Assembly: GCF_003058225.1 (NCBI RefSeq)
Contig: NZ_QBUG01000013.1
Coordinates: 1 to 64,000, forward strand
Source of the DNA: Promicromonospora sp. AC04
GTDB lineage: Bacteria; Actinomycetota; Actinomycetes; Actinomycetales; Cellulomonadaceae
DNA length: 64,000 nucleotides
Direction of reading: 5' to 3'
In this document: one piece after another, positions 1 through 64,000 of the stretch
How positions within the stretch are numbered: position 1 is the stretch's first letter
Layout of the letters: each line of letters begins with the position of its first letter
The notes under the pieces: generated by a model
Told to the model about the DNA's origin: nothing
What the model saw: the letters and a program-made list of their open reading frames with translations, nothing else
Database searches by the model: none
Program-made: the position numbers and the translations under genes

Positions 1-175
1 CCATGATCGCGGTGAACCGGCCCTGCTCGAAGTCGACGTCCACCCCGTCCAGAGCACGCACGACAGCCTCACCCTTGCCATAGGTCTTCGTCAGGCTCCT
101 GGCTCGTACGGCGCGGGCGGTGGTGCCGGACGCGGGTGCCGGCTGCTCCGCCGGGACGTACACGGTGGTGTCCAC
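1..175 (-). CDS. ABC transporter ATP-binding protein, N-terminal part (runs off the window)
   Basis: The reverse strand reads from a GTG at 175 into a protein whose residues about 27-58 (SLTKTYGKGEAVVRALDGVD, then a stretch ending FTAIM) match the first strands of an ABC ATPase. The window ends just before the Walker A glycines. The -KGEAVVRALDGV- spacing is typical of the MacB/LolD-like class that pairs with FtsX-type permeases, but too little is visible to name a substrate. GAGGAG lies about 8 bases upstream of the GTG and supports this start. A 25-residue tail rich in Pro/Ala/Thr precedes the ATPase fold. The gene is divergent from the EccC-like gene. Confidence 0.8.
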   Translation of the reverse strand, partial: MDTTVYVPAEQPAPASGTTARAVRARSLTKTYGKGEAVVRALDGVDVDFEQGRFTAIM

Positions 176-552
176 GAGTTTTCTCCTCGGATCGTTGAGG
201 CTGCTGGGTGCTGCGGGCGGGTCGCCGGTGGCGGCCCGCGCCGGACGATGCCTGCACGGAAGGTGCCCCTGCGTGCTGCCCGGAAGTGGACCAGCCTTCC
301 CGGGGTCGCCCCCGGTACGGCCGGCAGCAACGAACCTACGGAGGCGGGCGGCCTCGGGACATCGGGCGTCGGCCTGATCCTTCCCGGACCGTGTCATCCC
401 CTGGTCGTACGTCTGGTCGACCCCGGGTAGGGGCACTCCCCCAGGGGTTGTGCCGCAGAGAGCGCGACGCCGGGCCTGTGGAAACCGGAGTTGTACACAG
501 GAACCCCAGTCGTGGCCCCGGTCCGGGCGTCCGCGGGGCGAGGCTGGACAGC

Positions 553-3500
553 ATGACCCGACCCCGAGCGTCCGACGACGCCGTGCGCGTGACCCTGCAC
601 CCCGGCGAGGACGTGCTCCTGCGCCCGGGCGCGCGGCTGGCCGACGTGCGCGCACCCCTCGCGATGCTCACCCGGCGCCCGGAGCTGCGGCACGCGCCGC
701 TCACGGTCGACGGCGCCCGCGTTACCGACAACCTGGTGGTCGGCGAGCGCCCGCTGCTGCCGGGCGCGGTCCTGCGCCCGCTGCTGCCGGGTGCCGTTTT
801 GCGCGCGCAGCGGCCGGGCGAAGCCGGCTCCGCACCGCTGCCCGGGCGCGGTCGCGGCACTGACACCGGCACCGGACTCGGCGGGCCCTGGCTGGTCGCC
901 CGCGCGACGGGGCCCGACGCCGGGACCGTCGTCGGCGTCGACGGGCCGTGGGCTGCGCTCCGCGCCTGGGTCCGGCTACGACCAGGTGGACGTCTCGCGG
1001 TCCGCCGGTCGCGGGGTCCGGCGGACTGGCTCGCGCCCGGTCCGGAACCCGCGCTCGGCGGCAGCTCCTGGGGGCTGGCGCTGCTCCCCGCTGTCGCGTC
1101 CCTGGTCCTCGCGGCCGCCCTTCGTCAGCCGGTCCTGGCGGTGTTTGCCCTGGTAGGCCTGGTTGCGGCTGCCCCACAGCTGCGTGCCGCCCGGCAGCGG
1201 TCCGCGCCGCGGGGCGCCGCGCGGACCCGGTCTCGCGAGCTGCCCGGCCCTGCTCGTCTCCTGGCCTTCGCGCACGCCGCGCTCCATGTCTCGCCGGGCG
1301 CCTGGGCCGCGGCGCGGGAGGCCCACGCCGCCCGGGACTCTGGCGCTTCGGGGGCATCACCAGCTGTCGGGGCACGCTTCCTGTCCGCACCGGACGACTC
1401 CTGGGAACCGTTGCTGCACGACGGCACGGTCGCCGTCCTCGGACCCGACGACCTGGCCCGGTCGGTCGCCCGTGCGCTCGTCGCCGGGCTCGCGGTCCGT
1501 GGCGCCGCGGTGCGGGTCGGCGGGGGCGCCCGCGGCTGGTCCTGGGCCCGCTGGCTCCCTACGGGCGGGCCGCTGGTCTTGGTCGTCGACCCGATGCCCG
1601 GCCAGACGCTCCGCCAGACACCCGGCCAGACGCCCCGCCAGACGCCCCGCCAGACGCCCCGGCACCCGACCGACCATGCGGCAGTCGGGGACGGCCCGTC
1701 GCCCGCCGTCCTGGTGGTGTCCGTCGGGACCGTCCCGCCCGGCTGCCGCGCCGTGGTGCGCGTGCTCGACGCACGCCGAGTCCGGATCACCGGGCCGGAC
1801 GGCGCGGCGCGCACCGTGCCGCTCGTCGGCGTCACGATCGAGTGGGCCGAGCGCCTGGCGCGCCTGCTCGCGGGCGCCGCCCGGCTCGGCCGGACCGTCG
1901 CCACGCTCCAGGGCAGCAGCGACGGTCGCGGCGCTCTCGGCGACAGCGGCCCCGGCCGCGCGCGACGGGGCCCGGCAAAGTCCCACCCAGAGGATCCCCT
2001 CCTGCCCCGCGTCGTGCCCCTGACCAGCGCGCACGGCCTCGCAGAGGTCCCCGGGCCGGACCTGGTCGCCGAGCGGTGGGCGGACGCCGACGGCTGGACC
2101 GTACCGCTCGGCACCGGCACGGACGGCGCGCCCGTGCGCCTCGATCTGGTCCGGGACGGGCCGCACCTGCTGGTCGCGGGCACCACCGGATCGGGCAAGT
2201 CGGAGCTGCTGCAGACGCTCGTGCTCGGGCTCGCGCTGACCCGGTCACCGGCCGACCTCGCCCTCGTGCTCGTCGACTTCAAGGGCGGCGCGAGCCTCGG
2301 TGTGTGCCGGGCGCTGCCGCACGTGGTCGGCCAGGTAACCGACCTCGAGCCCGGCCTGGCCGCGCGGGCGCTGGCCGGGCTGCGCGCGGAGCTGCGCCGC
2401 CGCGAGCGGGTCCTCGCCGACCACGGCGTGCCCGATGTCGTCGCGCTCACGCCCGGCACGCTCCCCCGGCTGGTCGTGGTGATCGACGAGTTCCGTGCCC
2501 TGGCCGACGACCTGCCCGAGTTCCTGCCCGCCCTGCTGCGGGTCGCGGCGCAGGGCCGTTCGCTCGGCGTGCACCTCGTGCTCGCGACGCAGCGTCCGGG
2601 CGGGGCCGTCGGCCCGGACCTGCGAGCCAACGTCAGCGCCCGCATCGCGCTCCGGGTCACCGACCCGCTGGAGTCGCGCGACGTGCTCGACGACCCAGCC
2701 GCCGCACGCATCCCGGTCACGACGCCGGGGCGAGCCGTGCTGCGCCTGGGATCGGCCCCACCAGTGCTGCTGCAGTGCGCGCACGCCACGGCGCCGCCCG
2801 AGGCTCCGCTGCCGCTGGTACGCCGCGCTCCGGCCTGGCCCGTCCGCCCCGTGCGCCCCGTGCGCCCCGTGCGCCCCGGAACAGCCGGACAGAACCCGGG
2901 TGACCTGCGCGAACACCCGCCGAGCGGCCCTCCCGGCCCCGTAGCCCCGGACCCAGCGGCGCCCGACGTCGCCACGCTGGTGGTCGACGCCGCCCGTCGC
3001 GCTGCGCGGATGCGGGGCCACGTCCCGGGTGCCGCCCCGTGGCTGCCGCCGCTCCCCCGACGGGCCACCCTCGCGGACCTGCCGCCGGCCGCGCGACGAG
3101 ACCGCGGCGGTCTTGTTCTCGCCCTCGGCGACGACCCGGACCGGCAGCGCCGCACGACCGTCACCTGGGACCCGAGAGACGGCCACCTCGCGGTCCTCGG
3201 GCGTGCCCGTACGGGGCGCAGCACCGCGCTGGTCACGCTCGCCCTGGCCGCGCTGCGGCAGGGCTGGTCCGTGCAGGGGATCGCCCGCGACACCGCTGCG
3301 CTCGCACCCCTGCGGCACCACCCCGGCTACGGCGGGACCAGCCACCCGGACGACGCCGCGGCGGTATCCCGCCTGCTGTCCGACGCCGGGGCCGGCACCG
3401 CTGCCGGCGCCGGGCCCGACGCCGGTCGGGCCGGTCGGGCCGGTCGAGACCGCACCCTGGTGCTCGTCGACGGCGCCGAGGACGCGCGCGGCACGCTGCC

Positions 3501-3906
3501 GCCGGCGGCGCTCCGGTCTGGTGCCGTGTTCGCCCTCTCGGCCGACGGCCCGTCCGTGGGCGGCCTGGCGGCGCGGATCGGACCGCGCCTGGTGTTGCTG
3601 ACCACCGAGCGCGCGGCCGACGTCGTGCTCGGGGCTCCCGCCGCGTTCGCGGGCTCGGGCGGCCCGCCGGGTCGGGCCGCGTGGTGCGGCCGGGGCGATC
3701 CGGTGCTGTGCCAGGTCCTGGAGCCCAGCGACCCGAAACCCGGCGACCCGGAACCCGGTGACCCGGAACCTGGCGACATGGCACCTAGCGGCATGGCACC
3801 TAGCGGCAAGGGAGCCGCGGACGGGACGGACCTGCCTGAAGAGGGGCCCGGGCTCAGTCCTCGGAGCCGGTCGCCGACGTCGCCGCGACGACGGAGGGCG
3901 TCATGA
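553..3906 (+). CDS. FtsK/SpoIIIE (EccC/EssC-like) ATPase, orphan
   Basis: This 1117-residue protein resembles the motor ATPases of type VII (ESX/Esx) secretion. Residues 1-120 look like the small FHA/ubiquitin-like N-terminal module of EssC-type proteins, and residues 174-205 form a hydrophobic membrane hairpin. The first FtsK/SpoIIIE domain has an intact Walker A (GTTGSGKS, 543-550), a Walker B ending in D645-E646 and the ATQRPGG sensor. A second domain is degenerate: its P-loop is GRARTGRS (883-890) with Arg at the Lys position. Low-complexity Gln-Thr-Pro and Val-Arg-Pro repeats separate the modules. No WXG100, EccB, EccD or mycosin gene lies in view, so a secretion role is inferred from the family only. 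The ATG at 553 was preferred because the reading frame upstream of it is low-complexity noise. Confidence 0.8.
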   Translation: MTRPRASDDAVRVTLHPGEDVLLRPGARLADVRAPLAMLTRRPELRHAPLTVDGARVTDNLVVGERPLLPGAVLRPLLPGAVLRAQRPGEAGSAPLPGRGRGTDTGTGLGGPWLVARATGPDAGTVVGVDGPWAALRAWVRLRPGGRLAVRRSRGPADWLAPGPEPALGGSSWGLALLPAVASLVLAAALRQPVLAVFALVGLVAAAPQLRAARQRSAPRGAARTRSRELPGPARLLAFAHAALHVSPGAWAAAREAHAARDSGASGASPAVGARFLSAPDDSWEPLLHDGTVAVLGPDDLARSVARALVAGLAVRGAAVRVGGGARGWSWARWLPTGGPLVLVVDPMPGQTLRQTPGQTPRQTPRQTPRHPTDHAAVGDGPSPAVLVVSVGTVPPGCRAVVRVLDARRVRITGPDGAARTVPLVGVTIEWAERLARLLAGAARLGRTVATLQGSSDGRGALGDSGPGRARRGPAKSHPEDPLLPRVVPLTSAHGLAEVPGPDLVAERWADADGWTVPLGTGTDGAPVRLDLVRDGPHLLVAGTTGSGKSELLQTLVLGLALTRSPADLALVLVDFKGGASLGVCRALPHVVGQVTDLEPGLAARALAGLRAELRRRERVLADHGVPDVVALTPGTLPRLVVVIDEFRALADDLPEFLPALLRVAAQGRSLGVHLVLATQRPGGAVGPDLRANVSARIALRVTDPLESRDVLDDPAAARIPVTTPGRAVLRLGSAPPVLLQCAHATAPPEAPLPLVRRAPAWPVRPVRPVRPVRPGTAGQNPGDLREHPPSGPPGPVAPDPAAPDVATLVVDAARRAARMRGHVPGAAPWLPPLPRRATLADLPPAARRDRGGLVLALGDDPDRQRRTTVTWDPRDGHLAVLGRARTGRSTALVTLALAALRQGWSVQGIARDTAALAPLRHHPGYGGTSHPDDAAAVSRLLSDAGAGTAAGAGPDAGRAGRAGRDRTLVLVDGAEDARGTLPPAALRSGAVFALSADGPSVGGLAARIGPRLVLLTTERAADVVLGAPAAFAGSGGPPGRAAWCGRGDPVLCQVLEPSDPKPGDPEPGDPEPGDMAPSGMAPSGKGAADGTDLPEEGPGLSPRSRSPTSPRRRRAS
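1603..1662 (+). repeat. 12-bp tandem repeat inside the EccC-like gene
   Basis: Five tandem 12-base units (consensus CAGACGCCCCGC) encode repeated Q-T-P-R tetrapeptides in the region between the membrane hairpin and the first ATPase domain. The unit length keeps the frame, so copy-number change would lengthen or shorten a linker without breaking the protein. Confidence 0.85.
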
Positions 3907-4276
3907 GCAGCACGCCCACGGCCACGGCGATCACGAGCGCCACCCACGCACCCGCAACGACGATCCCGGTGCCGCTGCCGATCGCCGCGACCGACCCGAT
4001 GATCTGGAAGAGCTGCCAGGTCACGACAGGCCCGCGGCCGGAACGGCGGCCGGCGAGAAGGGCTCGGCAGGACACCACGAGAACCCAGGCAACACCCAGG
4101 AGGAACAGCACCAGAAAGAGGCTCACACCCACCGACGTGGAACCGCCCGTAAGGAGCTCGCCAAGTAGCACCACGGCGAAAGCAACGAGCCCGATCACCT
4201 CGACCACGACGCCGATCATCAGGGCACGAAGAAACGCCGGGACACGGCGCGCGAAAAAGGCTTCCAGTACGGGCAC
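3854..4276 (-). CDS. small membrane protein, function unknown
   Basis: This 140-residue protein is not assigned to a family. It has three to four hydrophobic segments (about 18-40, 48-72, and a long stretch at 87-125) and a short Arg-rich loop (RRSGRG) near residue 80. It is read from GTG at 4276. A TATCCT hexamer lies 8 bases upstream, so the transcript would have almost no leader. The 3' end overlaps the end of the EccC-like gene by 53 bases on the opposite strand. Hydrophobicity and GC3-biased codons suggest a real gene. No enzymatic motif is visible. Confidence 0.65.
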   Translation of the reverse strand: MPVLEAFFARRVPAFLRALMIGVVVEVIGLVAFAVVLLGELLTGGSTSVGVSLFLVLFLLGVAWVLVVSCRALLAGRRSGRGPVVTWQLFQIIGSVAAIGSGTGIVVAGAWVALVIAVAVGVLLMTPSVVAATSATGSED

Positions 4277-4306
4277 GACGTACTAGGATACTGGTGAGCG
4301 GGCTAT

Positions 4307-4392
4307 TCACAATAGTGTGACGGATACCTCAGGGTTCACGGCCCAGAAACTTCGCCGTAACCCCTTGTGCGAGCGTTCACGAGCGTGTGAAC
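4307..4392. promoter_or_regulatory. two inverted repeats upstream of whiB
   Basis: Two palindromes sit in the intergenic region: TCACA-N4-TGTGA at 4307-4320 and GTTCAC-N6-GTGAAC at 4375-4392. The first has CRP-like half-sites but a 4-base rather than 6-base spacer. The second has the half-sites in the opposite order. They could serve whiB, the membrane protein, or both. This is a pattern seen in the sequence, with no proof of binding. Confidence 0.4.
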
Positions 4393-4562
4393 CTAGATGC
4401 AGCAATCCCACACACCCCGAACAAACCACCGTCGGTCGCCGCCTGGCGCACAGGGATCGGAAAACGATCCATAACCAGACCTGTGCGCCCCAGACGCACG
4501 ACGACGATGCTCCCTCGTGGCGAGCCGGACGGTGGGTAGTTCCTTCCAAGGAGTACGTGACC

Positions 4563-4811
4563 ATGGACTGGCGCCACCGCGCAGCATGCCTCGAAGAGGA
4601 CCCCGAGCTGTTCTTCCCCATCGGCAACACGGGCCCTGCCCTGCTGCAGATCGAGGAGGCCAAGGCCGTGTGCCGTCGCTGCGACGTAGTCGACACCTGC
4701 CTCAAGTGGGCTATCGAGTCCGGGCAGGATGCCGGCGTCTGGGGCGGCATGAGCGAGGACGAGCGTCGCGCGCTCAAGCGTCGCACCGCACGCGCTCGCC
4801 GCGCAGGCTGA
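4563..4811 (+). CDS. whiB1: WhiB-family iron-sulfur transcription regulator (WhiB1/WblE type)
   Basis: This 82-residue protein has the four cluster-binding cysteines of the Wbl family (C9, C37, C40, C46), the G-V-W-G-G turn at 58-62 and a basic C-terminal tail (KRRTARARR) for DNA contact. Wbl proteins bind a [4Fe-4S] cluster, respond to nitric oxide or redox state, and act with the primary sigma factor. Length and N-terminal sequence match the WhiB1/WblE subgroup closely. AAGGAG lies 9 bases before the ATG at 4563 and fixes the start. It converges on the PdtaS-like kinase gene; whiB1 and pdtaS are also neighbours in Mycobacterium tuberculosis, which supports both names. Confidence 0.93.
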   Translation: MDWRHRAACLEEDPELFFPIGNTGPALLQIEEAKAVCRRCDVVDTCLKWAIESGQDAGVWGGMSEDERRALKRRTARARRAG

Positions 4812-4903
4812 CTCGACGGGACCGGCCCGACAGGGCTGATCCGAACGGGCCGATCCCGATGGGACCGGCCCCGGCAGCAAGGCTTCACTTTCCGCGAGTT
4901 TCC

Positions 4904-4948
4904 GCGAGCCGCGCCTGAGCACACCCCCTCCGCCCAGGCGCGGCTCGC
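4904..4948. terminator. bidirectional terminator hairpin between whiB and pdtaS
   Basis: A perfect 14-bp stem (GCGAGCCGCGCCTG at 4904-4917 pairing with 4935-4948) encloses a 17-base pyrimidine-rich loop and is followed by a short T-rich run. It lies between the convergent ends of whiB and the histidine kinase. Confidence 0.75.
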
Positions 4949-5022
4949 GTCTTTGCTTCGGCGGTGCCCTTCAGCGCGCCCGAACGCCCCGCCCGAGCGC
5001 CCCGAGACGCCTCCGGCCGGCC

Positions 5023-6516
5023 TCAGGACCGCGCGGACTCGGCCACCCGCAGCACCAGCTGCAGCTCCACCTGCGTGCCCCCGCCCTCGCGGGTCGACCA
5101 CTCGATGGTCCCCCCGAGCTCGTTGGTGACGAGCGTGCGCACGATCTGCGTGCCCAGGCCGCTGCCGGGGCCGCGCCCGCCGGCGTCGCCGTTCTCGGGC
5201 AGCCCCACGCCGTCGTCGGCCACGACCACCCGCAGGGCGGAGTTGTTCCGCTCCACGCCGATCTCGACGGTACCCACCGCGCGCCCCACGAACCCGTGCT
5301 CCACGGCGTTCGTGACCAGCTCGGTGAGGACGAGGGCGAGAGGTGTCGCGTCCTGCGCGGGCACCATGCCGAACGAGCCGGTCCGCACCGTGCGGACCGA
5401 GGTCGACGACGCGGAGGCCACGTCGGCCGTGAGGCGCAGCGCCCTGCCGACCATGTCGTCGAGCTCGACCTGCTCGTCCAGGGTCTGCGAGAGGCTCTCG
5501 TGCACCAGGGCGATGGTCGACACGCGCCGCATGGCCTCCTCGAGCGCCTCCTTGGCCGCCGGCACGTCCATGCGCCGGGCCTGGAGCCGCAGCAGCGCGG
5601 CTACGGTCTGCAGGTTGTTCTTCACGCGGTGGTGGATCTCGCGGATCGTCGCGTCCTTGGTGATGAGCTCGCGCTCGCGCCGGCGCAGCTCGGACACGTC
5701 GCGGCACAGCAGCACGGCGCCGATGCGCTGGCCACGGTCGGTCAGCGGCATCGCCCGCAGCGACAGCGACACCCCGTGCGCCTCGATGTCGGTGCGCCAC
5801 GGCGCGCGGCCCATCACCACGAGCGGCAGCGACTCGTCCACGGGCTTGAGCTGCTCCACCAGGTCGGCCGTCACCTCGACGAGCGACTGCCCCACGAGCG
5901 GCCCGATCACGCCGAGCCGGTGGAAGCACGACAGGGCGTTCGGGCTCGCGTACAGCACCTCGCCCTCGGAGTTGAGGCGGATCAGGCCGTCGCCCACACG
6001 CGGGGCCCCGCGCCGCGAGCCGGTGGCCGCGTTCGGCAGGGGGAACTCGCCCCGCGGGATCATCGCGACGAGGTCGTCCGCCGCCTCGACGTAGTTCAGC
6101 TCCAGGCGCGACGGCGTCCGGCCCGAGCCCAGGTTGGTCTGGCGCGCGATCACCGCGACCGCCGCGTCCTTGTGGACGACGGGGATCGCCTCCTCCCGCA
6201 CCGCGTACGCGCCGAACCAGCGCGGCTCACGGGCGCGCTGCGCCTTGGCCTCGGCCATCGCCTTCGCCAGCTGCGGGCGCTGCCCTTCCGGCGCGAACGA
6301 GCCGACGATGTCGTCGTAGTGCACCGTTGCGCCCGTCGAGGGGCGGCACTGGGCGATCGCGATGAACCGCCCGTCGTCGGTGGGCAACCACAGCACGAGG
6401 TCCGCGAACGCCAGGTCGGAGACCACCTGCCAGTCGCCGACCAGGAGATGCAGCCATTCGACCTCAGCCGGCTCGAGGTCGGCGTGCTCAAGGATCAGGT
6501 CACTCATCGCGGACAC
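5023..6516 (-). CDS. pdtaS: PdtaS-type sensor histidine kinase
   Basis: This 497-residue cytosolic kinase has an N-terminal GAF-like domain (about 1-150), a PAS domain (about 175-280), a HisKA_2 dimerisation helix with the phospho-acceptor in REIHHRVKNNLQ (H295/H296) and an HATPase_c domain with VADDGVGLP and GLGTQIV boxes. The whole plan, including IREIHHRVKNNLQTVAALLR, matches mycobacterial PdtaS, which phosphorylates the RNA-binding antiterminator PdtaR. No pdtaR gene is in this window. No membrane segment is present. The GTG at 6516 lies 6 bases from a TAGGCT -10 box, so the mRNA is probably leaderless. ATG 6507 is the alternative start. Confidence 0.92.
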   Translation of the reverse strand: MSAMSDLILEHADLEPAEVEWLHLLVGDWQVVSDLAFADLVLWLPTDDGRFIAIAQCRPSTGATVHYDDIVGSFAPEGQRPQLAKAMAEAKAQRAREPRWFGAYAVREEAIPVVHKDAAVAVIARQTNLGSGRTPSRLELNYVEAADDLVAMIPRGEFPLPNAATGSRRGAPRVGDGLIRLNSEGEVLYASPNALSCFHRLGVIGPLVGQSLVEVTADLVEQLKPVDESLPLVVMGRAPWRTDIEAHGVSLSLRAMPLTDRGQRIGAVLLCRDVSELRRRERELITKDATIREIHHRVKNNLQTVAALLRLQARRMDVPAAKEALEEAMRRVSTIALVHESLSQTLDEQVELDDMVGRALRLTADVASASSTSVRTVRTGSFGMVPAQDATPLALVLTELVTNAVEHGFVGRAVGTVEIGVERNNSALRVVVADDGVGLPENGDAGGRGPGSGLGTQIVRTLVTNELGGTIEWSTREGGGTQVELQLVLRVAESARS

Positions 6517-6522
6517 GCGCCA

Positions 6523-6528
6523 AGCCTA
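6523..6528 (-). promoter_or_regulatory. leaderless -10 element of pdtaS
   Basis: TAGGCT on the reverse strand ends 6 bases before the GTG start at 6516, the spacing expected when transcription begins at the start codon. No Shine-Dalgarno is present. Confidence 0.6.
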
Positions 6529-6665
6529 TGTCGGAACGTGCACGACCCGTTGAGTGCACGGCGTGTACCCAGGCCCGGGCCGGCGCCCGCACATATCCGA
6601 TGCGCGCAAGGCGTCGGTTAGAGTTCCATCACCGGCACGCCCCGTCGGCGCGAGGAGGAGAGCCC

Positions 6666-7190
6666 GTGCACCTGACAGTGGACCTGACGTTCCCCGCGAA
6701 CATCGACGACGTCTCCGCGATGCTCGCCGACGAGGCATTCGTGCGGTGGCGCGCCCAGCGTTCCACCGGTTCCGTGAACGGCGTGGTCGAGCAGGCCGAC
6801 GTCACCGGCACCGCGGTCACCGGTTTCACCGTCGTGGTGCGCCGCACCCTCCCGACCGACATCATCCCGGTGCAGGCCCGCCCGTTCGTGGGCGCGCACC
6901 TCGAGATCCGCCAGGCCGAGGCCTGGGAGGCGGCCGCGGACGGCCGTCGCACCGGCACGGTGGCGGTCGAGATCATGGGGGCACCGGTTCGGGTCACCGC
7001 CACGGCCGCCCTGGCCCCGCTGCCCGACGGCGGCACCCGCCTCAGCTACGCCGGTGACGTACGGGCGACGGTGCCGCTGTTCGGCACCGTGATCGAGGAG
7101 GCGGCGGTCAGCGCGGTCCGCACCACCCTCGAGACCGAGGCGGAGGCGGGCCGCGACTGGCTCGCCGGCAAGCGCACGGGAACGGCCTGA
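6666..7190 (+). CDS. DUF2505 family protein (SRPBCC-like lipid-binding fold)
   Basis: This 174-residue protein matches DUF2505, a family common in actinobacteria and predicted to share the [11 protein letters not shown] fold that binds hydrophobic ligands. Visible features are the N-terminal strand HLTVDLTFPANIDDVSAML, the central RRTLPTDIIPVQARPFVG and the C-terminal amphipathic helix VSAVRTTLETEAEAGRDWL. A GAGGAGGAG tract 5-13 bases before the GTG at 6666 sets the start. The gene is divergent from pdtaS. Its biochemical role is not known from the sequence. Confidence 0.82.
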   Translation: MHLTVDLTFPANIDDVSAMLADEAFVRWRAQRSTGSVNGVVEQADVTGTAVTGFTVVVRRTLPTDIIPVQARPFVGAHLEIRQAEAWEAAADGRRTGTVAVEIMGAPVRVTATAALAPLPDGGTRLSYAGDVRATVPLFGTVIEEAAVSAVRTTLETEAEAGRDWLAGKRTGTA

Positions 7191-7479
7191 CCGACCCGCA
7201 CCGGACATCCCTCCGGGATGCCCCTGCCAGATGTCCTGACGTACGCACCGAGCGGCGCGGCCCGGCCATCTCCTGACGAATCCTTTTACTTCCCCGGTAC
7301 AACTACGGCAATTCAGACATCGTTTATCAATCAATGTTCGAAGTTCGTTCCAGCCCTGTCGGTTTCATGCGGCGAGGTGCTACAACCTGAGCGAACATTC
7401 GTGTCGGATGCGGGCGAGTTTGTGCTCTGATATCGCTTTCGCGCACCGACACGCGCGCACCGAACACCAAGGAGTCCCA
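7191..7479. promoter_or_regulatory. upstream region of the first sugar-binding protein gene
   Basis: This 289-base stretch has no gene. Its middle (about 7275-7345) is clearly AT-richer than the surroundings and ends near a small CGAA-N2-TTCG palindrome at about 7394. No CebR-like box (TGGGAGCGCTCCCA) is visible, unlike the region before the second binding protein. It probably holds the promoter of the first binding-protein gene. Confidence 0.45.
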
Positions 7480-8823
7480 GTGCCCAGCAAACACGGACCG
7501 GTCCGAAGCCGGACCGTCGCCCCCCGACGCGCGGCCCTTGCCACGCTCACGGTCTTCGTCCTGCCCCTCACCGGATGCGGCTCGCTCCTGGGTCAGAGTC
7601 CCGCAGGCCCGGAGGGCGACGACGCTCCGATCACGCTCACCGTGTCCACGTTCAACGACTTCGGGTACACCGACGAGATGCTCGCGAAGTACACGGAGGA
7701 GCACCCGAACGTCACCGTCGAGCACGTCGTGGCCCCCACGTCCGACGAGGCCCGGCTGCAGATGCTCAAGGCCTTCACCACGGGTGACGGTTCGGAGCTC
7801 GCGGACGTCGTAGCGGTCGAGGTCGACTGGCTGCCCGAGCTGATGCAGCACCCCGACCTCTTCGAGGACCTGACCGACGCCGAGGTCACCGAGCGCTGGG
7901 TGGACTGGAAGGTGGCCCAGGCCACGACGCCGAACGGCAAGCTGCTCGGCTACGGCACCGACATCGGCCCGGAGGCCATCTGCTACCGCGCCGACCTGTT
8001 CGAGCAGGCCGGCCTGCCGACCGACCGCGAAGAGGTCGCGAACCTGCTCGGCGGCAAGGACGCCACCTGGGAGCGCTACTTCGAGGTGGGCCGCCAGTTC
8101 GCGGCGCAGTCCGACGTCGCCTGGTTCGACGGCGCCACCGGCACCTTCCAGGGCATGATCAACCAGCTCCCGGCCGCGTTCGAGGACCCGGCCACGGAGC
8201 TGCCGACCGACCTCTCGACCAACAGCGAGGTCCGCTCGGTCTACGACCAGATCACCGGCGCGATCGGCGACGGGCTCTCGGCCGGCCTGGTGCAGTGGTC
8301 CCCCGAGTGGGCCGCCGGGTTCCAGCAGAACGCCTTCGCGACCATGCTGTGCCCCGGCTGGATGATGGGGCCGATCCAGTCGTACTCAGAGGGCGTGCAG
8401 GGCTGGGACGTCGCCAACGTCTTCCCCGGCGGCGGCGGCAACTGGGGCGGCTCGTTCCTGACCGTCCCGTCCGCGAGCCTGCACACCGAGGAGGCGAAGG
8501 AGCTCGCGGCGTGGCTCACTGCGCCCGAGCAGCAGACGCAGGCCTTCACCAAGGCGGGGGCGTTCCCGTCGCAGATCGAGGCGCAGGGGTCGCAGGCAGT
8601 CCAGGCCTACTCCAACCCGTTCTTCAACAACGCTCCGGTGGGCAAGATCTTCACGGCGCGGGCGCAGTCCATCGCCGGCGCGCCGTACAAGGGGCCGTAC
8701 TACTTCGCCATCCGGGACGAGGTCAACAACGCCCTGACCGCGGTCGACACCGGGAGCGTCGGCCCGGAGATCGCCTGGAACCAGGCCGTGCAGACTGTCG
8801 AGGGCCTGCGACTCAAGCAATGA
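7480..8823 (+). CDS. sugar ABC transporter substrate-binding lipoprotein, copy 1
   Basis: This 447-residue lipoprotein belongs to the family 1 extracellular solute-binding proteins. A twin-Arg-rich n-region and hydrophobic core lead to the lipobox LTGC with lipidated C33. The mature domain shows the typical YTDEMLAKYTEEHPNVTVE opening and the W-rich C-terminal half (DVANVFPGGGGNWGGSF). It is a close paralogue of the next gene throughout the mature part. A GGAG Shine-Dalgarno lies before the GTG at 7480. It would present an oligosaccharide, most likely a cello-oligosaccharide, to the permeases downstream. It lacks its own CebR box, so its control may differ from that of copy 2. Confidence 0.88.
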   Translation: MPSKHGPVRSRTVAPRRAALATLTVFVLPLTGCGSLLGQSPAGPEGDDAPITLTVSTFNDFGYTDEMLAKYTEEHPNVTVEHVVAPTSDEARLQMLKAFTTGDGSELADVVAVEVDWLPELMQHPDLFEDLTDAEVTERWVDWKVAQATTPNGKLLGYGTDIGPEAICYRADLFEQAGLPTDREEVANLLGGKDATWERYFEVGRQFAAQSDVAWFDGATGTFQGMINQLPAAFEDPATELPTDLSTNSEVRSVYDQITGAIGDGLSAGLVQWSPEWAAGFQQNAFATMLCPGWMMGPIQSYSEGVQGWDVANVFPGGGGNWGGSFLTVPSASLHTEEAKELAAWLTAPEQQTQAFTKAGAFPSQIEAQGSQAVQAYSNPFFNNAPVGKIFTARAQSIAGAPYKGPYYFAIRDEVNNALTAVDTGSVGPEIAWNQAVQTVEGLRLKQ

Positions 8824-8906
8824 GACCGCGGCAATGAGAAGCGCGGCAGCTTCGCCCGGTGCCTGCCTTGACAGAGCACCGTGCGCAGCGCAACGATCGG
8901 TGCCCG

Positions 8907-8920
8907 TGGGAGCGCTACCA
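8907..8920. promoter_or_regulatory. CebR-like operator, distal copy
   Basis: TGGGAGCGCTACCA differs by one base from the published CebR box (TGGGAGCGCTCCCA). It lies 25 bases (centre to centre) upstream of the perfect copy, in the gap between the two binding-protein genes. Confidence 0.75.
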
Positions 8921-8929
8921 CACCACGAT

Positions 8930-8958
8930 TGTGGGAGCGCTCCCAGCGCCGGTACGCA
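8930..8958 (+). promoter_or_regulatory. candidate promoter of the second binding-protein operon
   Basis: TTGTGG (8930-8935) and TACGCA (8953-8958) are 17 bases apart. The perfect CebR box occupies the -35 and spacer, so a bound repressor would block polymerase. The hexamers are weak matches, so this is an inference from spacing. Confidence 0.45.
8932..8945. promoter_or_regulatory. CebR operator, perfect palindrome
   Basis: TGGGAGCGCTCCCA is a perfect 14-base palindrome identical to the CebR box known from Streptomyces and Thermobifida cellulose-utilisation genes. It lies 89 bases before the second binding-protein GTG. The LacI-type repressor encoded at the end of the operon is the obvious ligand, with cellobiose as probable inducer. 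Confidence 0.88.
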
Positions 8959-9033
8959 GACGTGCCCGCACGTCGCGCGACCGCAACCGAGCATGGCCCG
9001 TACGCCCCAGACCGCACGACAAGGGAGTCCCCA

Positions 9034-10365
9034 GTGCTGAGCAGTACCCGACCCACCAGGCGCGCCGCCGCCCGCACGCTCCAGGCGACCGCCGGTGCCG
9101 CCGTCATCGTCCTCGCCCTCACCGCCTGTGGCGGATCCGGCGACGGAACCACCGAAGGATCCGGTGAGGACGACGGCCCCATCACGCTGAAGGTCGCTAC
9201 GTTCAACGACTTCGGCTACACGGACGAGATGCTCGCCGCGTACACGGAGGAGCACCCCAACGTCACCGTCGAGCAGGTGACGGCCGCGACGAGCGACGAC
9301 GCGCGCACCAACCTGACCACCAAGCTCGCCGCCGGCGGCGAGGGCCTGGCAGACATCGAGGCCATTGAGGTCGACTGGCTGCCTGAGCTCACGCAGTACC
9401 CCGACCTGTTCACCGACCTCGCTGACCCGGAGCTCGACGGCCGCTGGGTGGACTGGAAGGTCGCCCAGGCGACCACTACCGACGGCAAGGTCATCGGCTA
9501 CGGCACCGACATCGGCCCCGAGGCCATCTGCTACCGCGCCGACCTGTTCGAGGCGGCAGGCCTGCCGACCGACCGCGAAGAGGTCGCCGAGCTGCTCGGC
9601 GGCGACGACGCCACGTGGGAGGACTACTTCGCCGCGGGCCGCGACTTCGTCAAGGAGTCGGACGCCGCCTGGTACGACGGCGCCGCCGGAACCTTCCAGG
9701 GCATGATCAACCAGCTGCCCGCCGCGTTCGAGGACCCGGAGTCGGGCGACGCCAAGGACCTCGGGGACAACACCGACGTCAAGGCGATCTACGACGAGAT
9801 CACCGGCTCCATCGACGACGACCTGTCGGCCGGCCTGGAGCAGTGGAGCGGTGACTGGGACGCCGGGTTCCAGAACGACGCCTTCGCCACGATGCTCTGC
9901 CCGGCCTGGATGACCGGTCCGATCGAGGAGCGCGCCGGTGGCGTCGAGGGCTGGGACGTCGCCAACGTCTTCCCCGGTGGCGGCGGCAACTGGGGCGGCT
10001 CGTTCCTGACCGTCCCCGCCTCGGGCGAGAACGCCGAGGCGGCCAAGGAGCTCGCCGCGTGGCTCACCGCGCCGGAGCAGCAGACCTCGGCCTTCGAGTC
10101 GGCCGGCACGTTCCCGTCACAGGTCGACGCCCAGGGATCCGAGGCCGTGCAGAGCTTCACGAACCCGTTCTTCAACGACGCCCCGGTGGGCGAGATCTTC
10201 GCCACCCGCGCCCAGAAGATCGAGGGCGCGCCCTACAAGGGTGCGCACTACTTCGCCATCCGTGACGAGGTCACCAACGCGCTCAACCGCGTCGACGTGA
10301 CGAAGTCGCAGGACGCCGAGGAGTCCTGGGCGGAGGCCGTCGAGAAGGCTTCGGCCCTCGGCTGA
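9034..10365 (+). CDS. cebE: cellobiose-type ABC transporter substrate-binding lipoprotein (CebE-like), copy 2
   Basis: This 443-residue lipoprotein has lipobox LTAC (C32) and the same family 1 solute-binding fold as the previous gene, with long identical blocks (GYGTDIGPEAICYRADLFE, VANVFPGGGGNWGGSFLTVP). It heads the run binding protein, permease, permease, beta-glucosidase, repressor, which matches cebEFG-bglC-cebR in Streptomyces. CebE binds cellobiose and cellotriose; that specificity is inferred here from the CebR boxes and the GH1 gene. AGGGAG precedes the GTG at 9034. The tandem paralogue upstream suggests duplication followed by divergence in signal peptide and promoter. Confidence 0.88.
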   Translation: MLSSTRPTRRAAARTLQATAGAAVIVLALTACGGSGDGTTEGSGEDDGPITLKVATFNDFGYTDEMLAAYTEEHPNVTVEQVTAATSDDARTNLTTKLAAGGEGLADIEAIEVDWLPELTQYPDLFTDLADPELDGRWVDWKVAQATTTDGKVIGYGTDIGPEAICYRADLFEAAGLPTDREEVAELLGGDDATWEDYFAAGRDFVKESDAAWYDGAAGTFQGMINQLPAAFEDPESGDAKDLGDNTDVKAIYDEITGSIDDDLSAGLEQWSGDWDAGFQNDAFATMLCPAWMTGPIEERAGGVEGWDVANVFPGGGGNWGGSFLTVPASGENAEAAKELAAWLTAPEQQTSAFESAGTFPSQVDAQGSEAVQSFTNPFFNDAPVGEIFATRAQKIEGAPYKGAHYFAIRDEVTNALNRVDVTKSQDAEESWAEAVEKASALG

Positions 10366-10518
10366 GCCTGAGCCTGCCCGCTGAAGGCCACGACCGGTGG
10401 CCGAGCTCATGGAGACCCAGGTCTCGACGCGCTCGGCCACCGGTCGCGCCACGCGGGGGCGACGCACCGGGAGTGACCACACGACGATGACGCGGCGGAA
10501 GATGAAGCGGAAGATGAT

Positions 10519-11550
10519 ATGGCTGTTCTGACAGATCGACGATCGGCACCGGACTCCGGTGCACCACAGCGCGAGTCACGCAGGCTCGGCTTCTCCCAGC
10601 GGCTCGGCCGCTGGGACGTGAAGCTGTCCCCGTACCTGTACATCTCGCCGTTCTTCATCCTGTTCGCCGTGACCGGACTCTTCCCGCTCGGCTACACCGC
10701 GTTCGTGTCGGTGCACGAGTGGAGCCTGCTCGGCGGCCAGGGCGAGTTCGTCGGCATGCAGAACTTCACCGACGTGCTGAGCCAGCCCACGTTCTGGAAG
10801 TCCCTGACCAACACGCTGTCGATCTTCCTGCTGTCCTCCGTGCCGCAGGTGGTCCTCGCGATCACGATCGCCGCCCTCCTCGACCAGAACCTGCGATCGG
10901 CGACCTTCTGGCGCATGGGGGTGCTGATCCCCTACGTGGTCGCGCCCGTAGCGGTATCGATGATCTTCGGCCGCCTGTTCGCCGACCAGTACGGCCTGAT
11001 CAACTCCGTGCTCACCATGATCGGGCTGGACCCGATCGCCTGGCACGGCGACCGGCTCGCCAGCCATGTCGCCATCGCCACGATGGTCAACTACCGCTGG
11101 CTCGGCTACAACGCACTGATCTTCCTCGCCGCGATGCAGGCGGTGCCGCGTGACCTCTACGAGGCCGCGGTGATCGACGGCGCGGGCCGCGTGCGCCAGT
11201 TCTTCTCCATCACGGTGCCGCAGATCCGCGCCACGATCATCTTCGTCGTCATCACCTCGACCATCGGCGGCCTGCAGATTTTCGACGAGGTCCGCATGTA
11301 CGACGTGTACGGGCTCGGCGGTGCGGACCAGAACTGGATGACCACGGTCGTGTACCTGTACGACCTCGCCTGGGGCGACCAGCACAGCCTCGGCCGGGCG
11401 TCGGCCGTCGCGTGGATGCTGTTCCTCCTCATCGTCGTGATCGGGTTCGTGAACTTCCTGGTCACTCGTCAGATCTCGACGTCGGGCAGCACGAGCAAGA
11501 AGTCGAGGCGCAAGAGCGCCACTACCAGCATGAGCAGGGGGAACGCATGA
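10519..11550 (+). CDS. cebF: sugar ABC transporter permease (CebF-like)
   Basis: This 343-residue inner-membrane protein has six predicted helices, starting with YLYISPFFILFAVTGLFPLG at about residue 40, and the cytoplasmic EAA loop EAAVIDGAGRVRQFFSITVP that docks to the ATPase. It is of the MalF/UgpA type. The ATG at 10519 is used. It follows the binding protein by about 150 bases, and its end overlaps the next permease start by 4 bases (ATGA), so the two are translationally coupled. No ATPase gene is present; Ceb systems normally borrow the shared MsiK ATPase encoded elsewhere. Confidence 0.88.
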   Translation: MAVLTDRRSAPDSGAPQRESRRLGFSQRLGRWDVKLSPYLYISPFFILFAVTGLFPLGYTAFVSVHEWSLLGGQGEFVGMQNFTDVLSQPTFWKSLTNTLSIFLLSSVPQVVLAITIAALLDQNLRSATFWRMGVLIPYVVAPVAVSMIFGRLFADQYGLINSVLTMIGLDPIAWHGDRLASHVAIATMVNYRWLGYNALIFLAAMQAVPRDLYEAAVIDGAGRVRQFFSITVPQIRATIIFVVITSTIGGLQIFDEVRMYDVYGLGGADQNWMTTVVYLYDLAWGDQHSLGRASAVAWMLFLLIVVIGFVNFLVTRQISTSGSTSKKSRRKSATTSMSRGNA

Positions 11551-12464
11551 GCTCCGTCGCTGTCACCGCCCAGACCGCGGGTGAGGGTGCCGCCAGGGCC
11601 GCCGCCCGTCGTCGGACGAGGAAGGCCTCCGGGGGCGCCAACCGCCGCGCCGGCTGGATCGTCTACGCGCTGCTGGGGATCGTGCTGCTGATCTCCGTCT
11701 TCCCGCTCTACTTCACGCTGCTCCTCGGCTCGTCGGACCCGGTCGAGATCTCGCAGAACGCCGTCCCGCAGTGGCTGCCCGACCTGTCGCTGTTCACCCA
11801 GTTCCGGACCGTCATCGAGTCCACCCAGATCAACTTCTGGCTCGCGCTGACGAACTCGCTGATCATCGCGGTCGTCGTCTCGCTGGCCGTGGTGCTGTTC
11901 TCGACGCTGGCCGGGTTCTCGTTCGCGAAGCTGCGCTTCCGCGGCCGCGGGCCGCTGCTCGTGTTCGTCATCGCGACGATGGCGGTCCCGACCCAGCTCG
12001 GCGTGATCCCGATGTACATCCTCATGTCGGACCTCGGGTGGATCGGCAAGCTCCAGGCCGTCATCGTGCCGGTGCTGGTCAGCGCGTTCGGCGTGTTCTG
12101 GATGACGCAGTACCTGTCGGAGTCGCTGCCGTACGAGCTGATCGAGGCCGCCCGCGTGGACGGCGCCTCGATGATCCGCACGTTCTGGAGCATCGCACTG
12201 CCCGCCGCACGCCCGGCCGCGGCCATGCTGGGCCTGTTCACGTTCGTCCAGCAGTGGACCAACTTCTTCTGGCCGTCGATCGTGCTCAGCTCGGAGAACC
12301 CGACGCTGCCACTCGTCGTAAAGTCGCTGCAGTCGAACTACTTCGTGGACTACTCGTTGGTCATGGGCGGCGTCTTCCTCGTGACGCTACCGCTGCTGGT
12401 GATCTTCGCCTTCGTCGGCAAGCAGCTCGTCGCAGGCATCATGCAGGGAGCCGTGAAGGGATGA
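11547..12464 (+). CDS. cebG: sugar ABC transporter permease (CebG-like)
   Basis: This 305-residue MalG-type permease has an N-terminal basic segment, six membrane helices and the EAA loop EAARVDGASMIRTFWSIALP. It pairs with the preceding permease to form the channel of the importer. It is linked by 4-base overlaps on both sides, to cebF upstream (11547-11550) and to the beta-glucosidase downstream (12461-12464), so the block behaves as a single operon. Confidence 0.88.
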   Translation: MSSVAVTAQTAGEGAARAAARRRTRKASGGANRRAGWIVYALLGIVLLISVFPLYFTLLLGSSDPVEISQNAVPQWLPDLSLFTQFRTVIESTQINFWLALTNSLIIAVVVSLAVVLFSTLAGFSFAKLRFRGRGPLLVFVIATMAVPTQLGVIPMYILMSDLGWIGKLQAVIVPVLVSAFGVFWMTQYLSESLPYELIEAARVDGASMIRTFWSIALPAARPAAAMLGLFTFVQQWTNFFWPSIVLSSENPTLPLVVKSLQSNYFVDYSLVMGGVFLVTLPLLVIFAFVGKQLVAGIMQGAVKG

Positions 12465-14059
12465 CCCACGAGATGACACTGAACGTCAAGACCAGCGCCG
12501 GGGTGCGCCGCGTGCCCGCGCCGGGCATCGCCCTGCCGTACACGCCGACCGCGCCGAGGACGACGCCGACGTCGAACGCCGCAGGAACCGTGTCGTTCCC
12601 GGACGGCTTCCTGTGGGGCGCGGCCACCGCCGCCTACCAGGTGGAGGGCGCCGCCCACGAGGACGGCCGCGAGGACTCCGTGTGGGACGTGTTCGCGAAG
12701 GTCCCGGGCGCGGTGATCGGCCAGGAGGACGGCGAGGTCGCCTGCGACCAGTACCACCGCTACCCGGCCGACGTCGCGCTCATGAAGGACCTGGGCATCA
12801 GGGCGTACCGGTTCTCGACGTCGTGGTCCCGGGTGGTCCCCGGCGGGCGCGAGGTCAACCCGGCCGGCGTCGCGTACTACGACCGGCTCGTGGACGAGCT
12901 GCTGGGCGCGGACATCCTGCCCTGGCTGACCCTGTACCACTGGGACCTGCCGCAGGCGATCGAGGCCGAGTCCAACGGCTGGGTGAACCGCGACACCGCG
13001 TACCGGTTCCGCGACTACGCCGTGACCATGCACGAGGCCATCGGCGACCGGGTCGACGTGTGGACCACGCTCAACGAGCCGTGGTGCGCCGCGTTCCTGG
13101 GCTACACCGGCGGCCAGCACGCGCCGGGCCGGCAGTCCCGCGAGGACGGCCTCGCGGCCGCGCACCACCTCTCGCTGGGCCACGGTCTGGCCGTGCAGGC
13201 GCTGCGCGAGCGGGCACCCGACGCGAACCTCGGCATCACGCTCAACTTCGAGGTCGAGGACCCGGTGAACCCGGACGACCCCGCCGACGTCGAGGCCGCA
13301 CGCCGGCTCGACGGCGGGTTCACCCGCATCTTCGCCGACCCGATCCTGCGCGGCGCCTACCCCGAGGACGTGCTGGAGGACGTGCGCGAGTACGGCCTCG
13401 AACGGCACATCCAGGACGGCGACCTGGAGATCATCTCCACGCCCATCGACTCGCTCGGCGTGAACTACTACCACGGCAACGCCGTGTCCGCGGTGCCCGC
13501 CGAGCGGCCCCTGGACGGCGGCGCGCCGGTGACCCGCCCGTCGTCGTCCCCGTTCCCGGGGGGCGACGGCGCGTACACGCACCCGCGCGGCCTGCCCGTC
13601 ACGGACCAGAACTGGGAGGTCCAGCCCGAGGGCCTCACCCGGCTCCTGCTGCGCCTGCAGCAGGACTACACGGGCCCGCGCGGCATCGCCCTGTACGTGA
13701 CGGAGAACGGCAGCGCGTACGACGACGTCGTCGGGCCGGACGGGTTCGTGGACGACCAGGACCGCCTCGAGTTCATCGACGTGCACCTGCGCGCTGTCAA
13801 GGACGCGATCGACGAGGGCGCCGACGTGCGCGGCTACTTCGGCTGGTCGCTGCTCGACAACTACGAGTGGGCGTGGGGCTACGGAAAGCGCTTCGGGCTC
13901 GTGCGCGTCGACTTCGAGACGCAGGCCCGCACGGTCAAGGCGTCCGGCCGCTGGTACGGTCAGGTCGCGCGGGCCAATGCCGTTCCGGAGCGATCGGCAA
14001 CGCCCCAGCCGCACCCGAGTGACGACAACGGCGGAGACAAGGCGGTTCGCAAGGCGTGA
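12461..14059 (+). CDS. bglC: GH1 beta-glucosidase
   Basis: This 532-residue cytoplasmic glycoside hydrolase family 1 enzyme has the acid/base Glu in TTLNEPW (E206), the nucleophile in YVTENGS (E415) and the PDGFLWGAATAAYQVEGA signature near residue 47. It would hydrolyse imported cellobiose and short cellodextrins to glucose. No signal peptide is seen, consistent with action after uptake. It carries a 45-residue Thr/Pro-rich N-terminal extension and a C-terminal tail, making it longer than the usual 450-480 residues. ATG 12461 overlaps the permease stop. The LacI gene start overlaps this stop. Confidence 0.92.
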   Translation: MTHEMTLNVKTSAGVRRVPAPGIALPYTPTAPRTTPTSNAAGTVSFPDGFLWGAATAAYQVEGAAHEDGREDSVWDVFAKVPGAVIGQEDGEVACDQYHRYPADVALMKDLGIRAYRFSTSWSRVVPGGREVNPAGVAYYDRLVDELLGADILPWLTLYHWDLPQAIEAESNGWVNRDTAYRFRDYAVTMHEAIGDRVDVWTTLNEPWCAAFLGYTGGQHAPGRQSREDGLAAAHHLSLGHGLAVQALRERAPDANLGITLNFEVEDPVNPDDPADVEAARRLDGGFTRIFADPILRGAYPEDVLEDVREYGLERHIQDGDLEIISTPIDSLGVNYYHGNAVSAVPAERPLDGGAPVTRPSSSPFPGGDGAYTHPRGLPVTDQNWEVQPEGLTRLLLRLQQDYTGPRGIALYVTENGSAYDDVVGPDGFVDDQDRLEFIDVHLRAVKDAIDEGADVRGYFGWSLLDNYEWAWGYGKRFGLVRVDFETQARTVKASGRWYGQVARANAVPERSATPQPHPSDDNGGDKAVRKA

Positions 14060-15081
14060 CGACCTCAGGCCCACCCACCCTGGATGACGTGGCCCAGGCG
14101 GCCGGGGTATCCCGGTCAACTGCGTCGCGCGCCATCAACGGTGGCCTGCGTGTTTCCCCCGAGGCGCAGGCGGCGGTCGACGACGCCGTCGCCCGCCTCG
14201 GGTACGCACCGAACCGTGCCGCCCGGTCGCTGGTGACCCGGCGGACCGACTCGATAGCCCTCGTGGTGCCCGAGCCGGACCAGCGCATCCTCACCGACCC
14301 GTTCCTCTCCGGCACCCTGGCGGGGGTCAGCGAGGGACTGGCCGGTACGGACCTCCAGCTCGTGCTGCTGCTGGCCCGGCCGGGCGAGCAGCGCGGACGC
14401 GTGGGCCGCTACCTCCGCAGCGGCCACGTGGACGGCGTCATCGTCGCGTCGCACCACCGGGGCGACCAGCTCGAGACGGAGCTCGGGCCGGCGGGGCTGC
14501 CCGCCGTCTTCGTGGGGCGGCTGTTCGAGCCCGACCCGCACTTCTCGCGCGGCCTGCGCTACGTCGACGTCGACAACGTCGCCGGCGGGCGCATCGCAAC
14601 CCAGCGGATGATCGACCGGGGACGGCGGCGCATCGGAACCATCACCGGGCCGCTCGACATGCCCGCGGGCGTGGACCGGATGACCGGCTGGCGGGACGCG
14701 CTCCGCGATGCCGGACTGCCCGACGACGCCGTCGTCGAGGGCGACTTCACCGTCGCCGGAGCCCTTGTCGCGGCCGCCCGGCTCCTGGACGAGCACCCCG
14801 ACCTGGACGGAATCTTCGCCGCCTCCGACCTGATGGCGGAGGCCACGCTGCGCGTGCTCGCCGATCGGGGCCGGTCGGTGCCGGGCGACGTCTCCGTTGT
14901 CGGGTTCGACGACCTCGGCATCGCCGAGACGACGTCGCCCCGGCTGACCACCGTGCACAACCCCGTGGTGCAGATGGTCGGCGCCGCGACGAGCATGCTC
15001 GTCGACCTGGTCGCCGGCCGACCGGTGCGCGACGAGCGCCGGGTCTTCGCGCCGCGCCTGGTCGAGGGCGACTCGGCCTGA
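14056..15081 (+). CDS. cebR: LacI-family repressor of the sugar operon (CebR-like)
   Basis: This 341-residue protein has an N-terminal LacI helix-turn-helix (TLDDVAQAAGVSRSTASRAI, residues 8-27) and a periplasmic-binding-protein-like effector domain with the terminal VVGFDDLGIAETTSPRLTTV block. The GTG start at 14056 overlaps the beta-glucosidase stop by 4 bases, so the repressor is made with the operon it controls. The perfect CebR box at 8932 gives a matching operator. The recognition helix VSRSTASRAI is standard for the family. Cellobiose as inducer is inferred from known CebR proteins. Confidence 0.9.
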   Translation: MTTSGPPTLDDVAQAAGVSRSTASRAINGGLRVSPEAQAAVDDAVARLGYAPNRAARSLVTRRTDSIALVVPEPDQRILTDPFLSGTLAGVSEGLAGTDLQLVLLLARPGEQRGRVGRYLRSGHVDGVIVASHHRGDQLETELGPAGLPAVFVGRLFEPDPHFSRGLRYVDVDNVAGGRIATQRMIDRGRRRIGTITGPLDMPAGVDRMTGWRDALRDAGLPDDAVVEGDFTVAGALVAAARLLDEHPDLDGIFAASDLMAEATLRVLADRGRSVPGDVSVVGFDDLGIAETTSPRLTTVHNPVVQMVGAATSMLVDLVAGRPVRDERRVFAPRLVEGDSA

Positions 15082-15135
15082 CGGCGCGGCGGTTCCCGCG
15101 CTGGTCGAGCCACCCTCGGCTGTCCGAGCCCTTCC

Positions 15136-15290
15136 GCTGGTCGAGCTGGTCGAGCTGGTCGAGCCGGTCGAGCCGGTCGAGCCGGTCGAGCCGGTCGAGC
15201 CGGTCGAGCCGGTCGAGCCGGTCGAGCCGGTCGAGCCGGTCGAGCCGGTCGAGCCGGTCGAGCCGGTCGAGCCGGTCGAGCCGGTCGAGG
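15136..15290. repeat. 9-bp tandem array, GGTCGAGCC, about 17 copies
   Basis: A run of 9-base units (GGTCGAGCT in the first two, GGTCGAGCC after) fills about 155 bases after the cebR stop. The unit keeps every frame open, producing spurious Leu-Asp-Arg repeats on the reverse strand. The same GGTCGAGCC core recurs as a 21-bp array at 49.1 kb. Confidence 0.93.
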
Positions 15291-15305
15291 CCCGGGGGAA
15301 CGCTT

Positions 15306-15370
15306 ACGAATGCGGGGTTGGTTGCGCTGCGTAGACGTTGTCTACGCAGCGCAACCAACCCCGCATTCGT
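15306..15370. terminator. 31-bp perfect hairpin between convergent cebR and putA
   Basis: Arms at 15306-15336 and 15340-15370 pair over all 31 bases around a GTT loop. The inner end is CTGCGTAGAC/GTCTACGCAG. Its place between convergent genes suits a bidirectional terminator. A related hairpin lies at 26562-26614, so it is also a dispersed repeat. Confidence 0.82.
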
Positions 15371-15399
15371 GTAGTCGCCCCGAGTCCTTCGGCGGTCCG

Positions 15400-18300
15400 C
15401 TAGACGGTGCGGAGGTGGCCGTAGCGGTGCATCGTGCGGCTCACCGCCTGCTCGCGGAGCATCGTCAGGAGCTCGCGGCGGCCGCTCGCCAGGACCGGGG
15501 CGTCCAGCACCGTGACCGAGCCCAGGCGGCTCGCGGCGGCGTCGCGCAGGCCCGGGGCCACGCCCACCACACGGATCCGGCCGGTCACCCTGCCGTCGGC
15601 GACGGCGTCGGCGAACTCCTCGTCCGTCGTCTCCGGCCCGACGACGGTCGTCGGCACCCCCGCACGCGAGGCGGCAGCCAGCACGCGCTGTACCTCGGCG
15701 TGCGGCGCATCGGTGCCGACCCGCACCGTGATGCCCGGGACGGGCCGGTAGCGGAACACGTTCGACTCGACGCCCAGCCCGGACGGGTCGTGCGCCTGCG
15801 AGAACTCCGTGAGCCAGGCTCGGTCGTCGTCGGCCCGGGCCCAGGCGAGCCAGCCGGCCGGGTCCTCGGTGCGCGACGGCACGTCGGGCGCGTCGGCCCA
15901 CCGGCCGAGCTGCGCCACGTAGTTGGGCCCACCCGCCTTGGCACCCGAGCCCACCACCGAGGCCTTCCAGCCGCCGAACGACTGGCGCTGCACGATCGCG
16001 CCGGTGATGTGCCGGTTCACGTACGCGTTGCCGACCTCGACGCGGTCGAGCCAGTGCTCGACCTCGGCCTCGTCCAGCGAGTGGATGCCGCCCGTGAGGC
16101 CGAACGACACCGAGTTCTGCAGCGCGAGCGCCTCGTCCAGCGTGCGCGCGGTCATGATGCCCAGCACCGGGCCGAAGGCCTCGGTGAGGTGGAAGAACGA
16201 GCCGGGGCGGACGCCGTCGCGCACGCCGGGCGTCCACAGGCGGCCCTTGCCGAGGCCCGCCTCCTGCGCCACCGCGTCGAGGCGGCGCGGGCGGACGAGC
16301 CAGCTCTCGCCCTGCTCCAGCGTGGTCAGGGCGTGCAGCAGCTTGCCCTGCGCGGGCTCCGTGAGCGGCCCCATCACGGTGGCCAGGTCGGTCGCGGGCC
16401 CCACGGCGAGCGAGGACACGGCGTCGACGAGCTGGCGGCGGAACCGCTCCCCCGTCACGGTGCGCGGGTCGCCCACCGAGCCGACGAGGATCACGAGCGA
16501 CGCCGCGGAGCACTTCTGCCCCGCGTGCCCGAACGCCGAGCGCACCACGTCGGCGACGGCCAGGTCGAGGTCCGCCGACGGCGTCACGACTATCGCGTTC
16601 TTGCCCGACGTCTCCGCGAGCACCGGGAGCTCGGGGCGCCAGGACGCGAACATCTCCGCGGTCTCGATCGCGCCCGTCAGGATCACGCGGGACACGCCGT
16701 CGTGGGTGACGAGGCGGCGGCCGAGGTCGCCGTCGGGCACGCGGACGAACTGCGCGACGTCGCGCGCGATGGCCGGGTCCAGGCCGATCTCGGGCGCCAC
16801 CTCGTCGAGCGCCGCGTGCACGGCCTCGACGGCGATCTCCAGGCAGCGCGGCGTGGGCGGCGCGGGCTTGGCGATCACGGAGGAGCCGGACGCGAGGCCG
16901 GCGAGCACGCCGCCGATCGGGATCGCGACGGGGAAGTTCCAGGGCGGCGTGACCAGCGTGACGCCGTCCGGCGTGAACCGGGCGCCCGGCCAGGCCTCCG
17001 ACGTCGGGTCGAGGGCCTCGGCCGCCTGCGCGTAGTAGGCGGCGAAGTCCACTGCCTCGCTGACCTCGGGGTCCGCCTCGGCGACGGTCTTGCCGGCCTC
17101 GTGCACCATGGCGGCGACCAGGTCGGTGCGCACGGCCTCGAGGTGCTGGGCCGCGGCGCGGAGCACGCGGCCGCGGTCCGCCGGGGCCACCTTGGCCCAG
17201 GCCGCGCCCGCCCGGCGGGCGAGCGCGACGACGTCGTCCACCTGGGCGGACGTCGCCAGCGGCTCGGCGAGCGCCGGGACGTACCCGGAGCGCGTGCTCG
17301 TGACCTGCTGCGCCCAGTCGCGGTGGGCGGCGACGGCGGGGTCGGTGTCGGCGGCGTTGTGGAACGGCCCGGTCACCTGCTCCGGCGCGGGGCGCGGACG
17401 ACGGCGCGGGGCGACGTCGTCGGGCGAGTAGTGCACGCCGAGGGCCACTGAGGCGCGGAACGCGGCCTCCTGCCGGTCCATGGGCGAGCCGGTCCCGGCG
17501 GGCTCGACGTGCGAGCCGCTGGGCGAGACGGGAGCGAACGCGGCGTGCAGGAAGTTCTGCTCCGTGGCGTTCTCCTCCAGGCGGCGCACCAGGTAGGAGA
17601 TGGCGACGTCGAAGTCCTCGTCGCGCACGACCGGGGTGTAGAGCACCACGCGGCCGCTGTCCTTGGCGACCTCGTCGCGGACGGCGGCGGCCTCGGTGGG
17701 CGCCATGCCCTGGAGCATCTCGATGTCGAGCGCCTCGGAGACGCCGCGCGCCCGGCCGAGCAGGATCGCGAGCGCCACGTGGAACAGGTTGTGCGACGCC
17801 GCGCCGATGCGGACGGCGTGCGCGCGCTCGGGGCGCAGCGCGTGGTCGAGCATGCGCACGTAGTTGGCGTCGACGCCGGGCTTGGTCGCGTAGGGCGCCT
17901 GTGCCCAGTCGTGCAGGGCGGCCTCGACGTGCTCCATCGCGAGGTTCGCGCCCTTGACGATGCGCACCTTGATGCGCGCGCCGCCGTCCGCGACGCGCTT
18001 CCCGGCGAACTCGGTGAGCCCGTCCAGCGCGCCCAGGGCGTCGGGCAGGTAGGCCTGCAGCACGATGCCGGCCTCCAGGTCGCGGAACTCGTCGCGGCCC
18101 AGGATCTCGGTGAAGACCGCGGTGGTCAGGGCCAGGTCGCGGTACTCCTCCATGTCGAGGTTGAGGAAGACGCCGTGGTCGCGCGCGGCGCGATAGAGCG
18201 GCAGGAGCTGCTCGACGACGCGGTCGCGGGAGCCGTCGAGGTCCCACGTGACGAGCTGCGCGGCGACGCTGGAGACCTTGATCGACACGTAGTCGACGTC

Positions 18301-18951
18301 GGGACGCTCGACCAGCGCGACGGTGCGGGCCAGGCGGCCGGCGGCCTCGTCCTTGCCGAGCACCGCCTCGCCCAGCAGGTTCACGTTGAGGGTGTAGCCC
18401 TCGGCCCGGGTGCGGGCGAGGTGGGCGGTGAGGCCGTTGCCGGCGTCGGCCACGAGGTGGCCGACGAGCTGGCGCAGGCGGGCGCGCGCGGCCGGAACCA
18501 CGATGCCCGGGAACACGGGGGCGGCCAGGGCGCCGGCTCGGAACAGCGCGCGGTCAGCCGGGCTGAGGAACGTGGCGCTGCCGGCCTTCTTGCCGAGGCG
18601 GGCCAGGGCCTTGGCGGCGACGTGGACGTCCTGCGGGCGGGCGACGTCGTCGACGAAGCCGACGGCGAGCTCCAGGCCGGCCGGGTCGGACACGAGGGCG
18701 CCCAGGGCGGCCGAGGCCCGGGCGACGGCCTTGTCGGTCTTCGATCCGCTGGTGCTGGTGCCGGTGTTGCTGCCGGTGGCGGTGCCGATCCAGGTCCGGG
18801 CGAGGGCTACGGCGTCCTCGACGAGCGTGTCGGCGGCGGGCTGGGCGGGCGGCTCGGTCGGAGCCGGCGGCGCTGCGCTGTCCGGTGCGCCTGCGCCCCC
18901 GGTCGGGACATCGGCGGTAACGGCGCTCCCGCGCCGAGCAGTGGTCTTCAT
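15400..18951 (-). CDS. putA: bifunctional proline dehydrogenase / glutamate-semialdehyde dehydrogenase
   Basis: This 1183-residue PutA-type enzyme oxidises proline to glutamate in two steps. The FAD-binding proline dehydrogenase barrel occupies about 60-430 (blocks YVSIKVSSVAAQL, FLNLDMEEYRDL, RIKVRIVKGANLAMEH). The aldehyde dehydrogenase domain spans about 550-1020, with WNFPVAIPIGG, general-base E780 in LAETSGKN and nucleophile C814 in GQKCSAAS. A further C-terminal module of about 150 residues resembles the ALDH-like tail of long PutAs. No N-terminal DNA-binding domain is present, so it should not self-regulate. ATG 18951 was chosen because the upstream extension is low-complexity and lacks a Shine-Dalgarno. 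Confidence 0.93.
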   Translation of the reverse strand: MKTTARRGSAVTADVPTGGAGAPDSAAPPAPTEPPAQPAADTLVEDAVALARTWIGTATGSNTGTSTSGSKTDKAVARASAALGALVSDPAGLELAVGFVDDVARPQDVHVAAKALARLGKKAGSATFLSPADRALFRAGALAAPVFPGIVVPAARARLRQLVGHLVADAGNGLTAHLARTRAEGYTLNVNLLGEAVLGKDEAAGRLARTVALVERPDVDYVSIKVSSVAAQLVTWDLDGSRDRVVEQLLPLYRAARDHGVFLNLDMEEYRDLALTTAVFTEILGRDEFRDLEAGIVLQAYLPDALGALDGLTEFAGKRVADGGARIKVRIVKGANLAMEHVEAALHDWAQAPYATKPGVDANYVRMLDHALRPERAHAVRIGAASHNLFHVALAILLGRARGVSEALDIEMLQGMAPTEAAAVRDEVAKDSGRVVLYTPVVRDEDFDVAISYLVRRLEENATEQNFLHAAFAPVSPSGSHVEPAGTGSPMDRQEAAFRASVALGVHYSPDDVAPRRRPRPAPEQVTGPFHNAADTDPAVAAHRDWAQQVTSTRSGYVPALAEPLATSAQVDDVVALARRAGAAWAKVAPADRGRVLRAAAQHLEAVRTDLVAAMVHEAGKTVAEADPEVSEAVDFAAYYAQAAEALDPTSEAWPGARFTPDGVTLVTPPWNFPVAIPIGGVLAGLASGSSVIAKPAPPTPRCLEIAVEAVHAALDEVAPEIGLDPAIARDVAQFVRVPDGDLGRRLVTHDGVSRVILTGAIETAEMFASWRPELPVLAETSGKNAIVVTPSADLDLAVADVVRSAFGHAGQKCSAASLVILVGSVGDPRTVTGERFRRQLVDAVSSLAVGPATDLATVMGPLTEPAQGKLLHALTTLEQGESWLVRPRRLDAVAQEAGLGKGRLWTPGVRDGVRPGSFFHLTEAFGPVLGIMTARTLDEALALQNSVSFGLTGGIHSLDEAEVEHWLDRVEVGNAYVNRHITGAIVQRQSFGGWKASVVGSGAKAGGPNYVAQLGRWADAPDVPSRTEDPAGWLAWARADDDRAWLTEFSQAHDPSGLGVESNVFRYRPVPGITVRVGTDAPHAEVQRVLAAASRAGVPTTVVGPETTDEEFADAVADGRVTGRIRVVGVAPGLRDAAASRLGSVTVLDAPVLASGRRELLTMLREQAVSRTMHRYGHLRTV

Positions 18952-19112
18952 GTCACCAGGGTGCACCCGGTGCTGCCCGCGTGTATTGGCAGGATCACTC
19001 GCGATCCGCACCGGTTTTGGCCAAGCGGTTGGTGGTGCGCCGAGGTCGACCATGACGGCACTTCGCCCCGTTCGAGGTGGTGCGGATCGCACGGGTGCGG
19101 TCACGCAGGACG

Positions 19113-19877
19113 TCAGCTCGTGGCACTCCGCTTGCCCTCGATGTAGGCGACGAGGCCGTCAATGATGCGCGCGAGGCCGAACTCCATCTCCCGGGCGGGG
19201 TCGGTGGCCGCCTGGTAGGCCTCGCCGGTGGTGGCGCCGACCCGTCCGGCCAGCGGGTACTCGCGTCCCGCCATCACCACGCCGAGCTCGTCGGCGTTCG
19301 CCGCCCACCACTCGGCCTGGGTCAGCCCCGACGTCCGCTCGTCCTGCCGCATGCGCTGCTGCGCGCGCACGACGCTGCCGGCGAATCCCGCGAGCAGCGC
19401 GACGGTCTGGTCCATCTCGATGTCGTCGAGGCCGACGCCCTCTATCCCCGAGAGCTGCCACTCGTAGAGGTCCGAGGCGCCCGGCCCCACCCACGCCCGC
19501 AGCCCGGAGATCTCCAGCAGCCACGGATGCTCCTGGCAGATCTCGTACTGCACACGGGCGATCAGCGCCATCCGCCCGGGCAGGTCGTCCGGCATCGCGG
19601 GCAGCTCCCGGCGGCCGAGCACTCGGTCCACCATCAGCACGACGAGCTCGTCGCGCCCGGGGACGTAGGTGTACAGGCTCATGGCGCCGAGCCCGAGGTC
19701 GGTGGCGAGCAGTCGCATGGTGAGGCCGGGCAGCCCGTCGCGGTCGGCGATCCGGACCGCCGCGTCGACGACGTCGTCCACGGTCAGCCGCTGCTTCCGG
19801 CCCCGCCGGGTCGACGGCGCAGCGCCGTCGTCGTAGCGCCACAGGAGGCGGAGGACTGGGTCCGGGTGGTCCGACAT
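19113..19877 (-). CDS. TetR-family repressor of the adjacent exporter
   Basis: This 254-residue protein has a TetR N-terminal helix-turn-helix at about 29-75 (LTVDDVVDAAVRIADRDGLP, then GLGAMSLYTYVPGRDEL) and an all-helical ligand domain of the TetR_C type. It is divergent from a DrrA-like ATPase gene. Two near-identical palindromic sites lie in the 91-base gap, the usual layout for a repressor controlling both itself and a drug exporter. The ATG at 19877 lies 6 bases from TACGGT, indicating a leaderless transcript. The ligand cannot be told from sequence. Confidence 0.88.
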   Translation of the reverse strand: MSDHPDPVLRLLWRYDDGAAPSTRRGRKQRLTVDDVVDAAVRIADRDGLPGLTMRLLATDLGLGAMSLYTYVPGRDELVVLMVDRVLGRRELPAMPDDLPGRMALIARVQYEICQEHPWLLEISGLRAWVGPGASDLYEWQLSGIEGVGLDDIEMDQTVALLAGFAGSVVRAQQRMRQDERTSGLTQAEWWAANADELGVVMAGREYPLAGRVGATTGEAYQAATDPAREMEFGLARIIDGLVAYIEGKRSATS

Positions 19878-19883
19878 GGGTCC

Positions 19884-19889
19884 ACCGTA
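19884..19889 (-). promoter_or_regulatory. leaderless -10 element of the tetR gene
   Basis: TACGGT on the reverse strand ends 6 bases before the ATG at 19877. A TTCCGT hexamer 17 bases further upstream falls inside the operator at 19895-19912. Confidence 0.55.
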
Positions 19890-19894
19890 ACTTT

Positions 19895-19912
19895 TTCGTA
19901 CGACGTACGGAA
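19895..19912. promoter_or_regulatory. TetR operator candidate 1
   Basis: TTCGTACGACGTACGGAA contains the inverted repeat CGTACG-A-CGTACG. It overlaps the -35 regions of both divergent promoters. Confidence 0.65.
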
Positions 19913-19919
19913 TAGATGC

Positions 19920-19925
19920 TAGGCT
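19920..19925 (+). promoter_or_regulatory. -10 element of the exporter genes
   Basis: TAGGCT lies between the two operator copies. The predicted start point falls just before operator 2, so a repressor bound at either site would stop transcription of the exporter genes. Confidence 0.45.
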
Positions 19926-19938
19926 GGCTCGGTTCTTA

Positions 19939-19956
19939 GTCGTACACCGTACGGAA
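19939..19956. promoter_or_regulatory. TetR operator candidate 2
   Basis: GTCGTACACCGTACGGAA matches operator 1 at 15 of 18 positions in the same orientation, 44 bases further on. It ends one base before the first possible ATG of the ATPase gene. Confidence 0.65.
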
Positions 19957-19968
19957 ATGGAGCACACC

Positions 19969-20979
19969 GTGTCCTTCCCACCCCTGGTCGCCCGCGGACT
20001 GCGTAAGCGGTACGGCGACACCCATGCCCTCGACGGTTTTGACCTCGAGATCGAGACCGGCGCCGTCCACGCGCTGCTCGGCCCCAACGGGGCCGGCAAG
20101 AGCACCGCCGTCAACACCTTCGCCACGCTCACCCGGTGCGACGAGGGCGAGGTGCGCGTCGCGGGCCGCGACGCGCGCCGCGAGCCCGCCGCCGTCCGGG
20201 CCTCCGTCGGGCTGGTCGGCCAGCACGCGGCGCTCGACGAGATCCTGTTCGGCCGCGAGAACCTCGTGATGTTCGGCCGGCTGTACGGGCTGCCGAAGTC
20301 CGCCGCGCGCGAGCGGGCCGACGAGCTGCTCGGCACCTTCGGCCTGCTGGACGCCGCCGACCGCAAGGTGTCCACCTACTCCGGCGGCATGCGCCGCCGG
20401 CTCGACATCGCCGCCGGACTGATCCGCCGGCCGGCGCTGCTGTTCCTCGACGAGCCCACGACGGGCCTGGACCCCCGGGGCCGCAACGAGGTCTGGCAGG
20501 CAGTGCGCCAGATCGTCGACGCCGGGACGACCGTGCTGCTCACGACCCAGTACCTCGACGAGGCGGACCAGCTCGCCGACCGGATCACCGTGATGAACAC
20601 CGGTCGGGTCGTGGCCGAGGGCACCGCCCAGGAGCTCAAGCGGCGCCTCGGCGGGGACCGCGTGCTCGTCACGGCGCCGGCGCACGCCGACCTGGACCGG
20701 CTGGCCGCCGCGCTCGGCGGCACCGCCGACGCGGAGCTCCGGCAGGTCACCGTCGAGGCGGGGCCCGACGGCGGGGCGGCGGCGCTGACCGGCGTCGTCC
20801 GCGCCCTGGACGCCGCCGGGCTGGTGGTCGACGACATCCTGCTGCGCCGCCCGACCCTCGACGAGGTGTTCCTGGACCTCACCGCCGCGCCCGCGCCGTC
20901 CGCGCTGCCCGCGCTGCCCGCGAGCACACCGTCCGCACTCGCGCCCCAGACCGCCCGACCCGAAGGAGCCCACCGATGA
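19969..20979 (+). CDS. DrrA-like ABC exporter ATP-binding protein
   Basis: This 336-residue ATPase has Walker A GPNGAGKST (38-46), the signature YSGGMRRRLDIAAGL, Walker B LLFLDEPTTGLDP and the H-like switch in LLTTQYLDEAD. The C-terminal region and the TLDEVFLDLT motif are typical of the daunorubicin-resistance DrrA subfamily. It powers the permease encoded next for drug or lipid efflux. The GTG at 19969 has GGAG six bases upstream; ATG 19957 has no ribosome site and abuts an operator, so the GTG is preferred. The C-terminus is a Pro/Ala-rich tail. Confidence 0.9.
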   Translation: MSFPPLVARGLRKRYGDTHALDGFDLEIETGAVHALLGPNGAGKSTAVNTFATLTRCDEGEVRVAGRDARREPAAVRASVGLVGQHAALDEILFGRENLVMFGRLYGLPKSAARERADELLGTFGLLDAADRKVSTYSGGMRRRLDIAAGLIRRPALLFLDEPTTGLDPRGRNEVWQAVRQIVDAGTTVLLTTQYLDEADQLADRITVMNTGRVVAEGTAQELKRRLGGDRVLVTAPAHADLDRLAAALGGTADAELRQVTVEAGPDGGAAALTGVVRALDAAGLVVDDILLRRPTLDEVFLDLTAAPAPSALPALPASTPSALAPQTARPEGAHR

Positions 20980-21767
20980 ACGCCGTAGCCGCCACCCTGC
21001 GGCAGAGCTGGGTGATCACCCTGCGCGACCTCAAGCACTGGCAGCGGGAGCCGTGGACGCCGATCTTCGGGATCGCGTTCTCGATAATGCTCGTGCTGGT
21101 CTTCGGTTACCTCATGGGCGGCGCGATCGACCTGCCCGGGGGCGGGGACTACCTGCCCTACCTGATGCCGGGGATCTTCGCGCTGTCGATGATGTTCGGC
21201 ATCGAGGCCACGATGAGCGCCATCGCCAACGACTCCAAGAAGGGTGTCACCGACCGGTTCCGGTCCCTGCCGATCAGCGGCGCCGCGGTGCCGCTCGGCC
21301 GGGCGGGCGCCGACCTGATGAACTCCGCGGCGGAGCTGGCGGTGCTCATGGTGGGCGGGCTGCTGATCGGGTGGCGCGCGTCCGGCAGCCTGGGCGCCAC
21401 GGTGCTCGCCGTCGTGCTGCTGTTGTGGCTGCGGTTCGGGATGCTCGTGCTCGGCGTGTTCCTCGGGCTCTCGTTCCGCGGGGAGGGCGGCGTGACGGCG
21501 GTGCAGATCCTGGTGTGGCCCATCGGCTTCCTGTCCAACGTGCTGGTGGCCCCCGAGTCGATGCCCACGTGGCTGGCCTTCCTGGCGCAGTGGAACCCGA
21601 TCTCCGCGACGGCGGCCGCGTGCCGCGAGCTGTTCGGCAACCCGACCGGCATCACCGGCGGGGTCCTCGCCGACCATGCCCTCCTGCTGGCGGTGCTGTG
21701 GCCGGCCGCGCTCACGCTGGTGTTCGTGCCCTTGACCGCGCGCGCCTACCGGCGGCTGTCCCGCTGA
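20976..21767 (+). CDS. DrrB-like ABC exporter permease
   Basis: This 263-residue ABC-2 type permease has six membrane helices and the conserved block DRFRSLPISGAAVPLGRAGAD after the first pair, as in DrrB. It should form the membrane channel with the preceding ATPase. ATG 20976 overlaps the ATPase stop by 4 bases, and GAAGGAG is placed 9-15 bases upstream. The divergent TetR regulator suggests inducible efflux of a toxic compound. Confidence 0.9.
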   Translation: MNAVAATLRQSWVITLRDLKHWQREPWTPIFGIAFSIMLVLVFGYLMGGAIDLPGGGDYLPYLMPGIFALSMMFGIEATMSAIANDSKKGVTDRFRSLPISGAAVPLGRAGADLMNSAAELAVLMVGGLLIGWRASGSLGATVLAVVLLLWLRFGMLVLGVFLGLSFRGEGGVTAVQILVWPIGFLSNVLVAPESMPTWLAFLAQWNPISATAAACRELFGNPTGITGGVLADHALLLAVLWPAALTLVFVPLTARAYRRLSR

Positions 21768-21779
21768 CGGCGGTCCGGG

Positions 21780-21860
21780 CCGGTCGCGGCGCCTGTCAAG
21801 CTCTGCTCGTTGGCGCCCGTGCCTGCGCTTCCGCTCCGGCTCAGGCGCGCCGCGACCGGC
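21780..21860. terminator. hairpin spanning the convergent ends of drrB and the araC gene
   Basis: GCCGGTCGCGGCGCCTG (21780-21796) can pair with 21842-21860 apart from a two-base bulge, around a loop of about 45 bases. The right arm includes the last codons of the AraC-type gene. A long loop makes it a weaker terminator candidate. Confidence 0.4.
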
Positions 21861-22605
21861 TCCGGAACGACGACGGCGTCTCGCCGGTCAGCCGCGCGAA
21901 CGTGCGCGTGAACGACGGCTGGTCGTAGAAGCCCGCGGCGGTCGCGACGTCCGCGAGCGGCACGGCGGACGTCGTCAGCAGGTGTGCCGCCCGGTCGACC
22001 CGGAGCCGCAGCACAAGCTGGCGCGGCGAGAGGCCGAAGACCCGGCGCACCCGCCGGTCCAGGGACGCCGGGGTGCAGTCGGCGAGCGCGGCGAGGTCGG
22101 CCACCGAGGGCACCTCGCCGCGTTCGAGCAGGTCCTCGACGGCGCCACGCAGCCGGGCCATGGCCTGGATCGTCGCGTCGTCAGCGTCGCCGGAGCGAAG
22201 GTCCTGCGACACGGACACGAGGCCCACGTAGGCGCCGGACTCGTCGTGCAGGGGCAGCTTTGAGGTGAGGAACCAGCCGGGCGCCCCGCCGACGTGCCGG
22301 ATCAGCTCCAGCTCGCCCCGCAGCGGCTTGTCGGTGGCACGCACCCGCGCGTCCTGGTTCTCGTACCGCTCGGCGAGCTCGGGGACGAACAGGTCGACGG
22401 CGCGCTTGCCGATCACGTCGCGGCGCGACCGCTCCCGCGTGCGCCCCACGAAGACCTGGTTGACGAGCACGTAGCGCCCGTCGGCGTCCTTGGCGCAGAA
22501 CATGACGCCGGACAGCTCGTCCATGAGGGCGACCATGGCGGGGTTCAGTGCGGCCAGCAGGGCCCTCGCCTCGGGCCGAGCGGCGCCGTTGGACGGGTTG
22601 CTCAT
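21841..22605 (-). CDS. PAS-domain AraC-family regulator
   Basis: This 254-residue protein has an N-terminal PAS domain (about 22-135; FCAKDADGRYVLVNQVFVGRT resembles PAS_4) followed by an AraC helix-turn-helix pair (about 160-250; PSVADLAALADCTPASLDRR and DVATAAGFYDQPSFTRTFAR). It would sense a small ligand or redox cue and bind DNA as an activator. TGAGG lies about 5 bases upstream of the ATG at 22605, and TAGCAT a little further. It converges on the exporter operon, so a target there is not implied. Confidence 0.87.
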   Translation of the reverse strand: MSNPSNGAARPEARALLAALNPAMVALMDELSGVMFCAKDADGRYVLVNQVFVGRTRERSRRDVIGKRAVDLFVPELAERYENQDARVRATDKPLRGELELIRHVGGAPGWFLTSKLPLHDESGAYVGLVSVSQDLRSGDADDATIQAMARLRGAVEDLLERGEVPSVADLAALADCTPASLDRRVRRVFGLSPRQLVLRLRVDRAAHLLTTSAVPLADVATAAGFYDQPSFTRTFARLTGETPSSFRSRSRRA

Positions 22606-22665
22606 CGAACCTCAGATGCTACGCGGCACTGGCGCCGGACCAACGTCACGAGCCGGCGGCGTCCG

Positions 22666-22671
22666 TAGGCT
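22666..22671 (+). promoter_or_regulatory. -10 element of the P-loop kinase gene
   Basis: TAGGCT lies 7 bases before the GTG start at 22679, giving a leaderless or nearly leaderless message. Confidence 0.5.
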
Positions 22672-22678
22672 TGAGGTC

Positions 22679-23206
22679 GTGAGAGGCCTTCCTGACGGCC
22701 CGCCGGCCGGTCGCCCGATCCTGCTCCTGCTCAACGGCTTGCCTGCCAGCGGGAAGTCGACAGCGGCGCAGGCTTGGGCGGCGCGCCGCCCGGGCACCCT
22801 GATGCTTGAGATCGACCTGATCAAGACGCTGATCAGCGGGGATGAAGCCGCGGTCCTGGGACGCTCGCTCGCCCATGCCATGGCTGAGGCTCACCTCCTG
22901 TCGGGTCATGACGTGGTGGTACCCCAGCTCACCGCCAGGATCAGCAACCTGGTGCCGTTCGAGAAGATCGCCGTGCGGACTCGTGCGACGATCGTCCATG
23001 ACCTGCTCGGCGCGGACTCCGCGACGCTCCGCCGCAGGGTCACGGCTGACAACGCGCCGCACCGCGACGGACTCGATGAAGATCAGCTGACCACGTACTC
23101 CGCAGGGCTCCGGGACGTTGTGCGCACGAGAGACGTCACGCGGATCGACACCGCGCGGCTCACCCCGGACGAGGTAGTTGCCGAGCTCGAGCGTCTGCAC
23201 GGCTGA
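22679..23206 (+). CDS. P-loop kinase/AAA-family ATPase (zeta-toxin-like)
   Basis: This 175-residue protein has Walker A GLPASGKS (20-27) near its N-terminus and otherwise follows the small-molecule kinase pattern of zeta toxins and chloramphenicol phosphotransferases: LMLEIDLIKTLISG after the first helix, HDVVVPQLTARI in the middle and a C-terminal DTARLTPDEVVAEL. The phosphate acceptor is unknown. Starting at GTG 22679 gives a P-loop at the usual distance from the start. It lies directly before a broken VapC toxin fragment, so it may have belonged to a plasticity region. No partner antitoxin is visible. Confidence 0.72.
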   Translation: MRGLPDGPPAGRPILLLLNGLPASGKSTAAQAWAARRPGTLMLEIDLIKTLISGDEAAVLGRSLAHAMAEAHLLSGHDVVVPQLTARISNLVPFEKIAVRTRATIVHDLLGADSATLRRRVTADNAPHRDGLDEDQLTTYSAGLRDVVRTRDVTRIDTARLTPDEVVAELERLHG

Positions 23207-23209
23207 TGC

Positions 23210-23473
23210 GTGGCGCAAGAGTGCAAGCGCCGCGCGGCCCGCATCCAGGCTCTCAAGAAGACACTCGGCCGGGGCCTCCCGTTCGACGACGACTGTGACG
23301 AGATGTACGACGAGCTGCTTGTCCGCGTCGGGCAGCGCGGCGGAACCCCGAAGGCCAACCGCTTCGACCGCATGATCGCGGCCACGGCGATGGCTCACGC
23401 GCTCGTGCTGGTCACGCGAGACGTCGACGACTTCAAGCCGTTCAAGGGGATGCTCGACGTCGAGGTGCGCTGA
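23210..23473 (+). pseudogene. truncated VapC-like PIN-domain toxin remnant
   Basis: The 87-residue frame beginning at GTG 23210 ends in NRFDRMIAATAMAHALVLVT followed by RDVDDFKPF, the C-terminal half of a VapC ribonuclease with its two late acidic residues. The N-terminal part with the first catalytic Asp (usually in a MIxLDTNV strand) and about 40 residues is missing, and the preceding kinase ends 3 bases earlier. No VapB antitoxin is seen. The fragment should be catalytically dead, so it is called a pseudogene. Confidence 0.72.
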
Positions 23474-23550
23474 GCAGCCGCGCTGGCCGGCGTCCTGCTC
23501 CCGGGAGCCTGGAAGCTCACGGAGCGCTGACTTTCCTTGGAACACACGGA

Positions 23551-23621
23551 TATCACCGGAAAATCACCGGAAGGATCCGCCACGGGCGAGCACCTTGGCC
23601 CATCGAAGCGATACGGTGATA
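23551..23621. promoter_or_regulatory. TATCACCG repeats upstream of glutamate dehydrogenase
   Basis: TATCACCGG at 23551, AATCACCGG at 23562 and the inverted copy CGGTGATA at 23614-23621 lie 80-150 bases before the dehydrogenase start. Direct plus inverted copies suggest an operator, but the regulator is unknown. Confidence 0.4.
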
Positions 23622-23700
23622 CCGAGGCGCAAACCCCGCGCCGCGCAACCCGCGCCCTCGCCCCCAAGGCGGTAGGCGCCGTTCTCCCCGGAGGACCCAC

Positions 23701-25011
23701 GTGACGACGACAACGACGTCCACCACACCCACATCACCACCCAGCTTCGCCCCGTCCGGTGCGCCCACGGAGGGCTCCGCGCTCGCTACCGCGCACGCGC
23801 AGCTCGCCACGGCAGCGGAGATCCTGGGCTACGACGACGGCCTGCACCGCATGCTGGCGACCCCGCGCCGTGAGATCCACGTCGCGGTGCCGCTCCGCCG
23901 CGACTCGGGCGAGACCGTCCTGTTCCACGGTTTCCGTGTGCAGCACAACGTGAGCCTCGGCCCGGGCAAGGGCGGTCTGCGCTACCACCCCTCCGTCGAC
24001 GTCGACGAGGTGCGGGCGCTGGCCATGTGGATGACCTGGAAGTGTGCGGTGGTCCACCTGCCGTACGGCGGCGCCAAGGGCGGCGTCGCGATCGACCCCC
24101 GCGGCTACTCGCAGGCCGAGCTGGAGCGCGTGACCCGGCGGTACACGTCGGAGATCATGCCCATGATCGGCCCCGACACCGACATCATGGCCCCGGACAT
24201 GGGCACCGACGCCCAGACGATGGCCTGGGTCATGGACACCTACTCGGTCAACCGCGGGTACACGATCCCGGCGGTGGTGACGGGCAAGCCCCTTGAGGTC
24301 GGCGGCTCGCTGGGCCGCGGCACCGCGACGTCGGCGGGCATCGTGCACGTCACGAACGCCGCGCTCGCCGAGGCCGGCGTGGCCCTGAGCGACATCTCGG
24401 TCGCCATCCAGGGCTTCGGCAAGGTCGGTTCGCACGCGGCGGAGATCTTCGCGGCGCGCGGGGCGCGCGTCGTCGCCGTCAGCGACCAGTACGGCGGCAT
24501 CCGGGCCGACGCCGGCCTCGACGTGCCCCGCCTCATGGAGCACGTGCGCCGCACGGGCTCGGTGGTGGGCTTCGAGGACGCGGACCCGGTCTCCAACACG
24601 GAGCTGCTCGCGCTCGCCGTCGACGTGCTGGTCCCGGCCGCGATCGAGGGCGTGCTCGACGAGACCACGGCCGGCGACGTCAAGGCCCGCTGGGTGGTCG
24701 AGGGCGCCAACGGCCCGACGACGGCGGCCGGCGACGTCCTGCTCGCGAAGAACGACGTGACAGTGGTCCCGGACGTCCTCGCGAACGCGGGCGGTGTGGT
24801 CGTCTCCTACTTCGAGTGGGTCCAGGCGAACCAGACCTACTGGTGGACCGAGCAGGAGATCGCGGACAAGCTGGAGCACCGCATGACCACCGCGTACGCG
24901 GACGTGTCCGCCCTGGCTCAGCGCGAGGGCCTGTCGCTGCGCGACGCCGCCCTCGTCATCGGGGTCAAGCGGGTCGCCGAGGCACACCAGATCCGGGGCC
25001 TGTACCCGTGA
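23701..25011 (+). CDS. gdhA: Glu/Leu/Phe/Val-type glutamate dehydrogenase
   Basis: This 436-residue amino-acid dehydrogenase interconverts glutamate and 2-oxoglutarate plus ammonia using a nicotinamide cofactor. The substrate Lys is in GPGKGGLRYHP (K90), the catalytic Lys in PYGGAKGGV (K126), and the Rossmann loop in IQGFGKVGSHAA. Length fits the hexameric class. The GTG at 23701 has GGAGG about 8 bases upstream. It is monocistronic, ended by the hairpin at 25018. The first 20 residues are a Thr/Pro-rich disordered tail. Confidence 0.92.
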   Translation: MTTTTTSTTPTSPPSFAPSGAPTEGSALATAHAQLATAAEILGYDDGLHRMLATPRREIHVAVPLRRDSGETVLFHGFRVQHNVSLGPGKGGLRYHPSVDVDEVRALAMWMTWKCAVVHLPYGGAKGGVAIDPRGYSQAELERVTRRYTSEIMPMIGPDTDIMAPDMGTDAQTMAWVMDTYSVNRGYTIPAVVTGKPLEVGGSLGRGTATSAGIVHVTNAALAEAGVALSDISVAIQGFGKVGSHAAEIFAARGARVVAVSDQYGGIRADAGLDVPRLMEHVRRTGSVVGFEDADPVSNTELLALAVDVLVPAAIEGVLDETTAGDVKARWVVEGANGPTTAAGDVLLAKNDVTVVPDVLANAGGVVVSYFEWVQANQTYWWTEQEIADKLEHRMTTAYADVSALAQREGLSLRDAALVIGVKRVAEAHQIRGLYP

Positions 25012-25017
25012 TCGCCA

Positions 25018-25061
25018 GTGTCAGACGCGCAGATCACTCTGGTGATCTACGCGTCTGACAC
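25018..25061. terminator. 20-bp hairpin after gdhA (TGTCAGAC family)
   Basis: GTGTCAGACGCGCAGATCAC (25018-25037) pairs with 25042-25061 with one mismatch around TCTG. It begins 6 bases after the gdhA stop. Related hairpins end the genes at 28.8 and 40.6 kb. Confidence 0.8.
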
Positions 25062-25124
25062 GTTCGGGTGCTCGGATTGGCTCGGGCGCCCTTGGGGCAT
25101 CGGTCGGTTGCTCGGCGGTCGATG

Positions 25125-25249
25125 TGAGGTCGGTCCGTTGATCGACCTCCTCCCATGAGATCGGTCCGTTGATCGGTCCCCTGCGATGAGATCGGTCCGT
25201 TGGGGTGAGATCGGTCCGCCGTTGGACCGATCTCATCGCAGGGGACCGA
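25125..25249. repeat. GAGATCGGTCC repeat cluster with a 26-bp perfect stem
   Basis: Four direct copies of GAG(A/G)TCGGTCC occur between 25125 and 25218. The third is part of a perfect 26-bp inverted repeat (25173-25198 with 25224-25249) whose loop contains the fourth copy. Together with the gdhA hairpin this fills the gap of about 360 bases between gdhA and the methyltransferase gene, which has no coding sequence. Confidence 0.82.
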
Positions 25250-25362
25250 ACTCACGCCCGACAACCCCGCAACCGGCCGAAGTCACGCCAACACGGTCCC
25301 GACGTACGGCCGAACAACGAATGCCACCCTGGCGTGATTGCCTCCCCGGGAGCCTGCTCATC

Positions 25363-25368
25363 TAGGCT
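25363..25368 (+). promoter_or_regulatory. leaderless -10 element of the PrmC-related gene
   Basis: TAGGCT ends 6 bases before the GTG at 25375, and there is no Shine-Dalgarno at a useful distance. Confidence 0.6.
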
Positions 25369-25374
25369 CACGGA

Positions 25375-26469
25375 GTGAACGAACTTGTCGCGCGCTTGCG
25401 TGCCGCCGGCTGTGTCTTCGCCGAGGACGAGGCGCGGATCCTGACCGAGGCCGCCGACGGCGACGCCGCGCGCCTCGAGGAGCTGACCGCCGCACGCGTC
25501 GGCGGGCTACCGCTGGAGCACCTCGTGGGCTGGGCCGAGCTCGACGGCCGCCGCTGGCTCGTGGCGCCCGGCGTCTTCGTGCCGCGGCAACGGTCGGAGC
25601 TACTGGTCCGGGAGGCGGCGGCGCGTGCGGCGGCGGGCTCGCCCACCGCCCCCGCCGCGGCTTCCGCCTCGTCCGACACCATCACCGCGTCCGACACCCC
25701 CGCGGCGTCGGGCACCCCCGCAGCGTCCGGCACCCCCGCAGCGTCCGGCACCCCCGCAGCGTCCGGCACCCCCGCAGCGTCCGGCACCCCCGCAGCGTCC
25801 GGCACCCCCGCGGCGTCCGACGAGGCAGTCCGCCCCGCTCCGGTGCTCCTCGTCGACCTGTGCTGTGGCTGCGGTGCGCTGGGCGGCGCGGTCGCGACCC
25901 GCCTCCTCGCGGCGGGGCACGACGTCGAGCTGCACGCCGCCGACGTCGACCCCACAGCCGTGACCTGCGCGCACGACAACCTCAAGGCGCTGGCCGATGA
26001 CGCCCCCGGTGTTGGTGCCCCGCAAGAAGCCCCCGCTCCGCCGCGCCGCTCGGTGGGACCCGCAGAGCTCGGCCGGCTCACCGCGCACACGTACACGGGT
26101 GACCTCGCCGAGCCCCTCCCGGCCGATGTCTGGGGGCGCGTCGACGTCCTCGTCGCGAACGCGCCGTACGTCCCGACCGAGGCGATCGGTTTGATGCCGC
26201 CCGAGGCCCGCGAGCACGAGCCGCACGTAGCACTCGACGGCGGAGACGACGGACTCGCGATCCTGCGCCGCGTGATCGACCTGGCCCCGAAGCTCCTGCG
26301 CCCAGGCGGACACCTGCTCGTCGAGACGGGCGAGGCCCAGGTGAGCGCCGCCGTCGGGCATCTGGAGGCGGCGGGACTGACTGCGACCGTCCTGTCGGAC
26401 GACGACCTGGGGGCGACAGCCCTGATCGGTACCCGGCCGGCAGCCCTCATCGGTACCCGGCAGGTGTAG
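25375..26469 (+). CDS. PrmC-related putative protein N5-glutamine methyltransferase
   Basis: This 364-residue class I methyltransferase has an N-terminal helical domain (1-85; GGLPLEHLVGWAELDGRRWL), SAM motif I VDLCCGCGALG (from about D161) and the substrate motif NAPYVPT (N262) in place of the NPPY of true PrmC. This NAPY form is typical of the PrmC-related family described as putative protein-(glutamine-N5) methyltransferases, whose substrate is unproven. Residues about 107-148 are a (GTPAAS)n linker encoded by an 18-bp tandem repeat, absent from family members I know. The C-terminus ends in a short imperfect ALIGTR duplication. Confidence 0.85.
   Translation: MNELVARLRAAGCVFAEDEARILTEAADGDAARLEELTAARVGGLPLEHLVGWAELDGRRWLVAPGVFVPRQRSELLVREAAARAAAGSPTAPAAASASSDTITASDTPAASGTPAASGTPAASGTPAASGTPAASGTPAASGTPAASDEAVRPAPVLLVDLCCGCGALGGAVATRLLAAGHDVELHAADVDPTAVTCAHDNLKALADDAPGVGAPQEAPAPPRRSVGPAELGRLTAHTYTGDLAEPLPADVWGRVDVLVANAPYVPTEAIGLMPPEAREHEPHVALDGGDDGLAILRRVIDLAPKLLRPGGHLLVETGEAQVSAAVGHLEAAGLTATVLSDDDLGATALIGTRPAALIGTRQV
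25693..25818 (+). repeat. 18-bp tandem repeat in the methyltransferase gene, 7 units
   Basis: Seven units of GGCACCCCCGCAGCGTCC, the middle five identical, encode GTPAAS hexapeptides between the helical and catalytic domains. Exact identity points to recent expansion. Copy changes keep the frame. Confidence 0.93.
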
Positions 26470-26561
26470 CCACGCACGAGTGCGCCGAGCAGGTGCGCGC
26501 CGGGGCCCTCGCGGGGTGACCGCACGAATTCGGGGTCGCCTCGCGGGGTGACCGTACGAGT

Positions 26562-26614
26562 TCGGGGTGTGTTGCTCTGCGTGGACATCGTCTACGCAGA
26601 GCAACACACCCCGA
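26562..26614. terminator. 25-bp hairpin between convergent methyltransferase and hemQ
   Basis: Arms 26562-26586 and 26590-26614 pair with one G-T wobble around an ATC loop. Sequence (CTGCGTGGAC/GTCTACGCAG at the apex) and placement match the hairpin at 15306-15370. Upstream, at about 26524, ACGAATTCGGGGT repeats the left foot of the arm. Confidence 0.82.
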
Positions 26615-26695
26615 TCAGGCAGTCACCCTCCGAGCCCGACACGCCGAGCGCGACACGCACCGGACGAACCCGAGGTGAGTCGGCCCGGGGTCGGG

Positions 26696-27517
26696 TCAGC
26701 TCAGGGGCTGGCGGGACGCCCAGGCCTCCAGGGAAGTGCGGGGGCCCGTGAAGAACGGGACCTCCTCGCGCACGTGGCGGCGAGCCTCGGTCGCCCGCAG
26801 GTCGCGCATCAGGTCGACGATGCGATGCAGCTCGTCGGCCTCGAAGGCGAGGATCCACTCGTAGTCGCCGAGCGCGAACGCCGAGACGGTGTTTGCCCGC
26901 ACGTCCTTGTAGCCGGCGGCCGCCATGCCGTGGTCGCGCAGCATGGTGCGGCGCTCGGCGTCGGGCAGGAGGTACCAGTCGTAGGAGCGCACGAACGGGT
27001 AGACGCAGATGTAGTCACGCGGCGCCTCGCCCGCGAGGAACGCGGGCACGTGCCCGCGGTTGAACTCGGCGGGGCGGTGCAGCGCGGCGACCGACCACAC
27101 CGGCTCCAGGGAGCGGCCCAGCTCGGACGCGCGCAGCCGCTGGTAGGCGCCCTGCACGGCCTCGATCGACGGGCCGTGGGTCCAGAGCATGAGGTCGGCG
27201 TCGGAGCGCAGGCCGCCCACGTCGTACCAGCCGCGGGTCACGAGGTCCCCGGAGGTCGCGGCCGGGTCGGAACCCCCGCCGACGGCGGACTCGGCGTCGG
27301 CCACCACTGCCTTGCGCTCGCCCTCGTCCGCCGGGAGCGTCTCGGTCACGGAGAAGACCGAGAACATCGTGTACCGGATGCTGTCGTTGATGGCGGCGGT
27401 GTCGATCTCCTGGCCGGTGTCCCCGTGCACGTGGCCGTGGGTTCCCTCGGTGCCGGGCGCGTCAGTGCCGCGCGCGTCCGCGCCGGGTGCGTTGATGCCG
27501 GAAGCTTCGGTGCTCAT
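26696..27517 (-). CDS. hemQ: coproheme decarboxylase (HemQ/ChdC, chlorite-dismutase family)
   Basis: This 273-residue protein of the chlorite dismutase family converts coproheme to heme b with peroxide, the last step of the coproporphyrin-dependent pathway. The family core runs from about 45 to 273. It shows the [13 protein letters not shown] strand and the [18 protein letters not shown] helix carrying the proximal His. An N-terminal 45-residue Gly/His/Asp-rich tail ([13 protein letters not shown]) is a local feature. ATG 27517 overlaps the ferrochelatase stop by 4 bases, so the two heme enzymes are coupled. Confidence 0.92.
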
Positions 27518-28668
27518 CGGTGCATGTCCTCGCTGCAGAGTGCCGGGATGCCGCTGGGCTCCTCGTGCCGCCGCAGGCAGCAGTCGGGGGGCGTCACGGA
27601 CGGGAAGGCGGGCAGAGCACCCACCGTAGCCTCGTCTACCTGCTCGCCTCGGGCGAGACCCGCCCGCTCGACGATCAGGTCCACCAGGCCCTGGACGAAC
27701 GGCGCGCGCGTACCGACGGTGCCGGCGCGCACGGCGGTCATGCCGAGTTCGGCGGCCGTCGCGAGCGCCTCGGTGTCGAGGTCGTAGACGACCTCCATGT
27801 GGTCGCTCACGAACCCGATCGGCGAGAGCACCACGCTCCGCAGGCCCGCCTCGGCGCGCTCGGTGAGCAGGTCGTTCACGTCGGGCTCGAGCCACGGCTG
27901 GCTCGGCGGGCCGGAGCGCGAGCAGTACGCCAGCTCCCACTCGACGGCGTGCCCGAGCTGCTCGCCGACGGCGGCCGCGACCAGCGCCGCGACGTCCAGG
28001 TGCTGCTCGGAGTAGGTCGCGTGCCCCACGCCGGACGCCGCCTCCATGGTCTCCGGGATCGAGTGCGTCACGAAGACCAGCTTCGCGTCGGCCCCCGAGC
28101 CGCCCTTCGCCTCGAGCTCGGCGTAGGCCTCGACGACGGCGTCGACGTTGGCCTGCACGAAGCCCGGGTGGTTGAAGTAGGCGCGGACCTTGTCGAACTG
28201 CACGCCCGTAGACCCGTCGGGCCCGAGCTGTCCCCGCTTGTCGAGCGTGGTCGCGAGGTCCTCGCGGTACTGGCGACAGCCCGAGTACGACGAGTAGGCG
28301 CTGGTCACGAGCGCGACGGCGCGCTCGGCGCCCAGCTTCTCCAGCTCGTCGAGCGCGTCGCTCGTGTACGGCTCCCAGTTGCGGTTGCCCCACACGACCG
28401 GCAGGTCGATGCCACGGGCGGCGAGCTCGGCCTCGAGCGCCGCCTTGAGCGCGAGGTTCTGCTCGTTGATGGGGCTCTTGCCGCCGAACCCGTAGTAGTG
28501 CTCGCCCACCTGCTCGAGCCGCTCGTCCGGGATGCCCTTGCCCGCGGTGACGTTGCGCAGGAACGGCACCACGTCCTCAGGTTTGTTCGGGCCACCGAAG
28601 GAGTAGAGCAGGAGGGCGTCGTACGGCGCGGCGTCGTGCGCCGCTGGCTGGGGGAAATTCGCGGGCAT
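27514..28668 (-). CDS. hemH: coproporphyrin ferrochelatase (CpfC/HemH)
   Basis: This 384-residue ferrochelatase inserts Fe(II) into coproporphyrin III. Visible motifs are [19 protein letters not shown] at the start, [17 protein letters not shown], the catalytic His in [10 protein letters not shown] and the Glu region in [16 protein letters not shown]. Cys in SGCRQY plus a C-terminal cluster ([17 protein letters not shown]) match the pattern of ligands for the [2Fe-2S] cluster found in some actinobacterial ferrochelatases. It is first in the operon with hemQ. ATG 28668 was chosen over GTG 28674; neither has a strong ribosome site. Confidence 0.92.
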
Positions 28669-28763
28669 GCGCACATCTTTCCACCGTCCGGCGTGCCGTT
28701 CCGCCCTGAGCGGGGCGAACGGGACGTGACATCGAAGCGACGTCCTGTCAGAACCGCTCGCAC

Positions 28764-28805
28764 GTGTCAGACCCGGGGGTCGCTCGGGTGACCTGCACGT
28801 CCGAC
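28764..28805. terminator. imperfect TGTCAGAC-family hairpin after the lysR gene
   Basis: GTGTCAGACC (from 28764) opposes GTCCGAC (to 28805), with an inner CCGGG/CTCGG stem. Its right half GGTGACCTGCACGTCCGAC nearly repeats that of the hairpin at 40.6 kb. It starts 4 bases beyond the lysR stop and could also affect the hemH promoter. Confidence 0.45.
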
Positions 28806-28808
28806 CAC

Positions 28809-29687
28809 TCACTGCGTAGCATGCACGTTTCCTTCCCGCAGGCGCTCCCGCAAGCCCGGGAGCGCGTCGACCAGTGTCGACGGCGCCGGGCTCCGGGTCA
28901 CCATCGAGAGGATCACCCGTCCGCGGGTCGGCGCGGGCACGGTCCGGTCGCCCGGGGCCGCATACCAGCGCGCCACCATGTCAGGCACGACGGCGGCGCA
29001 ACGCCGCTCTCGCGCCGTCCGGACAGCAGCCTCCGCGGTCGCGCCGGGCCGGGCGTGCGCGCCCAGGTCCGTGAGCCTCCGGTGCAGGGCGTCGGCCGTG
29101 AGGTCCAGCGGGCAGTAGACGACGGTCTGCCCGGTGTAGGGGCGGCGGCCCGAGCCGGGTGCGGGGGCGCCGTCGGGCAGGAGCGTGACCAGGTCGTGCC
29201 GCCCCACCTCGGTGACCAGCAGGCCGCGCGCTATCGGGACCTGCTTCGCTATCGACACGAACGCCGCGTCGAGCGTGCCGCGCTCCACCCACTCCAGCAG
29301 CCGGGGCCCGTGCTCCACCTCCGGCTGCACCACGACGTCGTCGAGCAGCACGTCGAGCGCCGCGAACAGCGTGCCCGCGACGCTCGGGAACGCCCCGACC
29401 GACACCGTGCGCGACTGCGCCGCCGACAGCGTGCGCTCGACGATCGCGCCCAGGTGGTCGAGCACGTGCGCGGCCTGGTCGCAGAACTCCCGCCCCGCCG
29501 CCGTCGGCCGCGCGCCGGTGGTGTCCCGGTCGAAGAGGCTGACACCCACGCGGCGCTCCAGCGCGGCCAGCCGCTGGCTCGCCGAGGGCTGGCTAACCAG
29601 CAGCTCGCGGGCGGCCGCGCCGAGCGAGCCGTGCCGTGCGACGGCGTCGACCAGCCGGAGGTCGTCGACCGTGGGATATGAGGTCAT
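28809..29687 (-). CDS. LysR-family transcription regulator
   Basis: This 292-residue regulator has an N-terminal winged helix (TVDDLRLVDAVARHGSLGAA, then SQPSASQRLAALERRVG) and a substrate-binding domain from about residue 90. It is divergent from an MFS permease gene with only 72 bases between, so it most likely controls that permease. TAGGCT sits 6 bases before the ATG, giving a leaderless message. The effector is not evident. Confidence 0.87.
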   Translation of the reverse strand: MTSYPTVDDLRLVDAVARHGSLGAAARELLVSQPSASQRLAALERRVGVSLFDRDTTGARPTAAGREFCDQAAHVLDHLGAIVERTLSAAQSRTVSVGAFPSVAGTLFAALDVLLDDVVVQPEVEHGPRLLEWVERGTLDAAFVSIAKQVPIARGLLVTEVGRHDLVTLLPDGAPAPGSGRRPYTGQTVVYCPLDLTADALHRRLTDLGAHARPGATAEAAVRTARERRCAAVVPDMVARWYAAPGDRTVPAPTRGRVILSMVTRSPAPSTLVDALPGLRERLREGNVHATQ

Positions 29688-29693
29688 AGCACC

Positions 29694-29699
29694 AGCCTA
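29694..29699 (-). promoter_or_regulatory. leaderless -10 element of the lysR gene
   Basis: TAGGCT on the reverse strand ends 6 bases before the ATG at 29687. Confidence 0.6.
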
Positions 29700-29759
29700 T
29701 GTCTGGTCGTTCGCGGACGCCGTCTACCGGCCGCCCCGGAGCCGCCGCAGGATGGCGCT

Positions 29760-31112
29760 GTGCCCCACCCACACCTCGTCACGCTGACCGCCACTACCTT
29801 CGTCACCTGGGCCGGCCAGCGGATCACCGCCGTCGCGCTGCCGCTGGTCGCGCTCGAACAGACCGGGGATGCCTGGACCACCGGGCTCGTCGGCGGCTTC
29901 GCCGGCCTACCGCTGCTCACCTCCGCATGGTGGGGACGGCGCCTCCGGTCGCGCCTTAAGTCGGGGCGCGCGCTCGCCGTCCTGCTCGGCGTCCAGGTCC
30001 TCGGGCTGGTCCTGGTGCCGGTCGCGGCGGCCTCCGTCGGCGTCGGCGCGGTAATGCTGTGCGCGTCGGGGCTGGTCACGGGCGCGACGGCCGCGATGCT
30101 CGCGCCCGCGCAGCGCGCGCTGACCGCCGACCTGGCCGAGCTCCCCGGGAACCCGCCGGGCGTGGGTGCCCGGGCGCTCGCCTGGCAGGACCTCGCGCAC
30201 CGCTCGTCCATGATCTTCGCGCCGGCGCTCGGTGCGTGGCTGCTGGTCGCCTGGGGCGCCGAGCCGCTTCTGTGGTGCGAGGCAGCGGCGGTCGCGCTGA
30301 GCGCGGTGGCGATGGCGACGGTCCCGGCCGCGCACCGCGGCTCGAGCGCTTCCTGGGACGAGGGCGTCTCCCCGAGCGAAGACATCGAGACCCCGGCGGG
30401 ACCCGACGCACCGAACCGACCGGGCGCGGCGGGACTCGACGAGCCCGGTCGGCAGGACCCTCCCGACACCGTCCCGTCCGTACGCAGCGTGCTGCGCGCC
30501 CACCCGGACCTGGCGGTAGGCATCGGGCTGGCGGGGATCGGCGGCATCACCTGGTTCGCGTTCACGCTGGGCCTCGCCCTGCTCGGGGCCGAGCTCGACC
30601 GGCCCGGCGAGCTGATCGCCGCGGGCATGACCGGCTACGGCGTCGCGACCGTCGGCGTGTCGTTCGTGGTGCCGCTCGTGATCCACCGGGTGCCGCGCGT
30701 CCCGGCGATCGTGGTGTCGTGGGTGATGCTCGGGGCCGCTTACCTGGCGCTGCCAATGGCCGCGCCGAACCTGCTGGCGGTCGGCCTGGTGTCCGCCGTC
30801 GGCGGCAGCACCATGCCGTTCGGTATCGCGGCGCTCAACGCGCTCATCGTCGACCGGACCACCGGCGCCGAGCGGAGCGCCGCGTTCACCGCGGAGACCG
30901 TGCTGCACAGCGGCGGCGCCTCGGTCGGGCTGCTCGTGGGCGGGGCGCTGATCGGCGCGTTCGGCGCGGGCCCGGTCCTGGTGGTGACGGGGCTGATGCA
31001 GGTGGTAGCAGCCCTCGCCGCGGCGTCATGGCTGCGTGCCGCGCGAGCCGGCCAGGAGCCGGTCCTCGCCCCGCCCCGCCAGGGCGGGGCCCGGCTCCGG
31101 GAAGCGGGCTGA
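29760..31112 (+). CDS. MFS transporter
   Basis: This 450-residue membrane protein has about 11-12 hydrophobic helices in two halves, split by a polar loop at about 195-240 that is rich in Pro, Gly and Asp. The opening TATTFVTWAGQRITAVALPL and the segment GATAAMLAPAQRALTADL resemble major facilitator exporters of the type that carry drugs or metabolites. AGGATGG lies upstream of the GTG at 29760. It is divergent from a LysR gene that is the probable regulator. Substrate is unknown. Confidence 0.85.
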   Translation: MPHPHLVTLTATTFVTWAGQRITAVALPLVALEQTGDAWTTGLVGGFAGLPLLTSAWWGRRLRSRLKSGRALAVLLGVQVLGLVLVPVAAASVGVGAVMLCASGLVTGATAAMLAPAQRALTADLAELPGNPPGVGARALAWQDLAHRSSMIFAPALGAWLLVAWGAEPLLWCEAAAVALSAVAMATVPAAHRGSSASWDEGVSPSEDIETPAGPDAPNRPGAAGLDEPGRQDPPDTVPSVRSVLRAHPDLAVGIGLAGIGGITWFAFTLGLALLGAELDRPGELIAAGMTGYGVATVGVSFVVPLVIHRVPRVPAIVVSWVMLGAAYLALPMAAPNLLAVGLVSAVGGSTMPFGIAALNALIVDRTTGAERSAAFTAETVLHSGGASVGLLVGGALIGAFGAGPVLVVTGLMQVVAALAAASWLRAARAGQEPVLAPPRQGGARLREAG

Positions 31113-31124
31113 CGTCGGCGCTGT

Positions 31125-31211
31125 CGAGGTCGGCAGCTTGCATCGACGTCGGCACTTTGCATCGGGATCGGCACAGGCCTGGACCGATCTCGATGCCAAG
31201 TACCGACCTCG
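31125..31211. terminator. GATCGGTCC-family hairpin between convergent MFS and glycerate kinase genes
   Basis: An outer 9-bp perfect stem (CGAGGTCGG 31125-31133 with 31203-31211) and an inner 17-bp stem with two mismatches (31155-31171 with 31184-31200) enclose CAGGCCTG. Two imperfect copies of the TTGCATCG segment lie on the left side. It shares TGGACCGATCTCGATGC with the palindrome at 48.0 kb. Confidence 0.65.
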
Positions 31212-31216
31212 CGAGG

Positions 31217-32365
31217 TTATCGGCTGGCGGTGACCAGGCTCGTCACCGCGGCCGCGATGTCGCGCAGGCGGGGCGCGGTGCGGGCGATCAGGTCGTCCAG
31301 CTCGACCGGGCCGGGCGCTATCGAGAACGCGGCGGCGATCCCGGCCGCGCGGGCCAGCGCCTCCGGGAGCAGCACCTGACCCGCCACGACGACGACGGGC
31401 GGCCGGGTCGGCGACGCCGCGGCGAGGCGTGCGACGCCGTCGGCCACCTTGCCGTTGACCGACTGGGAGTCGAAGGACCCCTCCCCCGTGATCACCAGGT
31501 CGGCGTCCGCGAGCGCGGCGGGCAGGCCGACCGCCTCGGCGACGAGCACGGCGCCCGGCGTGGTCTCGGCACCGAGCACGGCGATCAGGCCGGCGGGGAC
31601 GCCACCCGCCGCACCGGCACCGGGGATCTCGGCTACAACGGTCCCGGTCTCCCGTTCCAGCACCTCCGCCCAGTGCCGAAGCGCGCCGTCGAGAAACTCG
31701 GCCTCGCCGTCGCGCGCGCCCTTCTGCGGCCCGAACACGTACGCCGCACCGTGCTCGCCCACCAGCGGGTTGGTGACGTCGACGGCGAGCCGCCAGCGCA
31801 CCTCGCGTGCTCGTGGGTGCAGCCCGGACAGGTCGAGGGAAGCCACCGAGGCCAGCCCTTCGCCGCCGTCGGGCACCGGGCTGCCGGCGGCGTCGAGGAG
31901 GCGCGCCCCGAGTCCGGTCAGGATGCCGGCGCCGCCGTCCGTGGAGGCGGAGCCGCCGAGGCAGACGAGGATCTCGGCGACGCCGGCGTCGAGCGCGGCA
32001 CGCAGGACGTCGCCGGTGCCGCGGGTGCTCGCGTGCAGCGGCTGCAGGGGAGCGTCCGAGACACGGGGTAGCCCGCTGGCCTCGGCGAGCTCGACCACGG
32101 CGGTCCGCCCGTCGGGCGACACCGCCCACCGGGCCGACGTCGGCCGCCCGATCGCGTCCACCGTCTCCGTGACCCGGGCGTCCCCGCCCCAGACGGCGAG
32201 CAGCGCGTCGAGGGTGCCCTCGCCGCCGTCGGCCATGGGCAGGCGTGTGACGACGGCGTCCGGGGCCGCGTCGAGCACCCCGTCGGCAACGGCGGACGCG
32301 ACCTCGGACGCGGACAGGCTCCCCTTGAACGAGTCTGGGCAGACGACGACGCGCAGCGGCTTCAC
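31217..32365 (-). CDS. glxK: glycerate kinase (GlxK family)
   Basis: This 382-residue kinase phosphorylates glycerate. Family signatures are CPDSFKGSLSA at the start, PMADGGEGTLDAL, the central GGSASTDGGAGILTGLGARLL and TGEGSFDSQSVNGKVADGVA near the end. The GTG at 32365 lies 6 bases from TACGAT, so it is read leaderless. It is followed by a long hairpin where it converges on the MFS gene, and lies just downstream of alanine dehydrogenase on the same strand, although it has its own promoter. A link to glyoxylate or serine breakdown is inferred from the family. Confidence 0.92.
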   Translation of the reverse strand: MKPLRVVVCPDSFKGSLSASEVASAVADGVLDAAPDAVVTRLPMADGGEGTLDALLAVWGGDARVTETVDAIGRPTSARWAVSPDGRTAVVELAEASGLPRVSDAPLQPLHASTRGTGDVLRAALDAGVAEILVCLGGSASTDGGAGILTGLGARLLDAAGSPVPDGGEGLASVASLDLSGLHPRAREVRWRLAVDVTNPLVGEHGAAYVFGPQKGARDGEAEFLDGALRHWAEVLERETGTVVAEIPGAGAAGGVPAGLIAVLGAETTPGAVLVAEAVGLPAALADADLVITGEGSFDSQSVNGKVADGVARLAAASPTRPPVVVVAGQVLLPEALARAAGIAAAFSIAPGPVELDDLIARTAPRLRDIAAAVTSLVTASR

Positions 32366-32371
32366 GCGCCG

Positions 32372-32377
32372 ATCGTA
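32372..32377 (-). promoter_or_regulatory. leaderless -10 element of glycerate kinase
   Basis: TACGAT on the reverse strand ends 6 bases before GTG 32365. Confidence 0.6.
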
Positions 32378-32391
32378 GGCCGTGGCGGGTG

Positions 32392-33510
32392 TCAGTCCGC
32401 CAGGATCTCGGCCACCGGAACCACCTCGGCGCCGAACGCCTCGGCCACGCCTGCGTTGGTGATGCGCCCCGCATGGGTGCTCAGTCCCGCGGCGAGCGCG
32501 GCGTCGGCGCGCAGCGCGTCCCGCCAGCCCTTGTCCGCGAGCGCGGCGACGTACGGCAGCGTCGCGTTGGTCAGCGCGCGGGTCGACGTCGCGGGCACCG
32601 CTCCGGGCATGTTCGCGACGCAGTAGTAGAGGGTGTCGTGCACGGCGAAGGTCGGGGCGTCGTGCGTGGTGGGGTGCGAGTGCTCGAAGCAGCCGCCCTG
32701 GTCGATGGCGATGTCGACGAGCACGGCGCCGGGCTTCATCGCCTTGACCATGGCGTCGGTGACGAGCTTGGGCGCGGCCGCGCCGGGAACCAGGACCGAC
32801 CCGATGACGAGGTCCGCGGACTCGACCTGCTCCGCGACCTCGTAGGTCGTCGACGCGCGGGTGGCGACTGCCCCGCCGAACCGCGCCTCGAGGCGGCGCA
32901 GCGCAGGCAGGGACACGTCCAGGACGGTGACGTCGGCGCCCATGCCGAGCGCGTTCGCGGCCGCGTGCTCGCCGGCCACACCGCCGCCGATCACGACGAC
33001 CTTCGCCTTGGGCGTGCCGGGCACGCCGCCCATGAGCACCCCGGTGCCGCCCTGCGGCCGCATCAGGTGGTAGGCCCCGACCTGCGCGGACAGTCGTCCG
33101 GCGACCTCGCTCATGGGGCTGAGCAGCGGGAGCGAGCGGTCGGGCAGCTGGACGGTCTCGTAGGCGATGGCGGTGGTTCCCGCGGCGAGGAGTGCGTCGG
33201 TGCAGGGTGCGGACGCCGCGAGGTGCAGGTAGGTGAAGAGCGTCAGGTCGGGCCGCATGAGCGCGTACTCGGGCTCGATCGGCTCCTTGACCTTGACCAG
33301 CAGGTCGGCGGTGGCCCAGACCTCCTCGGCCGTGTCGACGGTGCGCGCGCCGGCGAGCCGGTACGCGTCGTCGGTGAAGCCGGAGCCCTGCCCGGCGCCG
33401 GCCTGCACCAGCACGTCGTGGCCCCGGCGGACCAGCTCGTGGGCGCCGGCGGGCGTGAGCGCGACCCGGCTCTCGTTGTTCTTGATCTCCGTGGGGACGC
33501 CAACGTTCAT
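32392..33510 (-). CDS. ald: alanine dehydrogenase
   Basis: This 372-residue NAD-dependent enzyme interconverts alanine and pyruvate plus ammonia. Catalytic residues K75 (KVKEP) and H96 (TYLHLA) fall at the canonical positions, and the NAD loop is VVVIGGGVAGEHAA. The start MNVGVPTEIKNNESRVALTP is diagnostic. TACCGT lies 6 bases before the ATG, so the message is leaderless. A LysR-type gene is divergent across 86 bases holding a CCGAA-N7-TTCGG inverted repeat, so it is the likely regulator. Confidence 0.95.
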   Translation of the reverse strand: MNVGVPTEIKNNESRVALTPAGAHELVRRGHDVLVQAGAGQGSGFTDDAYRLAGARTVDTAEEVWATADLLVKVKEPIEPEYALMRPDLTLFTYLHLAASAPCTDALLAAGTTAIAYETVQLPDRSLPLLSPMSEVAGRLSAQVGAYHLMRPQGGTGVLMGGVPGTPKAKVVVIGGGVAGEHAAANALGMGADVTVLDVSLPALRRLEARFGGAVATRASTTYEVAEQVESADLVIGSVLVPGAAAPKLVTDAMVKAMKPGAVLVDIAIDQGGCFEHSHPTTHDAPTFAVHDTLYYCVANMPGAVPATSTRALTNATLPYVAALADKGWRDALRADAALAAGLSTHAGRITNAGVAEAFGAEVVPVAEILAD

Positions 33511-33516
33511 GGTGTG

Positions 33517-33522
33517 ACGGTA
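33517..33522 (-). promoter_or_regulatory. leaderless -10 element of ald
   Basis: TACCGT on the reverse strand ends 6 bases before the ATG at 33510. Confidence 0.5.
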
Positions 33523-33556
33523 AGCACAGTGCCGTGTTCGGGTCCAGGCCACGTTC

Positions 33557-33573
33557 CCGAATAGAATGTTCGG
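33557..33573. promoter_or_regulatory. LysR-type binding site candidate between ald and lysR
   Basis: CCGAA-N7-TTCGG is a perfect interrupted inverted repeat of LysR-box size. It encloses TAGAAT (33562-33567), a good -10 for the lysR gene, so binding would also give autoregulation. Confidence 0.55.
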
Positions 33574-33596
33574 CTAACCTGCACAATGATGGGCCC

Positions 33597-34496
33597 ATGC
33601 TCAACCCGTGGCGCCTACGTCTCCTGCACCAGCTGCACCTGCTCGGCACCGTGCGCGCCGTGGCAGAGGCGGCCCACATGAGCCCCTCGAGCGTCTCTCA
33701 GCAGCTTGCCACGCTTGAGTCCGAGGCGAAGGCTCAGCTCTTCGAGCGCGCGGGGCGGCGCATCCGGCTCACGCCCGCCGGCGTCGCCCTCGCGGGTCAC
33801 GCCTCCGAGATCCTCGACCGGATAGCGGACGCCGAGGCCGACATCGCAGGCCTGCACTCCGAGCCCACCGGAGTCGTGCGGCTCGCCGCGTTCACCAGCG
33901 CCTTCCACGGCATAGTGGTGCCGGCCGTCGCGGCGCTCACCCAGGAGCACCCCCGGATCTCGGTGCAGCTCACCGAGGCGGAACCCCTGGTCAGCCGCCG
34001 CGCGCTGCAGCGCGGCGAGGTGGACGTCGCCGTCTGCGCGGACTTCCCGGACGCCCCCGTCCCGCCCGACGCCGACCTCGCCCGCATGCCCCTGACGGGC
34101 GACCGCGTGGTGCTGGTGACGGCACGCGACACGGTCACCGGCGCGCGCTCGGGGCGCGTCGACCTGGCCACGCTCGCGGACGAGCCGTGGGCGTTCGAGC
34201 ACCCCGGCGCCCATCTGGCCGACCTCGCCGAACGCCTCTGCCGGCGCGCCGGGTTCACGCCCAGGGCCGTTGCCCGGTTCGAGAGCCACGGCACGCTGCT
34301 GAGCCACGTCGAGGCCGGGCTGTCGGTCACGCTGCTGCCGATGCTCGCCGTCCACGACCGATATGCGGTGCACACGCTGGACCTCACCGACCCGCCCCGG
34401 CGCGACATCCACCTCGTGGCGCGGCGCACCACGATGGACCGGGCGGCCGTGCGCGTGGTCGTGGAAGCACTCCGTGACCAGGCGCGATCCGCCTGA
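33597..34496 (+). CDS. LysR-family regulator, likely of alanine dehydrogenase
   Basis: This 299-residue protein has a LysR winged helix (WRLRLLHQLHLLGTVRAVAE, HMSPSSVSQQLATLE) and an effector domain from about residue 88. The divergent position next to ald with an inverted repeat in the gap suggests it activates ald in response to alanine or a related amino acid. The ATG at 33597 gives the normal LysR distance to the helix-turn-helix. The first helix lacks the usual Phe of LysR proteins and reads LHQLHLLGT. Confidence 0.87.
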   Translation: MLNPWRLRLLHQLHLLGTVRAVAEAAHMSPSSVSQQLATLESEAKAQLFERAGRRIRLTPAGVALAGHASEILDRIADAEADIAGLHSEPTGVVRLAAFTSAFHGIVVPAVAALTQEHPRISVQLTEAEPLVSRRALQRGEVDVAVCADFPDAPVPPDADLARMPLTGDRVVLVTARDTVTGARSGRVDLATLADEPWAFEHPGAHLADLAERLCRRAGFTPRAVARFESHGTLLSHVEAGLSVTLLPMLAVHDRYAVHTLDLTDPPRRDIHLVARRTTMDRAAVRVVVEALRDQARSA

Positions 34497-34533
34497 TCCG
34501 GCTGATCCGCCTGATCCGGCGGGGTCGGAGCCC

Positions 34534-35001
34534 TCAGAAGTCGTCGATGTCGGCCTGCGCCCCACGCAGGGCGTCGGTGAGCTGGCGCAGCTGCGCCAGG
34601 TCCTCGGCGTCCAGTGCGGGACCCACGTAGTGCGCGATGGAGCGCACGTGCCGGCGGCCGAGCTCCTTCTGGATCATGGAGCCCTCCTCGGTGAGGCTCA
34701 CCAGGACGCCGCGACCGTCGTCGGGCGAGGGGTGCCTCTGCACCAGGCCGCGCTTCTCGAGGCGCTCCACCATGCGCGACAGCGAGGACTGGGCCATGAG
34801 GATGTTCTCGTTGAGCTCGCGCAGCCGAAGCGTCTCCTCGGGTGCGAGAGCGAGGGTGAACAGCACGTCGTACTCACGCATGCTCAGATCACCCCAGATG
34901 TCGTCCGCCAGGAGCCGGCGCATCACCGTCACCTGGGCACGGAAAAGCGACTCCCACGCCTCGGCCGCCTCACGCGCCGACGGCACACGTCGCTCGATCA
35001 T
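34534..35001 (-). CDS. MarR-family regulator
   Basis: This 155-residue winged-helix protein has LRLRELNENILMAQSSLSRM as recognition region and the wing RHPSPDDGRGVLVSLTEEG. AAAGGAGG lies 8 bases before the ATG at 35001, a near-perfect ribosome site, so upstream in-frame ATGs are rejected. The leader contains CTTACCTAC, which also occurs in the hlyIII promoter. No divergent or co-directional partner is obvious. Ligand and targets are unknown. Confidence 0.87.
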   Translation of the reverse strand: MIERRVPSAREAAEAWESLFRAQVTVMRRLLADDIWGDLSMREYDVLFTLALAPEETLRLRELNENILMAQSSLSRMVERLEKRGLVQRHPSPDDGRGVLVSLTEEGSMIQKELGRRHVRSIAHYVGPALDAEDLAQLRQLTDALRGAQADIDDF

Positions 35002-35051
35002 CAGCGTGCCCTCCTTTGTCATCTCCGGCACGCTACCTGACTGAACTTTCA

Positions 35052-35060
35052 CTTACCTAC
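35052..35060. promoter_or_regulatory. CTTACCTAC motif before the marR gene
   Basis: The 9-base motif lies about 50 bases upstream of the marR start and is repeated exactly at 36111-36119 before hlyIII. It may be the operator of this MarR protein. Confidence 0.35.
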
Positions 35061-35137
35061 CTGGGCACGTGGTGACGAATTTCGCCATGCGAATTACCGG
35101 CGCCAGGCCGGTTGCGGATCGCTCTCGGCGCACCTCG

Positions 35138-35899
35138 TCACCGCCCGAGACGACGCTCGCGGAGGGAGAAGTCGCGCAGCGCGCGCAGGAAGTCGACGCG
35201 CCGGAACGCAGGCCAGTAGGCCTCGCAGAAGTAGAACTCGCTGTGCTGGCTCTGCCACATGAGGAACCCGCCGATGCGCTGCTCCCCCGAGGTCCGGATG
35301 ACCAGTTCCGGATCCGGCTGGCCCTTCGTGTACAGGTGCTCGGCGATGTGCTCGACGTCGATCGACTCGGCGAGGTCCGCGAGCGTGGCCCCGTCCTTCG
35401 CGCGCTCGGTGAGGTAGGAGCGGACGGCGTCGGCGATCTCGGTCCGGCCGCCGTACCCGATGGCGACGTTGACCTGCAGGCCCTTGACGCCGGCCGTCCG
35501 GTCGGCAGCGGTGCGCAGGGCGGCGGCCAGCCGCGCGGGGAGCAGGTCGAGCCGCCCGATGACGCGCAGGCGCCAGCGGCCCGACTCGGCGAGGTCGGAG
35601 ACGGCGTCCTCGATGATGTCGAGGAGGTTGCTCAGCTCACCGGCGGACCGGCTCAGGTTGTCCGTGGAGAGCATCCACAGCGTGACGACCTCGATGCCCA
35701 GCGAATCGGCCCAGCCGAGGAACTCGGTGATCTTGTCGGCGCCGCGGCGGTGTCCCGTCGCCGCCGTCTCGCCGAACGAGCGCGCCCACCGGCGATTGCC
35801 GTCGAGCATCACGCCGATGTGCCGGGGCAGCGTGGCGCCGTGCAGGGCGGACGCCAGACGTCGCTCGTAGAGGCGGTACAGCGGGCTGGGCAGGCGCAC
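35138..35899 (-). CDS. uppS: isoprenyl transferase (UppS family)
   Basis: This 253-residue cis-prenyltransferase extends allylic diphosphates with isopentenyl diphosphate for undecaprenyl- or decaprenyl-phosphate. Catalytic Asp is D33 in IGVMLDGNRRWAR; the signature near the C-terminus is PDPELVIRTSGEQRIGGFL followed by WQSQHSEFYF. It supplies the lipid carrier of the cell wall. GAGG precedes the GTG at 35899 by about 6 bases. The E-rather-than-Q variations are those of the actinobacterial Z-FPP/short-chain group, so product length is uncertain. Confidence 0.92.
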   Translation of the reverse strand: MRLPSPLYRLYERRLASALHGATLPRHIGVMLDGNRRWARSFGETAATGHRRGADKITEFLGWADSLGIEVVTLWMLSTDNLSRSAGELSNLLDIIEDAVSDLAESGRWRLRVIGRLDLLPARLAAALRTAADRTAGVKGLQVNVAIGYGGRTEIADAVRSYLTERAKDGATLADLAESIDVEHIAEHLYTKGQPDPELVIRTSGEQRIGGFLMWQSQHSEFYFCEAYWPAFRRVDFLRALRDFSLRERRLGR

Positions 35900-36110
35900 G
35901 GATACCTCAGGAAGTCGGGGCCGTACCCGCCGCGCGAAGCGGTCCGGACGGCGGCTCTGATGCCGGGTCGAGTACCCGGCGGGACGTGGACAAAGGTACC
36001 CCTCGAACCCGCGTGTTCCGGCTCGCCCGGCCCGTCATGGGCGCTTGACGAGCGACTCCCGCCAACCCGGCGCAGGATCTTCACAAGGCCCTTGTCCGGT
36101 CGGCAATCCC

Positions 36111-36148
36111 CTTACCTACGCTAGAGTAAGTTACGCAACCGTAGGTAG
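36111..36148. promoter_or_regulatory. nested inverted repeats in the hlyIII promoter
   Basis: CTTAC-N10-GTAAG (36111-36130) is nested with ACCTACG ... CGTAGGT (36114-36120 and 36141-36147) around a TAGAGT -10 hexamer (36122-36127). The rest of the 297-base gap from 35900 holds no gene. A palindrome straddling a -10 box is typical of a repressor site. Confidence 0.5.
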
Positions 36149-36196
36149 TGCCCCGGCATCAGGAGGCACCGGTTGCCGAACGTTAAGGAGACGAGC

Positions 36197-36976
36197 GTGG
36201 TAGCTCAAGCTGATGGGCCGGACCGCTCGGCCGGACGCCTGAACGACGTCACGGACAAGGTCTCGGAGACGTTCGACGGCGTGCGCGACAAGGCCAGCGA
36301 CGTCGTGCAGGTCATCTCGACCTCGGTGTCCGGGATCGAGAAGAAGATCAAGCCGCGCCTGCGCGGCTGGATCCACGCCGGCACGTTCCCGTTCGCCCTC
36401 GCGGCCAGCATCGTGCTCGTCGCACTTGCCCCGACCGTGCCTGGCAAGGTCTCCGCGGCCGTGTTCGGCCTGAGCGCCTGCCTCCTGTTCGGCGTCTCCG
36501 CGGTGTACCACCGCGGCAACTGGTCGCCCCGGACGGAAGCCGTGCTGCGGCGCCTCGACCACACCAACATCTTCCTGATCATCGCGGGCACCTACACGCC
36601 GCTCGCGGTGCTGCTCCTGCCCGGGAGCCAGGGGACGGTGCTGCTCGCACTGGTGTGGGGCGGCGCGCTGCTCGGGCTGCTGGCCCGCATCTTCTGGCTG
36701 AACGCGCCCCGCTGGGTCTACGTGCCGGTCTACCTCGCGCTCGGCTGGGTGGCCGTCGCCTACATGGGCCAGTTCTGGGCCACCGGCGGGCCTGCGGTCG
36801 TGTGGCTCATCGCGGCGGGCGGCGTCGCCTACACGGCCGGCGCGATCGTCTACGGCACCAAGAAGCCCGACCCCAGCCCGGCCTGGTTCGGCTTCCACGA
36901 GATCTTCCACGTGTGCACCGTGCTCGGGTTCGCGTGCCACGTGGTCGCGATCTACCTGGCCAACCTCGCGATCTGA
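36197..36976 (+). CDS. hemolysin III (PAQR/YqfA) family membrane protein
   Basis: This 259-residue protein has a 60-residue polar N-terminal region and seven predicted membrane helices. The conserved metal-binding pattern of the PAQR superfamily is present: SAVYH after helix 2, LDHTNIFLIIAGTYTP, and HEIFHVCTVLGFACH near the end. These proteins may be zinc-dependent ceramidase-like hydrolases, but bacterial roles are not settled. AAGGAG six bases before GTG 36197 fixes the start over an upstream TTG. Confidence 0.9.
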   Translation: MVAQADGPDRSAGRLNDVTDKVSETFDGVRDKASDVVQVISTSVSGIEKKIKPRLRGWIHAGTFPFALAASIVLVALAPTVPGKVSAAVFGLSACLLFGVSAVYHRGNWSPRTEAVLRRLDHTNIFLIIAGTYTPLAVLLLPGSQGTVLLALVWGGALLGLLARIFWLNAPRWVYVPVYLALGWVAVAYMGQFWATGGPAVVWLIAAGGVAYTAGAIVYGTKKPDPSPAWFGFHEIFHVCTVLGFACHVVAIYLANLAI

Positions 36977-37086
36977 CGCGCGCCCCGCAGCACGTTCCGA
37001 CGTCGCGCGGGATCGCTGCCGCCACGGCTTCGGCTCAGCCCTTACGGCAGGCGCCCGCACACGACACCCGGCCCTGCCCGGAGCGC

Positions 37087-37932
37087 TCAGACGCCCGTCG
37101 GCACCACGGTGTAGCGGCGGTTCGCCAGCGACGGGTTGGTCTTGCGGACCGCCGCGAGCGGCGCGGGGTCCAGGTCGACCGTGCGGTAGGCCTCTTCCTC
37201 ACCCATCTCCAGCCCGACCACTCCGTCCGGGCCCACCAGCAGCGTGCGGCCGATGACGCTCTTACCCGTCATGCCGACGCCGATCACCACCGCGGTGTTC
37301 TCGATCGCCCGTGCCTGGAGCAGCGTGCGCCAGTGCTCGGCCTTGAGCGGGCCCGCTACCCAGGCGGCCGGGTACACCAGCACGTCCGCCCCGGCGTCGA
37401 CCAGCCGGCGGGCCGACTCCGGGAACCGCAGGTCGTAGCAGGTCAGCACCCCGAAGGTGAGCCCGCCCAGGTGCAGGGTGACCGGGTCGGCGTCGGCGGG
37501 GCCGGGCTCCAGCAGCTCCGACTCCTGATAACCGAACGCGTCGTACAGGTGCACCTTGCGGTAGACGCCGGCGATCTGGCCCGCGCCGTCGACCACGACC
37601 AGCGCGTTGGCCGCGCGGACGCCGTCGGAGCCCGGCAGCGTGACGCCGGCGATCACGGCGATCCCGTGCTTGCGCGCCCTGGCCCGCAGGAGCGTGACGA
37701 ACGGTCCGTCGAGCTGCTCTGCGTGCTCCGGTCCGACGCCGTGCGGGCTGTAGGCGGAGGCGTACTCGGGCAGCACCAGGAGGTTCGCCTTGACCCGCTC
37801 TGCCGCCTTGAACGCGTCGAGCACGACCTGGCGGTTGGCCCCGTGGTCTTCGGAGACAGCCACCTGTGCGACCGTCACCCGGACCATGCCGGCCCCCGTG
37901 CCCGGCCCGGCCGACCCAGTCTGGTCAGCCAC
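37087..37932 (-). CDS. carbon-nitrogen hydrolase (nitrilase superfamily)
   Basis: This 281-residue hydrolase has the complete catalytic triad: E56 in LLVLPEYASA, K126 in VYRKVHLYD and C165 in VLTCYDLRFPE. The set suggests an omega-amidase/Nit-type amidase acting on small amides. The substrate cannot be assigned. GTG 37932 overlaps the end of the preceding small membrane-protein gene, and ATG 37887 is an alternative. It is last in the operon mca, membrane protein, hydrolase and converges on hlyIII. Confidence 0.88.
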   Translation of the reverse strand: MADQTGSAGPGTGAGMVRVTVAQVAVSEDHGANRQVVLDAFKAAERVKANLLVLPEYASAYSPHGVGPEHAEQLDGPFVTLLRARARKHGIAVIAGVTLPGSDGVRAANALVVVDGAGQIAGVYRKVHLYDAFGYQESELLEPGPADADPVTLHLGGLTFGVLTCYDLRFPESARRLVDAGADVLVYPAAWVAGPLKAEHWRTLLQARAIENTAVVIGVGMTGKSVIGRTLLVGPDGVVGLEMGEEEAYRTVDLDPAPLAAVRKTNPSLANRRYTVVPTGV

Positions 37933-38335
37933 GCGAACCGCCGCGCTCGCTCGTGGCAGGCCCGTCGGCGGGGCCCTCGTCGGTGTCGGAGTCGGTGTCG
38001 GACCCGGCAGACTCGGGTGACCCCGCAGACTCGGTTGACCCGGCTGACCCGGCGGCGCCGAATTCGGCGTCCCCGTCCGTCCGCCGGAAGGCGATGCCCT
38101 CGGGCTCAGCGATCGGAAGGCCCTGCTGACGGGCGTTGTGGCCGGCCCGGCGCAGGTGCTTGCTCATGTTCAGGAACAGCAGCACGCACGCGACAGCGAG
38201 CGCAAACGTGACCAGGAAGCCGATCAGCCCCGGCGAGACCTGCCACGTCTCCAGCCCCGGGCGGAGCTGGCCCTCGGTGGGGTGCGGCGAGGGGTCGGTG
38301 GCGAGAGCGACGGCGCCGGCCAGCAGCGGGCTCAT
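37925..38335 (-). CDS. small single-pass membrane protein
   Basis: This 136-residue protein has one clear membrane segment (about 33-55, LIGFLVTFALAVACVLLFLN) followed by MSKHLRRAGHNARQQG and an acidic Ser/Asp-rich C-terminus. The pattern matches small unnamed proteins found after mca in related actinomycetes. The ATG at 38335 overlaps the mca stop and the 3' end overlaps the hydrolase start, so it is translated as part of that operon. A topology with a short outside N-terminus and cytoplasmic tail is likely. Confidence 0.75.
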   Translation of the reverse strand: MSPLLAGAVALATDPSPHPTEGQLRPGLETWQVSPGLIGFLVTFALAVACVLLFLNMSKHLRRAGHNARQQGLPIAEPEGIAFRRTDGDAEFGAAGSAGSTESAGSPESAGSDTDSDTDEGPADGPATSERGGSRG

Positions 38336-39252
38336 GCGGGAACCTCCGACCGGACGCCCTCGAACAGGTCCTCCTCGTACTCGCCGTCCGCGCGCTCGGG
38401 CAGCGGCACGCGGGTCTCGGCGAGCTCGTACTCGTCCCACGGATACACGTCGACCTCGAGGTCGCGCGGCACGGCGAAGAAGAACCCGTTGGGGTCGATC
38501 TGCGAGGCGTGGGCCGTCAGGGCGGCGTCCCGGTTCGGGAAGTAGTCGGCGACCTTGATCAGCGTGGTCACGGTGCGCTCCGGGATCTCGCGTGCGTCGC
38601 GCGACTCGACCCAGTCGCCGAACGGCGACTCCAGCCCAGCGCCCTCCATGGCCTCGTGCACCGCGCGGATGCGCTTCATCGAGAAGCCGTGGTTGTAGTA
38701 CAGCTTGAGCGGCTCCCACGGCTCCCCCGTGCCCGGGTAGCGGTCCGGGTCGCCCGCCGCGGCGAACGCCTCGACCGACACCTGGTGGCACTTGATGTGG
38801 TCGGGGTGCGGGTAGCCGCCCGACGGGTCGTAGGTAGTCATGACGTGCGGCCGGAACTCGCGCACCGCCTGCACCAGCGGTGCGGCGGCCTCCCCCAGCG
38901 GGACCAGCCCGAAGGAGCCCTCCGGGAGCGGGGGCAGCGGGTCACCCTCCGGCAGGCCCGAGTCCACGAAGCCCAGCCACTGCTGGCGCACGCCCATTGC
39001 TTCTGCGGCCCGAGCCATCTCCAGCCGACGCACGGCACGGCGGCCCTCGATCGACTCGAACTCGTGCCCCTCGGGCACCTCGAACGACGGGTTCAGGATG
39101 TCGCCCCGTTCGCCCCCGGTGCACGTCACGACGAGGACCTCCACCCCCTCTGCGGCATAGCGGGCCGTCGTCGCGGCCCCCTTGCTCGACTCGTCGTCAG
39201 GGTGCGCGTGCACCGCCATCAGACGGAGCGGCTCGCGCTCGGGTACGGACAC
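38332..39252 (-). CDS. mca: mycothiol conjugate amidase Mca
   Basis: This 306-residue zinc amidase of the PIG-L/LmbE family cleaves mycothiol S-conjugates, releasing mercapturic acids for export. Metal ligands are in AHPDDE (16-21) and HPDH (149-152). Length and the ERGDILNPSFEVPEG region fit Mca rather than the deacetylase MshB. AGGAGG lies 5-6 bases before the GTG at 39252, so the TTG start further upstream is rejected. Its neighbours DUF4307 and greA are the same as in mycobacteria. It marks the organism as a mycothiol producer. Confidence 0.93.
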   Translation of the reverse strand: MSVPEREPLRLMAVHAHPDDESSKGAATTARYAAEGVEVLVVTCTGGERGDILNPSFEVPEGHEFESIEGRRAVRRLEMARAAEAMGVRQQWLGFVDSGLPEGDPLPPLPEGSFGLVPLGEAAAPLVQAVREFRPHVMTTYDPSGGYPHPDHIKCHQVSVEAFAAAGDPDRYPGTGEPWEPLKLYYNHGFSMKRIRAVHEAMEGAGLESPFGDWVESRDAREIPERTVTTLIKVADYFPNRDAALTAHASQIDPNGFFFAVPRDLEVDVYPWDEYELAETRVPLPERADGEYEEDLFEGVRSEVPA

Positions 39253-39356
39253 TGGGTCCTCCTGTGGGGGGTGGGGCTGGGACAATCGCTCTTATGGACC
39301 ATGATGGTCCACGGACAATCTTGCTACGAACCACCGACAACCCCGAGCGAGCCGTG

Positions 39357-39875
39357 ATGACCGACCCAGACCCCGCCGTCCCGACCGGCAGCACGAGCAC
39401 GCCGGCGCCGGACCTCGCCGAGCGCTACGGCCGCGCACGGACCGGATCGCGGAAGCCCGGAGGCACCTCGGGCCGGCCGGGCCAGGACGACCCGTGGGAG
39501 GAGGGCGACGACGTCCGGCCCCGGCCGAAGCTCTCGGTGGGCGCCCGGATCGCCGTGACCCTGGCTCTGGCGGCCGGCGTCGCGATCGCCGCGTGGTTCA
39601 CGATCGCCGACACGCAGCGCGACCCCGTCACCTTCACCGACGTCGGGTTCTCGGTGGAGAGCCCCGAGGAGGTCGAGGTGACCTTCGACGTCAGCATGCC
39701 GCCGGGGACCGAGGCCGTGTGCACGGTGACCGCCCTGAGCAAGAGCTTCGCGGAGGTCGGCGCGGTCGACGTCGAGGTCGGCCCGGACGCGGCCCGCACC
39801 GCGCGGCACACGGTGACCATCGCCACTACGGAGCTCGCGACCACCGGCGTCGTCGACCACTGCGACCTGCGCTGA
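39357..39875 (+). CDS. DUF4307 membrane protein
   Basis: This 172-residue protein starts with the DUF4307-typical LAERYGRAR, has a single membrane helix at about 60-83 (IAVTLALAAGVAIAAWFTIA) and an external beta-rich domain with two cysteines (AVCTVTALS, VDHCDLR) that could form a disulfide. Its role is unknown, but the mca-DUF4307-greA order is widely kept in actinobacteria. ATG 39357 was chosen because it gives the usual family N-terminus; an upstream ATG at 39294 adds 21 residues. Confidence 0.85.
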   Translation: MTDPDPAVPTGSTSTPAPDLAERYGRARTGSRKPGGTSGRPGQDDPWEEGDDVRPRPKLSVGARIAVTLALAAGVAIAAWFTIADTQRDPVTFTDVGFSVESPEEVEVTFDVSMPPGTEAVCTVTALSKSFAEVGAVDVEVGPDAARTARHTVTIATTELATTGVVDHCDLR

Positions 39876-39931
39876 CACGCGGCCCTCGAAAGCGGTCCCG
39901 GCGTCCGCTCAGAGCGGAACACGGGAATGTC

Positions 39932-39962
39932 TTGGCACGTCTTTCCCGGCAATTGGTATTCT
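39932..39962 (+). promoter_or_regulatory. candidate greA promoter
   Basis: TTGGCA (39932-39937) and TATTCT (39957-39962) are 19 bases apart in a locally AT-rich stretch. The implied leader to the greA start is about 110 bases. Confidence 0.4.
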
Positions 39963-40080
39963 CGTCGTTTCACACGCTGAGTTTTCCGGCTGACGCGCGT
40001 GCCCGATCGGCTCCGTCGGCCGGGACTTGCGCGCTGCCGGAACTGTGGCTCGATCGAGCAACGACGAAAGGAGAGCCCCC

Positions 40081-40563
40081 GTGGCCGACGCATCTGTCAC
40101 CTGGCTCACCCAGGAGGCGCACGACAAGCTCAAGGCCGAGCTGGAGCATCTCTCCGGCCCTTACCGGTCGGAGATCACCGAGCGCATCGCCGCTGCCCGT
40201 GACGAGGGCGACCTCAAGGAGAACGGCGGGTACCACGCCGCACGCGAGGAGCAGGCGAAGAACGAGGCACGCATCCTCGAGCTCACCGAGAAGCTCCGGA
40301 ACGTCCACGTCGGCACGCCGGCGGACGACGGCAAGGTCGAGCCGGGCATGGTCGTGACCGCAATCGTCGCCGGCGACGAGATGAACTTCCTCTTCGGCTC
40401 GCGCGAGATGGCCGGGTCCACCGACCTCGACGTGTACTCGCCGACGTCGCCCCTCGGCGCCGCCATCGACGGCAAGTCGATCGGTGCGAAGACGAGCTAT
40501 CACGCCCCCAACGGGAACGACATCCCCGTGGAGATCACGGGAGCGAAGCCCTTCCAGGGCTGA
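40081..40563 (+). CDS. greA: transcription elongation factor GreA
   Basis: This 160-residue factor has an N-terminal coiled coil whose tip carries the acidic pair in GDLKENGGYHAARE (D44, E47) that enters the polymerase channel, and a C-terminal FKBP-like domain. It stimulates transcript cleavage in backtracked complexes. AAAGGAG lies 7 bases before the GTG at 40081. A hairpin where it converges on the ECF gene ends the unit. Confidence 0.95.
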   Translation: MADASVTWLTQEAHDKLKAELEHLSGPYRSEITERIAAARDEGDLKENGGYHAAREEQAKNEARILELTEKLRNVHVGTPADDGKVEPGMVVTAIVAGDEMNFLFGSREMAGSTDLDVYSPTSPLGAAIDGKSIGAKTSYHAPNGNDIPVEITGAKPFQG

Positions 40564-40577
40564 GCCCAGCAGAGACC

Positions 40578-40635
40578 GACGGGCCTGTCAGACGGCCGGA
40601 TCACCCTGGTGACCCGTACGTCCGGCGGGCCCGTC
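40578..40635. terminator. TGTCAGAC-family hairpin between convergent greA and ECF sigma genes
   Basis: GACGGGCC at the left foot pairs with GGGCCCGTC at the right, and GGATCACC pairs with GGTGACCC at the tip around CTG, with scattered mismatches between. The left arm contains the ECF stop codon. Core sequence is shared with the hairpins at 25.0 and 28.8 kb. Confidence 0.6.
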
Positions 40636-42060
40636 GGCGTCCGCCGGGTCCGCAAGCGCTGGGTCCGCAAGCGCTGGGTCCGGAAGCGCCAGGTCCACGA
40701 ACGCCAGGTCCGCGAGCCGCCGGCTCAGGAGCCGGCGATCCCCCTCCCGGTCCACCTGGTCGAGCGCCCGCCGGTACTCCGCCGCGGCCTGGGCCGGCCG
40801 GCCCGCGCGCCGCAGCAGGTCGGCCCGCACCGCCGGGAGCAGGTGATAGGCCGCTAGCTCGGGTGCGGACGCGACGTCGTCGAGCGCGACCAGGCCTGCC
40901 TCGGGTCCCCGGAGCATCCCGACCGCTACCGCCCGGTTGAGCGCCACGACGGGCGAGGGCGTCATGTCCACCAGGACGTCGTAGAGCGCGGTGATCTCGG
41001 CCCAGTCCGTGTCCTCGGCCGACGCCGCCCGCGCGTGCAGCGCCGCGATCGCCGCCTGCACCTGGTAGGGCCCGGCGCGGCGAGCAGCGAGGGCGGCGTC
41101 GAGCACCGCCAGCCCCTCGGTGATCTCGTCGTCCTGCCAGAGCGACCGGTCCTGCTCCTCCAGGGTGCGCGGCACCGCGTCGGGTTCGGCGCCCAGGCGA
41201 GCCCGCCGCCGCGCGTGCTGGAGCAGGAGCAGCGCGAGCAGCCCGCGAGCCTCGGGCTCGCCGGGCAGGAGGCGCGCGACGAGCCGGGCGACGCGCACGG
41301 CGTCGTCGGCCAGGGCGCGGCGTGCCTCGGCGCCCGCGACGTCGTCGGTGGGCTCCGCCCAGGCGTCGTAACCCTCGGTGAACAGGACGTACAGCACCGC
41401 GAGCACCGCGGAGACACGCTCGTGCAGCAGCTCGGGCGGCGGCACGCGGAACGCGATCCCGGTGCTCCGGATCTTGCGCTTGGCCCGGGTCAGGCGCTGG
41501 GCCATTGTGGTCTCGGGCACGAGGAAGGCGCGGGCGACCTGCGCCGTCGTCATACCGGTGAGGGAGCGCAGGGTGAGCGCCACCCGCCCCTCCAGGGGCA
41601 GGGCCGGGTGGCAGCAGGTGAAGACGAGGCGCAGCAGGTCGCCGTCCGGGTCCTCCGGTTCGACGCCGGCCCAGCCGTCGCCGGCGTCCACGGCGTCGGC
41701 CGCCTCCGCGGCCGGGTCGTCGACGTCGGGGTCGAGCCGCTCGGTGAGGCGCGCCGATACCGCCATCTTTTCCGTCTCGACCTTGCGGCGCCGCAGCCGG
41801 TCCAGCGCGCGGTTGCGCGCCGTGGTGGTGAGCCACGCGCCGGGGCGCTCGGGCACGCCGTCGCGCTGCCAGGTACGCAGCGCGACGGCGAACGCCTCCT
41901 GGGCGCAGTCCTCCGCGAGGTCGAGGTCGCCGGTGCTGCGGGCCACGGCTGCGAGCACCCGCGCCCACTCGTCGCGGAAGGCCGCGGTGACGGCCTGCCC
42001 GACGTCGGGCGCCTGCCCGACGTCGGCCGTCGGCCCGGTCACGGGCTCGTGGCCGGTCAC
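40588..42060 (-). CDS. ECF42-type RNA polymerase sigma factor with C-terminal extension
   Basis: This 490-residue sigma factor has region 2 at about 22-95 ([18 protein letters not shown]), region 4 at about 140-200 ([20 protein letters not shown]) and a long helical, TPR-like extension of about 280 residues (DUF6596). It matches ECF group 42, which has no anti-sigma factor and is controlled through this extension. Two YCII/DGPF-domain genes precede it in the same operon, as is characteristic of ECF42. The start overlaps the second YCII gene. The C-terminus ends in a degenerate [11 protein letters not shown] repeat. Confidence 0.9.
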
Positions 42061-42386
42061 GGGCTCGTGGGCCAGAACGGGTGCACCTCGACCGTCCCGT
42101 TCCGCGCGCCGGGGAACGCGGCGGCGATCGCGAGCGCCTCCTGCAGGCTGTCCGCCTCCACGACGTCGAACCCGCCGATGACCTCCTTCGACTCAGAGAA
42201 GGGCCCGTCCGTCACGACGGTCTCGCCCTCGCGCACCGTCACGCGGCGGACGTCGGCGCCCGGGCGCAGGCGCGACCCCAGGATCCGCGCCCCCGAGGCG
42301 TCCTGCTCCGCGACCCAGGCCTCGGTCTCCGGGGTCGGCCCGCGATCGGGGGTGTCGGGCTCGATGACGAGCATGAGATAGCGCAT
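42057..42386 (-). CDS. YCII/DGPF-domain protein, copy 2
   Basis: This 109-residue protein has the MRYLMLVI start, [22 protein letters not shown] (DGPF motif) and a terminal [10 protein letters not shown]. The fold is a dimeric alpha/beta ferredoxin-like barrel with unknown activity. It lies between a paralogue and the ECF42 sigma gene with overlaps on both sides (1 base upstream, 4 bases downstream), so the three genes form one unit. Confidence 0.88.
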
Positions 42387-42769
42387 CAGCGCTCCGCCGT
42401 CTTGGCCTCGTGCACCGCGGCCCCCTTGTCGCTCTCGAGGTCCAGCGGCCAGAAGGGGCGCAGCTCGATAGCACCGGTGTAGGCCATCGGGTGGGCCGCG
42501 GCGATCTTGATGGCCTCGTCGAGGTCGGGCGCCTCGAGGACGTCGAAGCCCGCGATCACTTCCTTGGTCTCGGAGAACGGGCCATCGGTGACGACCACCT
42601 CGCCGGCGCGGAACTGCACGCCCACGGCGTCCGCGGGCGGGCGCAGCCGTTCGCCGATGACGGCGTGGCCCGTGCCGTAGGTGTCCCGCACCCAGTCCTC
42701 GATCTTGGGCACGTCGCCGGGCTCGGCGGGGACGTCGGGGGTGGACAGGACGAGCATGAGGTAACGCAT
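42386..42769 (-). CDS. YCII/DGPF-domain protein, copy 1
   Basis: This 127-residue paralogue has [40 protein letters not shown] and ELRPFWPL near the end. It is the first gene of the YCII-YCII-ECF42 operon. GGGAG lies about 6-10 bases upstream of the ATG at 42769. It has a C-terminal tail of about 20 residues beyond its partner. In known cases such genes are the main target and partners of the ECF42 factor. Confidence 0.88.
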   Translation of the reverse strand: MRYLMLVLSTPDVPAEPGDVPKIEDWVRDTYGTGHAVIGERLRPPADAVGVQFRAGEVVVTDGPFSETKEVIAGFDVLEAPDLDEAIKIAAAHPMAYTGAIELRPFWPLDLESDKGAAVHEAKTAER

Positions 42770-42877
42770 GGTGTGCTCCCTTCCCGGGGATGTTCCCCGG
42801 GTCATGGTCGCGCGGCCGGGCGGCCGCGTCACCCTGACGACGAACGGGAATCAGCCCGCACGACACCCGCCCGCGAA

Positions 42878-44137
42878 TCAGAGAGCGGTGACCTCGTAGC
42901 CCTCGGACTCCAGCCGTTCCACGACGGCGGAGCGGTGGTCGGTGCCCTTGGTCTCGAGCTGCAGGTTGACCGACACCTCGGACACCGAGAGCGAGACGTC
43001 GGTGCGCGTGTGGTCGACGGCCACGATGTTGGCCCCCGCGGCGGCGATGGTCTCCACGAGCCGGGCGAGCGCGCCCGGCTTGTCCATCAGCCGCACCTGG
43101 AGCTTCAGGTACCGCCCGGCCGCGACGAGGCCGTGCTGCACCACGCGGAGCAGGACGAGCGGGTCGATGTTCCCGCCGGACAGCACCGCGACGACCGGCC
43201 CTTCGAACGCGCCGTGCCCGGCGGCCATGATCCCGGCGACACCCGCCGCACCGGCGGGCTCGACCATCAGCTTCGAGCGCTCCAGCACCGCGAGCAGCGC
43301 GCGCGAGAGCTGGTCCTCGGTGACGGTCCGCACCTCGACGCCCTGCTTCTGCACGATCCCGAACGGCACGTCGCCCGGCAGGCCCACCGCTATGCCGTCG
43401 GCCATGGTGGCGCCGAGCGCGCTGGCCAGCGGCTTGCCCGCCTTCAGCGAGCCCGGGTACGCCGCGGCCGACGCCGCCTGCACGCCCACGACCTTCACGT
43501 GGGGCGCGACCTCGGCCAGCACTGCGGCGATCCCGGCGACGAGCCCGCCACCGCCCAGCGGCACGACTACGGTGGCGACGTCCGGCACCTGCTCCAGGAT
43601 CTCCAGGGCGACGGTGCCCTGGCCCGCGACGACGTCGACGTGGTCGAAGGGGTGGATGAGCACGCGGCCGGACCGGGCGGCCTCGACCCGCGCGGCGGCG
43701 AGGGCCTCGTCCACGGACGAGCCCACCATCCGCACCTCCGCCCCGTACCCGCGGGTCGCGGCCACCTTGGGCAGGGCCGCGTCGACCGGCATGTAGACGA
43801 CGGTGTCGATGCCGAGCATCCCGGCGGCGAGCGCAACACCTTGCGCGTGGTTCCCGGCCGAGGCCGCCACGACGCCGCGCTCCCGTTCGGCGGCCGACAG
43901 GCGCGCGAGCCGCACGTACGCACCGCGCACCTTGAACGAACCGGCGCGCTGCAAGTTCTCGCACTTGAGCAGCACCTTCGTGCCCGCGATCGTGGAGAGC
44001 AGGCGGCTCTCGGCGATGGGCGTACGGGTGATGACACCGTCGAGCAGGTCGGCGGCAGCCCGGGCGTCGTCGGCGGTCACCGTGAGGTGGCCGCCGTAGG
44101 ACTCCAGGTCGAACGGATCCAGTGGCACAGCGGGCAT
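42878..44137 (-). CDS. ilvA: threonine ammonia-lyase
   Basis: This 419-residue PLP enzyme deaminates threonine to 2-oxobutyrate. The PLP lysine is K69 in RAGSFKVRGA, the phosphate-binding loop is in VPLGGGGLVAG, and a single C-terminal ACT-like regulatory domain starts at about 340 (QVRLMDKPGALARLVETIA). The length and single ACT domain match the catabolic/short form. It could feed isoleucine synthesis or threonine breakdown. It lies alone; no ilv genes are near. Confidence 0.92.
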   Translation of the reverse strand: MPAVPLDPFDLESYGGHLTVTADDARAAADLLDGVITRTPIAESRLLSTIAGTKVLLKCENLQRAGSFKVRGAYVRLARLSAAERERGVVAASAGNHAQGVALAAGMLGIDTVVYMPVDAALPKVAATRGYGAEVRMVGSSVDEALAAARVEAARSGRVLIHPFDHVDVVAGQGTVALEILEQVPDVATVVVPLGGGGLVAGIAAVLAEVAPHVKVVGVQAASAAAYPGSLKAGKPLASALGATMADGIAVGLPGDVPFGIVQKQGVEVRTVTEDQLSRALLAVLERSKLMVEPAGAAGVAGIMAAGHGAFEGPVVAVLSGGNIDPLVLLRVVQHGLVAAGRYLKLQVRLMDKPGALARLVETIAAAGANIVAVDHTRTDVSLSVSEVSVNLQLETKGTDHRSAVVERLESEGYEVTAL

Positions 44138-44166
44138 GCTGCCCGACTACGGCCCCAGATGCACGT

Positions 44167-45429
44167 TCAGCGGCTCTGATCACCCTCCGGCGTGGCGTCG
44201 CCCTCGGCGGGCAGGCCGTCCGCGACGGCCGTCTCGGCCGCCGCACCGGAGGCGCGGCGCAGCCGGATCGGCGGTGCGTCGGCGGCTCGCCAGCGGATGG
44301 GCAGGGCGTCCTCGTCACCGAGCTCAGGGAACTTGTCGTGCCCGTTGAGGTACAGGATCACGGTGTTCAGCAGGGCAGCGAGCGGCACCGCGAACAGTGC
44401 GCCGATGATGCCGGCGGCGTACGACCCGGCGGCCACGGCGAGGATCACGGCGACCGGGTGCAGCGAGACGGCCTGGCCCATCAGGAACGGCTGCAGCGCG
44501 TGCGCCTCGATCTGCTGCACCAGCAGCACCACGCCGAGCATGATCAGGGCGGCGACCCAGCCGTTCGACACGAGCACGACGACGACCGCGATGGCGCCAG
44601 TGACGATGGCACCGACCACCGGCACGAACGAGCCGACGAACACGAGGATGCCGATCGGCAGCGCGAGCGACGGGACGAAGAACACCGCGCCGATCCCGAT
44701 GCCCACGGCGTCGACCGCGGCGACGAGGATCTGCGTGCGGGTGTAGGCGGCCAGCGTGACGGCGCCGCGCCGGCCGGCCTGGTTGACCCGCTCCCGGGAC
44801 GACAGCGGGAGCAGGCCGACGATCCAGCCCCAGATGCCGCGCGGGTCGTGCAGGAAGAAGAACGTGCAGAACAGCGCGATCAGCGCCCCGACCAGCACGC
44901 TGCCGGCGGTGGCGGCGGCGCCGAGGGCGCCGCTCACGATGGCCCCCTGCTGCGCCTCGAGCTGGTCGAGGATGTCCTGGCTGTAGGTCTCCAGCTCGTT
45001 CTCCAGCCCGAACTGCGCCGAGACCTGCGTCCACAGCTCGTTGAAGCCGTTGATGGCCTGCGTCGTCAGGTCGGCGAACCCGTTCGCGATCGACTGCCCC
45101 GCCAGGGTGATCAGACCGGCGACCACCACGATCAGCCCGACCAGCGAGAGGCCGGCGGACAGCCCGCGCGGCAGGCGCAGCCGCTCGTTCAGCAGACGCC
45201 GCACCGGCGTCAGCATGATCGTGAGGAGCAGTGCCACCGCGACCGGGACCACTATCGTCTTGAGCAGCGCGAGGAGCCACAACGCGGCGGCGATGAACGC
45301 CCCGATGAGGAGCATGCGCCAGGACCAGGCGGCGGCGGCTCGGATGGCTGGCGGGACCGCCCCCGAGCCGTCGGTGGGCGGCGCGGTGGTCTGGCTGGAC
45401 GGCACGCTTGTCTCCTCGGTCTGCGACAC
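44167..45429 (-). CDS. AI-2E family transporter
   Basis: This 420-residue membrane protein has about eight helices with the family's long central region (QSIANGFADLTTQAINGFNE) and VGSFVPVVGAIVTGAIAVVV. It belongs to the AI-2E/YdiK/TqsA family, whose members include proposed AI-2 exporters and sodium/proton antiporters. The substrate is not predictable. TAGGGT lies 7 bases before the GTG, so the mRNA is leaderless. The C-terminal 50 residues are polar and disordered. Confidence 0.88.
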   Translation of the reverse strand: MSQTEETSVPSSQTTAPPTDGSGAVPPAIRAAAAWSWRMLLIGAFIAAALWLLALLKTIVVPVAVALLLTIMLTPVRRLLNERLRLPRGLSAGLSLVGLIVVVAGLITLAGQSIANGFADLTTQAINGFNELWTQVSAQFGLENELETYSQDILDQLEAQQGAIVSGALGAAATAGSVLVGALIALFCTFFFLHDPRGIWGWIVGLLPLSSRERVNQAGRRGAVTLAAYTRTQILVAAVDAVGIGIGAVFFVPSLALPIGILVFVGSFVPVVGAIVTGAIAVVVVLVSNGWVAALIMLGVVLLVQQIEAHALQPFLMGQAVSLHPVAVILAVAAGSYAAGIIGALFAVPLAALLNTVILYLNGHDKFPELGDEDALPIRWRAADAPPIRLRRASGAAAETAVADGLPAEGDATPEGDQSR

Positions 45430-45436
45430 GGATCAA

Positions 45437-45442
45437 ACCCTA
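45437..45442 (-). promoter_or_regulatory. leaderless -10 element of the AI-2E transporter gene
   Basis: TAGGGT on the reverse strand ends 7 bases before GTG 45429. Confidence 0.55.
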
Positions 45443-45632
45443 GGGGAGCACACCGACACACCGCTGGCCTGCTCACGCGCCGCACGGAAGGTGCACCGTG
45501 CGCACACGGATCCGACAGATGTCGGAACGAACGCCCGACACCTGACCGATGACGCAGGGGGCCGGCGCTCGTAGCCTCGCGGCACGGCCCGCTCTGGGTC
45601 GTGTCACGAACGATCCGGGAGGGCGGCCCCGC

Positions 45633-47978
45633 ATGAGGCTCCGATCAGGTTCACGACCGACACCAGCACCCGGAGCCACCGGACGGGCCGCGCGGTGGAC
45701 GGCGGCCGTCGCCGGCGTCGCCGCGCTCGCCGTCTCCATCACCTTTCCCCTGGCGGGGGCGACGTCGACCGAGGAGGGGACCGCTCCGGCGTCGGGCAGC
45801 CCGATCGCCGCGCCGGACCCGCAGGACTGGACCGACCAGGCGGACATGACCTGGGAGGACTACAGCCCGGTGCGGCCGGCGGAGTGGGACTCGGCTCAGA
45901 CCTCCCAGGGCAGCGACGTGCAGTACCGGACGGCGGTGATCCTGCTGGAGTTCGAGGACCAGCCGTTCCTCATCACGCAGGACCCGCAGTCGCACCCGTT
46001 CGGCAACCCGCAGAGCGGGTTCCAGCCGGTGGCTCCCGAGGACGTCAGACAGTGGTACTACGACTACTACGCCACCCCGAGCGAGTACAACGGCGGCCAG
46101 ACCCTGCACGGGTACTGGATGGAGGACAGCCACGGCAAGATCGGTGTCGACGTCGAGGTGTTCGGCCCGTACGAGCTGCCGGGCAAGCTGCACGAGTACG
46201 GGTACAGCGGGTCGTTCAACGCGCCGATCGAGGAGTACTGCCCGCAGGGCGACGACTGCACCAAGGACATCCGCACGGCCGGCTTCGCCGCCTGGCACGA
46301 GGACCTGGGCGGCTGCGCGGAGCAGCTCTGCGGCTACGACAACGCCTTCTGGGTGACGGCGGGGCACGACGAGTCCTCCACCTGGGAGGAGTTCGGGCAG
46401 ATGATGTTCGAGTCCCCCGAGGACGTCCCGGACGCGCTGGGCCCGCCGCGCGACGAGAACGGCGAGCCGCCGCTCAACCAGAACGGCGACCCGATGCCGA
46501 ACTGGGCGCCCACCCGGTACGTGGACTGGACGTCGTGGCGCGCGGCCGCGAACCACTGGCCCAACGCCGGCGGTGGCACCTCGACGCAGGCGGAGAGCTC
46601 GGGCCTGAGCGTCTTCGCGCACGAGTTCAGCCACCTGCGCAGCCTGCCGGACAACTACAACAACCCGTTCGCGGACAACACCCGCGCCTTCACCGGCTAC
46701 TGGGAGATGATGAGCCGCGGCTCCTTCAACGGGCCGGGCGGCACCCACAACCGGTGGCAGATCCCGAACGCGGGCGGCTCCGCCCTCGGGCCGCACCACA
46801 TGCTCCACTTCAAGCAGGACCTCGGCGTGCTCACCGCCGACGACCAGGTCCTCCTGACCCGGTCCGAGCTGGCGGAACAGGGCCTCGCGGTCGCCACCCT
46901 GAAGGCCCGTTCCTCGGTGCCGGACGGCGACAAGGTCGGCCTCGAGGTCACGCTCGACGGCGGGTACACCGCCGGCCAGTGCGCCGCCGACCTACCCGAG
47001 GACACCGACTTCTGGTGCCCGGACGGCACGGGCTGGAACGACTTCACGATGGAGGTCGTGGACCGGGTCGGCAACGACTCGTTCACCGCGGGCCACGGCG
47101 TGCTCCTCGCGCAGAACCAGCCCCAGGGCTCCCCGCGCGAGTGGATAGTGGACGCCAACCCCGAGAACATCAACCGCATCGACTACTACCGCCCGGACGG
47201 CACCCCCGTCCCCGTGGTGCGCGGCGACCCCCGCCAGCTCGACGACGGCACGTTCCACGCGGGCACCGCGTCGGGCAGCTCGTACGAGTACGTGGACGAG
47301 CCCAACAACCTGCACATGTACGTCCTGGACGTCTCGCGCGACGCCGAAGGCGCCTTGACCTACGACGTCGCGGTACGCAACCTCGACGCCTCCGGAACGG
47401 CTCTGCGCGGCGCCCGGCTCGGCCGGGCCCAGCAGCACCCGGTCGGCGACCGCACCACGCTGGTGAACGTGCCGCTCAAGAACACGGGCGAGGCCGGCGA
47501 CGGCGTCTTCGGCTCGGACGTGTACCGGATCTCGGCCTCGGTGCAGGGCCGGGGCTGGGACGTGACGCTCCCGTACGAGGTGACGGCGGTCGAGGCGGGC
47601 GGCACGCTGCCCGTGTCGGCCTACGCGACGGCGTCCGACGGCGCCGCGCGGTCCGCGACCCTGACCCTCACCGTCGTGAGCGAGTCCGACCCGACCGTCT
47701 CGAAGACGGTCCGCGTGCCGCTGCGGGCGAAGGCGCCGACCGTGCGCTCCCTGTCCGACCTGGTGGACGACTACCAGGAGCGCGGCGTGCTCACCCGGGG
47801 CGAGGCGCGTCAGCTGGAGGCGCAGCTGCGGATCGCGGCCCAGGCGCCCGGCGGCGCGGCGGACGCGGCCCTGGCGCGGTTCGTCCAGGACGCGGAGGGC
47901 CTGGCCGACGTCGGGCAGCGCAATCTCGCCGCGGCCGCGCTCGCCGCGGCGGCCGGTGAGCTGCGGGACACGGAGTGA
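45633..47978 (+). CDS. secreted M6-family metalloprotease
   Basis: This 781-residue extracellular protease has a signal peptide (about 1-43, with AAVAGVAALAVSITFPLAGA as core) and the M6 (immune inhibitor A-like) zinc motif HEFSHLRSLPDNY with H330, E331 and H334; the third ligand is the Asp in LPD. The usual Gly before LPD is Ser here. A C-terminal beta-rich portion and a Leu/Ala-rich terminal helix follow. It likely degrades host, plant or environmental proteins. ATG 45633 was preferred since it puts the signal core at a normal distance; an upstream in-frame ATG adds 28 residues. Two lipoprotein genes follow. Confidence 0.88.
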   Translation: MRLRSGSRPTPAPGATGRAARWTAAVAGVAALAVSITFPLAGATSTEEGTAPASGSPIAAPDPQDWTDQADMTWEDYSPVRPAEWDSAQTSQGSDVQYRTAVILLEFEDQPFLITQDPQSHPFGNPQSGFQPVAPEDVRQWYYDYYATPSEYNGGQTLHGYWMEDSHGKIGVDVEVFGPYELPGKLHEYGYSGSFNAPIEEYCPQGDDCTKDIRTAGFAAWHEDLGGCAEQLCGYDNAFWVTAGHDESSTWEEFGQMMFESPEDVPDALGPPRDENGEPPLNQNGDPMPNWAPTRYVDWTSWRAAANHWPNAGGGTSTQAESSGLSVFAHEFSHLRSLPDNYNNPFADNTRAFTGYWEMMSRGSFNGPGGTHNRWQIPNAGGSALGPHHMLHFKQDLGVLTADDQVLLTRSELAEQGLAVATLKARSSVPDGDKVGLEVTLDGGYTAGQCAADLPEDTDFWCPDGTGWNDFTMEVVDRVGNDSFTAGHGVLLAQNQPQGSPREWIVDANPENINRIDYYRPDGTPVPVVRGDPRQLDDGTFHAGTASGSSYEYVDEPNNLHMYVLDVSRDAEGALTYDVAVRNLDASGTALRGARLGRAQQHPVGDRTTLVNVPLKNTGEAGDGVFGSDVYRISASVQGRGWDVTLPYEVTAVEAGGTLPVSAYATASDGAARSATLTLTVVSESDPTVSKTVRVPLRAKAPTVRSLSDLVDDYQERGVLTRGEARQLEAQLRIAAQAPGGAADAALARFVQDAEGLADVGQRNLAAAALAAAAGELRDTE

Positions 47979-48015
47979 ACCTGAGGTCCATCGGTTCGGG
48001 GCTTCGCTCACGCGC

Positions 48016-48083
48016 CGAGGTCGGTCCCTTGCATCGAGATCGGTCCACCGGTGGACCGATCTCGATGCAAGGGATCGATCTCG
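48016..48083. repeat. 68-bp near-perfect palindrome (GATCGGTCC family)
   Basis: The central 48 bases (48026-48073) are a perfect palindrome without a loop, and the outer 10 base pairs add only two G-T wobbles. It shares CGAGGTCGG, TTGCATCGAGATCGGTCCA and their complements with the elements at 25.1 and 31.1 kb. It overlaps the start of the lipoprotein gene. Confidence 0.9.
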
Positions 48084-48553
48084 CCGAGCCGGCCGGGCAA
48101 GGGACCGATCTCGCGCGTCGGTCTGCTCTGCACCGGGGCGTCGTGCTTGCCCTATGCCTCGGCCTGGCCGGGCTACCTGCAGCGTGCTCGGGCACAGCCG
48201 CGAGCACCGAGACCCAGGCCGTGCGCCTCGTGGTCCCGGACGCGAACATCCGCGAGCCGTCCGACCCCTGCTCGGGTGCGCGTGCCTTCCGGTACGCGCA
48301 CCCGGAGGCGGCGTACGAGGTGGTGGCCGACGGCGACGTGCTCGCCGCGGGCGCGCTCCCCGAGGGGCAGGCCGAGAAGGCCTTCTCCATCGACCTGGGT
48401 TCGGACCGGCAGCCCACGGTCTGCGTGATGTCCCTCGAGGTCCCGGCCTCGGTCGACCTTGCGGGCGCCGAGCTGATGATCGGCGACCACGGCCCCGTGC
48501 CCATCGAGCCCAACCCAGCCCTCGACGACGTGCCAGAGGCAGTGCTGCGATGA
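48065..48553 (+). CDS. putative lipoprotein, unknown function
   Basis: From ATG 48065 the protein has 162 residues with an Arg-Arg n-region, a hydrophobic core (GVVLALCLGLAGL) and a lipobox-like LPAAC (C41). The mature part has one cysteine pair (DPCSGARAF, TVCVMSLEV). The start is uncertain: GTG 47975 would give GTGA coupling to the protease stop but a 58-residue leader translated from the palindromic repeat, so ATG 48065 inside the palindrome is taken. The repeat may have been inserted into the leader of this gene. It overlaps the TlpA-like gene by 4 bases. Confidence 0.6.
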   Translation: MQGIDLAEPAGQGTDLARRSALHRGVVLALCLGLAGLPAACSGTAASTETQAVRLVVPDANIREPSDPCSGARAFRYAHPEAAYEVVADGDVLAAGALPEGQAEKAFSIDLGSDRQPTVCVMSLEVPASVDLAGAELMIGDHGPVPIEPNPALDDVPEAVLR

Positions 48554-49098
48554 GGGGCGCTCTCGCGGCACTGCTCGTGGCCGGGCTCGTCGCCGGAGCC
48601 CTCGCCGGCTGCGCCGGGACCCCGCGGGGCCGGCTGCCCGGCCCGGTCCCCTCGGGCGTCGAGTTCCGCCCCGCGCCCGACGACGCGCCTCCGGCGCCCC
48701 CGCTCACCCTGGAGCTGACCGACGGCACGACGCTGGACCTGGCCGAGCAGTGGGACGAGCGACCCGTCGTGCTCGTGTTCTTCGAGACCTGGTGCACGCG
48801 CTGCGAGGGCCAGCAGGGCCCGATCAACGACGTGGTCGAGGAGTACGAGGACGAGGTGCTGTTCGTCGGCGTCGCGAACCTCTCCGATCCCGGCGACGTC
48901 GCGGCCTACGTCGAGGACAACGACATCACCTACCCCGTTGCCGTGGACCCGACCGGCGACGCGTGGCTGATGTACGCCGTCGCCGAGGCGCCGCTCGTGG
49001 CGCTGGTCAGCAAGGACGGCCGCCTGCTGCGCGGCTGGCCCGAGGGTGTGGCGGGCCGCGAGCTCAGCACGACGATCGCGGAGCTGGCGGTGCGCTGA
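48550..49098 (+). CDS. TlpA/ResA-like thioredoxin lipoprotein
   Basis: This 182-residue protein has lipobox LAGC (C21) and a thioredoxin fold with the redox motif WCTRC in VFFETWCTRCEGQQGPINDV. It would work outside the membrane, reducing or forming disulfides in secreted proteins or apocytochromes. It is translationally coupled (ATGA) to the preceding lipoprotein and sits after a secreted protease whose catalytic region contains several cysteines, a possible client. Confidence 0.85.
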   Translation: MRGALAALLVAGLVAGALAGCAGTPRGRLPGPVPSGVEFRPAPDDAPPAPPLTLELTDGTTLDLAEQWDERPVVLVFFETWCTRCEGQQGPINDVVEEYEDEVLFVGVANLSDPGDVAAYVEDNDITYPVAVDPTGDAWLMYAVAEAPLVALVSKDGRLLRGWPEGVAGRELSTTIAELAVR

Positions 49099-49105
49099 GC
49101 CTGTT

Positions 49106-49210
49106 GGTCGAGCCCGTCGCCCCGCTGGTCGAGCCCGGTGCCCCGCTGGTCGAGCCCGGTGCCCCACCGGTCGAGCCCGGTGCCCCACCGGTCGAGCCCG
49201 TCGAGACCCC
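49106..49210. repeat. 21-bp tandem array with GGTCGAGCC core
   Basis: GGTCGAGCC starts at 49106, 49127, 49148, 49169 and 49190, exactly 21 bases apart, with CCGGTGCCCC between copies. It fills the gap between tlpA and the convergent PucR-like gene. The core is the same as the 9-bp array at 15.1 kb. Confidence 0.92.
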
Positions 49211-49227
49211 GCCCGTCCCCGGCGGGC

Positions 49228-49689
49228 TCAGGACCCGGCCAGCCGCCCAGCAGCTCGGGCGACCTTGAGCGCCAGGTGCAGGGCGAGTCGCTCCGTGCCG
49301 TCCTTGAGGTCCGTCCCGGCGAGCAGCTCGACGCGCTGCAGCCGGTAGTACAGCGAGGTGCGGTGCAGGTGCAGCGCCTCGGCCGTCGCCTGCGCGCTGC
49401 CCGCGAGCTCGAGGTACGTCTCCAGCGTGCGCAGCAGCGGGGCGGCCTCCGGCAGGTCGAGGAGCGCTTCCAGGCCCGGGTGCACGGGGACGCCGTCGGC
49501 GGCGAGGCGGGCGGCCACCGCGTCGAGCGGATCGGCGGTCGCCGTGGCGACCGGCTCCGGACCCGCCACGAGCCGAACGTTCGGGACGGCGGTGGAGCGA
49601 GCGATGCCGGGCACCTCGTCCGGACTGGTGGGAACGAACGTGACCAGCACGTCCCCAGACTCGAGCCGCAGTACGACCTCGCTGTCCAC
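49228..49689 (-). CDS. short PucR-type helix-turn-helix protein, probably truncated
   Basis: This 153-residue protein consists almost wholly of the C-terminal PucR/CdaR-type helix-turn-helix (LETYLELAGSAQATAEALHL, then HRTSLYYRLQRVELLAGTDL). Full-length PucR/CdaR regulators have about 400-500 residues with an N-terminal sensory domain that is absent here. GGGAGG is placed 4 bases before GTG 49689, so a product may be made. It could be a degraded gene or a minimal DNA-binding protein. The next gene ends only about 110 bases upstream, leaving no space for the lost part. Confidence 0.6.
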   Translation of the reverse strand: MDSEVVLRLESGDVLVTFVPTSPDEVPGIARSTAVPNVRLVAGPEPVATATADPLDAVAARLAADGVPVHPGLEALLDLPEAAPLLRTLETYLELAGSAQATAEALHLHRTSLYYRLQRVELLAGTDLKDGTERLALHLALKVARAAGRLAGS

Positions 49690-49799
49690 GGCCCTCCCAG
49701 GTCTCGATGTCGGGGACTCTATTGGAGTTTTCGAGTGAATCTCAAGGGCGATTCCTGGGCAACTCCTGGGCATCTCCCGGGCAGGAGGAAAGTCCGGAC

Positions 49800-50399
49800 T
49801 CAGTCGTCCAGCTTCCGCTTCTGCGGGTACACGGTCTCGCCGCGCTCCAGCATGCCGACGAACTTGGTGACGTTCCGCGCCCGGGTCTCCGGCTTCTTGA
49901 CGCCGGTGATCCGGAACAGGATCGCGAACCGGTTCTGGGCGGTGAGGATCTCGAACATCGCCGCGGCGCGCGGGTTGGCCGCGAGCGCCTCGGTGAGCTC
50001 GGGCGGCACCTCGAAGTTCTTGCTGCCCTCGTAGGCGACGTCCCACCGCCCGTCGGCCTTGGCCTTGTCGATCTCCTCCTGGCCGCGGGCGCGCATGCGG
50101 CCCTCGGTGATCAGGCGGTCCACGATCCGCACGTTCCGTGCCGACCAGCGGCTGCGCGGCCTGCGCGGGCAGTACCGCTGCAGCGAGGTGGTGTCGTCCC
50201 GGCCGCGGGATTGCGCGTCGATCCAGCCGCTGCACAGCGCCTCCTCGAGCGCCGCGTCGCGGGTCAGGCTGGTCGGCCCGTCCTTCCCCTTGCGCGCCAG
50301 GACGAGCCAGACGCCGTTCGACGTCGTCTCGTGCTCGTCGAGCCAAGCGCGCCAGGCGGCGACGTCGGTGATCAGCAGCTCGGGGTCCGTATCGGCCAT
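49800..50399 (-). CDS. YdeI/OmpD-associated family protein
   Basis: This 199-residue protein matches the YdeI family: WRAWLDEHETTSNGVWLVLARKGK start, EALCSGWIDAQ, and the SGRVD-type region rendered as KNFEVPPELTEALAANPRAA. Some relatives are linked to peptide resistance in enterobacteria, but the function here is unknown. TAGCGT lies 7 bases before the ATG, indicating a leaderless transcript. Confidence 0.88.
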   Translation of the reverse strand: MADTDPELLITDVAAWRAWLDEHETTSNGVWLVLARKGKDGPTSLTRDAALEEALCSGWIDAQSRGRDDTTSLQRYCPRRPRSRWSARNVRIVDRLITEGRMRARGQEEIDKAKADGRWDVAYEGSKNFEVPPELTEALAANPRAAAMFEILTAQNRFAILFRITGVKKPETRARNVTKFVGMLERGETVYPQKRKLDD

Positions 50400-50406
50400 G
50401 GACGGA

Positions 50407-50412
50407 ACGCTA
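50407..50412 (-). promoter_or_regulatory. leaderless -10 element of the YdeI gene
   Basis: TAGCGT on the reverse strand ends 7 bases before ATG 50399. Confidence 0.55.
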
Positions 50413-50482
50413 CGCCGAGCCACCGACATCACTCGCCGAAGCCGTCCATCCACTCGTCAACGCGTCGACTCAGACCCTGCTG

Positions 50483-51265
50483 TCACAGACGCCCCGTCAT
50501 GCTCGCCCGTCCGTCCCTGGGCGCGAACACCCGCAGCGCGTCGGCGTCGCTGTTGGCCGACGTCACGTACTCCCGCGCCCACTCCTCCGCGCCGGGGTAC
50601 CCGCTCCCGGCGACGACGGCCGCGACGGCCGCCTCGATGTCGACGGGGGTGTGGCGCAGCTCGACCTGGCCGTCCCGCAGGAGGGCCCACGACCCGCCCG
50701 CGCGGCCGTACGGCATGCCCACGCTGCCGGGGTTGATGCACAGGCGCCGGTCGACGAGCCGCACGAACGGCATGTGGGTGTGGCCCATGACGACGGTCGT
50801 GACGGCGGGGTCGAGCTCGCCGAGCACCTCGGCCCAGCGCTCCAGGGAGGAGTCGACGAGCACCATCTCCTCGTCGTCGCGCGGTGTGGCGTGACAGAAC
50901 ACGACGCGACCGAACCCGCGCACCGTCAGCTCGGCCGGGTGCGGCATGCCGGCGAGCAGCGCGACGTCGTCGGGCCTCAGCTGGGCAGCTGCCCAGGGCG
51001 CGACGGGATCGGGGATGTCCGTGTCGCCGCCGCGGGCGAGCGACACCAGCTCGCGGTCCGCGTTCCCGCGCACCAGCAGCGCCCGCTCCCCCAGGGACCG
51101 GAGGCGGTCCAGCACCTCGACGGGCTGCGGCCCGGCGGCGTGGTCGCCCGTGACGACGACGCGGTCTGCGCCGGCTACGTCAGGCTCCGCGAGCACCGCG
51201 TCCAGGACGGGCAGCACCCCATGGATGTCCGACAGGACCGCCACCGTTCCGACCTCATTGCTCAT
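50483..51265 (-). CDS. calcineurin-type metallophosphoesterase (YfcE/MJ0936-like)
   Basis: This 260-residue phosphoesterase carries the five metal boxes in order: LSDIHG (D13, H15), VTGDHAAG, RGNADRE, FCHATPRD and MGHTHMPF. The compact size and the INPGSVGMPYGR loop fit the YfcE/MJ0936 subgroup of phosphodiesterases. The physiological substrate is unknown. The C-terminal 40 residues are less conserved. It is divergent from msrA. Confidence 0.88.
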   Translation of the reverse strand: MSNEVGTVAVLSDIHGVLPVLDAVLAEPDVAGADRVVVTGDHAAGPQPVEVLDRLRSLGERALLVRGNADRELVSLARGGDTDIPDPVAPWAAAQLRPDDVALLAGMPHPAELTVRGFGRVVFCHATPRDDEEMVLVDSSLERWAEVLGELDPAVTTVVMGHTHMPFVRLVDRRLCINPGSVGMPYGRAGGSWALLRDGQVELRHTPVDIEAAVAAVVAGSGYPGAEEWAREYVTSANSDADALRVFAPRDGRASMTGRL

Positions 51266-51408
51266 GACCCGACGATGACGCGGACCGCCTCGTAGTGCCA
51301 CCATGATCTGCCGACGGCAGAACGGCAGCGCCGGAACACCACCACGCCCACCAGCGTTGCCATCTACAAACGTGCTACCGCACGAAGCAGACCCTAAGGA
51401 TGTGTCCG

Positions 51409-52095
51409 ATGACGTTCTTCAACTCCCTCTTCGGCCCTGGCTCCGGTTCCACGAAGACCACCATGGTCGCGCCCGAGGACGCCCTGCCGGGCCGGGCCGC
51501 GCCGGTGCTGCAGGACCCGCGGCCGCACACGGTGCTGGGCTCGTCGATCACGGGGCCGTGGGAGCCGGGCACGCGTGTGCTGTACCTGGCGATGGGCTGT
51601 TTCTGGGGCGCCGAGGAGATCTACTGGCAGGTCCCCGGCGTGGTGAGCACCGCCGTCGGCTACATGGGCGGGACCACGCCCAACCCGACGTACGAGGAGA
51701 CCTGCACCGCCCGGACCGGCCACACGGAGACCGCGCTCGTCGCGTACGACCCGACCAAGGTCACCGAGGAAGAGCTGCTCAAGATCTTCTGGGAGCGGCA
51801 CGACCCGACGCAGGGCTTCCGCCAGGGGAACGACGTCGGCACCCAGTACCGCTCGGCGGTCTACTGGACGACGCCGGAGCAGGCCGAGGCCGTGCAGGAG
51901 ACCGCCAAGCGCTACGCCGAGGTGCTCAGTGCCAAGGGGTACGACGCGATCACCACGGAGCTCGCACCCGCCGCCGAGGCCGGGCCGTTCTACTACGCCG
52001 AGGACTACCACCAGCAGTACCTGTCCGACGCGAAGAACCCGAACGGCTACCGCTGCCACGCGACGACAGGCGTCCCGTTCCCCGACGCCGCGTGA
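51409..52095 (+). CDS. msrA: peptide-methionine (S)-S-oxide reductase MsrA
   Basis: This 228-residue enzyme repairs methionine-S-sulfoxide. The catalytic Cys is C64 in [11 protein letters not shown], with the substrate Glu pair after it; [20 protein letters not shown] and [13 protein letters not shown] are the other signatures. An N-terminal 50-residue extension is usual for long actinobacterial forms. AAGGA nine bases before ATG 51409 supports this start. A 23-bp hairpin follows. Confidence 0.94.
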
Positions 52096-52115
52096 TCAGG
52101 ACGGGACGGCCGGAC

Positions 52116-52167
52116 GGCCTCTGACACCGGCTCGGACGAATGCCCGTCCGAGCCGGTGTCAGAGGCC
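52116..52167. terminator. 23-bp perfect hairpin after msrA
   Basis: GGCCTCTGACACCGGCTCGG (from 52116) and its complement (to 52167) form a perfect 23-bp stem around AATGCC. It contains the TGTCAGA/TCTGACA sequence of the other hairpins, here in reversed order. It lies 20 bases after the msrA stop and just before the next promoter. Confidence 0.8.
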
Positions 52168-52172
52168 CCGGA

Positions 52173-52178
52173 TACAGT
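52173..52178 (+). promoter_or_regulatory. leaderless -10 element of the pentapeptide gene
   Basis: TACAGT ends 6 bases before ATG 52185 with no Shine-Dalgarno between. Confidence 0.6.
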
Positions 52179-52184
52179 CCCAGC

Positions 52185-52787
52185 ATGATCCGGCTACCCG
52201 CTACCGAGCTCACCGTCACCCGCGAGGACTGGTACAGCCGCGACCTGTCCGGCGAGGACCACATGGCGACGTTGTTCGCCGACGTGGACATGACGGAGGC
52301 CTCGGGGACGGGTGCCACGTTCGACTCGTGCGTGTTTCGTGGTGTGCGCTTCAACAGCGCCCACTTCACGGAGTTCGCCTTCACGTCGTGCGTGTTCGAC
52401 TCGTGCGTGTTCTTCGACGCGAAGCTGGAGCGCTGCAAGCTCGTGGGCTCGCAGTTCTCCGACTGCCGGTTCGACCTGCTCAAGGTCGACGGCGGCAACT
52501 GGTCCTTCACCAACCTCCACCGCGCCGGGCTGGCGGGCACGCAGTTCGAACGCGTCCGCCTCCGCGAGGCCGACCTCGGCGCGATCACGGCGGCCGGCGT
52601 CATGCTGGTCGGCTGCGACCTGTCGGGCGCGGACCTCGACCAGGCCGATCTCACCAACGCCGACCTGCGCGGCAGCGACCTGTCGACGCTCGACCCGCTC
52701 GCGGCGACCCTCACCGGCGCGGTGGTCAGCGAGGCCCAGGCGGTCACGCTGGCCGAGGCGCTCGGCGTGGTGGTCCGCCCCGACTGA
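52185..52787 (+). CDS. pentapeptide-repeat protein (Qnr/MfpA-like)
   Basis: This 200-residue protein is built largely of A(D/N)LXX-type pentapeptides: CVFRGVRFNSAHFTEFAFTS in the N-terminal half and GCDLSGADLDQADLTNADLR in the C-terminal half. Such right-handed quadrilateral helices mimic DNA, and MfpA/Qnr members protect DNA gyrase from quinolones; that role is possible but not shown. Several Cys and Phe occupy the central pentapeptide position. It is transcribed leaderless from its own promoter. Confidence 0.85.
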   Translation: MIRLPATELTVTREDWYSRDLSGEDHMATLFADVDMTEASGTGATFDSCVFRGVRFNSAHFTEFAFTSCVFDSCVFFDAKLERCKLVGSQFSDCRFDLLKVDGGNWSFTNLHRAGLAGTQFERVRLREADLGAITAAGVMLVGCDLSGADLDQADLTNADLRGSDLSTLDPLAATLTGAVVSEAQAVTLAEALGVVVRPD

Positions 52788-52822
52788 GCCCGGCCGCACC
52801 CGGCCCGCCTGCTACGCGACGC

Positions 52823-53836
52823 TCAGCCGAGGCCCCATACCCGCAGCATCCCGTCCTGGCCGCCCGTGACGGCGACGCTGCGACCGTCCAGCTCGAAGAT
52901 CCGCACGGCGTAGACCTCCTGCCGATGCTCCTTGACCGGCTTGCCGAGCAGGCGGCGGCCCTGCAGGTCCCATGCGCACACCCGGCCGTTCTCGGTGCCG
53001 GTCACGGCGACCGGCATGCCGTTCACGACCCCGACGTCCAGGCACCGGATGCCGATGCCGTCCCAGTAGTCGCGCTCGACCGGGGCCCCGGGCAGGGTCA
53101 TGCGCTCCCACTCACCGGTCTCGGGATCGCCCAGCAGCACCGAGGCGCCGCCCGCGGCCACCACGCGCAGCTCGCCGTCGACGGCCGCGAGCCCGGCACC
53201 GTGGACCGGGACGGGGGTGGTCTCGAAGTACGAGCGGGCGTCTCCGGAGCCGAGGTCCCACAGCACGACGGCGCCGTCCCACCCACCGGAGACGACGACC
53301 GGGTCGCCGTCGAGCACCCCGGCGGCGATCCCGCCGATGCCGTCGAAGTGTTCCTGGCGCGCGTCCAGGACCGGCTCGGCCATGCGGCCGGTCTCCGGCA
53401 CATCGCGTTCCGCGGCGTCCCAGGCCCGCACCCCGGCCGGCACGCTGCTGTCTCCGCAGAGGAACAGGCTCCGCCCGGCCGGCTCCGCGGTGGAGACGCT
53501 CGCCAGCCCGCCGTGGTCTTCCCGGATGGCGGTCCGCACCGCGCCGGTGCTCAGGTCCCACTGCGCAAATCCCTGACGGTAGCAACCACCGCCGACCACT
53601 ACCCGTCCGTCGAGCACGACGGCGCCGATGTTGAGCAGGCCCTCCGACCATCCGTCCGGGATGTCCAGGGCGTGCTCCGCCCACCGGTCGCCGGCGGGGT
53701 CCCAGGTGAACACGTGCTGACCGCGGGAGTCCACGCAGACCACCAGCGGCCGCCCGTCGACGACCACGACGTCGAGGTCCTGGATCGGCGCACCGGAGAT
53801 GATTCTGCTGGTCAGAAGAAGGTCGGAGATGTCCAT
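52823..53836 (-). CDS. WD40-like beta-propeller protein
   Basis: This 337-residue protein has repeated blades of about 45-55 residues with WD-type ends (HVFTWDPAGDRW, FAQWDLSTGAV, VVLWDLGSGDA, VCAWDLQGRRL, MLRVWGLG). No signal peptide is seen, so it is probably cytoplasmic. It likely serves as an interaction scaffold; no enzymatic motif is present. ATG 53836 is used and ATG 53848 is the alternative. It is divergent from the beta-mannosidase gene. Confidence 0.78.
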   Translation of the reverse strand: MDISDLLLTSRIISGAPIQDLDVVVVDGRPLVVCVDSRGQHVFTWDPAGDRWAEHALDIPDGWSEGLLNIGAVVLDGRVVVGGGCYRQGFAQWDLSTGAVRTAIREDHGGLASVSTAEPAGRSLFLCGDSSVPAGVRAWDAAERDVPETGRMAEPVLDARQEHFDGIGGIAAGVLDGDPVVVSGGWDGAVVLWDLGSGDARSYFETTPVPVHGAGLAAVDGELRVVAAGGASVLLGDPETGEWERMTLPGAPVERDYWDGIGIRCLDVGVVNGMPVAVTGTENGRVCAWDLQGRRLLGKPVKEHRQEVYAVRIFELDGRSVAVTGGQDGMLRVWGLG

Positions 53837-53959
53837 CGCCAGGAACATACCGGCAAGCCCGGCGGCGGTGATATCGGTTCGATCGGAGGCCGCCCGCGGC
53901 CCTATGCTCGGGTCCGCTCGCACACGCAACTGAGCAGTGCTCTGGGAGGACGAGGATCG

Positions 53960-56488
53960 ATGAAGATCAGCCGCGACCTGACCGAATGGACCCTGACGGC
54001 CACGGGTGGCCCCGTCCCGGCGGACCTCGCGGGGGTCCCCGTGCCCGCGACGGTCCCGGGCACCAGCCACACCGCCCTGCTGGAGCAGGAGCTCATCCCC
54101 GACCCGTATCTCGGCACCAACGAGACCTCGCTCGCCTGGATGAAGCGCGCCACCTGGCGGTACGCAACGGTCCTCGACGAGCCGCCCGCAGCACCCGACG
54201 AGCGCGTCGACCTCCTCTTCGAGGGCATGGACACGGTGGCCACCGTCGTCGTGGACACGGACGTGGAGCGCACCGGCGTCGCGCAGGGTCGCATCAGCCT
54301 GGGCCGGACCGCGAACATGCACCGCTCCTACCGGTACGACGTGCGTGAGCTCGTCGGGACGCCGGCCAACCTCGTTGTCGACATCGACTCCGCGCTCGAG
54401 ACCGCCGAGGCCGAGGCGCAGCGCCTCGGCGCGCGCCCCATGGCCTACCACCAGCCGTACAACATGGTCCGCAAGATGGCCTGCTCCTTCGGCTGGGACT
54501 GGGGCCCGGACCTGCAGACGGCCGGCCTGTGGAAGCCGGTCCGGGTGCAGCGCTGGCGCGTCGCGCGGCTGGCCCAGGTAACGCCCCTGGTGACGGTAGC
54601 CGACGACGGCACGGGGCTGGTCGACGTCCGGGTCGAGGTCGAGACCTCAGGCCTGTCCGACGCCGGGCCGCTCACCCTCGATGTCTCCGTCGGCGGCCGG
54701 GGCCTGACCATCGGGACGTCCGGCGGGGACGGCTCCGCCCGCGTTTTGGAGCTGACCGGGCAGGTCGAGGTGCCCGACGTCGACCTGTGGTGGCCGGCCG
54801 GGTACGGCGAGCAGCCGCTGTACCCGATCGAGGTGACCCTCTACGAGGGTCGTGGCGAGGACCGCTCGAACCCGCTGGACGCCTGGTCCGGCCGGGTCGC
54901 GTTCCGCACCGTGGAGGTGGACCGCCGCCGCGACGAGCACGGCACGAGCTTCACGTTCCTCGTCAACGGCAGGCGTGTCTTCGTGCGCGGAGCCAACTGG
55001 ATCCCCGACGACCACCTGCTCACCCGCATCACGCGCGAGCGCCTCGAACAGCGCGTCGACCAGGCTCGGGGCGCGAACCTCAACCTGCTGCGGGTGTGGG
55101 GCGGCGGCATCTACGAGTCGGACGACTTCTACGATGTCTGCGACGAGAAGGGCGTCATGGTCTGGCAGGACATCCTGCTGGCCTGCGCCGCCTACCCCGA
55201 GGAGGACCCGCACCGGGCCGAGCTCGAGGCCGAGCTCCGGGAGAACGCGGCCCGTCTGGCGCCGCACCCGTCGCTGGTGCTGTGGAACGGCGGCAACGAG
55301 AACATCTGGGGCCACGAGGACTGGGGCTGGAAGGAGCCGCTGGGCGACCTCACGTGGGGCGCCGGCTACTACTACGAGCTCTTCCCGAAGGTCCTGGCCG
55401 AGGTCGACCCGACCCGCCCCTACTCCGACGGATCGCCCTACTCCCCCGGCTTCCCGCCCGAGGAGATGCACCCCAACGACCCGAACCACGGCACGCACCA
55501 CCAGTGGGACGTCTGGAACCGGATCGACTACACGCACTATCACGACGACGTGCCGCGGTTCGCGTCCGAGTTCGGGTTCCAGGGCCCCGCGACGTGGGCG
55601 ACGATGCGTCGCGCCATCCTTCCTGACAGCGCTGACGTCCCGCCCGGGTTCAAGGAGTCCGAGGTCTTCCTGCTGCACCAGAAGGCCTTGGACGGCAACG
55701 GCAAGCTCGACCGCGGCCTCGCCCCGCACCTGGACGTCCCGGAGGACTTCGTCGACTGGCACTGGGCCACGCAGCTCAACCAGGCGCGGGCGCTCCAGTA
55801 CGCCCTGGAGCACTACCGGTCGTGGTGGCCGCGCACCGCTGGCGCGATCGTGTGGCAGCTCAACGACTGCTGGCCGGTGACCTCCTGGGCCGCCGTCGAC
55901 GGCGACGGGCGGCGCAAGCCGCTCTGGTACACGATGCGGCACGCGTTCGCCGACCGGCTCGTGACCGTGCAGCCGCGTGGCGCGGAGCTGGTCGCGGCGC
56001 TCGTGAACGACACCGACGAGCCGTGGGCCGGGCAGGTCCACGCGGCCCGGACCACGCTGGGCGGTGCGGTGCTTGCGACGTCGGGCAGCGAGGTGGCCGT
56101 GGCGCCACGATCGGTGGCCCTGGTCCCGCTGCAGGGCGACCTGGCCGCCGTCACCGATGTCGCGAACGAGGTGCTGGTAGTGACCCTCGGCAAGGCCCGT
56201 GCGGTGCACCGGTGGGCGGAGAGCAAGGATCTCGCGCTCGACCCTGCCCCGCTACGGACCACGGTGACGGCGGCGGACGGCGGCTACCGCGTGGAGGCGA
56301 CGGCGACCTCGCTGGCGCTGGGCGTGACGCTGCTGGCCGACCGGCTCGACCCGGACGCGCAGGTGGACGACCAGGTGGTCGACCTCCCGGCGGGCGCGAC
56401 GGCGGTGTTCCACGTGACGAGCCGTGGCCTCGACGTGGCCGCGCTGGTCTCCCGGCCGGTGCTGCGCACGGAGAACGACCTGGCGTAG
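53960..56488 (+). CDS. GH2 beta-mannosidase
   Basis: This 842-residue glycoside hydrolase family 2 enzyme removes terminal beta-mannosyl units from manno-oligosaccharides. Acid/base E447 is in WNGGNENIWG and nucleophile E537 in ASEFGFQGPATW; the sugar-binding N-terminal domain contains the family MACSFGWDWGPDLQTAG. No signal peptide is seen, so it is intracellular. GGAGG is placed 11-15 bases before ATG 53960. It is followed by an alpha-galactosidase gene after 61 bases, suggesting joint use of galactomannan oligosaccharides taken up by a transporter elsewhere. Confidence 0.93.
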   Translation: MKISRDLTEWTLTATGGPVPADLAGVPVPATVPGTSHTALLEQELIPDPYLGTNETSLAWMKRATWRYATVLDEPPAAPDERVDLLFEGMDTVATVVVDTDVERTGVAQGRISLGRTANMHRSYRYDVRELVGTPANLVVDIDSALETAEAEAQRLGARPMAYHQPYNMVRKMACSFGWDWGPDLQTAGLWKPVRVQRWRVARLAQVTPLVTVADDGTGLVDVRVEVETSGLSDAGPLTLDVSVGGRGLTIGTSGGDGSARVLELTGQVEVPDVDLWWPAGYGEQPLYPIEVTLYEGRGEDRSNPLDAWSGRVAFRTVEVDRRRDEHGTSFTFLVNGRRVFVRGANWIPDDHLLTRITRERLEQRVDQARGANLNLLRVWGGGIYESDDFYDVCDEKGVMVWQDILLACAAYPEEDPHRAELEAELRENAARLAPHPSLVLWNGGNENIWGHEDWGWKEPLGDLTWGAGYYYELFPKVLAEVDPTRPYSDGSPYSPGFPPEEMHPNDPNHGTHHQWDVWNRIDYTHYHDDVPRFASEFGFQGPATWATMRRAILPDSADVPPGFKESEVFLLHQKALDGNGKLDRGLAPHLDVPEDFVDWHWATQLNQARALQYALEHYRSWWPRTAGAIVWQLNDCWPVTSWAAVDGDGRRKPLWYTMRHAFADRLVTVQPRGAELVAALVNDTDEPWAGQVHAARTTLGGAVLATSGSEVAVAPRSVALVPLQGDLAAVTDVANEVLVVTLGKARAVHRWAESKDLALDPAPLRTTVTAADGGYRVEATATSLALGVTLLADRLDPDAQVDDQVVDLPAGATAVFHVTSRGLDVAALVSRPVLRTENDLA

Positions 56489-56549
56489 CCGATCTGTTGA
56501 TGTCAGTGACCGCGCGTACGGTGTGGTCTAGGGGCGGAGGGACAACACG

Positions 56550-58724
56550 ATGAACAGTCTTGACGAGGTTTCCAGCTGGTCGGTACTGCGGCGCGACGGC
56601 GTCGCCGTCGTTGTGGCTCACCCAGAACTGGGCCTGCCGCTGGTGCTCCACTGGGGCCCCGACCTGGGCGAGCTCTCGCCCGCCGACCTGCAGGGCCTCG
56701 ACTCGGTGACGAGCAGGCAGACCGCGCCCGGCACGCTCGACGCGGCGTGGCGGCCCTCGCTGCTGCCGCAGGAGTCGGACGGCTGGGCGGGCCGTCCCGG
56801 CCTGCTCGTGGCGGCGGACGGCATCTCGCTCTACCCTCGCTGGACGGTCACGGAGGCGGAGCGTGATACCGCCGACCTGCTGATCACGGCCCGGGACACG
56901 GACCTGGGGCTCACGCTGCGGTCGCACCTGGAGATCGGCGCGGGCGGGCTGGTCCTGCTGTGGCACGAGCTCACCAACGACGGCACAGGCCCGGTGGACG
57001 TGCACTGGCTCGAGGCGACGCTGCCGGTGCCGAGGTCGGCAGACCATCTCACCCAGTTCACCGGCCGCTGGTCCCGCGAGAAGGCCCCGGTCACCACTGC
57101 CATGCCGGGTGGCAGCACGGCCCGCCAGACCCGCCGCGGGCGGTCGGGACACGACGCGCCCTGGGTGACCGTGGCGACGTCGGGCGTGCCACGCAACCGG
57201 ACCGGCGAGGCGTGGGCCACCCACCTGGGGTGGAGCGCCGACGTGACGCACCGCGTGGACCACCTCACCGAGCACACCACGCTCCTCGGGGCGGGCGAGC
57301 TGGTGCGACCGGGCGAGGTCCGGCTTGCACCGGGCGAGACGTACCGCACGCCGGTGGCGTACTTCGCGTGGTCGCCGGCGGGCCTGGACGGCGTCGCGGA
57401 CCGGTTCCACACCTGGCTGCGGGCGCGCCCGCAGCACGTGACGAGCCCACGGCCGCTCGTGCTGAACACGTGGGAGGCCGTGTACTTCGACCACTCCCCG
57501 CGCAAGCTGGAGCGGCTGGCGCGGCGCGCCGCCGCGGTTGGCGTGGAACGCTTCGTGCTCGACGACGGCTGGTTCCACTCCCGGCGCGACGACACGACCG
57601 GGCTGGGCGACTGGGTGGTCGACCACGACGTCTGGCCCGAGGGCCTGGGCCCGCTCGCCGGCCTGGTCCACGAGCTGGGGATGGAGTTCGGGCTGTGGTT
57701 CGAGCCCGAGATGGTCAACCTCGACTCCGACCTGGCCCGCGCCCACCCGGGCTGGATCCTGTCGAACCCGGCCGCCGTACCGTCGCCCGACGGGCTGTCG
57801 TTCCGCACGCAGTACGTGCTGGACCTCGCGATCCCCGAGGCGTGGGAGCACGTGCGCTCCCAGATCTCGGCCCTGGTGACGGAGCTGGGGATCGACTTCA
57901 TCAAGTGGGACCACAACCGCGACCTCACCGAGCCCGTCCACGTGGGGCCGGACGGCATCGCGCGGCCGGGCACCCACGTGCAGACCCTCGCCGCGTACGC
58001 ACTGATCGCGCGGCTCAAGGCGGACCACCCGGGGCTGGAGATCGAGTCGTGCTCCTCGGGCGGCGCACGTACCGACCTCGGGATCCTGGAGCTCACCGAC
58101 CGGGTGTGGGCCTCCGACTCCAACGACCCCGTGGAACGCCAGGACATCCAGCGGTGGACGTCGCTCGTGCTGCCGCCGGAACTGATCGGGGCCCACGTGG
58201 GGCCGTCGCCGGCGCACTCGTCGGGTCGGACGACCGACCTCTCGTTCCGGGTGGCCACGGCGCTGCAGGGGCACGCCGGGTTCGAGTGGGACCTGCTGAC
58301 CTGCACCGACGACGAGCTCGTCGCCGTCGCGGCGTACGCCGCGCTCTACAAGGAGCTCAGGTCCCTCGTGCACACCGGCACCGTGGTGCACGCCGACACC
58401 GTGGACCCAGCGCTGCGGGTCACGGGCTTCGTGTCCCCCGACCGGACCACGGGGATGTGGACCGTCGCGACGGTCGCCGCGCCGCAGGACGCGCTGACCG
58501 AGCGGGTGCGGCTCGACGGTCTCGACCCCGCCCGGCGATACAGCGTGCAGGTCCGCGACGAGGTGGGCTCCGCCAAGTGGCTGGGCGGGATCACCCCGGG
58601 CTGGCTGGGCAAGGACCCGATCGACGTGCCGGGGTCGGTGCTGACCGGCGTCGGGCTGCAGCTGCCAACGCTGTGGCCGATGCAGGCGCTGATCATCCAG
58701 GTCACGGCCACCCCGTCGAGGTAG
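56550..58724 (+). CDS. GH36 alpha-galactosidase
   Basis: This 724-residue family 36 enzyme has the nucleophile D454 in FIKWDHNRD and acid/base D523 in VWASDSNDP. The motifs FVLDDGWFHSRRDD, GLWFEPEMVNLDSDLAR and CSSGGARTDLGI are all present. It releases alpha-1,6-galactose from raffinose-type sugars or galactomannan fragments. GGAGG precedes ATG 56550. The frame has no signal peptide. Pairing with the beta-mannosidase implies a cytoplasmic route for galactomanno-oligosaccharides. The unit ends in a 25-bp hairpin. Confidence 0.94.
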   Translation: MNSLDEVSSWSVLRRDGVAVVVAHPELGLPLVLHWGPDLGELSPADLQGLDSVTSRQTAPGTLDAAWRPSLLPQESDGWAGRPGLLVAADGISLYPRWTVTEAERDTADLLITARDTDLGLTLRSHLEIGAGGLVLLWHELTNDGTGPVDVHWLEATLPVPRSADHLTQFTGRWSREKAPVTTAMPGGSTARQTRRGRSGHDAPWVTVATSGVPRNRTGEAWATHLGWSADVTHRVDHLTEHTTLLGAGELVRPGEVRLAPGETYRTPVAYFAWSPAGLDGVADRFHTWLRARPQHVTSPRPLVLNTWEAVYFDHSPRKLERLARRAAAVGVERFVLDDGWFHSRRDDTTGLGDWVVDHDVWPEGLGPLAGLVHELGMEFGLWFEPEMVNLDSDLARAHPGWILSNPAAVPSPDGLSFRTQYVLDLAIPEAWEHVRSQISALVTELGIDFIKWDHNRDLTEPVHVGPDGIARPGTHVQTLAAYALIARLKADHPGLEIESCSSGGARTDLGILELTDRVWASDSNDPVERQDIQRWTSLVLPPELIGAHVGPSPAHSSGRTTDLSFRVATALQGHAGFEWDLLTCTDDELVAVAAYAALYKELRSLVHTGTVVHADTVDPALRVTGFVSPDRTTGMWTVATVAAPQDALTERVRLDGLDPARRYSVQVRDEVGSAKWLGGITPGWLGKDPIDVPGSVLTGVGLQLPTLWPMQALIIQVTATPSR

Positions 58725-58786
58725 CACCAGGCGCAGCAGAACCACAGCGAGGTAGCACCGGGGTAGCACCGGGGCGAGAACGCCCG

Positions 58787-58840
58787 AGAACGGGTCAGAC
58801 CCTCAGGCCACCGGAGTGGCCTGAGGGTCTGACCCGTTCT
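58787..58840. terminator. 25-bp perfect hairpin between convergent galactosidase and surface-protein genes
   Basis: AGAACGGGTCAGACCCTCAG (from 58787) and the complement ending at 58840 form a perfect 25-bp stem closed by CGGA. It contains the GTCAGAC sequence of the other hairpins. Confidence 0.85.
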
Positions 58841-58866
58841 GGCTCTACCTCGGCGCAGGGCGCCCG

Positions 58867-59538
58867 TCAGCTACCGAGTGCACCCTTGCGCCGGAGCACG
58901 ATCAGGGTCACGCCGCCGCCCACAAGGGCCAGCGCGATGAGCGTGAAGCCGATCACAGTGCTGGCACCGGTCGCGGCGAGCACCTCGGGCTCCTCCCCGT
59001 CGACCGGGGCGGCGGACGCCTCGGCCGACTCGTCGGCCGTCGGCTCGGCCGTGTCGTCGGACGGCGCCACGGCGGGCTCCGACGGCGCGGCGCTGCTCGG
59101 CTCGACGCTCGGCTCGACGCTGGGCTCGACGCTCGGCACGGACGGCGACGGCGTCGGCTCCTCGGGCGTGTCCTCGCCACACTCGAACGAGTAGTGGCTG
59201 ATGGCGCGGCCGCCGCCCCACGGGTAGTCGATGGTCAACTCGGCGACGGGCTCGTCGAGCTCGACGAAGTAAGCGCCGCCCACATCCTCGCCCTGCTTCG
59301 CGGAGCCGGCCTTGACGCAGTAGCCGGTGATGAGCTGGCCCTCGGGGGCCTTGAGGGTGACCTCTTCGGGGTCGCCCGTCGTGTCGATCTTGCCGGAGTC
59401 GTAACCCGCGCAGACCTGGACGTTCTCCAGGTAGTCCTCGGAGTCGGTAGACACGGGAGCGGCGAACGCGGCGGCGGGGGAGGCCACGAGGCCGGCGACG
59501 AGGAGCGCGGAAGCTCCCAAGACGGTCATCTTGCGCAC
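58867..59538 (-). CDS. LAATG-anchored surface protein (class E sortase substrate type)
   Basis: This 223-residue secreted protein has a signal peptide (core VLGASALLVAGLVASPAAAF), a small domain with three cysteines (QVCAGYDSG, GYCVKAGS, FECGED), a Pro/Ser/Glu-rich spacer with SVEPSVEPSVEP repeats and a C-terminal LAATG (187-191), membrane helix and RRKGALGS tail. LAxTG is the signal of class E sortases of high-GC actinobacteria, as known from Streptomyces. AAGGAG 7 bases before GTG 59538 fixes the start. No sortase gene is in view. Its ligand is unknown. Confidence 0.85.
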   Translation of the reverse strand: MRKMTVLGASALLVAGLVASPAAAFAAPVSTDSEDYLENVQVCAGYDSGKIDTTGDPEEVTLKAPEGQLITGYCVKAGSAKQGEDVGGAYFVELDEPVAELTIDYPWGGGRAISHYSFECGEDTPEEPTPSPSVPSVEPSVEPSVEPSSAAPSEPAVAPSDDTAEPTADESAEASAAPVDGEEPEVLAATGASTVIGFTLIALALVGGGVTLIVLRRKGALGS

Positions 59539-59677
59539 TGGGCGCTCCTTACGAAACGGGGGGGTCGTCCCGTGCCCGGCGTCGAGCACGACTCCCGGAT
59601 CGTAGCGACTATGGCGCAGATCACCAACAACCGGTCATTCCAGCAAAATGCCTTACAGGGACTTGTATCCCGCCCTA

Positions 59678-60724
59678 CTATCCTTTGCCCTTTTTCTTCC
59701 TGTTCGACGCCGGACGTGCAGCCTTACCCCGCTGAACACCCCCGCGACCGCCAGCCTTGGCACCGCCGCGTCCCGCTCCGGAGCGCCCCTTGGCCCCTGA
59801 GGACCCGCCCTTCGCCGAGTTCTTCACCCCGGTTCTTGCCGTTTTTCCAGCAGATCTGCCCTCGGACGCGTCCTGAGCCTGCCGGGACGACGGGCCACCC
59901 CGACCGCGTGAGCTGTTGACCGTGCGCCCACGGACGATGCCGATGAGCTCCTCGACCAGGTCGGTGGTGCGGTCGATGGACCAGACCAGACCCACGGGCG
60001 CCGTCGGCCCGTCCACTAGCGGGCGGTAGGTCACGTCCTTACGACGGTGCAGGCGCGCGAGCGACATCGGCAGCACCGCGACCCCTACGTTCGCCGCGAC
60101 GGTCGCGACGGCGTCGGCAGTGGTCGGGACCCGGTCCAGTGGGTGCCCGTCCGGGTCGGCCGGCACGGTGCCCGGGACCGGGTGGGTGGCGAAGAGGACG
60201 TCGTCGGCGGGGACCCAGACGGGGTCCCCTGCGATATCGGCGCTGGACACGGTCTCGTCGTCGGCGAGGGCGGCGAGGAGGTGGTCCCGCGAGAAGCACA
60301 CCACCGACGTCTCCTCGTAGAGCGGGATCGCGGAGAACACGTCCTTGTCCACGGGGAGGCGGCCGATCGCGGCGTCGGCGTCGCCGGCCTCCAGCGCCTG
60401 CTCGATGGCGGCCGCATCGACCTGCACCAGCTCGAGATATACATCGGGCAGCCGCTCGTGCCACACGCTCGCCCACTTCCCCGGCGTCGCGCCCGGCACG
60501 TAGGCCAGGCGGAAGCGCGGGCGATCGTCGTCCTCGTCCGGCACCGGGCCGGCCACGTCCTCGGCCGGCACCGGGCCGGCCACGTCCTCGGCCGGCACCT
60601 CGTCCTCGGCGGGCGGTCGGTCGGCATGCTCGCCGTCCGGTGCGGGCGGTCCGACGTCAGGCGGGCGGTCGGCAGGCTCGCCGTCCGGTGCGGGCGGACC
60701 GACGTCGGGTAGGGGCTGGCTCAC
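59678..60724 (-). CDS. LysR-type effector-domain protein without helix-turn-helix
   Basis: This 348-residue protein has a LysR substrate-binding fold (about 70-255; RFRLAYVPGATPGKWASVWH, DKDVFSAIPLYEETSVVCFS, TVAANVGVAVLPMSLARLH) but no winged helix. Residues 1-68 are acidic with DVGPPAPDGE and AEDVAGPVP repeats. The C-terminal 80 residues are Lys/Arg/Gly/Ser-rich and end in NRKKKGKG, so DNA or RNA contact could be through this basic tail. I recall this type of gene next to DUF5997 in related genomes; here an AbiEi/DUF559 gene stands between them. Confidence 0.82.
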   Translation of the reverse strand: MSQPLPDVGPPAPDGEPADRPPDVGPPAPDGEHADRPPAEDEVPAEDVAGPVPAEDVAGPVPDEDDDRPRFRLAYVPGATPGKWASVWHERLPDVYLELVQVDAAAIEQALEAGDADAAIGRLPVDKDVFSAIPLYEETSVVCFSRDHLLAALADDETVSSADIAGDPVWVPADDVLFATHPVPGTVPADPDGHPLDRVPTTADAVATVAANVGVAVLPMSLARLHRRKDVTYRPLVDGPTAPVGLVWSIDRTTDLVEELIGIVRGRTVNSSRGRGGPSSRQAQDASEGRSAGKTARTGVKNSAKGGSSGAKGRSGAGRGGAKAGGRGGVQRGKAARPASNRKKKGKG

Positions 60725-60860
60725 GTGCCAAGGCTACGGGCCGTGCTCACGCACCGACTCCGGACCCACGCCGAACACCCGCCCAAGACGGAAGCCCCAT
60801 CAGCTCCGCCAGCACGATCAACCGCTGACCGCAGTCTTGGTTGCGCCCCTCGTTGACGAC

Positions 60861-60909
60861 TGCAGACCTGGTTGCGGTTTGAGGGGTCCTAACCGCTACA
60901 AGGTCTGCA
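60861..60909. repeat. stem-loop element, copy A (left of the AbiEi/DUF559 gene)
   Basis: TGCAGACCTGGTTGCGGTT pairs with 60891-60909 with two mismatches around TGAGGGGTCCT. The 18-base run TGGTTGCGGTTTGAGGGG is identical in copy B. Related sequence extends about 40 bases to the left in both copies (CCCTCGTTG, GACTGCAG). Confidence 0.85.
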
Positions 60910-60961
60910 CTGGCGCTGGTGGCCCGCGACCAAGTCTGCGATCGGCGGCATCCCGCTGCCG

Positions 60962-61957
60962 TTACCCGTCGAGGTGCACCACCGGGCCGATGCTTGTGCC
61001 GGGCAACCAGCCGAGCCAGTGGAGCCGTTCCGCCACCTGAAGACCGATATCGCCGTGAGAGCTGTTCCGGGGCGCGGGGAATCGCAGGACGATCACGCGG
61101 TCGGTGCCCACGAGCCCGTTCTGGCGGGTCGCATCGTCCGCGAGCATCTCGTTCCCGGAGTGGAACTCGCGGCCGTCGATCTCGACCACGACATAGCGCC
61201 CGTCGGGGAGGATCCAGGCGAAGTCAACCCGCCCGAGCAACTTGCCGCCCGACCAGAAGGCGACCTGCTGCCCGTCGGGTGGGACCCCGTGGTCGACGAA
61301 CGACAACCGGGCGAACGTCTCAGCCGGCGAGGCGTCCCGACCGGTCACGAGGTCGAGCCAAGGTCGCACCGCGACGACCCCGCGCCGCCCGTGGATCAGC
61401 ATCCGGACTCGTCCGAGGTCTGCTGCGCAGATGCGGTCCTCTCGCAGGGCGTCGCAGATCGACGCCACGGCGTGGTCGCGGGGCAGCGTCAGCAGCCCTT
61501 GGGCCAAGGCGTGCACGAGCTCTGCGACATCGCGCCCGCCATGCTGCACCACCGGAAAGGTGCCGTACCGGCGAAGGACCGTTCCGGGCCGCACCCCGGC
61601 ATCCATCCAGGCCGGTCGCGAAACCTCCGGATCCAGCTCCGATGGCAAGCCGCCCACCCCTAGCAACGCCAGCGCACATCCCCCGGTCGCAACGCCGTCG
61701 GGGTAGGCAAGTAGCCCGATCCACGCTGCCCGACGGCGGACATGGTCGTGAAAGTCGGCGCGGATCCGCTCCTGGACGGGGACCGGGCAGGTGTCGTAGA
61801 CCCCGCGGGTGACCCTGGTCCAGGCCCCAGAACGGACCAGCCGCGCCACCGCATGCTTGCTGAGTCCGGCGGCGGCGCACTGGGAGATACTCACCAGCTC
61901 CTCCTGGCGCGCCGCAAGGGTCCAGATCTCGTCGGGGATTGTCTCGGGATGCCTCAC
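60962..61957 (-). CDS. AbiEi-type winged-helix protein with C-terminal DUF559 (nuclease-like) domain
   Basis: This 331-residue protein starts with an AbiEi-antitoxin-like winged helix (VSISQCAAAGLSKHAVARLV, GAWTRVTRGVYDT) and ends with a DUF559 domain of the Vsr/PD-(D/E)XK type (VDFAWILPDGRYVVVEIDGREFHS), with plausible catalytic D and ExD residues. It occurs alone, without an AbiEii toxin. Such solo proteins are common in actinobacteria and of unknown function. The start at GTG 61957 has no strong ribosome site. It is bracketed by the same-orientation stem-loop copies at 60861 and 62175, so it may be a mobile or inserted cassette. Confidence 0.8.
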   Translation of the reverse strand: MRHPETIPDEIWTLAARQEELVSISQCAAAGLSKHAVARLVRSGAWTRVTRGVYDTCPVPVQERIRADFHDHVRRRAAWIGLLAYPDGVATGGCALALLGVGGLPSELDPEVSRPAWMDAGVRPGTVLRRYGTFPVVQHGGRDVAELVHALAQGLLTLPRDHAVASICDALREDRICAADLGRVRMLIHGRRGVVAVRPWLDLVTGRDASPAETFARLSFVDHGVPPDGQQVAFWSGGKLLGRVDFAWILPDGRYVVVEIDGREFHSGNEMLADDATRQNGLVGTDRVIVLRFPAPRNSSHGDIGLQVAERLHWLGWLPGTSIGPVVHLDG

Positions 61958-62174
61958 ACACGGATCAGAACGTGATCGACGCTGGTGGAGAAGGCCGGGC
62001 GGCTCACCCCTGTGGACAACTGAGGCTGTGGTCGCGCTCGAAGCGTTGTGCCGCCGTGAACCGGGCCGGAGCCTGTTGAGGACTTTCTGCCGAATGGAGT
62101 CGGCCGGCCACGCCACGCCGTCCGGCAGGCTGCCCCCGACGACTGCAGACTTCAACGCGGCCCTCGTTGGCGAG

Positions 62175-62223
62175 TGCAGACTTGGTTGCGGTTTGAGGGG
62201 CCGTAACCGGAACAAGCTCTGCA
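62175..62223. repeat. stem-loop element, copy B (right of the AbiEi/DUF559 gene)
   Basis: TGCAGACTTGGTTGCGGTT pairs with 62205-62223 with four mismatches around TGAGGGGCCGT. It is 1314 bases from copy A in the same orientation. The whole 529-base gap 61958-62486 contains only this element, the 23-bp repeats and a promoter. Confidence 0.85.
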
Positions 62224-62347
62224 GTCGTGAGCCGGCTCGGTTGCTAACTCTGCACTCGGCACCGGGTCCGTCCCTCCGAGCTCATATCGGAGCTGCTGCC
62301 GGTCCAGTTCCCACCAGCCAGTCCCACCACTCCTACCGGTCCAGTCC

Positions 62348-62413
62348 CGTGGGCGACGATCCCGATAGTCCGTGGGCAACGATCCCGATAGTCCGTGGGC
62401 GACGATCCCGACA
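62348..62413. repeat. 23-bp tandem repeat, three units
   Basis: CGTGGGCGACGATCCCGATA (then GTC) repeats at 62348, 62371 and 62394; the last unit is truncated. One base differs in unit 2. It sits between the stem-loop copy and the DUF5997 promoter. Confidence 0.88.
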
Positions 62414-62474
62414 GCGCCGAGCGCGAGCGGCGAGGATCACGCCCGCCATGGAGAGCGCCGCGGGCGCACGCCGA

Positions 62475-62480
62475 TACCCT
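62475..62480 (+). promoter_or_regulatory. leaderless -10 element of the DUF5997 gene
   Basis: TACCCT ends 6 bases before ATG 62487. Confidence 0.6.
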
Positions 62481-62486
62481 GGGAAC

Positions 62487-62888
62487 ATGAATTCCTCCTT
62501 CGCCTCGCAGCGGTTCAAGCCGTCCAACGCCGCCAAGCGACTCGGCGTCTACCTGCCCGCAACACCGCAGGAGTTCCAGGACACCCCGATGACGCGCGCG
62601 GAGCTCGAGGAGCTGGAGACGAACCCGCCCGAGTGGCTGGCCGAGCTGCGCCGCAACGGCCCGCACCCGCGCCCGGTCGTGGCGGGACGCCTCGGCATCT
62701 CGATCGCCGGCCTGGCCCGCGGCGGCATCACCGACCCGCTGACCACCGAGCAGATCAACGAGCTGCGCGAGGACCCGCCGGCGTGGCTGGCTCAGGAGCG
62801 CGAGATCGCCGCACAGGTGCGTGCCGAGGAGGAGCGCGTCGAGGAGGCCCGCAAGGCTGCGGAGAAGAAGGCCCGCTCCGCGCGGTGA
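62487..62888 (+). CDS. DUF5997 family protein
   Basis: This 133-residue protein matches DUF5997: SNAAKRLGVYLPATPQEFQD, PPEWLAELRRNGPHPRPVVA and GISIAGLARGGITDPLTTEQ, with a highly charged C-terminal helix (AEEERVEEARKAAEKKARS). Families like this are predicted to bind DNA through the small helix-turn-helix-like core, but nothing is proven. It overlaps the next methyltransferase gene by 4 bases (GTGA). Confidence 0.85.
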   Translation: MNSSFASQRFKPSNAAKRLGVYLPATPQEFQDTPMTRAELEELETNPPEWLAELRRNGPHPRPVVAGRLGISIAGLARGGITDPLTTEQINELREDPPAWLAQEREIAAQVRAEEERVEEARKAAEKKARSAR

Positions 62889-64000
62889 GCCCCGAGGCCG
62901 ACGCCGTCCTCGCCCGGCTGCTCCCCTACCCCGAGGACGGCGCACGCGCCGACGGCCCCGTCGCCGTCGACGCGACCGACAGGCTCCTGCTCGACGAGGC
63001 GGCCGCGCTGATCCGGCAGGACCGGGACGGGGTGGTGGTGATCGGCGACCGGTTCGGCGCGCTCACCCTGGGCGCCCTTGCGCTCGGCGCCCGCGACGTC
63101 CGGGTGCACCAGGACGCGATCACGGCCGAGGCAGCGCTCTCCGCCAACTCCTCGCGCGCGTCCCGGACCCTGCGGGCAGGGCACGAGCGAACCGCCGCGA
63201 GCGCACCGGTCCCGCACGAGCCGGCCGGGCCCGGGTGGACCGGGTACGACCGGCTCGAGCCCCGGCTGCTCCAGGGCGCACGGCTCGTGCTGCTCCAGCT
63301 GCCGACGTCGCTGGCGGAGCTGACCGAGATCGCCGAGCACGTCGCCCGGTACGCCGACCCGGCGGTGACGCTGCTCGCCGGCGGCCGGGTCAAGCACATG
63401 ACGCACGCGATGAACGGCGTGCTCGGCGCGTCGTTCGTGCAGGTCAGCGCGTCGCTCGCGCGGCAGAAGTCGCGGCTGCTGATCGCGCGGGAGCCGCGGG
63501 CCGACGTCGGGCCGCTCACCTACCCCGTCACGGCCCGGCTCACCGACCCGGAGATCCTGGGGGCGCTCGCGCCGCCCGGCCTCGCCAACCCCGCGGGCCT
63601 GGCCGTCGTCGCGCACGGGGCCGCCTTCGCCGGTGCCGCTCTCGACCTGGGCACGCGCTTCCTCCTGGCGCAGGCCCACCGCTGGCCCGACCTGTCGGCG
63701 GCCCCGGCCACACCAGTGACCCCGAGGCCTGACCCGGACCACCTGGACGGACGCCCCGTCGCCGTCGACCTCGGGTGCGGCACCGGGATCCTCGCCACCG
63801 TCCTGGCGCTGCGCTTCCCCGGCGCCCACGTGCTCGCAACGGACCGGAGCGCCGCCGCCTGCGCCTCGGCCGGGGCGACGCTCGCCGCGAACGGCGTCCG
63901 GGCCACCGTCGTGCGGGGCGACGCCGGGGACTCGCTCCCGCTCCCCGACGGTTCGGCCGACCTGGTGATGCTCAACCCGCCGTTCCACGACCGCGCCGCG
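62885..64000 (+). CDS. class I rRNA-type methyltransferase (RsmC/RlmG-like), runs off the window
   Basis: The 372 visible residues have an N-terminal MTS-like domain (GDRFGALTLGALALG, AGGRVKHMTHAMNGVL) and a C-terminal SAM domain with motif I VDLGCGTGILATVLALRFPG and the N2-guanine motif LNPPFHD at the window edge. This two-domain plan is that of RsmC (16S G1207) and RlmG (23S G1835) enzymes; which one cannot be decided. GTG 62885 overlaps the DUF5997 stop. A Pro/Asp linker precedes the catalytic domain. Confidence 0.85.
   Translation, partial: MSPEADAVLARLLPYPEDGARADGPVAVDATDRLLLDEAAALIRQDRDGVVVIGDRFGALTLGALALGARDVRVHQDAITAEAALSANSSRASRTLRAGHERTAASAPVPHEPAGPGWTGYDRLEPRLLQGARLVLLQLPTSLAELTEIAEHVARYADPAVTLLAGGRVKHMTHAMNGVLGASFVQVSASLARQKSRLLIAREPRADVGPLTYPVTARLTDPEILGALAPPGLANPAGLAVVAHGAAFAGAALDLGTRFLLAQAHRWPDLSAAPATPVTPRPDPDHLDGRPVAVDLGCGTGILATVLALRFPGAHVLATDRSAAACASAGATLAANGVRATVVRGDAGDSLPLPDGSADLVMLNPPFHDRAA

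Follow-up and report, generated by a model that had tools for sequence, protein, structure and literature searches.

A candidate REPtron-like unit in Promicromonospora: an AbiEi-nuclease fusion gene bracketed by its own dispersed palindrome

In Promicromonospora sp. AC04 a single gene lies between two copies of a stem-loop, and the question raised by this locus is whether the three form an inserted cassette or a unit of another kind. The window analysed is a stretch of 64,000 nucleotides of contig NZ_QBUG01000013.1, and all coordinates refer to it. An earlier note on this DNA described two copies in the same orientation that share an 18-base run and lie 1314 bases apart. This is correct: the window contains two occurrences of the run (TGGTTGCGGTTTGAGGGG) and no more, at 60869 and 62183 on the same strand, compared with 0.03 expected from shuffles. 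The run belongs to a longer direct repeat of 88 nt (60822-60909 and 62136-62223, 81% identical) and, at the first copy, also to a nested inverted repeat with arms of 58 nt that are 72% complementary. The fold claimed for both copies was recovered as well, with DNA folding better than 200 of 200 shuffles for copy A (z -4.2) and 196 of 200 for copy B (z -2.5). The span that had been proposed, 60861-62223, holds both core copies but cuts off the outer half-sites. According to profile matches the whole elements are about 125 bp each, at approximately 60825-60949 (element A, core hairpin 60861-60909) and 62139-62263 (element B). Each is a palindrome of four half-sites of about 23 nt, two forward followed by two reverse. 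Searches with the elements found no Rfam family at the gathering threshold, and an RNA family was rejected.

The bracketed gene (60962..61957, minus strand) encodes 331 amino acids from a GTG start codon assigned in this analysis. Element A begins about 12 bp past its stop codon and element B lies about 180 bp upstream of its start codon. The outside genes are those named in the note: Pfam identifies a LysR substrate-binding-domain protein (LysR_substrate, 59678..60724, minus strand), a conserved neighbour, and a DUF5997 gene (62487..62888, plus strand), which all 13 genus genomes contain. A 23-bp unit (CCGTGGGCGACGATCCCGATAGT and variants) occurs three times in tandem at 62347-62414, in the gap that separates element B from DUF5997.

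The label AbiEi/DUF559 held in its first half. The protein has an AbiEi_4 match (E about 1e-10), with the AbiEi winged-helix antitoxin domain and fold, whereas DUF559 matches its nuclease part less well than PF18741 (MTES_1575), itself below the Pfam cut-off. In a structural model this part has a predicted Vsr/EDxHD nuclease fold and appears to resemble a homing endonuclease; its invariant residues are E213, D245, E259, and D261. The gene product is therefore described here as an AbiEi-like two-domain protein fused to a predicted Vsr/EDxHD-fold nuclease. A search of PDB sequences returned nothing at E up to 1 and NCBIfam gave no match. No sign of the suggested defence role was found: at E 1e-10 the protein matched none of 50,697 phage and 72,556 plasmid records, and Pfam detected no AbiEii-type toxin (DUF1814) among the two neighbours at the focal locus. 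Carriage on mobile elements was rejected on the same zero matches to plasmid and phage records.

The earlier note interpreted the locus as a one-gene cassette inserted between neighbours described as adjacent in relatives, with the stem-loops as boundaries or recombination substrates. The neighbours are indeed adjacent in relatives, and 8 of the 13 genus genomes have an empty site, with 97-155 bp separating the two genes. The proposed check for an empty site with one stem-loop copy also succeeded, as congener G002 has one whole element there and no gene. The orthologue is found at the corresponding place between DUF5997 and LysR in two other congeners, G011 (73% identical) and G007 (67%). Diverged element copies are found on both sides of it, with a clear profile match in G011 and weak ones in G007 (best E 0.0016 and 0.009). 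G008 retains a gene remnant and half an element. The gene tree, ((G011,G007),G000) with G000 as the genome studied here, agrees with a species tree based on DUF5997 and the gene after it, where G011 and G007 group apart in a clade of their own. Because the gene occupies the same site in a separate clade, left a remnant in G008, and has a tree concordant with that of the species, vertical inheritance with repeated loss fits better than a recent cassette insertion, which is disfavoured. From these comparisons the focal gene is best read as old at this site. The cassette idea was thus right about the conserved neighbours and the empty sites, but a fresh insertion is not what the trees suggest. 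Likewise the stem-loops do flank the gene, but they are not only boundaries: they belong to a dispersed family of their own.

The 13-base head of the focal element (CGASTGCAGASTT) occurs 26 times in this genome, 43 times in G011, 52 in G002, 12 in G007, and 7 in G008, and 0-1 times in the other 145 of the 150 family genomes counted. These five are the genus genomes with a gene or a trace of one at the focal site (7-52 copies vs 0-1 in the remaining eight; p 0.0013, phylogeny ignored). G002 has the highest count yet no gene there. Copies within this genome reach 89% identity at sites with unrelated flanks and copies in different genomes at most 84%, while the medians are equal within and between genomes (0.757 and 0.754). 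The copies lie close behind genes, at a median of 24 bp from a 3' end (21 of 29 within 60 bp). None of the 27 copies with both neighbours called is located between divergent genes, compared with 18 of 79 background gaps (p 0.003; orientations from a crude GC-frame gene call). Among 30 homologue loci from the genus, family, and order, the focal head was detected only at the three site orthologues, but many of the others are flanked by palindromes of a different sequence.

The genome itself contains further examples. Five fusion genes were located in it by protein search, and every one of them lies between matching elements of a family specific to it, which answers the note's question of whether other AbiEi/DUF559-type genes are bracketed. 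For the focal gene and the gene with CGAACG elements, the match between left and right depends less on the palindrome score than on alignment (56 and 28), and in the fifth family the two sides are similar, not identical (alignment 21-23). A wider family profile gave eight matches in the genome, and the flank comparison covers the five located genes. Since three nuclease-less proteins score too low to count among the eight, there are three further relatives. Three AbiEi_4 genes without the nuclease part (180-264 aa) lack such flanking elements, although one of the three shows a flank repeat of 25 nt together with a short, one-sided hairpin. In each own-genome family examined there is one located bracketed gene, and the scattered copies fetched are solo elements.

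The other element families counted are also dispersed. Heads read besides the focal one are TTCAGCAGGC, AAGGTCCGC, and commonly GCCGAAC. Across the 13 genomes of the genus, CGAACG palindromes (CGAACGTAGG) number 0-43 per genome and TTCAGC palindromes (TTCAGCAGGC) 0-15, with zero hits for the reversed-pattern controls. Arms of a fourth family are found 36 times in this genome, 4 times in G002, once each in G001 and G004, and in none of the other nine (control 0-1). As with the focal head, abundance follows the gene: there are 6-15 TTCAGC copies in the six genomes with a matching gene vs 0-4 in the seven without (one-sided p 0.0016), and 8-43 vs 0-9 CGAACG copies in the corresponding six and seven (p 0.0045), phylogeny again being ignored in both values. 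In the protein tree one clade (support 0.999) unites the proteins that have CGAACG elements, and another (1.000) unites those that have TTCAGC elements. Over 88 loci, similarity between elements tracks identity between proteins (r 0.40 vs at most 0.16 in 500 permutations).

Beyond the genus, the family profile matched in 151 of 197 sampled genomes of the class, some perhaps through proteins without the nuclease part. Within 400 bp of the gene a long palindrome was detected on both sides at 38 of 109 homologue loci, on one side at 46, and on neither at 25, whereas none was found at any of the 109 once the flanks had been shuffled. Palindromes are concentrated next to the gene in 80 named loci (Cellulomonas, Cellulosimicrobium, Oerskovia, Isoptericola, Promicromonospora and others): 57 fall in the 200 bp on its plus side as oriented, 32 in those on the other side, 12 in the next 200 bp beyond that side, and 0-4 in every remaining bin. 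Among 79 of these genes (one locus was dropped) a palindrome is present on both sides in 32, on one side in 33, and on neither in 14. The corresponding numbers for 70 control genes in the same loci are 0, 12, and 58, and the flanks of control genes may extend into the target's element, which would lessen the contrast. When left and right flanks were aligned locally, 52 of 77 loci (three were dropped for short flanks) exceeded 38, the top score of 82 control genes. A null of swapped flanks had its 99th percentile at 68, exceeded by 2 of 77, and its 95th at 27, exceeded by 67 of 77. The former is, we think, inflated by shared element types, and control genes were therefore taken as the comparison. 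Some of the highest scores (e.g. L147, L166) come from aligned, long, coding-like stretches and should not be weighed.

The named loci are not independent, as they group into 18 neighbour-sharing clusters, of which 15 have a flanking palindrome at one locus or more and 9 include one or more loci with palindromes on both sides. Three of the clusters contain 53 of the 80 loci (L123-L202), so the genes look stationary; judging from this synteny, the position of the gene on the chromosome seems to be stable, whereas the elements around it diverge. Of 27 usable loci in other families of the class, 14 are flanked by a palindrome (6 on both sides) and 13 have none, at a lower threshold (13), without a shuffle control, and with L242 and L257 left out; some of these palindromes are plain GC-rich hairpins. 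One homologue from another family (L073) has long tandem repeats on both sides, at 1097-1347 and 2441-2817, in place of a simple palindrome. A further family, GAGGCCTAAGTTTCTTCG, brackets genes in several Promicromonospora records (flanks of L149, L153, and L158) and has a relative in congener G003 (L297, 11440-11740). Most tested actinobacterial relatives thus adjoin their own palindromes, and this suggests a previously unrecognised partnership between gene and repeat.

The internal structure of the palindromes gives further information. Their median length is 62 bp (quartiles 56 and 66). Satellite half-sites are found outward at 22 bp in 16 cases and at 29 or 31 bp in 10, and inward in 17 copies at scattered offsets, with 5 control hits in all. 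In a gap-free alignment of 17 copies of the fourth family, 95% of arm cells pair vs 87% when shuffled, and changes on both arms number 43 vs 15.3, with 0 of 500 shuffles as high. A coarser count, of pairs with any both-side change, gives 9 vs 7.2 (51 of 500 shuffles as high). Since the copies are related, these shuffle figures are not probabilities. Segments of 18 bases are identical between the arms in 10 of 15 copies, 7 of them in non-consensus form (shuffle means 2.3 and 1.0). Among 26 unique copies of the CGAACG family inner pairing is 69% vs 58% shuffled (maximum 66%), and the inner stem of TTCAGC (15 copies) has low pairing at many positions. Such covariation suggests that the arms pair with each other, or that one is copied from the other, rather than that they act as two independent duplex half-sites.

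The locus is probably (at roughly 0.6) one member of a widespread two-part unit, made of a stationary AbiEi-nuclease fusion gene and a cognate palindrome that brackets it and is scattered elsewhere, with REP-like processing and copying. In such a unit the AbiEi part would read the half-sites, with a pair of molecules on the palindrome of about 60 bp and more on the satellite half-sites two to three helical turns out. The nuclease part would nick or cut there, probably once a cruciform or hairpin has been extruded from the palindrome, and repair-coupled copying would occasionally deposit new copies, kept mainly just behind genes. The gene itself would stay put and be inherited vertically with its flanking copies, the element of each lineage changing with its protein, and loss would leave a gene remnant (as in G008) or a single element (as in G002). 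The mechanism borrows from published descriptions: AbiEi and Rv2827c are each reported to bind inverted repeats of 23 bp within the promoter of their own gene, with Rv2827c bound as two pairs (PMC7319586), EDxHD enzymes are described as dimers on targets of nearly 60 bp (PMC3943268), close to the median palindrome here, and RAYT genes are described as always flanked by two inverted REPs (PMC2817692). Running counter to it, genomes without a matching gene still have 0-9 CGAACG and 0-4 TTCAGC palindromes.

The closest known system is that of REP/REPIN sequences and RAYT (TnpA_REP) genes, or REPtrons. According to PMC2817692 and PMC8266576 these share with the present unit a gene flanked by two copies of a genome-dispersed palindrome, co-evolved pairs of protein and palindrome, and complementary arm changes. 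The enzymes differ, HUH/Y1 in RAYT and a predicted AbiEi plus Vsr/EDxHD fold here. The palindromes also differ, being longer here and accompanied by satellite half-sites, while REPs are given as 20-40 bp with a GTAG or CGTC tag (PMC3733652). The focal element has no GTAG-type tetranucleotide head at the foot of its hairpin; the CGAACGTAGG family does contain GTAG, but inside the palindrome arm. A search for Y1_Tnp (PF01797) matched in 0 of 13 genomes of the genus at E 0.001, so these genomes have no recognisable RAYT, and RAYT was rejected as the agent. Because the defining HUH Y1 enzyme is not matched, the unit is not a member of REP/RAYT. Nor is it, at the focal locus, an AbiE toxin-antitoxin pair, as the neighbours are LysR_substrate and DUF5997 and not an AbiEii toxin. 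From the AbiEi antitoxins of type IV systems (COG5340) it differs in the nuclease fusion and in having dispersed sites that bracket the gene. In contrast to EDxHD homing endonucleases (I-Bth0305I) and Vsr, the gene here is bracketed by whole palindromes and splits no target, and it is apparently stationary and outside any intron. The unit is best read as a convergent analogue of REP/RAYT, whose nuclease would recognise and probably process its palindromes, and by analogy it may work like a REPtron with an unrelated enzyme.

Other readings account for parts of this evidence. The protein could be an AbiEi-type autoregulator, its palindromes operators, the scattered copies a small regulon, and the nuclease domain occupied with another task. 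The focal half-site is, like the repeats reported for AbiEi and Rv2827c (PMC7319586), about 23 nt long, and element B lies upstream of the start codon. The CGAACG and TTCAGC copies have a weaker preference for 3' ends (5 of 26 between divergent genes, 5 inside a called ORF). However, an operator reading has to accommodate another copy immediately past the stop codon, the lack of such palindromes at the genome's AbiEi genes without a nuclease part, focal-family copies that favour gene 3' ends and avoid divergent gaps, and arm covariation, which independent binding to duplex half-sites does not require. It is considered unlikely.

Recombination between elements is a quite unlikely explanation: the nuclease would cut them, and the gene with its flanks would move into other copies, or be lost, by homologous recombination. 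The concordant trees at the focal site, the single located bracketed gene in each own-genome family with solo copies elsewhere, and the few clusters that hold most named loci all argue against such homing, although it would explain the empty sites, the one-element site, and the remnant, and would suit a nuclease part that resembles a homing endonuclease of a family said to bind nearly 60 bp as a dimer (PMC3943268). It is very unlikely that the gene is a passenger, tolerated between 3'-end structures (terminators or nucleoid sites) that an unknown agent has spread. The scattered copies of two families do lie mostly just behind genes (in the fourth family 12 of 15 are nearer a 3' end), but the protein clades differ in the palindrome sequence that each has, bracketing is not seen for control genes at these loci, and Rfam recognises no family at its gathering threshold.

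To our knowledge, dispersed palindromes with a dedicated enzyme are known only for RAYT transposases. A full-text search of an open-access library found nothing that connects AbiEi, DUF559 or MTES_1575 proteins with dispersed palindromes, although this does not prove that no such link has been published. Chances are about even that this is a second, independently evolved kind of REPtron, in which AbiEi-Vsr/EDxHD nucleases cut their own covarying palindromes as hairpins or cruciforms and in this way maintain and spread them. If so, a gene family labelled orphan antitoxin could in fact process repeats and thereby shape the intergenic regions of actinobacteria. Many genes annotated as AbiEi antitoxins would gain a function from a second enzyme class with the REPtron arrangement, and a large set of actinobacterial intergenic palindromes would be explained. 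Such a class would also supply natural nuclease/target pairs with jointly diverged specificity, small, single-gene, and ready for biochemical testing.

The flanks of individual copies were also inspected. Among 17 recent copies no clear target-site duplication was found (mean flank match 6.8 vs 5.8 shuffled), and general target-site duplication was rejected. The only long flank repeat found is a 31-bp direct repeat around a focal-type element of this genome (L039, 1434-1622; G000:C1 near 483093), which may be a target duplication or a local duplication. In the sister pair G012/G003, an element present in G012 is absent from the orthologous place in G003. At another site both genomes hold the element, and query L301 has no counterpart; around L210 synteny differed in the empty-site comparison. 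One orthologous intergenic site holds palindromes of different families in the two genomes (G012:C30, L299 780-1010; G003:C23, L297 11440-11740), as if it had been reused.
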